Below are positions 1-39,887 of a stretch of DNA of 39,887 bases, in pieces (position 1 is the stretch's first letter; the number at the start of each line of letters is the position of its first letter). The stretch is taken from contig CACZGA010000007.1 of NCBI GenBank assembly GCA_902780585.1, positions 1 through 39,887 on the forward strand. The letters run 5' to 3'. The notes under the pieces were generated by a model. It worked only from the letters and a program-made list of their open reading frames with translations. It ran no database searches and was not told the origin of the DNA. The DNA is from an uncultured Erysipelotrichaceae bacterium. GTDB taxonomy: Bacteria; Bacillota_I; Bacilli_A; RF39; UBA660. The position numbers and the translations under genes are program-made.

Positions 1-1164
1 GAAAAAGATATTGATCCCCAAGTAGTATATAGTGCTATGGAATTAGCTCTTACTTCTGCTTATAAGAAAAACTTCAATTCTAAAACAAATGCTAAAGTAT
101 TATTTGATGAAAATACAGGAGAAATCAAAGTATATTCTTACTTAACAGTTGTACCAGATGATAAAATGACTAAAGAAGAATATGAAGATGCTTTATTTGA
201 ACGTTATGCTGAAGATGAAGATCTAGATACAGAAATACCTGAAGAAGAAACTGAAGAGGGCGAAGGAGAAGAAGGTGGAGAAGCCAAGAAAGAGGCTATC
301 TCATTTTTCAATCCTGAAACAGAAATTAAATTATCTGATGCTAAGAAGATTGATAAAACATTAGAAGTAGGAGATACAATTGATACTGAAGTAACTCCAA
401 AAGACTTTGGTAGAGTAGCAGCTTCTACCGCTAAACAAGTAGTAGTTCAAAAGATAAGAGAAGCTGAAAGAAACAGTATCATGGATGAATTTGGTGACAA
501 ACAAGATGAATTATTAATTGGAACCGTTGCCTTAGAGGATACTGATAATTACTTCATTGATTTAGGTAGAACAAATGGTATCTTACCAAAGAAAGATTGT
601 ATCCCTGGTGAAAAAATAGAAATGGGATCTCAAATTAAGGTATATGTTTCAAAAGTAGATAATAATGGTAAAAATCTATTAATATTATTAAGTAGAACCC
701 ATTATGGTTTTGTAAAAAGATTATTTGAACTAGAAATACCAGAAATAAATGATGGAACAGTAATGATCTATAGTGTTGCTAGAGATGCTGGTAACAGAAG
801 TAAAGTTGCAGTTTATTCTGAAAATCCAAATGTAGATCCAATTGGTGCTTGTATTGGAGAAAAAGGTTCTAGAATCGCTAGAATAATCAATGAATTACAT
901 GGTGAAAAACTAGATGTTGTAAAATACGACTCTGATCCAGCTGTATTTATTGAAAATGCTCTATCTCCTGCCAAAGATTTAACAGTTGCAATTACTGATC
1001 CTAAAAAATTAGAAGCCATGGTAATTGCTGATGGAGATAACTTCTCTCTAGCAATCGGTAAAAAAGGTCAAAATGCTCGTTTAGCGACTCGTCTAACTAA
1101 ATTTAAAAAGATTGATATTAAGACAACTGAACAAGCTAGAGAAGCAGGAATTAATTTCCGATAG
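1..1164 (+). CDS. nusA: Transcription termination/antitermination factor NusA (5' truncated by window edge)
   Basis: NusA binds RNA polymerase and nascent RNA and modulates pausing, termination and antitermination. The reading frame is open from base 1, and codons before the first ATG (37) still match the NusA N-terminus, so the true start lies outside the window. Visible order: N-terminal polymerase-binding domain, S1 domain (about 155-220 in the ORF from base 37), then two KH domains, with the GxxG loops GEKG in KH1 and GKKG in KH2 followed by QNARLA. The KH array is complete and there is no extra C-terminal acidic repeat, as usual for Bacilli. Oddity: about 55 residues (bases 148-312) in the N-terminal domain form a Glu/Asp/Gly-rich stretch absent from typical NusA. 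It is followed 9 bases later by rnpM, in the usual nusA-infB operon. Identity is certain; the acidic insert has no known role. Confidence 0.97.
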   Translation, partial: EKDIDPQVVYSAMELALTSAYKKNFNSKTNAKVLFDENTGEIKVYSYLTVVPDDKMTKEEYEDALFERYAEDEDLDTEIPEEETEEGEGEEGGEAKKEAISFFNPETEIKLSDAKKIDKTLEVGDTIDTEVTPKDFGRVAASTAKQVVVQKIREAERNSIMDEFGDKQDELLIGTVALEDTDNYFIDLGRTNGILPKKDCIPGEKIEMGSQIKVYVSKVDNNGKNLLILLSRTHYGFVKRLFELEIPEINDGTVMIYSVARDAGNRSKVAVYSENPNVDPIGACIGEKGSRIARIINELHGEKLDVVKYDSDPAVFIENALSPAKDLTVAITDPKKLEAMVIADGDNFSLAIGKKGQNARLATRLTKFKKIDIKTTEQAREAGINFR

Positions 1165-1173
1165 GAGGATTCT

Positions 1174-1437
1174 ATGAAAACAAAAAAAATACCCTTAAGA
1201 ACTTGTGTTGTAACTAAAGAAACTCTTCCTAAACAAGAACTACTTCGTATTGTAAGAACTCCTGAAGGAGACGTAGAAGTAGATGAAACTGGTAAAAAGA
1301 ATGGTAGAGGAGCATACATCAAAAAAGATTTAGCGGTATTAGAATCAGCCCAAAAATCAAAAATACTAGAAAAAAAATTAGAATGCAAGATAGAGGACAG
1401 TGTATATGAAGAAATAAAAAATAAGATAGAAAAGTGA
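1174..1437 (+). CDS. rnpM: RNase P modulator RnpM (YlxR, DUF448)
   Basis: An 87-residue protein of the YlxR/DUF448 family, whose members bind RNA and in Bacillus have been linked to modulation of RNase P. The family core is visible: RTCVVTK near the N-terminus, a basic patch, and the motif GRGAYI around residue 47. A strong ribosome-binding site (GGAGGA) overlaps the nusA stop, and the gene ends in TGA, showing that TGA is a stop here. It sits between nusA and infB as in most Firmicutes. The ylxQ (L7Ae-like) gene that often follows is absent; infB begins about 10 bases later. Confidence 0.93.
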   Translation: MKTKKIPLRTCVVTKETLPKQELLRIVRTPEGDVEVDETGKKNGRGAYIKKDLAVLESAQKSKILEKKLECKIEDSVYEEIKNKIEK

Positions 1438-1447
1438 GGTGTTAATC

Positions 1448-3589
1448 ATGATGACATTACAAGATTATGCAAATGATGTTGGAATGAGTATTGAACAAAT
1501 AAAAGAACTATGTGATAAAATAGGAATTCATTATGAAGATGAGAACACATTATTAGATGATATTAGTATTACCCTTTTAGATAATGAATTACAAGATAGG
1601 GAAGATTATGTAGAAGGTAATATTGAAGATATAGAAGAAAGAAGATTAGAAGAAGAAGTAGAAGATCGTGCTGAGGAATTAGCTTTCAATACTAAAATTG
1701 ATTTAGATAATGAACAATCTTTTACAAAAGTAAAACAAAACAAACAAACTCAAAAAACAGAAACTTCTAAGAAAGACTTCTTAAAAGAAAGAAAAAAGAT
1801 GTATAAGCATCGTGAAAAATTACAAAGTAATGAAGTATTACAAGATAAGAATGTTATTCTTTTTAAAGAAGGAATGACTGTAAGTGATTTAGCAGCTCTT
1901 TTAGAAGTTCCACCAGTTGAATTAGTAAAGAAATTCATGGGACTAGGAGTAATGGCTAACGTAAATCAATCTGTTGATTATGATAGTGCTGAAGTAATTG
2001 TATCTGAATATGATAAAGTTCTTAAAAAAGAAGAACAAGCTGATATTTCAAACTTTGAAAACTATGAAATAGAAGATAAAGAAGAAGATTTAAGAGAACG
2101 CCCACCAGTAGTAACTATTATGGGACATGTAGACCATGGTAAAACAACATTACTTGACTATATTCGTAATAGTGATGTAGTAAGTGGTGAAGCAGGTGGA
2201 ATTACGCAAGCAATTGGTGCTTACTCTGTAAAATGTAAAGATAAAAGAATTACCTTTATTGATACTCCAGGACATGCGGCTTTCACTGAAATGCGTGCTA
2301 GAGGAGCTCAAATAACTGATATTGTTATTATTATAGTTGCGGCTGATGATGGAATCATGCCTCAAACAAGAGAAGCAATAGATCATGCTAAAGCAGCTGG
2401 TGTACCAATTATTGTTGCTATAAATAAAATTGATAAACCAGAAGCAAACATTGATAGAGTAATGACTGGTCTTGTTGAAAATGGCTTAACTCCAGAAGAA
2501 TGGGGTGGAGATATCATTGTTAATAAAATATCTGCTAAAACAGGTGAAGGTGTAGAAAACCTATTAGAAAATATTTTATTAGTAGCTGAAATGCAAGAAT
2601 ATAAAGCGAACCCATCACGTTACGCAACAGGTGCTGTAGTTGAAGCTAAGAAAGATTCTAAAGTTGGATCTATCGCTACATTATTAATTCAAAATGGAAC
2701 TCTTCGTTTAGGAGATCCAATCGTTATCGGTAACTTTGCTGGTAAAGTAAGAACTCTAAAAAATGATAAAGGACAAAATATTGTTGAAGCTGGACCATCT
2801 ACGCCAGTAGAAGTAACAGGTATTTCAGAAGTACCAAGTGCTGGTGATAAATTCATGGCTTTTGAATCTGAAAAACAAGCTAAAGAAATAGCAGCTTCTC
2901 GTAGCCTACGTTCTAAAGAAGCTGATACAAACTTCAGTAAAATGAGTTTAGAAGACTTATTCGGTAGAATTAAAGAAGGTCAAAAAGAAATAAACATCGT
3001 CCTAAAAGCCGATGTAAATGGATCCCTAGAAGCTGTAAGAAACTCTTTAGAAAAAATAGATGTTGAAGGTGTAAAAGTAACTGTTATTAGAGGTGGAGTA
3101 GGAGCTATCACTGAAAGTGATGTTGTTCTAGCTTCTGCTTCCCATGCCTTAATAATTGGCTTCAATGTAAGAGCAAGCTTATCTACTCAGGATATTGCTA
3201 AACAATATGGCATAGATATTAAGACATATGATATTATTTATAAAGTAGTAGAAGACATGGAAAATGCTATGAAAGGTATGTTAGATCCAGAATTTGAAGA
3301 AAAAGTAAATGGTACAGCCGAAATTAGACAAATCTTTAAATTCTCAAAAGTAGGTTTAATTGCTGGTTGTCATGTAACTTCTGGAACTATTAAAATTAAT
3401 AGTAAAGCTCGTCTTATTAGAGATGATATTGTAATATACAATGGTTCTATTAAATCTCTACAACATGAAAAAGACCAAGTAAAAGAAATGAAAAAAGACA
3501 TGGACTGTGGTATAACTCTAGAAAATTGTCAAGATTATAAAGAAGGCGATATCATAGAAGCCTATGAACTAGTAGAGGTTAAACGTTAA
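1448..3589 (+). CDS. infB: Translation initiation factor IF-2
   Basis: IF-2 is the GTPase that places initiator fMet-tRNA on the 30S subunit and promotes subunit joining. A GTG at 1439 is in frame but lies inside the Shine-Dalgarno sequence GAGGTG (1436-1441), so the ATG at 1448 is chosen; a second ATG follows directly at 1451. The product is about 713 residues. The N-terminal region is short, acidic and charged. The G domain shows G1 GHVDHGKT at residues 226-233, G3 DTPGHAAF, and G4 NKID, followed by domain II and the C-terminal domains ending in the fMet-tRNA-binding fold (CGITLEN, EGDIIEAYE). It is in the nusA operon, one base before rbfA. Confidence 0.97.
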   Translation: MMTLQDYANDVGMSIEQIKELCDKIGIHYEDENTLLDDISITLLDNELQDREDYVEGNIEDIEERRLEEEVEDRAEELAFNTKIDLDNEQSFTKVKQNKQTQKTETSKKDFLKERKKMYKHREKLQSNEVLQDKNVILFKEGMTVSDLAALLEVPPVELVKKFMGLGVMANVNQSVDYDSAEVIVSEYDKVLKKEEQADISNFENYEIEDKEEDLRERPPVVTIMGHVDHGKTTLLDYIRNSDVVSGEAGGITQAIGAYSVKCKDKRITFIDTPGHAAFTEMRARGAQITDIVIIIVAADDGIMPQTREAIDHAKAAGVPIIVAINKIDKPEANIDRVMTGLVENGLTPEEWGGDIIVNKISAKTGEGVENLLENILLVAEMQEYKANPSRYATGAVVEAKKDSKVGSIATLLIQNGTLRLGDPIVIGNFAGKVRTLKNDKGQNIVEAGPSTPVEVTGISEVPSAGDKFMAFESEKQAKEIAASRSLRSKEADTNFSKMSLEDLFGRIKEGQKEINIVLKADVNGSLEAVRNSLEKIDVEGVKVTVIRGGVGAITESDVVLASASHALIIGFNVRASLSTQDIAKQYGIDIKTYDIIYKVVEDMENAMKGMLDPEFEEKVNGTAEIRQIFKFSKVGLIAGCHVTSGTIKINSKARLIRDDIVIYNGSIKSLQHEKDQVKEMKKDMDCGITLENCQDYKEGDIIEAYELVEVKR

Positions 3590-3590
3590 A

Positions 3591-3947
3591 ATGAAAACAA
3601 ATGTTAAAACAGAACGTCTAAATCATGCTATTCAAGAAGAAATAAGTATGATTCTAATGAAAGAAATAAAAGACGAAGCTATTCGCTTTGTAACTATAAC
3701 AGGTGTTGAAACAACTACCGATCTTTCTTATTCAAAAGTATATTACACAGTACTAGATGAAAACAAAAAAGAAGAAACTCAAGAAGCTTTAGATAGAGCA
3801 TCTTCATTTATTAGAACTAAACTAGCCGAAAGAATAGAAGTTAGACATACTCCAGAATTAAGATTTACTTATGATACATCCATTGCTTATGGAGAACATA
3901 TCGAAAAAATAATGGAAGAAATAAAAGAGAAAGAGAAGAAAGATTAA
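3591..3947 (+). CDS. rbfA: Ribosome-binding factor A
   Basis: RbfA is a small KH-like protein that binds the 30S subunit and helps mature the 5' end of 16S rRNA. The 118-residue length and the segments FVTITGVETT, SYSKVYYTVL and RHTPELRFTYD are typical. Its ATG is one base after the infB stop, so it is probably translationally coupled. Its last codons are part of the 13-bp stem of the operon terminator. truB and ribF, which often follow, are not present here. Confidence 0.95.
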   Translation: MKTNVKTERLNHAIQEEISMILMKEIKDEAIRFVTITGVETTTDLSYSKVYYTVLDENKKEETQEALDRASSFIRTKLAERIEVRHTPELRFTYDTSIAYGEHIEKIMEEIKEKEKKD

Positions 3948-3960
3948 CTCTTTCTCTTTT
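3923..3960 (+). terminator. Rho-independent terminator of the nusA operon
   Basis: A perfect 13-bp inverted repeat (3923-3935 with 3948-3960) with a 12-base loop; its right arm is itself rich in T. The left arm lies inside the last codons of rbfA and the stop codon is in the loop. It closes the nusA-rnpM-infB-rbfA operon. Confidence 0.8.
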
Positions 3961-3976
3961 CATGTCATAAAGAATA

Positions 3977-3985
3977 TGCTACAAT
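3977..3985 (+). promoter_or_regulatory. Putative extended -10 promoter (TGC-TACAAT)
   Basis: TGCTACAAT just downstream of the nusA operon terminator and 22 bases before the ATG at 4008. No good -35 box is seen. Same TGn-extended form as many other promoters in this window. Confidence 0.45.
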
Positions 3986-4007
3986 GAAATAGAATAGGAG
4001 TGGTACT

Positions 4008-4661
4008 ATGAAGAAATTATTATTTATACTTATAGTCTTATTTGTACCAATAATAGTATCTGCTAAAGCTACAACCAAAGAAGGTGTAATGGAAACTATT
4101 AGTACCATTCAAAATACTCAAGTAGATGATGAAATAGTTATTAAGAATACTACTATAAATACAAATGAAATAACACTAGAACTATTAGAATCAAATAAAG
4201 TAGTAACAAAATCTATTCCATATACATGGAGTGATAATAAATTAATTTTAAGCGGTGGAACAATAAAAAGAGGAGAAGCCCCAGAAAATAATCAATATGC
4301 TTTCTATATTTATTCAATATTAGAAAGTAAAACAACTGCTCCATATGAAGAAAACCATTACTATAATTCAACCCTTATAAGAAAAATGTTAGAAGAAAAC
4401 ACAAAAAAAATAATAGAAGATCATAATACTGGAGATACCTTTTCTATTATTTTAAAAGAAACTGATAATAATATATACCAAATAGAATATCAATACAATT
4501 TAGCTGGAGATGATGCTCCGTTAGTAAGTCAACAAGAGATAAATACCGATGCTGTTTTAACAAATCCAAATACAGGTAACATTCATTTCTATATCACAGT
4601 CTTATTAGTTATTATGCTAGGAATAACTGCTTATACATATTGGGGAAAAGACCCCGTATAA
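4008..4661 (+). CDS. Secreted, C-terminally membrane-anchored protein with NPNTG motif
   Basis: I do not recognise the family. The 217-residue product starts with a clear signal peptide (two Lys, a hydrophobic stretch, likely cleavage near VSA at residue 18). The middle is a polar domain of about 160 residues with predicted beta character. The C-terminus has NPNTG, then a hydrophobic segment of about 20 residues and a short tail. That order resembles a sortase-type sorting signal (NPxTG), but the tail (GKDPV) is not strongly basic and no sortase gene is in the window, so it may simply be a membrane anchor. The ribosome-binding site (AGGAG) is good. It lies 12 bases before the next gene, so the two are probably one operon. 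Confidence 0.75.
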   Translation: MKKLLFILIVLFVPIIVSAKATTKEGVMETISTIQNTQVDDEIVIKNTTINTNEITLELLESNKVVTKSIPYTWSDNKLILSGGTIKRGEAPENNQYAFYIYSILESKTTAPYEENHYYNSTLIRKMLEENTKKIIEDHNTGDTFSIILKETDNNIYQIEYQYNLAGDDAPLVSQQEINTDAVLTNPNTGNIHFYITVLLVIMLGITAYTYWGKDPV

Positions 4662-4673
4662 AAGGAGATTATT

Positions 4674-5252
4674 ATGAAAAAAAAGAAAAAAGAAAAAGAA
4701 CTATACGATGATTGTTGGTTATATATTCTTTTGTTATCTACCTTAGTAATATTACTAGACTCAATAAAGAAGTATACCTTTACTTGCTTAAATGTTAATT
4801 TAACATATTCTCTATTCTTATTACCAGTAGAGTATTTTATAGTAGCCTATATTGCTAAGAAATATGATTATAAAAAAGCTGTTGCAGCTATATCTATGTC
4901 TGGAGTTTTACTAGTATGCTTCAATGCTACAGTAGCCTTCTTCCTACATGAGCAACTATTCTTAACAAATGTAAGTGGCGAATTCTGTGGTTATGTCATA
5001 AGTCAATTTGTATTTCTATTAATGTATTTCTTCTTAATGAATAATACAAAAATGCCACCTATACTAGTATATGGTACTTATTTATTTTCTATATTTGTAT
5101 TTTATATATTTTATACATTAGTATATATTAATCATATTAATCTAAATCATTACTGGACTGGCTTCTTTATAACATTCATTATTCAAGGAATTATATGTAT
5201 TGGACTAGTATATTTAGATAATAAAATTAAAAGAGGACAAGAAACTAAATAA
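4674..5252 (+). CDS. Six-TM integral membrane protein of unknown function
   Basis: The 192-residue product begins with a very basic N-terminus (MKKKKKEKE) and then shows about six hydrophobic segments (roughly residues 15-31, 42-62, 67-90, 103-122, 128-150 and 158-180). The size and six-helix layout resemble small S-component or VUT/YhhQ-like transporters, but I see no motif that fixes the family, so this is only a suggestion. The ribosome-binding site is AAGGAG. It directly follows the signal-peptide protein at 4008 and is closed by its own terminator. Confidence 0.65.
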   Translation: MKKKKKEKELYDDCWLYILLLSTLVILLDSIKKYTFTCLNVNLTYSLFLLPVEYFIVAYIAKKYDYKKAVAAISMSGVLLVCFNATVAFFLHEQLFLTNVSGEFCGYVISQFVFLLMYFFLMNNTKMPPILVYGTYLFSIFVFYIFYTLVYINHINLNHYWTGFFITFIIQGIICIGLVYLDNKIKRGQETK

Positions 5253-5268
5253 TAGTTTCTTTTTTTTA
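5241..5268 (+). terminator. Rho-independent terminator after the 4008-5252 gene pair
   Basis: A 7-bp stem, GAAACTA (5241-5247) with TAGTTTC (5253-5259), a 5-base loop that holds the stop codon, and a run of eight T. Confidence 0.75.
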
Positions 5269-5269
5269 T

Positions 5270-5292
5270 AAAAAAAATAGCCATATGGCTAT
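5270..5292 (-). terminator. Rho-independent terminator of the CPBP protease gene
   Basis: The palindrome ATAGCCATATGGCTAT (5277-5292) is followed on the minus strand by seven T. The stop codon of the minus-strand gene (5289-5291) is inside the stem. It faces the plus-strand terminator at 5241. Confidence 0.7.
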
Positions 5293-5978
5293 AACAATAT
5301 AGAAATAATAGTTAATAATGTATTATGTAACATGTGTAACGTCATACTTGTAAAAACAGTATCTGTTTTAGAATAAGCAAAGGCAAATGCTGCTCCTAAG
5401 GCCCCGTAAGGTATAATATAAAGATAATCTAATATGGTCTCTGCCGAATTAAATACATGAGCTCCTCCAAATAATAAAAATGAACAAAAAGCAAAAATAG
5501 CAGGACTTTTAATAAAATCTTTTAAAGCTTTTCGAAAGACTAATTCTTCAGTAAATGGAGCTAATATACCAGCTGTAAAAATCATTACTAAAGGTAGAGA
5601 TTTAATCATTGATTGAACTGCTTCCTCATTATTTGCTCCTCCACCATTAAGCCCTATATTAATAATTAGATTTGATGCTATCATAACAAGCATACCAATT
5701 CCATAATAATAAAAGCCTTGATTCATACATTCCATTTTCTTACTAAGAAATATTTTAAGTTCTTGTTTTAAATCTTTTCTGTAAATAATAAATAATATTA
5801 TCGCAATCATTAAAGAACAAAAAGCATTTAATAATACATAACTAGAAGTAGACATATTATTAGTATCCATTTTAAATAAATAAATTGGAATATAAGCAAA
5901 TACTTTACTATACCAAAATAGTAAAAAAACTAATAATCCCTTAAAAAACATTTTTTCAGTTTTACCTATCTTATCCAT
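5289..5978 (-). CDS. CPBP-family intramembrane metalloprotease (CAAX/Abi type)
   Basis: A membrane protein of 229 residues with the three conserved motifs of the CPBP (Abi/Rce1-like) family: EExxxR as EELVFR (Glu144, Glu145, Arg149), FxxxH as FGGAH (His174), and HxxxN as HMLHN (His215, Asn219). These residues line an intramembrane active site. Bacterial members are linked to bacteriocin self-immunity, peptide processing or abortive infection, but the substrate here cannot be told. About seven hydrophobic segments are visible. The start has GGTGAT six bases upstream. It is convergent with the membrane protein before it and divergent from rpsO; no bacteriocin gene is seen nearby. Confidence 0.9.
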   Translation of the reverse strand: MDKIGKTEKMFFKGLLVFLLFWYSKVFAYIPIYLFKMDTNNMSTSSYVLLNAFCSLMIAIILFIIYRKDLKQELKIFLSKKMECMNQGFYYYGIGMLVMIASNLIINIGLNGGGANNEEAVQSMIKSLPLVMIFTAGILAPFTEELVFRKALKDFIKSPAIFAFCSFLLFGGAHVFNSAETILDYLYIIPYGALGAAFAFAYSKTDTVFTSMTLHMLHNTLLTIISILL

Positions 5979-6042
5979 ATAATCACCACAATTAACATAT
6001 CACAATTATAATAAAATTAAAAGCATCTAAAATAGAAAACAC

Positions 6043-6071
6043 TTGCATTAATAATAAAACAATAGTATAAT
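6043..6071 (+). promoter_or_regulatory. Sigma-A type promoter of rpsO
   Basis: TTGCAT (6043-6048), a 17-base spacer and a consensus TATAAT (6066-6071). The expected transcript start is near 6078, giving a leader of about 93 bases before rpsO. Confidence 0.85.
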
Positions 6072-6077
6072 ACAATT

Positions 6078-6165
6078 GTTGCTGAGAAAAGACTCAGTTA
6101 CCCATACTCAGAGTAAGAGTTTCCGACTTACCCCGCGTTTGGGCGAATTTAAAGAAAGGAAGTGT
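6078..6165 (+). promoter_or_regulatory. Structured rpsO leader, candidate S15 autoregulatory element
   Basis: The leader contains several short possible helices: CTGAG (6082-6086) with CTCAG (6093-6097) or with a second CTCAG (6107-6111); GTAAG (6113-6117) with CTTAC (6127-6131); and CGC (6134-6136) with GCG (6143-6145). Two competing partners for CTGAG allow alternative folds, including a three-way junction. S15 represses its own mRNA in several bacteria through unrelated leader structures, so autoregulation is a reasonable inference. The ribosome-binding site AAAGGAAGTG lies just downstream. Confidence 0.5.
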
Positions 6166-6170
6166 AAAAC

Positions 6171-6440
6171 ATGGCATTAACAAAAGAAGAAAAATCAAAA
6201 ATAATCAAAGATTTTGCCAAGAATGAAAAAGATACTGGTTCTGCAGAAGTTCAAATCGCTATTCTTACAAAAGAAATTAACGATTTAACAGAACATCTAA
6301 AAGAACATAAACACGATTATCATTCTCGTAGAGGACTTTTAAAGAAAGTTGGTCAACGTAAGAATATGTTACAATATCTTGCTAAGAAAGATATTCAAAG
6401 TTATCGTGAAGTAATTAAAAAATTAGGTTTAAGAAAGTAG
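6171..6440 (+). CDS. rpsO: 30S ribosomal protein S15
   Basis: S15 binds the central domain of 16S rRNA and forms bridge contacts to the 50S subunit. The length of 89 residues and the sequence features ([35 protein letters not shown]-like core, ending GLRK) are standard. It has its own promoter and a long leader, and precedes pnp in the common rpsO-pnp arrangement; a terminator-like hairpin lies between them. Confidence 0.98.
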
Positions 6441-6467
6441 ACACGTTTTTTAGTGTCTATTTTTTTT
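6438..6467 (+). terminator. Rho-independent terminator between rpsO and pnp
   Basis: Stem TAGACAC (6438-6444) with GTGTCTA (6453-6459), then eight T. No separate pnp promoter is obvious in the 17 bases that follow, so it is likely leaky, allowing some read-through into pnp. Confidence 0.75.
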
Positions 6468-6484
6468 AAGAAAGAAGGAAAAGT

Positions 6485-8665
6485 ATGAAGAAAAAGAAAG
6501 TATTCGAATTAGATTTTCATGGAAGAAAACTAGTAGTTGAACATAATGAATTAGCTAAACAAGCAGATGGTTCTGTATTAGTAAGATATAATGATACTGT
6601 TATTTTAACTGCTGCTGTTGTTTCTAAAAATGTTAACTTATTAAGTGACTTTTTTCCATTAACAGTTAACTATCAAGAAAAACTTTATTCAGTAGGAAAA
6701 ATACCAGGTGGTTTTATTAAAAGAGAAGGACGTCCAAGTGAAGCTGCTACTCTTGCTGCTCGTATGATTGATCGTCCAATGCGACCACTATTCCCAAAGG
6801 GATTTAAAAATGAAGTACAAGTTATTTCAATGGTATTATCAGTAGACCAAGATTGCTCACCAGAACTAACCGCAATGTTTGCTTCTTCTCTAGCAGTTTC
6901 TATCTCAAAAATTCCATTTAATGGACCAATTGCTGGTGTAAAAGTAGGTAGGGTAGATGGTAAGTTTATTATTAACCCAACGCCAGAAGAAGCTGAAAAA
7001 TCAGATTTAGACTTAACAGTCGCAGGTACTAAAGATGCCATCAACATGGTTGAATCAAGTGCTAAACAAGTATCTGAAGAAATAATGTTAGAAGCTTTAA
7101 TGTTTGGTCATAAAGCCGTAAAAGAATTAATTAAATTCCAAGAAAAAATCATCAAAGAAATTGGTGAAGAAAAAATGGAATATGAAACTCTTACTCCTGA
7201 ACCAGAATTAATCGAAAGAATTACTGCTTTAGTAACTAAGAAACTTGATAAAGCTCTTCGTATTAAAGATAAGATTAAGAAGTATACAACTATTGATGAA
7301 ATAAAAGAAGAAATGAATGAACTATTTACTAAAGAAAACGAAGATACAATGAAAGAAGAAGAACTAAAAGAATTATTAGTAAAGGTTCAAATGGTAATCT
7401 CAGATATCGAATATGAATTATTCAGAAGTATCGTAGTTAAAGAAAAACTAAGAGCTGACGGACGTAAGATGGACGAAATTAGGCCATTATCTACAGATAT
7501 CGATTTACTACCACGTACTCATGGTTCTGCTTTATTTACTAGAGGAGAAACTCAAGCTTTATCAATTACCACTTTAGGTGCTCTAAACGAACATCAAATA
7601 ATAGATGGTTTAAGTATGGAAGATCAAAAGAGATTTATGCTTCACTATAACTTCCCACAATTCTCAGTTGGAGAGACTGGTAGATATGGGGCTCCAGGAA
7701 GAAGAGAAATTGGCCATGGTGCCTTAGGTGAAAAAGCCCTTGCCCAAGTAATTCCTTCTGAAGAAGAATTCCCATATACAATTCGTGTAGTATCAGAAAT
7801 TCTAGAATCAAATGGTTCATCTTCTCAAGCAAGTATTTGTGCTGGTTGTATGTCATTAATGGCAGCTGGTGTACCAATAAAAGCACCTGTTGCTGGTATC
7901 GCTATGGGATTAATTACTCATGAAGATAAATATACTATTTTAACTGATATCCAAGGTATGGAAGATCACTTAGGAGACATGGACTTTAAAGTGGCTGGTA
8001 CTGAATATGGTATTACTGCTCTTCAAATGGATATTAAAATAAGTGGAATCACTGAAGATATTTTAAAAGAAGCTTTAGAACAAGCTCGTAAAGCTCGTCT
8101 AGAAGTATTAAAAGTAATGAAAAAACAAATTAAAGAACCACGTAAAGAAGTATCTAAGTATGCTCCTAAGATGGAAACATTTATGATTAATCCAGCTAAG
8201 ATAAAAGACGTAATTGGTAAAGGTGGAGAAATGATTACTAAAATCATTTGTGAAGCCTCTAATGTTACTGAAGTAACTAATATCAATGCTGTAAAAGTAG
8301 AATTAGAAGATGATGGTAGAGTTATAATTTACCACTCAGATAAAGAAATCATTGAAAAAACAAAAGCTATGATTGAAGAAATAGTTAGAGAAGTAGAAGT
8401 AGGCAAAATCTATGAAGCAAAAGTAGTAAAAGTAGAAGACTTTGGTTGCTTCGTACAATTATGGCCAGGTTGTGAAGGAATGGTTCATGTTTCTCAACTT
8501 GCTAACGAAAGAGTAGAAAAAGCTAGTGACGTTGTAAGTGTTGGAGACGAAATTATAGTAAAAGCTTTAGGTCTAGACAAGAAAGGTAGACAGAACTTCT
8601 CAAGAAAAGAAGCTTTACCAAAACCTAAAGAAAAGAAACCAAAAAAAGAGAAAGAAGATGAGTAA
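6485..8665 (+). CDS. pnp: Polyribonucleotide nucleotidyltransferase (PNPase)
   Basis: PNPase degrades RNA 3' to 5' using phosphate and is a core mRNA-decay enzyme, forming a trimer. The 726 residues show the full domain order: first RNase PH domain (about 1-135, [16 protein letters not shown]), an all-alpha domain, second RNase PH domain (about 310-540, [17 protein letters not shown] and the MDFKVAGT segment with catalytic acidic residues), KH domain (VIGKGG) and C-terminal S1 domain ([19 protein letters not shown]), ending in a Lys/Glu-rich tail. It follows rpsO by 44 bases and ends in a strong terminator. Confidence 0.98.
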
Positions 8666-8678
8666 TCTTCTTTTTTTC
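8651..8678 (+). terminator. Rho-independent terminator of pnp
   Basis: A 9-bp stem AAAGAAGAT (8651-8659) with ATCTTCTTT (8665-8673), a 5-base loop and a T-run. The left arm is within the last pnp codons. Confidence 0.8.
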
Positions 8679-8706
8679 TTGAAAAATAAGAAAAATGTGT
8701 TATAAT
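8679..8706 (+). promoter_or_regulatory. Promoter with extended -10 (TTGAAA-16-TATAAT)
   Basis: TTGAAA (8679-8684), a 16-base spacer, and TATAAT (8701-8706) preceded by TGT. It lies immediately after the pnp terminator and 22 bases before the ATG at 8729. Confidence 0.7.
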
Positions 8707-8728
8707 ACAGGTAACGGAGGGATATCGG

Positions 8729-9178
8729 ATGTGGGAATTAATAAAAAATATTATTAAATGGATTATTATTGTAGCTTTAATTATTTTAGTAATTATGGGT
8801 ATTTCTAAAATTGTTAATAAAAAGAAAGTTGCTACAAAAACATCTCAGACAGAAATAAAAACAATTAAAAAGACCAATACTGAAGAAACTAATGAAAGTA
8901 CTACTACAGTAGAAAATTCAACAACAACAGAAAATACAACTACAAACAATACTACTAATAATAACACTACTACAAATAATTCAAGCAATACAAATACAAA
9001 TAATAATACAAGTAATTCAAATAATAAGAATAATACAAGTAATACAAATGGAAATTCAAGCCTAGAAGTTGTAGAAATAGCAAATACTGGAACTAATATG
9101 GGTATTACCATATGGGTAGGATTATTTGTATGTACATCAACAATTGTTTATATTAATAAACAAAAAAGATATGAATAA
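8729..9178 (+). CDS. Thr/Asn-rich low-complexity membrane protein with C-terminal ANTG motif
   Basis: No family is recognised. The 149 residues consist of an N-terminal transmembrane segment (about 9-27) followed by a Lys cluster, a 70-residue stretch made almost only of Thr, Asn, Ser and Glu, then IANTG and a second hydrophobic segment ending in a basic tail (NKQKRYE). The TG-helix-basic-tail order resembles a sortase sorting signal in which Leu-Pro is missing. Alternatively it is a simple two-helix protein with an extended external loop. The region 8880-9060 is built of ACT/ACA/AAT triplets. It has its own promoter and terminator, so it is a single-gene unit. Confidence 0.7.
   Translation: MWELIKNIIKWIIIVALIILVIMGISKIVNKKKVATKTSQTEIKTIKKTNTEETNESTTTVENSTTTENTTTNNTTNNNTTTNNSSNTNTNNNTSNSNNKNNTSNTNGNSSLEVVEIANTGTNMGITIWVGLFVCTSTIVYINKQKRYE
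8880..9060 (+). repeat. AAT/ACT/ACA triplet-rich low-complexity tract
   Basis: About 180 bases inside the gene at 8729 consist largely of near-repeated triplets coding Asn, Thr and Ser. Changes of whole triplets would keep the frame, so the linker length may vary between strains. Confidence 0.6.
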
Positions 9179-9183
9179 AAAAA

Positions 9184-9208
9184 GAGGTTCTAATTTAGAA
9201 CCTTTTTT
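9184..9208 (+). terminator. Rho-independent terminator after the Thr/Asn-rich gene
   Basis: Stem AGGTTCTA (9185-9192) with TAGAACCT (9196-9203), a 3-base loop and six T. Its 15-bp core GTTCTAATTTAGAAC (9187-9201) recurs exactly at 10165-10179. Confidence 0.8.
9187..9201. repeat. 15-bp terminator-core repeat, copy 1
   Basis: GTTCTAATTTAGAAC, palindromic apart from the central bases. The second copy at 10165-10179 lies on the far side of the gene at 9329, so that gene sits between two identical direct repeats 978 bases apart. Confidence 0.65.
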
Positions 9209-9269
9209 GATGATAACTTAGTTATGACTTTAGGACTAATATATATACTATAGAAGGCTTTTTCATTCA

Positions 9270-9298
9270 TTGAATTTCATATTATTATTTGCTATAAT
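9270..9298 (+). promoter_or_regulatory. Promoter of the 9329 gene (TTGAAT-17-TATAAT, extended -10)
   Basis: TTGAAT (9270-9275), a 17-base spacer and TATAAT (9293-9298) preceded by TGC. The surrounding bases (TTCATTGA at the -35, TTGCTATAATATG at the -10) match the promoter of the paralogous gene on the other strand at 10958-10986. Confidence 0.8.
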
Positions 9299-9328
9299 AT
9301 GGAATATATTTGTGGAAGGAGACATTAT

Positions 9329-10156
9329 ATGAATAATTGTGATAGTAGACATTCTCGGGCTTATTTTGAAGATGGTAAGAACTTTAGCTTTTACAGTGAT
9401 GAGCAAAAAGAAAAGCAAAAAGAAAAAGGTTATTGTTCCAAAGATGGTAGAAGTAATCATACATTTTGTTTTGATGGTGTTGTGTGTGGGTATTATGAGT
9501 TTGAAGATAAAACGTTCATTCTAACTAAGGGTTGTGAAGACTCAAAGCTATTCTTTGCAGGTTTACTAGATGAGGGTCTAATATTTCAGGATAAAGATAA
9601 CTGCTTTATGTTTAGTGGCAACAATAAGAAAGCACGAGAGAAAGCACAACGAGAATTCCCAGTTGGAAGCATTTTATCAATTACTGTGCGCAAAAATAGT
9701 AATGGAAAAAGTCTACGCTCTTTTGAAGTCAAAAAAACTTCTAATAAATGGGATGAACACTCCGTATCGACAGATTTTCCACGGGATGTTATTACTCTTT
9801 TACATGGGCTTGACTTTTCGTGCGTTTTTAGTGGAAATACAATTAAAGGATTTGTTTTTGGTCCTACCGATGATAATATTATTGATGTTCATATTGAGAA
9901 TGGTATTACAAGTAGGACATTCACAATTAATAAAAAGCGTGATCGACTTCTTTGCTATCCACAACCAAAAGGTATTATTATAATTAATGGCTATAATGCA
10001 AGTGTTTACAGAGGGAATATTATAATTGGGGCATTTGGAACATCTACATCTAAGAGATATTTTTCAGCAATAACACCTTTAGAAGCGGAAGATGCATTTA
10101 CTCAGAGAAAGAAACTAATAAAAATAATAGACAGATATGGGGAACGAAAACAATAA
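9329..10156 (+). CDS. Protein of unrecognised family, paralogue of the 10193-10927 product
   Basis: I do not recognise the family. The ATG at 9329 is chosen over the upstream in-frame ATG at 9299 because it has GGAAGGAG in place and 9299 would lie at the promoter. The product is 275 residues, with no signal peptide and no membrane segment, and is rich in aromatic and beta-forming residues. It aligns along its whole length with the minus-strand neighbour: F-G-VV/II then YY, CE, GL, and FPVGS (residues about 112-116) in the first half; KG-V, RL-CY-P, and G..GT..F..TP.E in the second. Each protein looks like two related beta-rich halves. Nine of about 16 Arg codons are CGN, including CGA, CGG and CGC, whereas nearby core genes use almost only AGA or CGT, which suggests transfer. 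It is an isolated unit between two terminators. Confidence 0.75.
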   Translation: MNNCDSRHSRAYFEDGKNFSFYSDEQKEKQKEKGYCSKDGRSNHTFCFDGVVCGYYEFEDKTFILTKGCEDSKLFFAGLLDEGLIFQDKDNCFMFSGNNKKAREKAQREFPVGSILSITVRKNSNGKSLRSFEVKKTSNKWDEHSVSTDFPRDVITLLHGLDFSCVFSGNTIKGFVFGPTDDNIIDVHIENGITSRTFTINKKRDRLLCYPQPKGIIIINGYNASVYRGNIIIGAFGTSTSKRYFSAITPLEAEDAFTQRKKLIKIIDRYGERKQ

Positions 10157-10157
10157 C

Positions 10158-10187
10158 AAAAAAAGTTCTAATTTAGAACTTTTTTTA
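10158..10187. terminator. Bidirectional terminator between the two paralogous genes
   Basis: A perfect 13-bp stem (10158-10170 with 10174-10186) with a 3-base loop, A-run on the left and T-run on the right, so it can stop both converging transcripts. The core is the same 15-bp sequence as in the terminator at 9187. Confidence 0.85.
10165..10179. repeat. 15-bp terminator-core repeat, copy 2
   Basis: GTTCTAATTTAGAAC, identical to 9187-9201. Recombination between the copies would remove the 9329 gene and leave a single intact terminator. Confidence 0.65.
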
Positions 10188-10192
10188 TTTTA

Positions 10193-10927
10193 TTATCTAT
10201 GTTGACCTAATCCTTCATTTCCTATTTGTTTGACTTTTTCGGGTGTGAATAGGAAAAATTGGTAATCCCCAGTACCAGCTAAGCCACCAAAAAAACATTT
10301 TACATCTTCACCATCTATTAAATTAGGGTCGAAGTAACAATTTACTAGACGAGCATCTTTAGGTATAGAAAATGGTTTTTTGTTTTTTGAATAAAACCAC
10401 CAACTATCTTTTTCCTTTATAACGACGCCTTTAAATCTTTTGCCTTGATATATAAAAGATTTATTAAAAGATTTAAAATAATCTAATTCATCTTCTGAAA
10501 GAATGTTTGGTTTAAATCTCTCTAAATGCTTACTATATTCTTCAACCATTCTTATCGGAGGTGTAAATACTCCATAAATAATTTTATCATCTACAGGTAA
10601 ACCCAACTTATTAAGACTTCTAACTTTTTTAGCACAAACCCGTACAAGACTTCCTACTGGAAATGAATTCTTGATACTTTCCCATTGATTATTGGTACAT
10701 TTTTTATTAAATTCATCTACATTAAAACACCCAAAAAAGCATAATCCCCCAGTTTTACCCAATGACCCAAATAAGAGTTTATCCCCATTTTCACAGTCTT
10801 GAATAGTAACAAAATGATTACCTCTAACATCATAATATTGATCAATAATTCCAAAAAAGATATAGGGCCATCCTTTATCTAAAGAGACTCTAATATTTCT
10901 AAACGTGTCTTTAGAATAAGCATCCAT
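10193..10927 (-). CDS. Protein of unrecognised family, paralogue of the 9329-10156 product
   Basis: The 244-residue product has no signal peptide or membrane segment and no motif I can assign. It shares with the convergent neighbour the segments FGII...YY, DCENGDKLLFGSL, GLCFFG, FPVGS (residues about 89-93), FKGVV, RLVNCYFDP and LAGTGDYQFFLFTPEK. Within the protein, LLFGSLGKTGGLCFF and CFFGGLAGTGDYQFF look like repeats of one another, so the protein probably arose from an internal duplication of a beta-rich module of about 100 residues. Its ATG has GGAAGTGA upstream. It is divergent from smc, with the two -35 boxes only 7 bases apart. Function unknown; Arg codon use is closer to that of neighbours than in the paralogue. 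Confidence 0.75.
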   Translation of the reverse strand: MDAYSKDTFRNIRVSLDKGWPYIFFGIIDQYYDVRGNHFVTIQDCENGDKLLFGSLGKTGGLCFFGCFNVDEFNKKCTNNQWESIKNSFPVGSLVRVCAKKVRSLNKLGLPVDDKIIYGVFTPPIRMVEEYSKHLERFKPNILSEDELDYFKSFNKSFIYQGKRFKGVVIKEKDSWWFYSKNKKPFSIPKDARLVNCYFDPNLIDGEDVKCFFGGLAGTGDYQFFLFTPEKVKQIGNEGLGQHR

Positions 10928-10957
10928 AAATTAGTCACTTCCTAAAATATAGCTCAT

Positions 10958-10986
10958 ATTATAGCAACAAGCCATAATAAAATCAA
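10958..10986 (-). promoter_or_regulatory. Promoter of the 10193-10927 gene (TTGATT-17-TATAAT, extended -10)
   Basis: On the minus strand TTGATT (plus 10981-10986), 17 bases, TATAAT (plus 10958-10963) preceded by TGC. Closely similar to the promoter at 9270-9298, sharing TTCATTGA and TTGCTATAATATG. Confidence 0.8.
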
Positions 10987-10993
10987 TGAATTG

Positions 10994-11022
10994 TTGCTGA
11001 AACAAACCTTTTATAGTATAAT
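10994..11022 (+). promoter_or_regulatory. Promoter of smc (TTGCTG-17-TATAAT)
   Basis: TTGCTG (10994-10999), a 17-base spacer and TATAAT (11017-11022), 20 bases before the smc ATG. Back to back with the minus-strand promoter at 10958-10986. Confidence 0.8.
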
Positions 11023-11042
11023 GTGGAGTAGGGTGAAATAAT

Positions 11043-13997
11043 ATGTATTTGAAAGGTATAACGACAAGTGGCTTTAAATCATTTGCAGATAAAATAGAAC
11101 TAAAATTAGATGATAAAATAACTTGTATTGTAGGGCCTAATGGTTCAGGAAAAAGTAATGTAGTAGATGCAGTACGTTGGGTATTAGGAGAACAATCAGT
11201 TAAATCTCTAAGAGGAGAAGGTTCTATGACTGATGTAATCTTCTCAGGTTCTAAGTCAAGAAGCCCTCTAAATGTAGCTTCTGTAGAATTAGTTTTTGAT
11301 AATACCGATCATTATATAAATATCCCATATACTGAAATATCTATTAAAAGAAGAGTATATCGTAGTGGTGAAAACGAATATTATTTAAATAATGAAAAGT
11401 GCCGTCTAAAAGATATTACTAATTTATTATTAGATAGTGGTATGGGTAAAGAATCTTTTAATATTATTTCCCAAGGAGAAGTAGATAAAATATTAAGTAA
11501 TTCTGGGACAGATAGAAGAGTAATCTTTGAAGAAGCTTCTGGAATATTAAAGTATAAAAAAAGAAAAGAAGAAGCTCTTCGTAAATTAGATAGAACTCAT
11601 AATAATTTAGAAAGAGTAAATGACATCACCACAGAATTAGAAATGCAAATAACACCTCTTAAAGAACAAAGTGAAAAAGCTAAAGAGTATTTAGAAAATA
11701 AAAAAGGCTTAGATCAATATGAAGTAGCCTTATTAGCTTATGATATAGAAACTATAAATCATTCTATTGAAACATCTAAAGAGAAAAAAGAAAAACTAGA
11801 AAATGAAATATTGGTTTTAAATAATGAAACAAATACTTCTTCAGTAGAAAGCTTAGAAGATGAAAAAAAATTAGATTATCTCCAAAAAGAATTATTAGAA
11901 TGGAATCAAAAATTATTAAGATTAACAGAAGAAAAAGAAAAAATATTAGGTGAAAAAAATCTTCTAATTGAAAAGAATAAATCTTCTAAAGAAGAGGAAG
12001 AAGTAAAAGAAGAACTAAGAAGAAAACTAGAAGAAAAAGAAACTGTAGAGGCAAACATAAAAGTACTTGAAACAGAATTAAAAGAATTAACAGAAAATCT
12101 AAGTAAAAAAGACCAATTGAAAAAAGATTCTGAAAGAGAAATGCAAAATCATAAATTAAAGAAGAATATCTTAATGAATGATTTTTCTACTCATTCTACA
12201 GAAAGAATTACTCTACAACATAAGATTGATGCTTTGAATAATGAAATAGAACAGAATAGTGATATGCCTAATAGTGTCAGAAAAGTATTAAATAATACTT
12301 CCTTAACTGGAATATATAATACAATTGGTAATGTAATTGGTACTGAAGAAAAGTACATAAAAGCTCTAAATACTGCGATTGCATCTAATAAAAACTTTGT
12401 AATAACCAAAGATGAAGAATCTGCCAAAAAAGCCATTGCTTATTTAAAAGATAATCATCTAGGTAGAGCAACTTTCTTCCCTCTTAGTGTTATAAAAGAA
12501 AGAGAAGTAGATTTAGAAACATTAAATATTGTAAAGAATAGTAATGATTATCTAGGTGTTATGTCTGATTTAATAACTTATAATAAAGAGTTTGATAAAG
12601 TAATTAAAAACCAATTAGGAATAGTTTTAGTTGTAACTGATATAGATGCTGCTACTAGAATATCTCATATGATAAAAGCTAAATATAGAATTGTTACTTT
12701 AGAAGGAGACGTCGTAAATGTAGGAGGAAGTCTTACTGGAGGTTCTGCCTATCATGGTAAAAGCACAATTATTTTAAAACAAGAATGTAAACACCTAGAA
12801 GAGAAAGTTGAACTTCTAAAACAAGAGGAAAAAGAAATTCAACAAGAAATATTAGATTTAAATAAAGAAAGTGACTCTTTAGAAGAAAAAATACTAGAAC
12901 AATCTAAAGAAAAAGCCGCTCTAGAACAAATTCTTTTCTCAAAACAAGAAGCCTTAAAGAAGGAAAAAGAAAAGAAAGAAATAATTTTAAAAGAACAAGA
13001 ATCTCTAGAAGCTATAGAAAATAATTCACTAGATCAAAAAGAACAGGAATATATTCGCTTATTCCATGAAAAGAGTGCCGAAAAAGACCAAGTGGAAATT
13101 AAAATTCAATCTCTTAATAGAGAAATAAGTGAATTAAAAGATAAAATAGAAAAAGAAGAAGCTGAAGATAAGCTAAAAAACTCTCGTCTTCGTAGTTTAG
13201 AAAAAGAAGCTAAGGATTTAGAAATATTAATAAATAGAAATGATGTAAAACTAGATAACATGTTACAAATACTAAATCAAGAGTATGAATTAACTTACGA
13301 AAAAGCTAAACAAGATTTTGTCTTAGATATAGAACCAGAAGAAGCTAGAAAAAAGGTTGATACCTATCGTAGTAATATTAAAAGAATAGGTATGGTTAAT
13401 ATAAGTGCTATTGAAGAATATGAAAAAGTAAATACCCGTTATGAATTCTTAACAAACCAAAAAGAAGATTTATTAAAAGCCGAAGATACCTTACTAGATA
13501 TTATGAAAGAAATGGATTCTATTATGAAAGAAGAATTTAAAACAACATTTGAAGAAATACGTATAGAATTCCAAAAAGTATTTAAAGAACTATTTAATGG
13601 TGGGAATGCTGATTTAAAATTAACAAATCCTGAAGATTTATTAGAAACAGGTGTTGATATAGTTGCTTCTCCTCCTGGCAAGAAACTAACAACAATCTCA
13701 CTATTATCAGGTGGAGAAAAAACTTTGACTGCTATCTCATTGTTATTTGCTATACTAAATGTTAGAACAGTACCATTCTGTATCTTTGATGAAGTAGAAG
13801 CAGCTCTAGATGAAGCAAATGTAGCCGGCTTTGGTAAATACTTAAGTCACTATAAAGATAAAACTCAATTCTTAATTATTACCCATAAAAAGAAAACTAT
13901 GGAATACGCTAATACATTATATGGTATTACAATGCAAGAATCTGGAGTATCAAAATTAGTAAGTGTAAAATTAGAAGGGGCACATGAAGTATTATAA
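11043..13997 (+). CDS. smc: Chromosome segregation/condensin protein SMC
   Basis: SMC is the ATPase core of bacterial condensin (with ScpA and ScpB, not in this window), which organises and separates chromosomes. Visible: Walker A GPNGSGKS (residues 31-38), a long coiled coil rich in Lys/Glu, a hinge (about 410-560, with SLTGIYNTIGNVI and GGSLTGG), the returning coiled coil, the ABC signature LSGGEK (from residue 888) and Walker B FCIFDEVEAALDEAN (Asp916, Glu917). At 984 residues it is about 200 shorter than Bacillus SMC; the missing length is in the coiled-coil arms, while heads and hinge look complete. Mollicute SMCs are similarly short. rnc and ftsY, its usual neighbours, are absent. Confidence 0.97.
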   Translation: MYLKGITTSGFKSFADKIELKLDDKITCIVGPNGSGKSNVVDAVRWVLGEQSVKSLRGEGSMTDVIFSGSKSRSPLNVASVELVFDNTDHYINIPYTEISIKRRVYRSGENEYYLNNEKCRLKDITNLLLDSGMGKESFNIISQGEVDKILSNSGTDRRVIFEEASGILKYKKRKEEALRKLDRTHNNLERVNDITTELEMQITPLKEQSEKAKEYLENKKGLDQYEVALLAYDIETINHSIETSKEKKEKLENEILVLNNETNTSSVESLEDEKKLDYLQKELLEWNQKLLRLTEEKEKILGEKNLLIEKNKSSKEEEEVKEELRRKLEEKETVEANIKVLETELKELTENLSKKDQLKKDSEREMQNHKLKKNILMNDFSTHSTERITLQHKIDALNNEIEQNSDMPNSVRKVLNNTSLTGIYNTIGNVIGTEEKYIKALNTAIASNKNFVITKDEESAKKAIAYLKDNHLGRATFFPLSVIKEREVDLETLNIVKNSNDYLGVMSDLITYNKEFDKVIKNQLGIVLVVTDIDAATRISHMIKAKYRIVTLEGDVVNVGGSLTGGSAYHGKSTIILKQECKHLEEKVELLKQEEKEIQQEILDLNKESDSLEEKILEQSKEKAALEQILFSKQEALKKEKEKKEIILKEQESLEAIENNSLDQKEQEYIRLFHEKSAEKDQVEIKIQSLNREISELKDKIEKEEAEDKLKNSRLRSLEKEAKDLEILINRNDVKLDNMLQILNQEYELTYEKAKQDFVLDIEPEEARKKVDTYRSNIKRIGMVNISAIEEYEKVNTRYEFLTNQKEDLLKAEDTLLDIMKEMDSIMKEEFKTTFEEIRIEFQKVFKELFNGGNADLKLTNPEDLLETGVDIVASPPGKKLTTISLLSGGEKTLTAISLLFAILNVRTVPFCIFDEVEAALDEANVAGFGKYLSHYKDKTQFLIITHKKKTMEYANTLYGITMQESGVSKLVSVKLEGAHEVL

Positions 13998-14030
13998 AGG
14001 AGAAGATTAATCTAAATCTTCTCCTTTTTT
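13996..14030. terminator. Terminator of smc, shared with the convergent gene
   Basis: A perfect 13-bp stem (13996-14008 with 14015-14027), a 6-base loop and a T-run to 14030. Both converging genes end inside it (smc stop 13995-13997; minus-strand stop 14007-14009). Confidence 0.85.
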
Positions 14031-14900
14031 AAATACTACATCATATTTATTTCCCGAAACTATGTAATATAAAGTACCATTATCTCCCATTTCATAAAAA
14101 TGTTTATCTACTGCAAACCATCTCATTAAAACATGTTTATCATGATCCCATACTCTAACAAAATAAGAACTACTATCATCACTTATATCAACATGCTTAT
14201 CAAATACATATACTTTACAAGAATACATTTCTCCATTTTGTTCTAACTTTTTTTTCTTGCCTTCGCTTATATAATTACTAATAAATATTATAATTAATAA
14301 CACAAAAAACTTAAATAATCCTGGAGAAATAGTTCCGGTAGTAAATGCTTTTACTATATAATTAATATTAATTAAAACTATTATAAAGATAACATAATAG
14401 AATAATCTAAAATGTCGTTGATTAATTAATAGTTCTTTATCTGTATCATTGCATATTTTTAAATCTTTAAAGTACTTCTGTATATTTGCAACATCTACAG
14501 GAATAATATTCTCAGGTAAAGATAAATAATCATATTGTTTAGTTAGGTGATTTCTTAAAGTTTCTCTAAATAATAGACCTAATTTTTTATTATCCATATC
14601 ATATCTAGGAATAATAAATTTCCCTTTTTTAGTATCTTTAATAATTTCTATCTTATAATCTTTATATTTAACTATTAGATCATCATTAATCTTTTCATAA
14701 CTAATTAGTTCGGTATCTATTATATCTATATGTGTAAAGAAGATAACTAAAAATATCAAAAAACCAAAATACATGAAAAAAAACAAAAATGCATCTACAT
14801 CACTAACCCCATCATTTATTAAAAGTAAAGCCCCCAAAAAACAAATAACTATATAAAATAGTAATACACAAGACCATATCAAATTACCATGTTTATTCAT
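14007..14900 (-). CDS. Four-TM membrane protein with C-terminal soluble domain, unknown function
   Basis: No family recognised. The start is placed at plus 14900, where GAGGTG sits at a proper distance, instead of the longer frame to 14936. The product is 297 residues. It shows two N-terminal transmembrane helices (about residues 5-26 and 32-58), a cytoplasmic-looking basic domain of about 100 residues, two more helices (about 168-190 and 200-218), and a C-terminal polar domain of about 75 residues with paired DKH motifs (FDKHVD, DHDKHV, VDKHFY). The gene follows def on the same strand by 45 bases and may be partly cotranscribed, though it has its own -10-like element. Confidence 0.6.
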   Translation of the reverse strand: MNKHGNLIWSCVLLFYIVICFLGALLLINDGVSDVDAFLFFFMYFGFLIFLVIFFTHIDIIDTELISYEKINDDLIVKYKDYKIEIIKDTKKGKFIIPRYDMDNKKLGLLFRETLRNHLTKQYDYLSLPENIIPVDVANIQKYFKDLKICNDTDKELLINQRHFRLFYYVIFIIVLININYIVKAFTTGTISPGLFKFFVLLIIIFISNYISEGKKKKLEQNGEMYSCKVYVFDKHVDISDDSSSYFVRVWDHDKHVLMRWFAVDKHFYEMGDNGTLYYIVSGNKYDVVFKKGEDLD

Positions 14901-14918
14901 ATAAACACCTCTAGTATA

Positions 14919-14927
14919 AGTATAACA
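14919..14927 (-). promoter_or_regulatory. Putative extended -10 (TGT-TATACT) of the 14007-14900 gene
   Basis: On the minus strand TGTTATACT, about 18 bases before the start codon; no clear -35. The implied leader is very short. Confidence 0.4.
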
Positions 14928-14945
14928 TGATACCATAAAAAAAGA

Positions 14946-15509
14946 TTATATGGATCTCATAGAATCTTTATCTTTATATGGATTTTTAGGATCAATATGA
15001 TCTGTAAATAAAATACCATTTAGATGATCAAGCTCATGTTGGAAACATATTGCTAATTCTTCTCTAGCTCTGATCTGTATTTTTCTTCCTTCTAAATCAT
15101 AACCTTCAAAAGTAACTCTCGCATATCTTGGCACAATTCCACATACTGGTCTATTAACACTTAGACAACCTTCTCCTTCACCAACATATATTTTTTCTTG
15201 GGAATTACTTATCATTCTTGGATTAATTAAGACATAGGTTTCAAATTCTGGTTCACCATCTTCATCATCTGAAATATCATTAACTACTACAAAGTAACGT
15301 TTTAATATTCCAACCTGTACTGCTGATAATCCCATACCAGGACGTAATTCATATTTTTCTGCTATTTCTGGAATTTGACTATTTTTTAGAAATTGAATCA
15401 TTTTTTCAATCATTTCTTTATCAGCTTTAGTTAGAGGAAAAGTAACTTCTTTACTAGTCTGTTTTAAACGACTATCTTTTTCATCTATAATATCTTTCAT
15501 TTTAAGCAC
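14946..15509 (-). CDS. def: Peptide deformylase
   Basis: Deformylase removes the formyl group from the N-terminal methionine of new proteins, using a bound metal. The three family motifs are present: GMGLSAVQ (motif I), EGCLSV (motif II, metal-ligand Cys) and QHELDHLNG (motif III, HExxH ligands). The start is uncertain: GAGGTG (plus 15514-15519) is 6 bases from a GTG at 15509 but 15 bases from the ATG at 15500, so GTG is preferred, giving 187 residues. An in-frame GTG at 15518 lies inside the ribosome-binding site. The acidic insert before motif II (DDEDGEPE) is of the kind seen in type 2 deformylases of Gram-positive bacteria. Confidence 0.95.
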   Translation of the reverse strand: MLKMKDIIDEKDSRLKQTSKEVTFPLTKADKEMIEKMIQFLKNSQIPEIAEKYELRPGMGLSAVQVGILKRYFVVVNDISDDEDGEPEFETYVLINPRMISNSQEKIYVGEGEGCLSVNRPVCGIVPRYARVTFEGYDLEGRKIQIRAREELAICFQHELDHLNGILFTDHIDPKNPYKDKDSMRSI

Positions 15510-15531
15510 TAGTATCACCTCAATCTCCTAT

Positions 15532-15540
15532 ATTTTATCA
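15532..15540 (-). promoter_or_regulatory. Putative extended -10 (TGA-TAAAAT) of def
   Basis: On the minus strand TGATAAAAT, about 22 bases upstream of the GTG start; no convincing -35. Confidence 0.4.
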
Positions 15541-15630
15541 AAAAAAAGTAATTTTGAAAAGAATAAAACTATAAACTATGTTAATTTACATGGATTTATT
15601 AATTAAAATGTCATTTCTATATAAAAAATA

Positions 15631-15639
15631 TGGTATATT
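15631..15639 (+). promoter_or_regulatory. Putative extended -10 (TGG-TATATT) of the SEDS gene
   Basis: TGGTATATT, 20 bases before the ATG at 15659 and its strong AGGAGG ribosome-binding site. No good -35. Confidence 0.4.
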
Positions 15640-15658
15640 TATTATATAGGAGGCTTAT

Positions 15659-16798
15659 ATGAAAAAGATAATTAAGTATATAGATAAACCATTATTTTTT
15701 ATAACAATTATTTTATTTATATTAGGCCTTATTATGGTTTTTTCGGCTTCTAATGTTACAGCTTATATGACACATGCCGTAAGCCCTTATAATTATTTCA
15801 TGAAACAAGGAGTTTTCTTAACAGTTGGTTTTATATTGTTTTTTATTATGATATTTTTTAATACTAAATCTTATGGAATGTTTTCTAAACTATTATTGCT
15901 GGTAGGTATAGGATCACTAGTACTAGTATTATTTATGGGTACTGAAAAAAATCAAGCTGTAAGCTGGTTTAATTTAGGATTTGTAAATATCCAACCTAGT
16001 GAATTTATTAAGGTTATAACAATAGTCTTCTTAGCCGACTATTATGAAAAAAATATAAAGAAATTAAAAAAATGGGGTTCAAGTCTACTACCTATAGGTA
16101 TATGTGCCATAGTAGCAGGGTTAATATTTATCCAACCAGATTTAGGAACTACTATTATTTATTGTGCTATTGTAGGAATTATCTTTTTAGCGGTACCTAT
16201 TAGTAAAGAAATAAAGTGGAAAACAGTTGCAACTACAATAGGTTTAATAGGTTTTGGTATAATGGTTTTATTAGGAACAGGCAAAGGTGTACTTTTAGAA
16301 AGACAAATGGAAAGATTTGACTTTGCTAGACCATGTGACAAAATATTAAGTACTGGTAACCAAGTATGTAATTGCTATATAGCGATTCATAATGGTGGTC
16401 TAACTGGAGTAGGGCTTGGTAATTCTACCCAAAAATATTTGTATTTACCAGAACCATATACAGACTTTATTTATGCCATTATTGTAGAAGAATTAGGTGT
16501 TATTACTGGTGTTGCCATTATACTTGCTTATATAATAATTTTATTAAGAATACTATTAATAGGTAGAAAAAGCCCATCCAATAGAGGCGCAACTATTTGT
16601 TATGGTGTCGCTGCTTATATATTCTTCCATATCGCTATTAACTTGATGGGAATTCTAGGCTTAATCCCCATAACTGGAGTACCACTGCCATTTATGAGTT
16701 ATGGTGGAAGTTTTACTATATGTTTAATTGCGGCTTTAGCTATGGTTCAAAGAGTAAGTGTAGAAAATGGCATATTAAAAGAAAAAAGTAATTTATAA
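15659..16798 (+). CDS. ftsW: SEDS peptidoglycan glycosyltransferase, FtsW-like
   Basis: SEDS proteins polymerise lipid II into glycan strands together with a class B PBP. The 379-residue protein has about ten transmembrane helices. FtsW/RodA hallmarks are visible: GLIMVFSAS in helix 1, NIQPSEFIKV, FIQPDLGTT, then GGLTGVGLGNSTQKYLYLPEPYTDFIYAIIVEELG (shown in parts: GLGNSTQKYLYLPEP and TDFIYAIIVEELG) and the C-terminal PLPFMSYGG. The last motif and the position with no mre genes nearby favour FtsW over RodA, but this is not decisive. Oddity: the loop before the GLGNS motif, usually DP....GYQ, is ARPCD...GNQVCNC, with Cys226, Cys237 and Cys239 predicted outside the membrane. Confidence 0.88.
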   Translation: MKKIIKYIDKPLFFITIILFILGLIMVFSASNVTAYMTHAVSPYNYFMKQGVFLTVGFILFFIMIFFNTKSYGMFSKLLLLVGIGSLVLVLFMGTEKNQAVSWFNLGFVNIQPSEFIKVITIVFLADYYEKNIKKLKKWGSSLLPIGICAIVAGLIFIQPDLGTTIIYCAIVGIIFLAVPISKEIKWKTVATTIGLIGFGIMVLLGTGKGVLLERQMERFDFARPCDKILSTGNQVCNCYIAIHNGGLTGVGLGNSTQKYLYLPEPYTDFIYAIIVEELGVITGVAIILAYIIILLRILLIGRKSPSNRGATICYGVAAYIFFHIAINLMGILGLIPITGVPLPFMSYGGSFTICLIAALAMVQRVSVENGILKEKSNL

Positions 16799-16825
16799 GA
16801 AAAAGGAAACTTTTTCTTTTTTTTT
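16798..16825 (+). terminator. Rho-independent terminator of the SEDS gene
   Basis: Stem AGAAAAAG (16798-16805) with CTTTTTCT (16810-16817), a GAAA tetraloop and further T. Confidence 0.75.
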
Positions 16826-16851
16826 CGAATAATAATAAAGGAGGTGGTAAT

Positions 16852-17520
16852 ATGACATTTCAATACCGCTATCGAAAACAAATATTAATATCCGTCATAG
16901 TATTAATAATTATAACTAGTTTAATTGTTCTATATATTTATAAAAAGCCCAAGAAAAAGGTAAAAAAAGAACCAGAAGTAACTATTGCGAAGATAGAAAA
17001 GAAAGAAAAGAAAGAATCCGTAGAAATGGTCCAAATTGATATAAAAGGACAAGTACTATCACCAGGTTTATATTCCCTAGATAAAGAATCAAGAATAATG
17101 GATGCAATTATGGTAGCTGGTGGCCTAACCGAACAAGCAGATACTTCAGTAATTAATTTAAGTAAAAAAGTAACTGATGAAATGGTAATAATTATCTATA
17201 GTAAAGAAGAAGTGGCTGACTTCAAAAAAACAAAAGAACAAGAACAAAGTCTCCAACAAATGTGTATTCAAAAGGATGAAAATGCTTTAAAAAATGATGC
17301 CTGTATCACCACAGAAAATACACCAATTGGGAAAATATCTATTAATAATGCTACTATAGAGGAATTAATGACCCTACCAGGAATAGGTGAAGCAAAAGCT
17401 AAAGAAATAATTAATTATCGTGAAACAAACGGACCATTCCAAGATATTAATGATCTAATGAATGTTCCAGGAATAGGAGAGAGCCTATTTGCTAAAATTC
17501 AGGAAGATATTACTCTGTAA
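16852..17520 (+). CDS. comEA: Competence DNA-binding receptor ComEA
   Basis: ComEA is the membrane-anchored receptor that binds incoming double-stranded DNA and hands it to ComEC. The 222 residues show a basic N-terminus and one transmembrane helix (about 10-32), a charged linker, a SLBB domain (about 60-120, IDIKGQVLSPGLYSL and IMDAIMVAGGL) and a C-terminal tandem helix-hairpin-helix domain (about 160-222, NNATIEELMTLPGIGEAKA and DLMNVPGIGESL). An AAAGGAGGTGG ribosome-binding site lies just upstream. Its 3' end overlaps comEC by 32 bases. Confidence 0.95.
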   Translation: MTFQYRYRKQILISVIVLIIITSLIVLYIYKKPKKKVKKEPEVTIAKIEKKEKKESVEMVQIDIKGQVLSPGLYSLDKESRIMDAIMVAGGLTEQADTSVINLSKKVTDEMVIIIYSKEEVADFKKTKEQEQSLQQMCIQKDENALKNDACITTENTPIGKISINNATIEELMTLPGIGEAKAKEIINYRETNGPFQDINDLMNVPGIGESLFAKIQEDITL

Positions 17521-19516
17521 TAAAGTATATTATTTACTTTTTATTTTAACTATAATTATCACAATAACCCGCTTAGTAATTCCTAAACATTCATCTTATA
17601 GTAGTTTATCTAATAAATTTATAGGTATTATCACCAATATTAAAAAACAAGAAGAATATCAAACAATATATCTAAAGAATAAAGAAACAGTCATACTGAC
17701 AAGCCCCAATAATTATAATCTCCATCTAGGAGATAAAATAAAAGTCTTAGGAGAATTTCAAAGAATAAAAAAGAATACAACACCTAATATTTATAATTAT
17801 CAAAAATACTGTTATCAAAGAAATATCTTTTATCAAATAAAAGTAGAAAAACTAATTATAATTACTAAAAATAAATCTATTTATTATCTATTAAGAGAAA
17901 AAATATATAATCATCTAAAGTATAATCCTTATCTATTAACTTTCTTATTAGGAGATAAAACTTATTTAAATGAAGAAGCTAAATTAAGCTACCAAGAAAA
18001 TGGTATTAGTCATTTATTTGCTATTAGTGGTATGCATATAACTTTATTTAGTTCAATAATTGATAAGTTATTAAGAAAAAGAAAAATATCGGAAAATAAT
18101 AGATTTATTGTTATATCTATTATCTTATTAATATATCTTTTCTTAGTAGGCTTAGCACCTTCTATGTTAAGAGGGGTATTATTCTATTACTTGTTTACTC
18201 TTAATAGAATCTATTACTTTTATATTAAGAGAGAAAACCTATGGCTAGTATGTATATCTATATCTTTGCTTATTAATCCTTTCTATATAATGGATGTAGG
18301 ATTCTTATACTCTTATTTAATAAGTTTTTCTCTTCTAAAAATGCAAGATACTCTTAAATCAAATAATTATTTTAAATCACTTCTAAAAGTATCACTATTA
18401 TCTTTCTTTGTTAGTATACCTATATCATTATATAATTTCTATCAATTAAACATTCTAAGTGTTATCTATAATTTACTATTTGTTCCCTTAATCTCTATAG
18501 TTATATTTCCTTTAAGTCTAATAGTAGGAATACTACCATTTTTATTGCCAATATATGAATTATTAACTCAAATACTTGAAAGAATCTCTATCATCTTAAA
18601 TACCATAAAAATAGGTACATTACTATTTCCTAAAACAATAAATATCTTATACATTATCTATTTATTATTAATAATAATTTACCTTCATCTTAAAAAGAAG
18701 ATATTAATTGTTTCAGTACTAATATTATTAATAATACATTTATTTATACCAATATTGGATTCAAATAAATATATAGATTTTATAGATGTAGGGCAAGGAG
18801 ATTCTACTATAATTAGAATGAATCATAAAACTATAATAATAGATTCTGGAGGTAATCCTAAAAAAGAAGGATTAATAACAACTTCAATAATAAAACCTTA
18901 TTTAAAAAGCAAAGGCATAAATAAAATACAAACTCTAATTATTACTCATGGGGATTACGATCATATGGGAGAAGCAATTAACTTAGTAGAAAATTTAAAA
19001 GTAGAGAAAGTAATCTTTAATTGTGGCGAATATAACTATTTAGAAAAAGAATTAATCAAAGTCCTAAATAAAAAGAAAATAAAATATTATTCATGTATTA
19101 AAGAATTAAATATAGATAATAATAAATTATATTTTCTACAAACAAATATCTATGACAATGAAAATGATAATTCTAATGTTATTTATACAGAACTTAGTGG
19201 TTATAAATTTATGTTTATGGGAGATGCAAGTATTACTACTGAAAAAGAAATATTAAATAATTATAACTTACCAGATATAGATGTCTTAAAAGTAGGACAT
19301 CATGGATCAAAGACAAGCAGTGGTAAAGAATTTATTGATGAAACAAATCCAAAGTATTCAATAATTAGTGTTGGAAAGAATAATCGTTATGGTCATCCAA
19401 ATAAAGAAATAATAGATAACTTAGTGAATTCAAAAATATATAGAACAGATCAAGATGGTAGTATTATATTTAAAATAAAGAATCATAAATTAAAGATTGA
19501 GACTTGTAGTCCATAG
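17489..19516 (+). CDS. comEC: Competence DNA channel ComEC
   Basis: ComEC forms the membrane channel for single-stranded DNA during natural transformation. The likely start is TTG at 17489, inside comEA, with GGAGAG seven bases upstream; no ATG occurs nearby in this frame, so the genes look translationally coupled. The 675 residues show a short DUF4131/OB-like region (about 40-125), the Competence domain with many helices (starting LLGDKTYLN and the motif GISHLFAISGMHI at about 170) and a C-terminal metallo-beta-lactamase domain (about 425-675) with DVGQGDS, THGDYDHMG and VGHHGSKTSS. The metal-binding motifs look intact. The holA/rpsT genes that commonly follow comEC in Bacilli are not there. 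Confidence 0.95.
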   Translation: MLKFRKILLCNKVYYLLFILTIIITITRLVIPKHSSYSSLSNKFIGIITNIKKQEEYQTIYLKNKETVILTSPNNYNLHLGDKIKVLGEFQRIKKNTTPNIYNYQKYCYQRNIFYQIKVEKLIIITKNKSIYYLLREKIYNHLKYNPYLLTFLLGDKTYLNEEAKLSYQENGISHLFAISGMHITLFSSIIDKLLRKRKISENNRFIVISIILLIYLFLVGLAPSMLRGVLFYYLFTLNRIYYFYIKRENLWLVCISISLLINPFYIMDVGFLYSYLISFSLLKMQDTLKSNNYFKSLLKVSLLSFFVSIPISLYNFYQLNILSVIYNLLFVPLISIVIFPLSLIVGILPFLLPIYELLTQILERISIILNTIKIGTLLFPKTINILYIIYLLLIIIYLHLKKKILIVSVLILLIIHLFIPILDSNKYIDFIDVGQGDSTIIRMNHKTIIIDSGGNPKKEGLITTSIIKPYLKSKGINKIQTLIITHGDYDHMGEAINLVENLKVEKVIFNCGEYNYLEKELIKVLNKKKIKYYSCIKELNIDNNKLYFLQTNIYDNENDNSNVIYTELSGYKFMFMGDASITTEKEILNNYNLPDIDVLKVGHHGSKTSSGKEFIDETNPKYSIISVGKNNRYGHPNKEIIDNLVNSKIYRTDQDGSIIFKIKNHKLKIETCSP

Positions 19517-19558
19517 AAAAGTGTCACCACTGGCAACACAATTATGAAAGGAGTAAAT

Positions 19559-20449
19559 ATGAATTATTATAATGAAATAAAAAACAAACTAATTGATAAT
19601 GAAGTATATGTAAAAGTAAAAGACTATTCAAAAGAAAGATATAAAGTTATTACATATTTTGAAATAGGTAAATTATTGAATGAAGCTGGTGGTAAATATG
19701 GAGATAATATTATAGATGAATATTCTAAAAAGTTAGTTATTGAAGTTGGTAAAAAGTATAATAGAAGAACTTTGTTTAGAATGAAGAAATTCTACAATGT
19801 ATTTAGCAATGAGAAAGTGACAACAATGTTGACACAATTAACTTGGTCACATTATTTACTATTATTATCGATAAGTGATTATGATGAAATAATATATTAT
19901 ATAAATATATCTAAAAATAATAATTTAACTCAAAGACAATTACAAGAAAAAATAAAAAGTAATGAATATAAAAGAATACCTATTGAATCAAGAAACAAAT
20001 TAAACAAAAATGAAATTCTTAGTCCAAACGATTTAATTCCTAATCCAATAATAATTAAAAATAGTAATAATTACGAAAATATATCAGAAAAAACATTACA
20101 ACGACTAATACTTGAGGATATTGCATCTTTTTTGAAAGAGCTTGGGAATGGATTTACATTTATAGATAATGAATATCAAATAAAATTTGGTAATAGATAT
20201 AATTATATAGATTTACTTTTATATAATATTAAATATAAATGTTATGTAGTAGTAGAATTAAAAGTTACTGAACTCAAGAAAGAACATACTGGTCAAATTA
20301 TGGCTTACATGAATTACATTGATAAAAATATTAAAACAATGGAAGAGAATGATACAGTAGGAATAATAATTTGTAAACAAGATAACGAGTATGTAATTAA
20401 ATATTGTTCTGATGATAGAATAATTGCTAGAGAATATGAATTAGTATGA
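19559..20449 (+). CDS. DUF1016 (YhcG-type) PD-(D/E)XK nuclease-domain protein
   Basis: The start is at 19559, 8 bases after AAAGGAG; the ORF opens 15 bases earlier inside that site. The 296-residue product matches the DUF1016/YhcG family: an N-terminal helical domain (YFEIGKLLNEA, RRTLFRMKKFY, LTWSHYLLLLSI, SEKTLQRLILEDI) and a C-terminal restriction-like nuclease fold with YIDLLLYN (Asp218) and VVVELK (Glu233, Lys235), followed by GQIMAYMNYID. Family members occur near restriction-modification or phage-defence genes and on mobile DNA; the substrate is not established for this protein. Here it stands alone after comEC, with no methylase or specificity gene nearby, which suggests an acquired orphan. 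Confidence 0.9.
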   Translation: MNYYNEIKNKLIDNEVYVKVKDYSKERYKVITYFEIGKLLNEAGGKYGDNIIDEYSKKLVIEVGKKYNRRTLFRMKKFYNVFSNEKVTTMLTQLTWSHYLLLLSISDYDEIIYYINISKNNNLTQRQLQEKIKSNEYKRIPIESRNKLNKNEILSPNDLIPNPIIIKNSNNYENISEKTLQRLILEDIASFLKELGNGFTFIDNEYQIKFGNRYNYIDLLLYNIKYKCYVVVELKVTELKKEHTGQIMAYMNYIDKNIKTMEENDTVGIIICKQDNEYVIKYCSDDRIIAREYELV

Positions 20450-20474
20450 TATAGTAAATATAGGATGTGATAGA

Positions 20475-20555
20475 ATGGATATTAATAGTGTGATAAATTA
20501 TTTAAATACTAGCAATAAAGAAACAGAAAAAACAACAAAATTATTTCCAAAATAA
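20475..20555 (+). CDS. Possible 26-residue small ORF
   Basis: ATG at 20475 with a weak GGATGTGA upstream, coding MDINSVINYLNTSNKETEKT followed by six more residues before TAA. It lies between the DUF1016 gene and the surface-protein gene. It could be a small protein, the remnant of a longer gene, or chance in AT-rich DNA. There is no independent support. Confidence 0.25.
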   Translation: MDINSVINYLNTSNKETEKTTKLFPK

Positions 20556-20592
20556 TAATAGTAATATATAATAAAGGCGGAGGAAAGAAGAA

Positions 20593-22671
20593 ATGAAAAA
20601 AGTAAAATTATTTTTATTATTATTTTTAATTGCTGCAATTTATACAACAAATATTAAATGTGTGGCTGCAGAAGATGGCAAAGATATCTTAAAAAGCGTA
20701 GCACTTTATACGCAAACTAGCAACTATGAAGTTGGGGATAAAATGACATTTAACATTGACGCAACAGAAGAGATTAGTTCTATGAAAATATCATTTTATA
20801 ACCATGTAAGTAAAGATGGGCACTATTATGGTAGTTTTACAGTCGATTTAACTGGAAAATGCTCATCAGGTGAACAGACAAGATGTACATTTGATGGCAT
20901 TATTCCTGAAAAAATTGAGGGATACTATGGAACTGCAGATAACGATCATATTGAGATGACTATATATCCTGGAACTTATGAAGTTAGTAGTATATTTGTT
21001 TATGATAAAAATGGAAATTTAACTAGATATACGACAGATAAAGAAACAGCAGATACTGGTGGGTTTTTGTATTATCCACATAAAATAGGAGTTAATATAA
21101 AAGGGGAGTTACAAAAAGATGGACCGGACGCACTAAAGAGCATAGCCCTTTATACATTTACTAGTAACTACTATATTGGTGATAAAATGCAATTTAATGT
21201 TGAAACAACTGAAGATATTACCGGTATTAATATTACTTTTTATAATCCAACAAGTTCTGATGGACATGACTATGGCATGTTTACTATCTATTTAACGCCA
21301 GATGGTCCATATAATGGATCTATCCGCTCATATAGTGGATATATTCCTAAAACGATTGCGGGATATTATTCAACATCAGAAGCTGGCCGTTCTGAATCAA
21401 CTATCTATCCAGGTACATATGAGGTTAATAGTATATTCCTTTATGATAAAAGCGGAAAATATATTCGCTATACAACTAATGAAGAATTTGCTAATACAAG
21501 TGAATTTTTGTATTACCCATATAAAATAAAAATTAATTTAAAAGAGCCAACAGCCGATGAATTGAATGATGTAAACTTCACTATAGATAAATTAAACTTA
21601 AAAAAACAAACAGCATCAATTGGCCAAAAAGTTCCACTAGATGTTAAATATTCATATGATGACACAAATAAAAAAGTAAAATCTATTTATTTAATTTTCC
21701 GTGACCCAAGTAAAAGACAAACTTTCACAACATATGTAAAATCATTATCCAAAAATCCATATTTTGTAGTAGCTTCTAGCGCTGACATGATAACATACAA
21801 TTTGGACTCCGTTGGTGTTACTTTTGAAGCAACAGATGGTACAAATAATACTATTATTCTTAATAGTAACTCCAATTCTGGAAAATATAGTGATATTTTT
21901 AATCAAAATCTAACTATAACAGGAGATAATAATTCAGCAAATGGAGAACTATATTTCTCTGCAGATGAATTAAATGATGAAGTTTATAAAAAAATTCAAG
22001 ATAGCAAAGATGATTCTATTGTTATCGATGCCGATAATTATACAATTGTACCACTTCAATTATTTGATATAATTAAAAATAGTAATAAGAATTTAATAAT
22101 AAAACACAATAACATTGAGTGGGTATTTAATGGTGAGGATATTAAAACTCCTAAGGATATAGATGTTTTAATGAACTTCTATGAAATGAATGATTCCAAC
22201 ATTTCAGATAATTTAAAAAATGCCATAGATGATGAAGCTTTAATTCTTGAATTCCCAGATAATGGTGAACTTCCAGGGAATGTATTAATTAGAATTAAAG
22301 ATGCTGAAATAATCAATAAATTGAATGGTGATAAATACTATATTTATTACGTTGATACAGAAAATGACAAATTAAAGAAGGTAGCATTAGAACTTCAAAA
22401 AACTTCTGAGGGTTATATTGAGTTTTATATTAACCATAACTCTAAATATTTAATATCTTCTAAAGAAATAACAAAACAAACAATTTTGGGAGAAGACGAT
22501 TCACTTCTAGCAAAGAACACTGCCTTAAAAGAAAAGTCTTCAATAAAAAAATCAAATCCTATTATACTTTATTCAGTAATCGCCGTTATCTGTATCGCAG
22601 TGATTGCAATAGTTGTTGCTAGAAAAACAAAAAAGCATAATAAGACAGAAAATAATGAAGTTACTGACTAA
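20593..22671 (+). CDS. Large secreted, membrane-anchored surface protein with tandem repeat domains
   Basis: A 692-residue protein with a signal peptide (cleavage near VAA, residues 24-26), then two homologous domains of about 148 residues (about 28-175 and 176-320), each starting with D-G-x-D and LKS-ALYT-TSNY, and both containing ATEE/TTED, YPGTYEV-S-F-YDK and FLYYP-KI. A third, diverged beta-rich domain follows (about 325-445), then a region of about 170 residues, a C-terminal transmembrane helix (about 657-675) and a basic tail (RKTKKHNK). The repeats look like Ig-like extracellular modules; their ligand is unknown. No sortase-like motif precedes the helix, unlike three other surface proteins here. 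Good ribosome-binding site (GGAGG). It lies in the accessory block between comEC and dnaG. Confidence 0.85.
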   Translation: MKKVKLFLLLFLIAAIYTTNIKCVAAEDGKDILKSVALYTQTSNYEVGDKMTFNIDATEEISSMKISFYNHVSKDGHYYGSFTVDLTGKCSSGEQTRCTFDGIIPEKIEGYYGTADNDHIEMTIYPGTYEVSSIFVYDKNGNLTRYTTDKETADTGGFLYYPHKIGVNIKGELQKDGPDALKSIALYTFTSNYYIGDKMQFNVETTEDITGINITFYNPTSSDGHDYGMFTIYLTPDGPYNGSIRSYSGYIPKTIAGYYSTSEAGRSESTIYPGTYEVNSIFLYDKSGKYIRYTTNEEFANTSEFLYYPYKIKINLKEPTADELNDVNFTIDKLNLKKQTASIGQKVPLDVKYSYDDTNKKVKSIYLIFRDPSKRQTFTTYVKSLSKNPYFVVASSADMITYNLDSVGVTFEATDGTNNTIILNSNSNSGKYSDIFNQNLTITGDNNSANGELYFSADELNDEVYKKIQDSKDDSIVIDADNYTIVPLQLFDIIKNSNKNLIIKHNNIEWVFNGEDIKTPKDIDVLMNFYEMNDSNISDNLKNAIDDEALILEFPDNGELPGNVLIRIKDAEIINKLNGDKYYIYYVDTENDKLKKVALELQKTSEGYIEFYINHNSKYLISSKEITKQTILGEDDSLLAKNTALKEKSSIKKSNPIILYSVIAVICIAVIAIVVARKTKKHNKTENNEVTD
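20674..21117 (+). repeat. Surface-protein repeat domain 1
   Basis: Codes residues about 28-175 of the 20593 protein and is homologous at the protein level with the segment at 21118. The DNA has diverged, so this is an old duplication. Confidence 0.7.
21118..21549 (+). repeat. Surface-protein repeat domain 2
   Basis: Codes residues about 176-319. It shares with repeat 1 the ALYT-TSNY opening, the YPGTYEV segment and the FLYYP ending. Confidence 0.7.
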
Positions 22672-22689
22672 AAACAATAATAAAAGCAT

Positions 22690-22722
22690 GAAGCTACAAT
22701 TATAATTGTAGCTTCTTTCTTT
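22690..22722 (+). terminator. Rho-independent terminator of the surface-protein gene
   Basis: An 11-bp stem GAAGCTACAAT (22690-22700) with ATTGTAGCTTC (22705-22715), TATA loop, then a T-rich but interrupted tail. Confidence 0.75.
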
Positions 22723-22757
22723 GTAAATAAAGGATTTTAAAATAATAGATAAAAATA

Positions 22758-22766
22758 TGATATAAT
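22758..22766 (+). promoter_or_regulatory. Extended -10 promoter (TGA-TATAAT) of the MFS gene
   Basis: TGATATAAT 16 bases before the MFS start codon; no clear -35. The implied leader is short. Confidence 0.5.
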
Positions 22767-22782
22767 TTAAAAGGTGGTTATT

Positions 22783-23934
22783 ATGAATAAGAAAAATACA
22801 ATAATTTTATTTATATATACTTTTTTAAATTATTTTTTATTATATAGAGCTTGTGATGTTTTATATTATGTATCAAAGGGAATTAGTAATGACGAATATA
22901 TCATATTTTTAACAATAGGTAGTTTAATTACAATTGTATTCTTAATACCTTTTGGAATTATAAAAGATAACTATAATCGTAAATATATACTTATAGTAAG
23001 TAATTTATTTTTATTACTCGCAACACTTACTTATATTTATTCAAATAATGCCTTATTTATGGGAATAGGAATTATAATGTCTGCTATTTCTAATTTATTA
23101 TCACAAGGTATTGCTATATCCTTACTACATTCATTTATAAAAAATAAAAAAGAATATTCAAAAATGTTTTACAAATGGCAAGTTTATCTATATTCAGGCT
23201 ATTTAATATCCATGATTTTAGGTGGTGTAGCAGCAAGTTATAGTTTAGTATCAATGTACTATATAAGTCTTATACCAATAATACTTAATTTTATAGTATT
23301 GTTTTTATTGGATGATAGTGCTGAAAAAACAAAGAAAAGAAATAAAACAAAGTACTTATTAAAAGAATCTCTTAATCTATTAAAAAACAACAAACTATTA
23401 AAAATAATATTATTATCAGAAATGATTATTACACCTACCTCTAATATAGTATTTGAAAGTCATCCAGAATATTTATCTGGTATGGGTGCTTCTACCACTT
23501 TAATAGGTGTATATACAGCTATTATGTGCTTATTTGGAATAGTAGGTAATAAGATTGCCAGTATTCAAAATAATCAAACAAAAGCCTTTTTTATTTATGC
23601 TATATTACTAAATATTAGTTTAGTATTAATTGGGGCTATAACAAATTATTCAGCAATTATATTTATAATTATGCTTCAATGTTTCTTTTCAGTTACTGGT
23701 AATATTTATAATACATCTATTCAAAATGAATGTGATGATTCTTATAGACAGACCATCTTAGCAATATTTACTTTTTTAATATCTATATCTGAAATGATAA
23801 TTGCCTCAATGACTAGTATTATACTAAAAAATATAAACTTAAACCAATCATATATCATATTAGGTGTGTTTGGCTTGATAGGAATACTTGTAGTTTTAGT
23901 TTACTACCTAAAAAGGGTGTGCTACAATAAATAA
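22783..23934 (+). CDS. Major facilitator superfamily transporter
   Basis: A 383-residue protein with about twelve hydrophobic segments and the MFS-like loop between helices 2 and 3 (PFGIIKDNYNRKYIL, a variant of the GxxxDRxGRR motif). A charged cytoplasmic stretch (about 190-205, AEKTKKRNKTK) separates the two six-helix halves. Family-level assignment only; the substrate cannot be inferred. The ATG at 22783 is preferred over the in-frame GTG at 22774, which is part of the ribosome-binding site AAGGTGG. The gene at 23947 starts 12 bases later and is probably in the same transcript. Confidence 0.85.
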   Translation: MNKKNTIILFIYTFLNYFLLYRACDVLYYVSKGISNDEYIIFLTIGSLITIVFLIPFGIIKDNYNRKYILIVSNLFLLLATLTYIYSNNALFMGIGIIMSAISNLLSQGIAISLLHSFIKNKKEYSKMFYKWQVYLYSGYLISMILGGVAASYSLVSMYYISLIPIILNFIVLFLLDDSAEKTKKRNKTKYLLKESLNLLKNNKLLKIILLSEMIITPTSNIVFESHPEYLSGMGASTTLIGVYTAIMCLFGIVGNKIASIQNNQTKAFFIYAILLNISLVLIGAITNYSAIIFIIMLQCFFSVTGNIYNTSIQNECDDSYRQTILAIFTFLISISEMIIASMTSIILKNINLNQSYIILGVFGLIGILVVLVYYLKRVCYNK

Positions 23935-23946
23935 CCAGGTGATAAT

Positions 23947-24495
23947 ATGGAAATAAAATACAATCCTAACAACAGCCCACGGAATGGTTCGCTAGAGTTT
24001 TGGGAAAATGACAATATAATAATGGAAATGGGAGGTGTTGGAGCCGATTTGGTTTGGTTTTTTTATACGAGAGATGTTATCAGAGTAAGCCCGGGGATGG
24101 AGCTATATGAACCACTAAAAGAATTTATGGCCCAAGGATATGAGTTTTATGAAGATGATGATCTAAAATGTTCAAAAACTCCTGACAAATTAGTTTGGTA
24201 CAGTGATTTGGGTCATATTGATTCTGTAGAAGGAGTTAGCTATTTAACAATAGAAAGAAAAGACGATTCTTTTGAACTGCAAAGCCGTAATAAGTTATAT
24301 GAAAAATATGGAGCAACTGGTAGACCACAAGCAATAGCTTTTAGACCTGCCAGAAATGGAACATATTCTGAAAATATAGAAACACATTTCACTCTTCAAG
24401 ATGATTTTAGTATGATTATATACAATCCCTTATATGAAAAATATAGTAAACAAAGAGAAAATAACCCCACCCATAGAAAAACATACCCAAACTAA
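23947..24495 (+). CDS. Hypothetical protein, 182 residues, downstream of the MFS transporter
   Basis: Not recognised. The product is soluble, without signal peptide or transmembrane helix, acidic and rich in aromatic residues, and has a mixed alpha/beta look (SLEFWENDNIIMEMGG, LVWYSDLGHIDSVEG, LTIERKDDSFELQ, AIAFRPARNGTYSENI). It has a good ribosome-binding site (AGGTGATA) and begins 12 bases after the transporter stop, which suggests joint expression, though no functional link can be shown. Confidence 0.65.
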   Translation: MEIKYNPNNSPRNGSLEFWENDNIIMEMGGVGADLVWFFYTRDVIRVSPGMELYEPLKEFMAQGYEFYEDDDLKCSKTPDKLVWYSDLGHIDSVEGVSYLTIERKDDSFELQSRNKLYEKYGATGRPQAIAFRPARNGTYSENIETHFTLQDDFSMIIYNPLYEKYSKQRENNPTHRKTYPN

Positions 24496-24506
24496 AAGAA
24501 AAATAG

Positions 24507-24515
24507 TGTTATAAT
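24507..24515 (+). promoter_or_regulatory. Extended -10 promoter (TGT-TATAAT)
   Basis: TGTTATAAT 19 bases before the ATG of the Cys-rich gene at 24535. No convincing -35. Confidence 0.55.
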
Positions 24516-24534
24516 AATAAAAAGGTAGAAATTT

Positions 24535-25131
24535 ATGAAAACTAAAATAATTAAAATTAATAATACAAATGATTATAATAAGTTTTTGAATAAACTATTT
24601 CTATACAAAAGTGTATTTTATTATAATACTCTCTTTGTAGTTGATACTAAAACAGATAATAAAATGCTTACTTATATAATAGAAGCTTTAAATATAAAAA
24701 ACCGCAAAAAAAGAATAACATATATCTATGATAATGCTTGTAAAACGATTGATGACGCAACACCTGAAAATATGTGTGGCTTTAAAAATGGTAAATGCTA
24801 CCTTCAACGTAGGTCAAAAAGTAATAAATGTAATGGTTGTTGTAGAAAATGTTTATATCAATCAAAAGAAGGTTGCCCAACTAAGAATTTGGCTTGTAAA
24901 TTATTTAACTGTTCAGAAGTAAAATCAAGATATAACATGATAACAGCTGATGATTTAAAAATATTACGCTTACTAAGTCTAAAAAACCAATTGGTTATAA
25001 AATCAGATTATTTTTCCAAAAGAGAAGATGTCTTAAAAGACTTATATGCTTACACTTTAACTTATTCTACTATAAGAGTAGTTTATAGATTAATTAAAAA
25101 CAACTATTTATTAAAAAAAGACGTATTATGA
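24535..25131 (+). CDS. Cysteine-rich protein of unknown function (10 Cys in the middle)
   Basis: A 198-residue soluble protein with ten Cys in 58 residues (69, 81, 88, 99, 102, 103, 106, 114, 121, 126), including CNGCCRKC and a GCPTKNLACKLFNC segment. Such a cluster suggests binding of Zn or Fe-S clusters. I believe similar hypothetical proteins occur in other Firmicutes, but I cannot name the family or function. The N-terminal 65 residues are mixed alpha/beta and the C-terminal 70 look helical, possibly a DNA-binding or interaction domain. It has its own extended -10 promoter and terminator, so it is a single-gene unit. Confidence 0.75.
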   Translation: MKTKIIKINNTNDYNKFLNKLFLYKSVFYYNTLFVVDTKTDNKMLTYIIEALNIKNRKKRITYIYDNACKTIDDATPENMCGFKNGKCYLQRRSKSNKCNGCCRKCLYQSKEGCPTKNLACKLFNCSEVKSRYNMITADDLKILRLLSLKNQLVIKSDYFSKREDVLKDLYAYTLTYSTIRVVYRLIKNNYLLKKDVL

Positions 25132-25133
25132 TT

Positions 25134-25155
25134 GCTTCTTAATAGAAGCTTTTTT
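25134..25155 (+). terminator. Rho-independent terminator of the Cys-rich gene
   Basis: Stem GCTTCT (25134-25139) with AGAAGC (25144-25149), a 4-base loop and six T. Confidence 0.75.
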
Positions 25156-25199
25156 CATTATATTTTAATAAAAAAATAGTAGAAAATGCCTAAAAAATA

Positions 25200-25208
25200 T
25201 GATAATAT
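25200..25208 (+). promoter_or_regulatory. Putative extended -10 (TGA-TAATAT) of the dnaG operon
   Basis: TGATAATAT, 26 bases before the dnaG ATG. The -35 region is unclear. Confidence 0.35.
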
Positions 25209-25234
25209 AAATTGGTACGGAAGGTAGGGGGACC

Positions 25235-26965
25235 ATGAACAACGATTTAGCTAATACAATTCGTAGTAAAGTAGATATCGTTGATATTATAGGGGAAAGA
25301 ATACCTCTAGTCGCTAAAGGAAAGAACTTCTTTTGTGTTTGTCCTTTCCATGATGATACAAATCCTTCCATGAGTGTTTCTCGTGAAAAGCAAATGTATA
25401 CTTGTTTTTCCTGTCATGCTACTGGTAATGTTTATACTTTTTTAATGAACTATGAACATATGGATTTTAAACAAGCATTAAAGTACTTAGGTGATAGAGT
25501 AGGCATTAATACTGGAAACATTCAAATAAAAAAGAAAACAACTAAATATGATAAATTATATGAAGCCTATCAATTTGCTTTAAAATATTATCAAAATAAT
25601 TTAAATAGTAATGTTGGTAAAACAGCTAAATCTTATTTAAAGGGTAGAAATATTGGTGAAGAGACTATTAAAGAATTTGAAATAGGTTTATCACTAGATT
25701 CCAAAGATGATTTAACTAAATTGTTAGAAAGCAAATCCTATGATTTAGTAACATTAAATAAAGCAGGTTTATCATCAGATAATCATGATATATATAATGA
25801 TAGAATAATGTTTCCTCTTTATGATATTTCTGGCAGAGTAGTTGGATTTAGTGGCCGTATATACAAAGACAATGGTCAAAATAAATATTTAAATACTAAA
25901 GAAACAGAAATATTTAAAAAAGGTGAAATGCTGTACCACTATCATATTGCTAAAGAAGAATGCCGTAAGAAAAATACTGTAATTGTAATGGAAGGTTTCA
26001 TGGATGTCATAAGAGCAAGTACCATAGGTATAAAAAATACTGTTGCCTTGATGGGAACGGCACTTACCAAAGATCAGATGCAATTAATAAAAAGGCTAGC
26101 TAGTACAATTATACTTTGTCTAGATGGTGATGATCCTGGAGTACACGCTACTCTAAGTATTGGTGAAGAATTCCAAAAAGAGGGTATTGAGGCCAAAGTA
26201 GTAATGCTACCTAACCCCGAAGACCCTGATAGCTTTATCTTAAAGAATGGTGCCGAAAGATTTAATAACTTATTAGATTCGGCTTTAAACTATACAGATT
26301 TTAAAATGTTAAAGTTAAAAGAAAAGGTAGATTTCCGTTCTGATGAAGAAAAAGCTAACTATATAAATAGAGTAATAGAAGAAACATCAAAAATAGATGA
26401 TGAGATAAGAAGAGAAGTAATATTAAAAAGACTTGCAAAAGAATTCGATATAGGATATAATACACTGGAAATGCGCATGAATAGGCTTCTCAAAAATAAA
26501 GAAGAAAAACAAGCAGAAATTCCATTCACACCCAAGAAAGCCGTTGATAAAAAAGATAAATACAGAAAAGCATTTGAACAAATAATATACTTTATGTTGA
26601 ACAATGATTGGATTATTACTCAGGTAGAAAAAGAGAGATTAATATTCCCTACGGAATCAATGAGAGCAACCTGTACAGAAATAATCTATTATTATAAACA
26701 GTATGGAGTAATCAATGTAGCTGATTTTTATACTTATGTTCAAGATAAAGAGAATATACTAGAATTTCTAAACAGTGTTTTAGCAGGTTCATATAAAGAA
26801 ACTACAGATATGAAAGAGTTACTAGAGTATTTCAGAGTAATTCGCGAATACAGCGAAAAACAAGAAATTAAGAGGCTCACTAATTTAATGAAGAAAGAAG
26901 TAGATCCAATAGAACAAGCTAAAATAGTTGAAAAGATTAGAAAGTTAAGGTTAGGAGATAATTAG
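25235..26965 (+). CDS. dnaG: DNA primase DnaG
   Basis: DnaG makes RNA primers at the replication fork. The 576 residues show the N-terminal CHC2-type zinc-binding domain (Cys36, His39, Cys57, Cys60), the RNA polymerase domain with a TOPRIM core ([13 protein letters not shown], with the acidic residue of motif EG, and LCLDGDDPG) and a C-terminal helicase-interaction region. The start has AGGTAGGGGG upstream. rpoD follows one base after its stop, the classic macromolecular-synthesis operon but without rpsU. Confidence 0.97.
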
Positions 26966-26966
26966 A

Positions 26967-28061
26967 ATGGTGGAAGTAATTAAAACTCTTGCTGAAAGAA
27001 AAGAAAAGTTACTATCAATTGGTAAAAAGCAAGGCTATGTAACTTATGAACAATTAGCAGATCAATTAAAAGGACTAGATGTAGATAGTGATACATTAGA
27101 TGAATTATATAATTTTTTAGTAGATAATAATATCGAAATAGTATCAGAAGATGGCAGTGATGATGCTACTGGTGGTGAAGAAATCACTGCAGATATGTCA
27201 GTTGAAAATCTAACGCTTTCCAAAGATGTTAAAATTAACGATCCAGTTAGAATGTACTTAAAAGAAATAGGACGTATTAATTTGTTAACTTCAGATGAAG
27301 AATTTGAATACGCTCAACGTGCTGTAGAAGGCGATGAAGAAGCAAAAAGAATGCTTGCTGAATCTAACTTACGTTTAGTAGTAAGTATTGCTAAAAGATA
27401 TGTAGGCCGTGGTATGTTATTCCTTGATTTAATTCAAGAAGGAAATATTGGTTTAATGAAAGCTGTAGATAAATTTGACCCAACAAAAGGTTATAAGTTT
27501 TCTACTTATGCTACTTGGTGGATAAGACAAGCTATCACCAGAGCAATAGCTGACCAAGCCAGAACAATTCGTGTTCCTGTCCACATGGTAGAAACAATTA
27601 ATAAACTAGCTAGAGTACAACGTCAATTAACTCAAGAGTTAAATAGAGAACCAACTGATGAAGAAATTGCTAAGAAATTAGGTATTAATGTAGATAAAGT
27701 AAGAGAAGTATATAAAATATCTCAAGACCCAGTTTCATTAGAAACACCAATCGGTGAAGAAGATGATTCTCATTTAGGAGACTTCATTAAAGATGAAAGA
27801 ACAATGGGCCCAGAAGAATATGCAACTGTTGAAATGTTAAAAGAAGAACTTAAAGGAGTTTTATCTACCCTAACAGAAAGAGAAGAAAAAGTATTAAGAT
27901 TACGTTTCGGATTAGACGATGGTCAATGCAGAACCTTAGAGGAAGTTGGTCAAATATTTGGTGTAACTCGTGAAAGAATTCGTCAAATTGAGGCTAAAGC
28001 CCTTCGTAAATTAAGACACCCATCACGTTCACGTAAATTAAAGGACTTTTTAACAGACTAA
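26967..28061 (+). CDS. rpoD: Primary RNA polymerase sigma factor RpoD/SigA
   Basis: The housekeeping sigma factor. The 364 residues show region 1.1 ([12 protein letters not shown]), region 1.2/2 ([55 protein letters not shown]), region 3 and region 4 ([18 protein letters not shown] and the helix-turn-helix [20 protein letters not shown]). Length and motifs are like Bacillus SigA. The conserved regions 2 and 4 match the -10 and -35 consensus boxes seen throughout the window. Its stop overlaps the trmK start by one base (TAATG). Confidence 0.98.
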
Positions 28062-28729
28062 TGAAAATAAATGCTAGATTAAAAAAAATAGGGGATTTAG
28101 TGGAAGCTAACTCCTTTTGTTTAGATGTAGGGTGTGATCACGCTTTATTAGATATTTATTTAATTAAGCAAAGAAAAATGGAACACGCAGTTGCATCCGA
28201 TATTGCCCCAGGCCCTTTGGAACAAGCTAAGAAAAATATCCAAAGAGAAGGACTAGAGGATCAAATTGAGACACGCTTAGGTCCAGGGCTAGAACCATAT
28301 ACAAAAGATATTAATACTATTATCATTTCTGGAATGGGTGGTAGAAATATAATAGGAATCCTAAAAGCTAAACCTAAAGTATTAAAACAGATTGATACAT
28401 TAATACTAAGCCCTAATAATTATCAAGAAGATGTCAAAAAATATATCTGTAAAAATGGTTTCTACATTGCTAATGAAGAATTTGTAAGAGACAATCGTTT
28501 TATATACCAAATTATTGTATTAAAACGAGGAGAAAGAAGATACACAAAAAAAGAATACTTCTTTGGACCTGTATTTTTAGAAAAAAAAGGCCCATTGTTT
28601 AGGGAATATTACACAAGAGAATTAAAATCAAGAGAGATATTACTCTCTATGTTACCTAAGAACTATTATTTAAAAAGACTACAAGTAAAAAAGGAAATAG
28701 CTATGATTCAAAAAGAAATTACAGACTAA
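28061..28729 (+). CDS. trmK: tRNA (adenine22-N1)-methyltransferase TrmK
   Basis: TrmK methylates N1 of adenine 22 in tRNA using S-adenosylmethionine. The 222 residues show the SAM-binding motif LDVGCDHALLDIYL near residue 20, ASDIAPGPLEQAKKNI, and the characteristic IISGMGGRNI and LSPNN segments. The C-terminal part forms the usual helical domain. It is coupled to rpoD, its usual neighbour in Bacilli. The Nif3-like gene that often follows is absent. Confidence 0.93.
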   Translation: MKINARLKKIGDLVEANSFCLDVGCDHALLDIYLIKQRKMEHAVASDIAPGPLEQAKKNIQREGLEDQIETRLGPGLEPYTKDINTIIISGMGGRNIIGILKAKPKVLKQIDTLILSPNNYQEDVKKYICKNGFYIANEEFVRDNRFIYQIIVLKRGERRYTKKEYFFGPVFLEKKGPLFREYYTRELKSREILLSMLPKNYYLKRLQVKKEIAMIQKEITD

Positions 28730-28741
28730 TCTTTCTTTTTT
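28710..28741 (+). terminator. Possible rho-independent terminator after trmK
   Basis: A-rich arm AAAAAGAAA (28710-28718) with TTTCTTTTT (28732-28740), a 13-base loop and an ending in T. AT-only and therefore weak. Confidence 0.5.
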
Positions 28742-28787
28742 GTAAAAAAATAGTTATAATGAACTTAAGTAAAATTTGAGGTGTTTC

Positions 28788-30035
28788 ATGAAAAGAATAC
28801 AAAGAATTATGATTCTATTCATATTATTATTTCTAAGTTACGTCAACGTATCTGCTCAAGATACAATTTATTCTTTGAATAAATATAAAGAAGAAGAACT
28901 AAATACAATTATAAGTGGCTATAAAGAAGATAATAAAAAAGATGGTTTTATAACAATAGGTAGTATTAAAAATAAAGATGATACACAATTGCCAATTATT
29001 GTTAAATTTAAAAAGACAGGGGAAATAGTATGGTCATATACTCACTTTTCGACTGAAGATGAATCAATTGTGTCAGTTAACTATTCATATCAAAATGATG
29101 TAGTAGATGGTTACTTATTACTAATACATAAAAAAGATAAAGATGTTTTAGTAAAGGTAGATTTATTAGGTATTAATTGTTGGGAAAGAGAATTAGATGG
29201 TTATTATGAAAAAATGATTTTAATAACCGATGATAATAATTATAATGTAATGTATCTATTAATAGGAGAAAAAGACGATAAAGCAATTATAGATACTTAT
29301 AACATGGATCTTAATTTTATGGAAAGAAAAGAGTTTCCTAAAGACGGATACCATACTTCTTTTAAAGATATTGCATCTATAAATAAGAACCAATATGCTT
29401 TGCTATATAATAGTAAAAAAGATGAAGAAGAAAAATATGAATTATGGCTTATAGATTGGAATAGTCAAGAAATAAAAAAAATAGATAATCCATTAGATAA
29501 ATATGAAGATTATCATTTATATAGTAATTATAATAGTTTTATTCTCTATGGAGTTACTTCTGAAGTAAAACTAAAAAAAGGTGCAGAAAGCTATTATCTA
29601 ATAAAATATAACCAAGAAGGAAACATGGAGTGGGAAAGTGTAGGAAATATTCCTGTTAACCCCCAAAAACCAATTGTATTAAGAGAATACAATGGTAACT
29701 ATTACTTACTATATGAAAACGATGATTCCAGTAAAGAAGTAATATTATTAGATCAAGAAGGAATTTATAAAGAAAAGAGAAAGAAAATTAATAATAATTA
29801 CTATACTTTTAATAACTTCTATGTCAAAGGAAAGACCCTTTATATTGTAGGACAAATACAATGTGGGGAAGATGATGATTGTAATTATAAAACAAATTCT
29901 TTATTCCTAGTAAGTGGTGAAGAAAAAGTAATTGAAGTAGAAGATAATGCTAGTACTGGAATATTAATATGTGTTGGATTATTAGTAGTTTTAACAGGAT
30001 TTTTAATTGTAATTAAGAAGAGGAGAAAAATTTAG
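28788..30035 (+). CDS. Secreted beta-rich surface protein with C-terminal NASTG-helix-KKRRK anchor
   Basis: The start at 28788 follows GAGGTG by 4 bases; an in-frame TTG at 28776 is upstream of that site. The 415-residue protein has a signal peptide (cleavage near VSA, residue about 22), then about 350 residues of repeating short beta strands with WS/WE-type turns (GEIVWSYTHF, GINCWERELDG, GNMEWESVGN, PQKPIVLREYN), which looks like a beta-propeller of the PQQ/kelch kind. It ends with NASTG, a hydrophobic segment and KKRRKI. That last block resembles a sorting signal. Family not identified. It lies just after trmK and before two pilin genes. Confidence 0.75.
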   Translation: MKRIQRIMILFILLFLSYVNVSAQDTIYSLNKYKEEELNTIISGYKEDNKKDGFITIGSIKNKDDTQLPIIVKFKKTGEIVWSYTHFSTEDESIVSVNYSYQNDVVDGYLLLIHKKDKDVLVKVDLLGINCWERELDGYYEKMILITDDNNYNVMYLLIGEKDDKAIIDTYNMDLNFMERKEFPKDGYHTSFKDIASINKNQYALLYNSKKDEEEKYELWLIDWNSQEIKKIDNPLDKYEDYHLYSNYNSFILYGVTSEVKLKKGAESYYLIKYNQEGNMEWESVGNIPVNPQKPIVLREYNGNYYLLYENDDSSKEVILLDQEGIYKEKRKKINNNYYTFNNFYVKGKTLYIVGQIQCGEDDDCNYKTNSLFLVSGEEKVIEVEDNASTGILICVGLLVVLTGFLIVIKKRRKI

Positions 30036-30046
30036 CCTCTTTTTTT
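30018..30046 (+). terminator. Rho-independent terminator of the beta-rich surface-protein gene
   Basis: Stem AAGAGG (30018-30023) with CCTCTT (30036-30041), a 12-base loop and a seven-T run. Confidence 0.7.
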
Positions 30047-30087
30047 ATTAAAAAAATAATAAAATATAGAACGAAATACTAAAAATT

Positions 30088-30096
30088 TGCTATAAT
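30088..30096 (+). promoter_or_regulatory. Extended -10 promoter (TGC-TATAAT) of the first pilin gene
   Basis: TGCTATAAT 22 bases before the ATG at 30118; the -35 region is poor. Confidence 0.6.
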
Positions 30097-30117
30097 GAAT
30101 AAGAAAGTAGGATGATT

Positions 30118-30678
30118 ATGAGAAATAATAAAGGATTTACCTTAATAGAATTATTAGTAATGTTAGTTGTATTAGGAATATTAATGGTAGTAGCAATACC
30201 AAACATTACAGGAATAATGAAAAACAATCGTTTAAATGCCTTAAAAGGGGATGCCCAACATATGGTAGAAAGAACCAATGTTATGGTAACCAAATCAAAA
30301 AATATTAGTAAACCAGCTGCTGGAGAATGTATAATATTTTCTCTAAATTATTTAAATACAAATGATGATTTAACTGCTGGACCAAATGATGGACTATATA
30401 ACCAAGAAGAATCATTTGTTATTTACACTAGGCAAGGGCAGAAATATGCATACTATGTAAGATTAATAGAAGAAGTAGATGGTAGAAACGTAGGCTTTGA
30501 TTTAATTAATTCAGATAATATTGAATACATAACAGCTGAAGAAGTAAAAGAAATAAATGATTTAGTAGGTATTTCTATAGTAGAATCTAGTGCTGATAAT
30601 ATAGAAATGGCAAAAGGAAATGCAAAAATACATAATATTTGTGGTGATAATATTAAGGCAGTTTACATGGAAAAATAA
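30118..30678 (+). CDS. Type IV pilin-like/pseudopilin protein
   Basis: A 186-residue protein with the class prepilin signature NKGFTLIELL, where processing by a prepilin peptidase would occur after Gly and Glu is at +5, followed by a helix (VMLVVLGILMVVAIP) that packs in the pilus core. The rest has a variable alpha/beta head with two Cys (about 68 and 176). ATG at 30118 is preferred over 30112, where the ribosome-binding site would be too close. The prepilin peptidase and the pilus motor genes are not in the window. It is 100 bases upstream of a second pilin. Confidence 0.85.
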   Translation: MRNNKGFTLIELLVMLVVLGILMVVAIPNITGIMKNNRLNALKGDAQHMVERTNVMVTKSKNISKPAAGECIIFSLNYLNTNDDLTAGPNDGLYNQEESFVIYTRQGQKYAYYVRLIEEVDGRNVGFDLINSDNIEYITAEEVKEINDLVGISIVESSADNIEMAKGNAKIHNICGDNIKAVYMEK

Positions 30679-30713
30679 AAAATGTAAATAAATGTCATTT
30701 TAAAAAAAATGTA

Positions 30714-30742
30714 TTGTCAAAAGAAAAAAAGCATGCTACGAT
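30714..30742 (+). promoter_or_regulatory. Strong promoter of the second pilin gene (TTGTCA-17-TACGAT, extended -10)
   Basis: TTGTCA (30714-30719), 17 bases, TACGAT (30737-30742) preceded by TGC. Among the better promoters in the window, consistent with a highly expressed pilin. Confidence 0.75.
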
Positions 30743-30779
30743 TAAAATGTAAAAAAAATAAAGAAAGAGAGTGAAGAAA

Positions 30780-31346
30780 ATGAGCAAAAAAGGATTTACC
30801 TTGATCGAGTTACTAGCCGTAATTACTATCATGGGTATATTGATGTTGGTTGCAATTCCAGCAGTTTCAAGAACAATCGAAAATTCAAGAAGGGATACAT
30901 TCGCAGATAACGTAGTTACTTACTTAAATACAGTAAGAAATGCAGTTTTAGCTGATGAGTTAAAATGTCAACCAACTGCAACTGAAACAGATTTAACTAA
31001 ATACAAAACTGTATCATCTGTAGGAGATGGAACTTACTATTTCGAAATTGATACATCATCAACAGCAACTCAAGACATGATGGAAAGTGTTGCTAGATCA
31101 TCTTGGGGTAATGCCGAAATGGTTGGATACATTAAATGGACTAAAGATGAAGGAGAAACTAAGTATTTTGCTTTTATCTCTGATGCATCAAATCACGGAA
31201 TGTTCAAAGAACAAGCTGAATTAAACATCAATAGAGGAACTGTTGTTGCTAACATCACTAAAGAAACTTGTGATTCAAGCGCTTGTACTGCTGCTCCAAC
31301 TGCACCTACTGATACTGGTGCACTAAAATGTGTAGGTAAGTATTAA
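30780..31346 (+). CDS. Type IV pilin-like major pilin candidate
   Basis: A 188-residue protein with the prepilin motif KKGFTLIELLAV (Glu at +5) and the hydrophobic helix up to residue about 28. The head domain carries four Cys (CQPTA, CDSS, SACTA and KCVGKY), which could form disulphides. It is read from ATG 30780, with AGAGAGTG upstream; GTG 30771 is also in frame. The codon use is regular and the promoter and terminator are strong, so this is probably the more abundant pilin. Pilin-like proteins next to no assembly genes could still serve the DNA-uptake pseudopilus with ComEA/ComEC, elsewhere in the window. Confidence 0.87.
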   Translation: MSKKGFTLIELLAVITIMGILMLVAIPAVSRTIENSRRDTFADNVVTYLNTVRNAVLADELKCQPTATETDLTKYKTVSSVGDGTYYFEIDTSSTATQDMMESVARSSWGNAEMVGYIKWTKDEGETKYFAFISDASNHGMFKEQAELNINRGTVVANITKETCDSSACTAAPTAPTDTGALKCVGKY

Positions 31347-31354
31347 AATAAAAT

Positions 31355-31380
31355 AAGACTTCATTAGAAGTCTTTTTTTT
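31355..31380 (+). terminator. Rho-independent terminator of the second pilin gene
   Basis: An 8-bp stem AAGACTTC (31355-31362) with GAAGTCTT (31367-31374), ATTA loop and eight T. Confidence 0.85.
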
Positions 31381-31388
31381 GTTATAAT
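31380..31388 (+). promoter_or_regulatory. Extended -10 promoter (TGT-TATAAT) of nfo
   Basis: TGTTATAAT immediately after the pilin terminator and 16 bases before the nfo start. Confidence 0.55.
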
Positions 31389-31403
31389 TAAATAGGTGAT
31401 TAT

Positions 31404-32294
31404 ATGTTATACATAGGAAGCCATGTAGGCTTTAATAAAAATACACAATTACTTGGTAGTGCCAAAGAAGCTTTAAAATATAAAGCCAATACTTTTATGT
31501 TTTATACAGGTGCCCCTCAAAATACTGCTAGAAGCCAAATTGTAGATGAATTAACCCTAGAAGCTCTTCAGTTATTAAAAGAAAATAATATAGATTATTC
31601 TAAAGTAATTGTACATGCTCCCTATATAATTAATTTATGTAATGAAGAAAAATTCTCTTTTTCAGTAGATTTCTTAACCGAAGAATTAGAAAGAGTAAAT
31701 CAATTAGGAATAAAATATTTAGTATTACACCCAGGAAGTCATGTAGGTCTAGGTATTGAAAAAGGTATAGATAATATCGTTAAAGGCATAAATATGGCTT
31801 TTCAAAATCTAGGTAAAACAAACAATGTGACAATACTTTTAGAAACAATGGCTGGTAAAGGTACAGAAGTTGGTTCTAACTTAGACGAAATAAAAAAAAT
31901 AATAGAAGGTATAGAAGATAAAGACCATATAGGTGTATGCTTAGATACTTGTCATTTAAATGATGCGGGTTATGATTTAAATAAATTTGATGAATATCTA
32001 AATGAATTTGATAAAACAATAGGTATTTCTAAAATAGGTTGTATTCATATTAATGATTCTAAGAATGAAAGATCATCGCATAAAGATAGACATGAAAATA
32101 TTGGATATGGGACTATTCCTTTTGATACTCTAATTAGTATTATTTATAATGAAAGACTAAAAGATATCCCTAGAATTCTAGAAACACCATATGTAGATAA
32201 ACTATATGCTCCATATAAACAAGAAATAGAAATGATTCGTAATAAAAAGTTTGATGATAATTTATTAGATAAAATTAGAATAGATAATAAATAA
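31404..32294 (+). CDS. nfo: Endonuclease IV (AP endonuclease)
   Basis: Endonuclease IV cuts DNA 5' of abasic sites in base excision repair, using three metal ions in a TIM barrel. The 296 residues show GSHVGFNKN, FMFYTGAPQN, VLHPGSH, ILLETMAGKGTEVG, GVCLDTCHLNDAGYDL and HINDSKNERSSHKDRHENIG, which supply the metal ligands (His, Glu, Asp). It begins with AGGTGATT upstream and is followed 18 bases later by a PBP gene in the same direction; no terminator separates them. Confidence 0.97.
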   Translation: MLYIGSHVGFNKNTQLLGSAKEALKYKANTFMFYTGAPQNTARSQIVDELTLEALQLLKENNIDYSKVIVHAPYIINLCNEEKFSFSVDFLTEELERVNQLGIKYLVLHPGSHVGLGIEKGIDNIVKGINMAFQNLGKTNNVTILLETMAGKGTEVGSNLDEIKKIIEGIEDKDHIGVCLDTCHLNDAGYDLNKFDEYLNEFDKTIGISKIGCIHINDSKNERSSHKDRHENIGYGTIPFDTLISIIYNERLKDIPRILETPYVDKLYAPYKQEIEMIRNKKFDDNLLDKIRIDNK

Positions 32295-32311
32295 TTATAG
32301 GAGACTTTATC

Positions 32312-34360
32312 ATGAGTAAAAAGAAACGTAAAAAAGTTAATTATGAAAAAGTAACTAAAAAACGCTTTTTAGTTTTTTTTGCCATGGTAATTATTTTATT
32401 TAGTATCATTATTTGTAAATTAGGAAAAGTAATGCTACTAGAAAAAAAAGAATATAATAGAGAACTATCTATACTTACTCATGCTACAGTGTCAGGTACT
32501 AGTAGCCCAAGAGGCAGAATATATGATAGAAATTATAATATATTAGTTGATAATAAATCTTTAAAAACAATTACTTATCAAAAGAAAAAAGGTGTATCTG
32601 CCTTAGATATGATAGATGCTGCTAATAAAATTGCTCCCCACATAGATGTAGATTATCAAAAACTAACTGATCGTAGTAAAAGAGAATATTTCTTTGCTAT
32701 TAATAGAGGTTATTGTAATGATTTAGTAACTGAAAAAGAAAAAGAAAAAGTCTTAAAAAGAAAAATGACTCAAAATGAATTAGATGAGTTGAAAATAAAA
32801 AGAATACCTGATGAAGAATTAGATTTTTCTGAAGAAGAAAAGAAAATAGCCTATATTTTTTATTTAATGAATAAGGGCTATGCTTATGAAGAAAAGATAA
32901 TTAAAAGTAACGTTTCTGATCAAGAATATGCTTATGTTTCCGAAAACAATGAGTTATTAAAAGGTTTTAATACTAAAATAGATTGGGAAAGAGTCTACCC
33001 CTACGGAGAAACTTTAAAAAGTATTTTGGGTACAGTATCATCTAATTCTCAAGGTATTCCAGCCGAAGAAAAAGATTATTATTTGGAAAAGGGCTATAGT
33101 CTAAATGATAGAGTAGGCTTAAGTTATATAGAAAAACAATATGAAGAATATTTAAAAGGCGAAAAAGCTGTTTATGAAGTAGTTAATTCTCATGAAACAA
33201 AACTAATTCAAGAAGGAAGTAGGGGTAAAGACATTGTCCTAACTATAGATATTAATCTTCAACTAGAAGTAGAAAGAATCTTAAAAGAACAAATAAGAAG
33301 AGCAAAGTCGGAGCCAAATACTGAGTATTATGACCATTCTAGTGTTGTAATTCAAGACCCTAGAACAGGTGAAATACTTGCAATGGCAGGGGAAAGACTA
33401 GTAAATGGAGAAATGAAAGATAATACAATTAGTATTTTAACATCTCCCATAACTCCTGGAAGTGTGGTAAAGGGAGCTTCAATGCTTGTAGGTTATAACA
33501 CTGGTGCTGTACATATTGGGGAGAGGATGCTAGATGAATGTGTAAAAGTGGCTGGAGTTGCGGAAAAGTGTTCTTCTGTAAATAATTTAGGTGTAATTGA
33601 TGATATAACAGCCCTAGCTAAATCAAGTAACGTCTACCAGTTTAAGATTGCTATTAGAGTAAATGGCCAAGAATATCATAGGGATATGAGATTAAACTTT
33701 AATCAAGCTGCTTTTGATACTTATAGAAATATGTATCACTCATTTGGCTTAGGTGTAAAAACAGAAATAGATTTACCAGTCGAGTCTAGTGGTTATACTT
33801 CTAAAGATAGAGCCGCTGGTAATTTATTAGACTTTGTTATGGGGCAATATGAAACATATACGCCAATGCAACTATCTCAATATATTACTACTATTGCTAA
33901 TGGTGGAGAAAGATTAGCACCTCATCTATTAAAAGAAGTACATACAGCTAGTGAAAATGATGAAATAGGGCCACTAGAATTAACAACTGAAAAAAAGGTT
34001 TTAAATACCATAGACACTGCTCCGGAGTATATGGCTAGAGTAAAGCAAGGCTTTTTTGCCGTAATGAATTCACCTGGTGGTTATGGAGTAGGCTATATGG
34101 ATACGTATATGAGACCTGCAGGTAAAACTGGAACTTCTCAGAGTTTTATAGATACTAATAATGATGGTAGAATAGATACTGAAACAATAACTAGCTCTTT
34201 CATAGGCTATGCTCCATATGATAATCCAAAAATGAGTATCGTAGTAACATCTCCAGATTCATCACATCCAAACTCATCAAAGAATTATGCCTCATTAGTA
34301 ACTTATAGAATTACCAAAGAAATAGCAGCTAAATATGCAGAAATGTATGGTGTAAATTAA
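32312..34360 (+). CDS. Class B penicillin-binding protein (transpeptidase)
   Basis: The DD-transpeptidase crosslinks peptidoglycan as partner of SEDS proteins. The 682 residues show a basic N-terminus, one transmembrane helix (about 18-40), the dimerisation/pedestal domain (SPRGRIYDRNYNILVDN at about residue 66) and a penicillin-binding domain with the three active-site motifs: SxxK as SVVK (Ser384, Lys387), SxN as SSN (438-440) and KTG (605-607, followed by TS). The architecture fits PBP2/PBP2b types. No PASTA domains are present. It sits downstream of nfo and could pair with the ftsW-like gene at 15659. Confidence 0.95.
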   Translation: MSKKKRKKVNYEKVTKKRFLVFFAMVIILFSIIICKLGKVMLLEKKEYNRELSILTHATVSGTSSPRGRIYDRNYNILVDNKSLKTITYQKKKGVSALDMIDAANKIAPHIDVDYQKLTDRSKREYFFAINRGYCNDLVTEKEKEKVLKRKMTQNELDELKIKRIPDEELDFSEEEKKIAYIFYLMNKGYAYEEKIIKSNVSDQEYAYVSENNELLKGFNTKIDWERVYPYGETLKSILGTVSSNSQGIPAEEKDYYLEKGYSLNDRVGLSYIEKQYEEYLKGEKAVYEVVNSHETKLIQEGSRGKDIVLTIDINLQLEVERILKEQIRRAKSEPNTEYYDHSSVVIQDPRTGEILAMAGERLVNGEMKDNTISILTSPITPGSVVKGASMLVGYNTGAVHIGERMLDECVKVAGVAEKCSSVNNLGVIDDITALAKSSNVYQFKIAIRVNGQEYHRDMRLNFNQAAFDTYRNMYHSFGLGVKTEIDLPVESSGYTSKDRAAGNLLDFVMGQYETYTPMQLSQYITTIANGGERLAPHLLKEVHTASENDEIGPLELTTEKKVLNTIDTAPEYMARVKQGFFAVMNSPGGYGVGYMDTYMRPAGKTGTSQSFIDTNNDGRIDTETITSSFIGYAPYDNPKMSIVVTSPDSSHPNSSKNYASLVTYRITKEIAAKYAEMYGVN

Positions 34361-34390
34361 AAAAGTTGGTAAAAAATACCAACTTTTTTT
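34360..34390. terminator. Bidirectional terminator between the PBP and metalloprotease genes
   Basis: A 12-bp stem (34360-34371 with 34377-34388), an A5 loop, T-run on the right and A-run on the left, so it can end both converging transcripts. Confidence 0.8.
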
Positions 34391-36086
34391 ATATCACACT
34401 ATGCTTTCTTTTAGCATAATCATCAATATCTTTATAAATACTCTCTGCTTCATTACAAACTAAGTCATATTCATCTTTAAGCCTCTGATCAGTTTTAAAA
34501 TGTTTTTTTGATGCTAGATAATCAACATGATTAAGAGCATCTACTAACTTATCAAAGTTATCTTTTCCAATAAGTTGAATAAAAATATTTGGATCTCCAC
34601 CATTTTTAACTTCAATAATTGCCTCCCTGTATAGAGGATTATGCATAAGTGGTTTCAACAATTCTTCGTTTTCTGCCGGAGTATTATTACTACTAAAATC
34701 CATATTAGTTAATTCCTCTGGCTCCATCAAGAATTTACCATTACCATGTAAAAATCTTAACCCCTCCCTAGTAAAAATATCACTTATTGTCTCATTGAAT
34801 CTTTCATATCTACGATATTTAAAATTATATTTGTTATTATTATCATAATCTGTATCAAAACCAGTCGAATATGAATCTCTTTGCTCACAAATATGAGTGC
34901 ATTCGTGCAAAAACATATAAAATAGGTCCCCCATCTTTTTGACTGAATATAGCATGATAGACCTTAAGAAATTATCATCATCATCATACATCCTATCAAA
35001 AACACAAGCGTCATATTCTCCAGCTTGATGTTGTTGAATCATTGCTTTTAAAATGGTAAAGAAGGTGTCTTTTTTTGCCAAAGAACCAAAAGAATTTTGA
35101 AATTTTATAAAGTCATCTCTAGTAATAAGATAGTTATCAGTAGCTTCTCTTTCTGTAAATACTCTAGTCCTTGCTATTTGCTGAATTTCTTTTTCACCAG
35201 GCACATAAGAATCTAAATCCTCAGCCCTAATTCCTAATTCCTTTAAAAATTCCAAATAAGCTTTCTGCTTAGTAGTTGTTACACGACGAAATGTATGAAA
35301 ACAACCAGGACTATTCAACTTATTTAAATTCTTTTTACTAAAAGCTTCAAAACAAGATATTTCATTTAAATCACCATACATATCATTATTGCTATTAGGA
35401 GGTAAAAATATTTTTACCAGTTGTTCTTCATCTATACCAGATAAAACATCTTGCGCCCTTTGCGGAAGCAAAAACATTATTTCTGTACAAAACTTTTTTG
35501 CATAGTACTGCCTTACAAATTCTTCACGCGCTTTTTCATACGCTACAAAGTCTTTAACACGTTGCATTTCTGTGCATGAAGATTGATAATTAGCTATAAA
35601 CACACCATACTTTTCATTGAATTCTTTAGCTAATGTCTCTATTCTTTTATAATCTTCAGTATGAGAAAAATCATCCAAGTCTTCAAGTTCAATTGCTTTA
35701 GAAGACTCTAAAAGATAGTTTATTACTTGTACTTTTGCCAATTTTCTTGAAAAATCGGGTTCTGTATAATTTTTTCCAAATGCAAGAATAGGAGATTTAC
35801 CACTTGCAAAATAATCTGGGTTTGAAATTAAACTAGAAAAAGCCTCTTCCAATTTGTCTTCACTAATTCCATTAGCCTTTAAAAACTGAATAGCACTTTT
35901 TCTTGCATAATATTCTTCATAGTCATCTACATAGCTTTTCAAGGTAGATAAATCATAAAAATAGAATAATATTGCCTTATTAAGCTTTTCTTTGATAGAA
36001 CTTCGATACTTATCCCCATATAAATAAGTCAAAATATCTACAGCATCTGTCATAAAACTTCTTAAATCGATATTAAGTAAGTCCAT
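34389..36086 (-). CDS. Putative HExxH zinc metalloprotease (gluzincin-like), cytoplasmic
   Basis: The start is at plus 36086, preceded by GGTGAT at 4 bases; the longer frame to 36218 would cross the promoter. The product is 565 residues, without signal peptide or membrane segment. The centre carries HECTH (His394, Glu395, His398), a zinc-binding HExxH, and 34 residues later NETISD (Glu432), which has the position of the third ligand in gluzincins (NExxSD). This supports a metallopeptidase, but the family is not one I recognise. The first 370 residues are helical and charged. It is divergent from a kinase-like gene, with both promoters in the 150-base gap, so the two may work together or be coregulated. 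Confidence 0.7.
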   Translation of the reverse strand: MDLLNIDLRSFMTDAVDILTYLYGDKYRSSIKEKLNKAILFYFYDLSTLKSYVDDYEEYYARKSAIQFLKANGISEDKLEEAFSSLISNPDYFASGKSPILAFGKNYTEPDFSRKLAKVQVINYLLESSKAIELEDLDDFSHTEDYKRIETLAKEFNEKYGVFIANYQSSCTEMQRVKDFVAYEKAREEFVRQYYAKKFCTEIMFLLPQRAQDVLSGIDEEQLVKIFLPPNSNNDMYGDLNEISCFEAFSKKNLNKLNSPGCFHTFRRVTTTKQKAYLEFLKELGIRAEDLDSYVPGEKEIQQIARTRVFTEREATDNYLITRDDFIKFQNSFGSLAKKDTFFTILKAMIQQHQAGEYDACVFDRMYDDDDNFLRSIMLYSVKKMGDLFYMFLHECTHICEQRDSYSTGFDTDYDNNNKYNFKYRRYERFNETISDIFTREGLRFLHGNGKFLMEPEELTNMDFSSNNTPAENEELLKPLMHNPLYREAIIEVKNGGDPNIFIQLIGKDNFDKLVDALNHVDYLASKKHFKTDQRLKDEYDLVCNEAESIYKDIDDYAKRKHSVI

Positions 36087-36102
36087 ACTATCACCTAGAT
36101 TA

Positions 36103-36130
36103 ATTATATCTTGTTTTTTCAAAATACCAA
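36103..36130 (-). promoter_or_regulatory. Promoter of the metalloprotease gene (TTGGTA-16-TATAAT)
   Basis: On the minus strand TTGGTA (plus 36125-36130), 16 bases, TATAAT (plus 36103-36108). The predicted transcript starts about 10 bases before the ATG, so the leader is extremely short. Confidence 0.6.
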
Positions 36131-36183
36131 ACAATATAAGGATTATTAGACAACTTACTTGTAAATAAAATGAATCAAAAAAT

Positions 36184-36212
36184 TTGCATTTTTCACTATT
36201 TTGTGATATAAT
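36184..36212 (+). promoter_or_regulatory. Promoter of the kinase-like gene (TTGCAT-17-TATAAT, extended -10)
   Basis: TTGCAT (36184-36189), 17 bases, TATAAT (36207-36212) preceded by TGA. It places the ATG at 36213 upstream of the transcript start, which supports 36240 as the real start. Confidence 0.8.
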
Positions 36213-36239
36213 ATGCAAAATATGAAGGGGTTTGATAAA

Positions 36240-37154
36240 ATGACGTATATAAGAGAAGATTTAAAGATAGGAAACACAAGTTTACCAACTTTAGGTATAG
36301 AAAAGGACAAACTATTTACAGAATATACAATAATAGGAAGTGGGAACGAAGGAAAAGTATTCAACTATGAAGATAAATATGCAATAAAAATATTTAGGGA
36401 AGAGACAGAATATACTCCAGTCGGATATCTTCCTAGAAAATATGAAAAAATAGAAGAATTAGCAAACATGATTGCAACCCAAGACCCATCAGAGGACCTA
36501 ATAACACCATTCCCAATAGGATTAGTTTACTATAAGGGTGAAAGAATAATTCGGGGAACAGAGAATAAAGAGGGATTCTATGAAAATATTATAATAAGAG
36601 ATAAAACAAATCCAACATTTTTTACTCTTTTTAGATTAGTAGACCCCGAAAAAATACCATATATTAAAATGGGGGGTCAAGCCTTAAGAAAATTACATCA
36701 AATGGGGTTTATTCTAGGGGATATAAAGAGTGAAAATATTTTAATCACACAATCAAAAAAAGTAGCATTTATAGATTCCGATAACTGGAAATTTGGAAAC
36801 TTTGATTATGACTTACCACCAATTAATGCCGATTATCTTAGAACTGTGTTTGGAAATAAAGAATATGACCCAAAAGATAACGATAAATTTTTATTAGCTT
36901 TAGAAAGTATGCAAGTTTTCCTAAAAGGTCAACAAATCAGTAATGACCGAGGAAAAAGTGGCTTCCGTAGTAGGAATTTTTTCAACAAACTTATAGAAGT
37001 AGCAAATCTACCACCTGAAGAAAAAGAGGGATTAAGACAAATATTCTCAGATTCACCAAATAAGCCATATATAGATGAGGTGTTAAATAATTTAGACCCC
37101 GAAATAGAATTATATTCTAAAAAAGAAGCTAAAGCAGTAGCAAGAACACGTTAA
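36240..37154 (+). CDS. Hanks-type serine/threonine kinase-like protein
   Basis: A 304-residue protein starting at 36240 (GAAGGGG nine bases before). It has a protein-kinase-like core: glycine loop GSGNEG (33-38), the ATP-anchoring Lys in YAIKIF (Lys50), catalytic loop GDIKSEN (Asp161, Lys163, Asn166) and a DFG-equivalent FIDSDN (Asp179), where Phe-Gly is replaced by Ser-Asp. The core residues needed for activity are present, so catalysis is plausible; alternatively it phosphorylates a small molecule. There is no transmembrane helix or PASTA domain, so it is not a PrkC-type receptor. The C-terminus ends in a basic stretch (AVARTR). It is divergent from the metalloprotease gene. Confidence 0.75.
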   Translation: MTYIREDLKIGNTSLPTLGIEKDKLFTEYTIIGSGNEGKVFNYEDKYAIKIFREETEYTPVGYLPRKYEKIEELANMIATQDPSEDLITPFPIGLVYYKGERIIRGTENKEGFYENIIIRDKTNPTFFTLFRLVDPEKIPYIKMGGQALRKLHQMGFILGDIKSENILITQSKKVAFIDSDNWKFGNFDYDLPPINADYLRTVFGNKEYDPKDNDKFLLALESMQVFLKGQQISNDRGKSGFRSRNFFNKLIEVANLPPEEKEGLRQIFSDSPNKPYIDEVLNNLDPEIELYSKKEAKAVARTR

Positions 37155-37175
37155 ATACAACTATTAATATTTAGA

Positions 37176-37204
37176 TTGATTAATCATAAATAATATGATA
37201 TAAT
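37176..37204 (+). promoter_or_regulatory. Distal promoter upstream of rpmG (TTGATT-17-TATAAT, extended -10)
   Basis: TTGATT (37176-37181), 17 bases, TATAAT (37199-37204) preceded by TGA. A second promoter lies 57 bases further on. Confidence 0.65.
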
Positions 37205-37221
37205 AACGCAGTAAAGAAATA

Positions 37222-37238
37222 TGCAAAAATCTTTTGCA
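37222..37238 (+). promoter_or_regulatory. Inverted repeat overlapping the proximal rpmG promoter
   Basis: TGCAAAA (37222-37228) and TTTTGCA (37232-37238), 3-base centre. It covers the -35 of the proximal promoter and could be an operator or an RNA hairpin in transcripts from the distal promoter. No T-run follows, so it is not a standard terminator. Confidence 0.4.
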
Positions 37239-37261
37239 AAATAAAAAAATTCTGTTATAAT
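37234..37261 (+). promoter_or_regulatory. Proximal promoter of rpmG (TTGCAA-16-TATAAT, extended -10)
   Basis: TTGCAA (37234-37239), 16 bases, TATAAT (37256-37261) preceded by TGT, 27 bases before the rpmG ATG. Confidence 0.7.
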
Positions 37262-37288
37262 ACATGTAGACGTGTAAGGAGGGATATT

Positions 37289-37453
37289 ATGGCTAAAGTA
37301 GGAAATAGACAATACAAAACTCTAGTATGTAGTGAATGTAAAGAAGAAAATTATAGAGAAGAGAAAAATGTAAAAAATACAACAGACCGTCTTGAAATGA
37401 ATAAATACTGCCCTAAGTGTAGAAAACACACTGTACATAAGGAAAAGAAATAA
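37289..37453 (+). CDS. rpmG: 50S ribosomal protein L33 (zinc-binding C+ form)
   Basis: A 54-residue gene. The sequence begins [20 protein letters not shown] and contains CPKC later, so the four Cys form the zinc-binding ribbon of the C+ type of L33. [12 protein letters not shown] and the basic C-terminus are typical. Strong AAGGAGGG ribosome-binding site. It is preceded by two promoters and followed by efp; an AT-rich hairpin lies between the two. Confidence 0.95.
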
Positions 37454-37475
37454 AATAAGTTAACGCTTATTTTTT
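37453..37475 (+). terminator. Weak terminator between rpmG and efp
   Basis: Stem AAATAAG (37453-37459) with CTTATTT (37466-37472), a 6-base loop and a short T-run. No separate efp promoter is visible in the gap, so read-through is likely. Confidence 0.55.
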
Positions 37476-37493
37476 AATTTAGGAGTGATAAAA

Positions 37494-38051
37494 ATGATTA
37501 GTACAAATGATTTAAAAAATGGTATTACTATTGAATATGAAGGCAATATCTATGTAGTAATGGAAACTCAACATGTTAAACCTGGTAAAGGTGCTGCTAT
37601 TGTTAAAGCAAAATTAAAAAACTTAAGAACAGGAGCTATCTTTGAACAAACATTTAATGCTGGTGTAAAAGTCGCTACAGCTCGTATTGAAAAACAATTA
37701 ATGCAATATTTATATAATATGAATGATGTTTTCTATTTCATGAACATGGAATCTTATGAGCAATTAGAAATTCCAGCTTCAAAAATTGGTGATCAAGCTA
37801 AATTATTAAAAGAAAATTTAGAAGTGTATATTACTAGTTATGAGGGAGAAATCTTAGGAATTGATTTACCTGATAAAGTAGAATTAGTAGTAACTCATAC
37901 AGAACCAGCTGTAAAAGGAAATACTACAACTAATGCTTTAAAAGATGCTGAATGTGAAACTGGTTTAATGGTAAGAGTACCTTTATTTATTGAAGAGGGA
38001 GAAACTATCATTGTTTCAACAGCAGACGGAAAGTATGTATCAAGAGCGTAA
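37494..38051 (+). CDS. efp: Elongation factor P
   Basis: EF-P relieves ribosome stalling at proline-rich sequences. The 185 residues begin MISTNDLKNGITIEYEGNIY and contain the domain I loop HVKPGKGAA, where the modifiable Lys lies between the prolines and glycines (PGKG), followed by the two OB domains (AKLKNLRTGAIFEQTF, and the C-terminal GETIIVSTADGKYVSRA). The start is ATG at 37494, eight bases after AGGAG; an in-frame GTG at 37485 is part of the site. The terminator overlaps the end of the gene. Confidence 0.97.
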   Translation: MISTNDLKNGITIEYEGNIYVVMETQHVKPGKGAAIVKAKLKNLRTGAIFEQTFNAGVKVATARIEKQLMQYLYNMNDVFYFMNMESYEQLEIPASKIGDQAKLLKENLEVYITSYEGEILGIDLPDKVELVVTHTEPAVKGNTTTNALKDAECETGLMVRVPLFIEEGETIIVSTADGKYVSRA

Positions 38052-38066
38052 AGCTCTTTTTCTTTT
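38042..38066 (+). terminator. Rho-independent terminator of efp
   Basis: Stem AAGAGC (38042-38047) with GCTCTT (38053-38058), a 5-base loop holding the stop codon, and a T-rich tail. Confidence 0.75.
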
Positions 38067-38068
38067 GG

Positions 38069-38097
38069 TTGAAACAACTCTTTACTATAGATATAAT
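38069..38097 (+). promoter_or_regulatory. Promoter of the tandem membrane-protein genes (TTGAAA-17-TATAAT)
   Basis: TTGAAA (38069-38074), 17 bases, TATAAT (38092-38097), 16 bases before the ATG at 38114. The ORF opening at 38069 would start within the promoter, so it is not used. Confidence 0.75.
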
Positions 38098-38113
38098 AAT
38101 TATAGGTGATAAT

Positions 38114-38569
38114 ATGGAATATAACAAAAAAGGTGGAATAACTTGTTTAGCTGTAGGTCTAGCCTTTGGGGCAATTTGCCTTTCTTTTGAAACTCCAAAA
38201 GGAATTATAGGTTTTGCTTTAATAATACCTTTGTTTTTTGTGGCTGTTGGTATTTATTTACTAAGTAAAGTAAAAAAAGAAATTGCTAATAAATCATTAC
38301 GAAATGTTATAATCAACACCAAACTTAAAGAAATGATAGTAAACAGCGATAGTGATGGTGATACCACACGTTATATAATTACATCCTGGGTTAATCCATT
38401 AGATCAAAAACTATATATATTTGGAGACTATATTAGTTACGAAGCAGAAAAAACTATAAAAGAAAATAATATTCACGAATTACCTGTTCGCTATGAAGCA
38501 GGCAATATCAAAAATTATGAAATAGACACAAATATGTTAAATGAGGTGAACTATGAAACAAATAGATGA
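38114..38569 (+). CDS. Small membrane protein, paralogue of the 38553 product
   Basis: A 151-residue protein with AGGTGATA in front of its start and two N-terminal transmembrane helices (about 7-26 and 30-50), then a soluble domain of about 95 residues. The last 50 residues (YIITSWVNPLDQKLY, FGDYISYEAEKTI, ENNIHELPVRYEAG, NYEIDT) can be aligned with the next protein. Function unknown; the shape resembles DUF3592-type membrane proteins. The gene overlaps the next one by 17 bases, so the two are translated together. Confidence 0.65.
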   Translation: MEYNKKGGITCLAVGLAFGAICLSFETPKGIIGFALIIPLFFVAVGIYLLSKVKKEIANKSLRNVIINTKLKEMIVNSDSDGDTTRYIITSWVNPLDQKLYIFGDYISYEAEKTIKENNIHELPVRYEAGNIKNYEIDTNMLNEVNYETNR

Positions 38570-39056
38570 ACATTCAAACAAAATGGTAAAAGAATATCCA
38601 GTCTCTATTCTATTCAGCCTTTTTTTCGTTGCATTTGGCTTTCTATTTTTAAAGATTTATCAAAACAGTTCAAATAGTAATCACCTAACTGGAGCAATAG
38701 CAGGATTCTTAATAGGTATTATTACATTTATTCTTAACACCAGAACATTTTTACGTAATTTTAAGAAAAATAAACAAATAAAAAATGCCTTAGCGTATGG
38801 TTCATCTTTTAAAGCAACAATAGAAGGCAAAAGAAAAATAAGCATGATTGAAGGAAGTGGCCTAGTTTGTTCAGCTGAAATAAATGGCACTAGACATGAA
38901 TTTATTAGTGAGCCAATTTCATATTATGTTCCCTACGCATGTGAAGAACTAGGGATAAAGACAATTACTGTCTATGTTAATACTCAAAATCCCGAAGAAT
39001 ACGTTGTTGATACGAGAGAAATAGAAGATAGAATAGTAGACTTAACAAAAAAATAA
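38553..39056 (+). CDS. Small membrane protein, paralogue of the 38114 product
   Basis: A 167-residue protein starting inside the upstream gene with GAGGTGA just before it. Two transmembrane helices (about 17-36 and 46-63) and a basic stretch precede a soluble domain. Its C-terminal part (LVCSAEINGTRHEFISEPIS, CEELGIKTITVYVNTQNPEE, YVVDT) matches the pattern of the upstream protein, so the two are tandem duplicates; the DUF3592-like VNTQNPEEYVVD ending supports the family suggestion. Role unknown. Confidence 0.65.
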   Translation: MKQIDEHSNKMVKEYPVSILFSLFFVAFGFLFLKIYQNSSNSNHLTGAIAGFLIGIITFILNTRTFLRNFKKNKQIKNALAYGSSFKATIEGKRKISMIEGSGLVCSAEINGTRHEFISEPISYYVPYACEELGIKTITVYVNTQNPEEYVVDTREIEDRIVDLTKK

Positions 39057-39077
39057 TTCGTTTTGTAAATTTTTTGT

Positions 39078-39104
39078 AAATCAATTATAATATTGATTTT
39101 TTTG
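39078..39104 (+). terminator. Rho-independent terminator of the tandem membrane-protein genes
   Basis: Stem AAATCAAT (39078-39085) with ATTGATTT (39092-39099), TATAAT loop and a T-run. AT-rich and moderate in strength. Confidence 0.6.
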
Positions 39105-39137
39105 TAGTATAATAATACTAGAAGAATAGGTGATATC

Positions 39138-39887
39138 ATGGCAAAAAGAAAAAAAAGTAAGAAAAAAGTAAAAAGTGAAGTAGCCATTGAATTATATGCA
39201 ATAGGTTTATTTATATTGTCAATTATAGGAATAGGCAAATTTGGGCCAGTAGGTAGGTTTATTTCATCTATTAGTTTGTTTTTTACGGGAACTCTATATT
39301 TAGTATTCCTAATAATAATATTACTAATAGGCTTATATGGCATATTAAAAAGAGAATGGCCAGATTTCTTTTCAACTAAAATGCTTGGTTTCTATTTATT
39401 TGTAATAGGAACTTTAACCTTTATACATTGGGATTATGTATCTACATATAATGGAAATAGTGCTATTATTTTTAGAGAAACTATAAATAGCTTAGTAAAA
39501 GGCTTTAAAAGTATTATGGATACTGGTTTAGTGGCCAAAAACTTATCAGTTGGTGGTGGAATAATAGGTGGTATTTTTGCCATTCTATTTTCTAAATTAT
39601 TTTCTTATACTGGAATGCAAATAGTATCTATAACTTTAATGGTAGTAGGTATTTGTATGTTTACAGGTTTCTCAATTGTAGACTTTATAAGAGATAGAGT
39701 AAATGATGTAAAAGAAAACCTAGAAGCTGTTGAAGAAGATGAGGAAGAAAATTCTCATAAAAAAGTTAAAATTAGTAATGGCATAGAGGAAGAAGAACCA
39801 GATAAACAGGTTGTAAAAAATATTGAAGAACTAAAGAAACTACAAACTCAGCCAGTAGAAGAAGTAAAAGAAGAGGCTAAAGAAGAA
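39138..39887 (+). CDS. ftsK: DNA translocase FtsK/SpoIIIE, N-terminal part (3' truncated by window edge)
   Basis: FtsK/SpoIIIE pumps chromosomal DNA through the division septum. The first 250 codons are in the window and stay open to its end. The basic start MAKRKKSKKKVKSEVAIELY, the four membrane helices (about 18-36, 50-70, 80-96 and 134-175) and the loop KREWPDFFSTKMLGFYL match the membrane domain of SpoIIIE-type proteins. An acidic, Lys/Glu-rich linker begins at about residue 198. The motor and gamma domains would follow outside the window. TGATATC precedes the ATG with AGGTG in place. Confidence 0.9.
   Translation, partial: MAKRKKSKKKVKSEVAIELYAIGLFILSIIGIGKFGPVGRFISSISLFFTGTLYLVFLIIILLIGLYGILKREWPDFFSTKMLGFYLFVIGTLTFIHWDYVSTYNGNSAIIFRETINSLVKGFKSIMDTGLVAKNLSVGGGIIGGIFAILFSKLFSYTGMQIVSITLMVVGICMFTGFSIVDFIRDRVNDVKENLEAVEEDEEENSHKKVKISNGIEEEEPDKQVVKNIEELKKLQTQPVEEVKEEAKEE

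Follow-up and report, generated by a model that had tools for sequence, protein, structure and literature searches.

Two convergent genes between pnp and smc

Two open reading frames, P1 and P2, lie between pnp and smc within a housekeeping region of the window, by which we mean the whole stretch of 39,887 nucleotides that was analysed. From inspection of their translations we take the genes of this region to be nusA, infB, rbfA, rpsO, pnp, smc, def, ftsW, comEA/EC, dnaG and rpoD. The features at the locus are:

9329..10156, plus strand: P1, ORF of 275 aa, a cytosolic-type orphan protein
10193..10927, minus strand: P2, ORF of 244 aa, an orphan protein
9316..9321, plus strand: ribosome binding site of P1, AAGGAG, read from the sequence
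10935..10943, minus strand: ribosome binding site of P2, AGGAAGTGA, read from the sequence
9270..9298, plus strand: promoter-like site of P1, TTGAAT-17-TATAAT with extended -10 TG, a consensus match only
10958..10986, minus strand: promoter-like site of P2, TTGATT-17-TATAAT with extended -10 TG
10155..10189, no strand assigned: palindromic bidirectional terminator common to P1 and P2, stem 10163-10181, with an A-run before and a T-run after
9174..9208, no strand assigned: palindromic terminator of 35 nt that follows gene 8729-9178 upstream of P1 and shares about 90% identity with the P1/P2 terminator

The initial annotation described two convergent genes sealed by one terminator, and the sequence bears out both the two ORFs with their orientation and the single palindrome that closes them. 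Coding scores were positive for P1 and P2, that of P1 being the lowest and most atypical codon score among the 33 window genes scored. The proteins have pI values of 8.9 (P1) and 8.8 (P2), GRAVY values of -0.59 and -0.42 and a cysteine content of 2.9% each, and by inspection neither has a hydrophobic N-terminus or a membrane segment. Elsewhere in the window, at 19544-20449 (plus strand) between comEC and a large extracellular-type protein, a 301-aa protein resembles, by eye, YhcG/DUF1016 nucleases.

Similarity of P1 and P2

Each protein was divided into two modules for comparison:

9461..9751, plus strand: P1 module 1, residues 45-141, homologous to P2 module 1, with an OB-like model
9764..10078, plus strand: P1 module 2, residues 146-250, a beta-rich module of marginal similarity to P2 module 2
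10625..10867, minus strand: P2 module 1, residues 21-101, homologous to P1 module 1
10238..10498, minus strand: P2 module 2, residues 144-230, with a homologous counterpart in the second module of the orthologue described below

BLASTP found a single significant stretch between the two proteins, residues 45-122 of P1 against 21-101 of P2, with 26/84 identical positions and an E-value of 5e-6. The module 1 alignment reached z 11.8, where the maximum among 424 unrelated protein chunks from the same window was 5.2, and judged by these alignments the homology of the first modules is real. For module 2 the scores were z 2.9 (local) and 3.3 (global), each equalled by 1 of the 424 unrelated chunks; homology here is marginal and suggestive only, plausible by collinearity alone. 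The alignment along the whole length that was originally described is thus not confirmed, being clear for the first module and marginal for the second. An internal repeat had also been proposed within P2, and this we could not recover, as the two halves scored z 1.8 locally (8.7% of unrelated chunks did as well) and -0.7 globally, which is not above chance. A two-module architecture seems plausible, since similarity joins P1 and P2 in module 1 and P2 and its orthologue in module 2.

Searches for relatives

Neither protein was matched in Pfam, NCBIfam or PADLOC, and extending the Pfam search up to E 10 gave nothing for whole proteins or single modules, the CSD and S1 profiles included. All PHROGs matches had E > 0.1, and PDB sequences gave chance-level matches only; falcipain, spike protein and diadenylate cyclase, which came up in the profile-library and PDB searches, were set aside as matches at chance level. 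Pattern scans of IMG/VR and a search of 50,697 phage records gave no relative, a tblastn match of 37 bits to a Vibrio phage being incidental. Against 72,556 plasmids P1 had no match at all and P2 weak chance hits only. Literature searches found nothing on the family.

We further searched whole-genome samples of the family (193 and 386 genomes), the genus (39), the order (385) and the class (395) with profiles from two or three divergent sequences, which are weak and may miss distant members elsewhere, and all samples together gave one convincing relative, named P3, in genome G205. No P1 homologue was present among the 39 genus genomes, and the window's own genome yielded no further member. Sub-threshold hits of the genome scans (L008, L010, L062-L076, L100-L108; single proteins, A1, A2) were rejected, those inspected being unrelated or antisense. 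Named by eye, they include an ABC-F ATPase region, a Trk-like protein, PheT and RelA; such unrelated hits serve as a gauge of how high chance scores run. The P1/P2 family is unrecognised and very rare. The original description of an unrecognised two-module family is in agreement with the module 1 homology and the empty family searches, while its two-module part is plausible.

A P2 orthologue without P1

G205 is the draft metagenome-assembled genome RUG12568, congeneric with the window's organism, labelled uncultured Erysipelotrichaceae and 85% identical in SMC. It carries:

L042:7551-8177, minus strand: P3, 205-208 aa, directly upstream of smc

P3 is divergent from smc and has the same orientation and distance to it as P2. 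The two proteins are 27% identical (BLASTP 4e-6), module 2 reaches z 10.8, and the intergenic DNA between P2 and smc, promoter included, is conserved with 82/106 aligned bases identical. On account of this shared place, orientation and spacing, the protein similarity and the conserved intergenic DNA, P3 is the positional orthologue of P2. P3 is acidic (pI 5.1) and contains 3.8% cysteine; no metal motif could be recognised by eye in the cysteine-rich P1, P2 or P3. Another protein of the window, 198 aa at 24535-25131 (plus strand) with 5% cysteine and a central cluster CNGCCRKC...C...C, is possibly metal-binding.

A search of G205 found no copy of P1. Its place is held by a polysaccharide-deacetylase-like gene convergent with P3, whose Polysacc_deac_1 match of 21.6 bits is sub-threshold (cut-off 23.1) and which many further genomes of the genus also carry in the pnp-smc interval. 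Since this unrelated gene also stands tail to tail with P3, convergence is a property of the slot and not of the pair. Further, G205 keeps the P2 orthologue without P1, and hence P1 and P2 are not an obligatory pair, as seen in one informative relative, a draft MAG. Independent occurrence of the two genes was the observation that the initial annotation had named as refuting its proposal, and this relative shows it.

The variable pnp-smc interval

The pnp-smc interval (window 8665-11043; L042-L099) is a variable accessory slot in the genus. Its commonest cargo is the deacetylase-like gene together with a small membrane-anchored protein, and other relatives carry long repeat proteins (DUF285), DUF3137 proteins, AbiEi-winged TPR proteins and others. 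We considered a defence island and discarded the idea, as the weak AbiEi-like wing hits occur in two relatives only and most of the cargo is unrelated. In G205 a 215-aa orphan (L042:5548-6195, plus strand) without Pfam or PADLOC match lies between pnp and the small membrane gene. The small proteins at 8729-9178 and 4008-4661 and their L042 orthologues have ends that combine a TG-type motif with a membrane segment and basic residues; these ends (ANTGT..., NPNTGN..., and PDTAS in relatives) resemble variant cell-wall sorting signals.

P1 is bracketed by two near-identical 35-nt palindromic terminators (9174-9208 and 10155-10189). Their core, GTTCTAATTTAGAAC, occurs only at the two sides of P1 and is absent from the rest of the window, from 378 kb of the same genome and from the loci of relatives. 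G205 has terminators at both corresponding places, but these are not copies of each other. P1 could well have come in as a cassette, carrying the terminator with it or duplicating it, and our confidence in this is evenly divided. No deacetylase-like gene was found elsewhere in the incomplete genome that carries P1, hence P1 may have replaced it.

Divergence of the family

Between the same two genomes, identity is 97% for pnp, 85% for smc, 75% for the membrane gene at 4674 and 65% for the CPBP-type protease at 5289, and the small genes at 4008 and 8729 are 58% and 67% identical. P2 and P3, at 27%, thus compare with 58-97% for six other genes of the region. Four-fold sites are 40-60% identical between the two genomes, which places neutral sites near saturation and suggests that P2 and P3 diverge almost at the neutral-site rate. 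Judged on these identities, the P1/P2 family is very fast-evolving.

Predicted structure

AlphaFold gave mean pLDDT values of 35.6 for P2 (three sequences) and 37.1 for P1, and values of 50-56 were confined to portions of P1 module 1, around residues 48-66 and 99-120. At a pLDDT of about 50, P1 module 1 (residues 43-141) is modelled as beta1-beta2-beta3-alpha-beta4-beta5, a five-stranded OB-type barrel. Its structural neighbours by Foldseek and VIA-align scored Z 4.4-6.2, with an rmsd of mostly about 3 A over 55-73 residues; it should be noted that Z values up to 6.2 can arise without kinship, and that no PDB Foldseek E-value was below 0.04. From general knowledge we take these neighbours to be mainly OB folds, namely LEF-3, the anticodon domains of the class II synthetases AspRS, LysRS and AsnRS, HIN-200, Stn1 and Teb1, and likewise EF-P, LigE, cold-shock domains and RecO.

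The likeness to OB-fold domains, among them the tandem ones of HIN-200, LEF-3 and Teb1, consists in the predicted strand order and five-stranded barrel of P1 43-141. P1 and P2 differ from them by the lack of any sequence profile match and by low model confidence, and the P2 model did not reproduce the OB result and had no interpretable neighbours. For cold-shock and S1 domains a likeness can be seen by eye (a G-V strand, an F/I strand, a D/K-FF strand, then VGS-x-L-x-V), and cold-shock domains of Unr are among the structural neighbours of P1 module 1 at Z 5.0, but by inspection the RNP motifs are absent from P1 and P2 and Pfam gave no match at E 10. Kinship of P1 module 1 with the S1 region of the window's own NusA was dropped, as the best match was not above chance. 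An OB fold for module 1 seems about evenly balanced on the models. For the basic P1 and P2, single-stranded nucleic acid would be the likeliest ligand class, a guess that we hold with low confidence; the acidic nature of P3 counts against a conserved nucleic-acid surface.

Alternative explanations

The initial annotation suggested that P1 and P2 form a functional pair, such as a heterodimer, a toxin/immunity or a ligand/receptor system. The genes lie side by side, share a homologous module 1 and run towards a common terminator, and the only genome carrying P1 has both. Against this, G205 retains the P2 orthologue without P1 and has the unrelated deacetylase-like gene as its convergent neighbour, the promoter-like sites are separate, and P1 and P2 show no match to toxins, immunity proteins, defence genes or secretion signals, so that a functional pair is very unlikely. 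The conserved co-occurrence across related genomes, as for an obligate two-gene system, was likewise not found in the one informative relative, this draft genome. The resemblance to type II toxin-antitoxin pairs lies in two small neighbouring genes; P1 and P2 differ in that they run towards each other from separate promoter-like sites, each with a ribosome binding site of its own, instead of being co-transcribed, that they are homologous to each other, that one occurs without the other, and that Pfam, NCBIfam and PADLOC contain no toxin or antitoxin family matching them. Nor do inspection and the GRAVY values indicate the secretion signal of a secreted toxin/immunity pair. That P1 and P2 are unrelated and match in module 1 by chance is extremely improbable. 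Their match of 17-18.6 bits in whole-genome HMMER scans is indeed equalled by the strongest chance hits from some 400 genomes, and the case for homology therefore rests on the single comparison of adjacent genes; in that comparison the E-value and z-score lie well over the same-genome chunks, and the module 1 alignment is collinear.

The orphan status of the genes, the atypical codon score of P1, the terminators that bracket it and the variability of the slot would all be in accordance with phage- or plasmid-derived accessory genes captured between pnp and smc. The phage records, plasmids and IMG/VR scans contained no relative, however, and no integrase or recognisable phage gene adjoins the locus by inspection, and we regard such an origin as unlikely. 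Another question is how P2 obtained its two modules. Similarity in module 1 joins P2 with P1 (z 11.8) and not with P3 (z 0.6), whereas in module 2 the P2-P3 similarity (z 10.8) far exceeds that of P1 and P2 (z 2.9). P2 could be a mosaic, in which module 1 was exchanged with P1, through gene conversion or a swap of modules, once the sister species had split, while module 2 is ancestral, and inverted neighbours would then diversify through exchange. The three sequences are near the detection limit, modules evolving at unequal rates in P3 or P1 would look no different, and no tract remains at the DNA level. The pattern would fit exchange and unequal rates alike, three sequences being too few to separate them, and we consider a mosaic rather unlikely. 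Highly improbable is the wider idea of a new two-module family whose inverted neighbouring copies exchange modules to give species-specific combinations, as a small chromosomal diversification device beside smc.

Proposed explanation

The reading we favour, and to which we give about an even chance, is that P1 and P2 belong to a fast-evolving, lineage-restricted orphan family in the variable pnp-smc interval, and that they are independently transcribed, a non-obligatory pair and possibly OB-type binders. P2 would be the resident member, pointing away from smc and preceded by a promoter region that the sister species has kept as well. P1 would be a second member in the place of the deacetylase-like gene, between near-identical terminators that resemble a cassette boundary. 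Transcription probably starts separately for each gene and halts at the common terminator. We speculate that the products are soluble cytosolic binding proteins, with an OB-type five-stranded barrel as first module and another beta-rich module as second, and that the ligand they recognise changes quickly.

On present results we do not uphold the proposal of a new two-component system. The finding is modest, as the homology is real but limited, and what it describes is a fast-evolving orphan family, possibly of OB type, in an accessory slot. It contributes a lineage-specific protein family to the known bacterial orphans and places it in a variable accessory slot between two housekeeping genes. 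If both the OB fold and the module exchange are true, the locus would exemplify how small binding proteins are rapidly renewed among neighbours that keep 58-97% identity.
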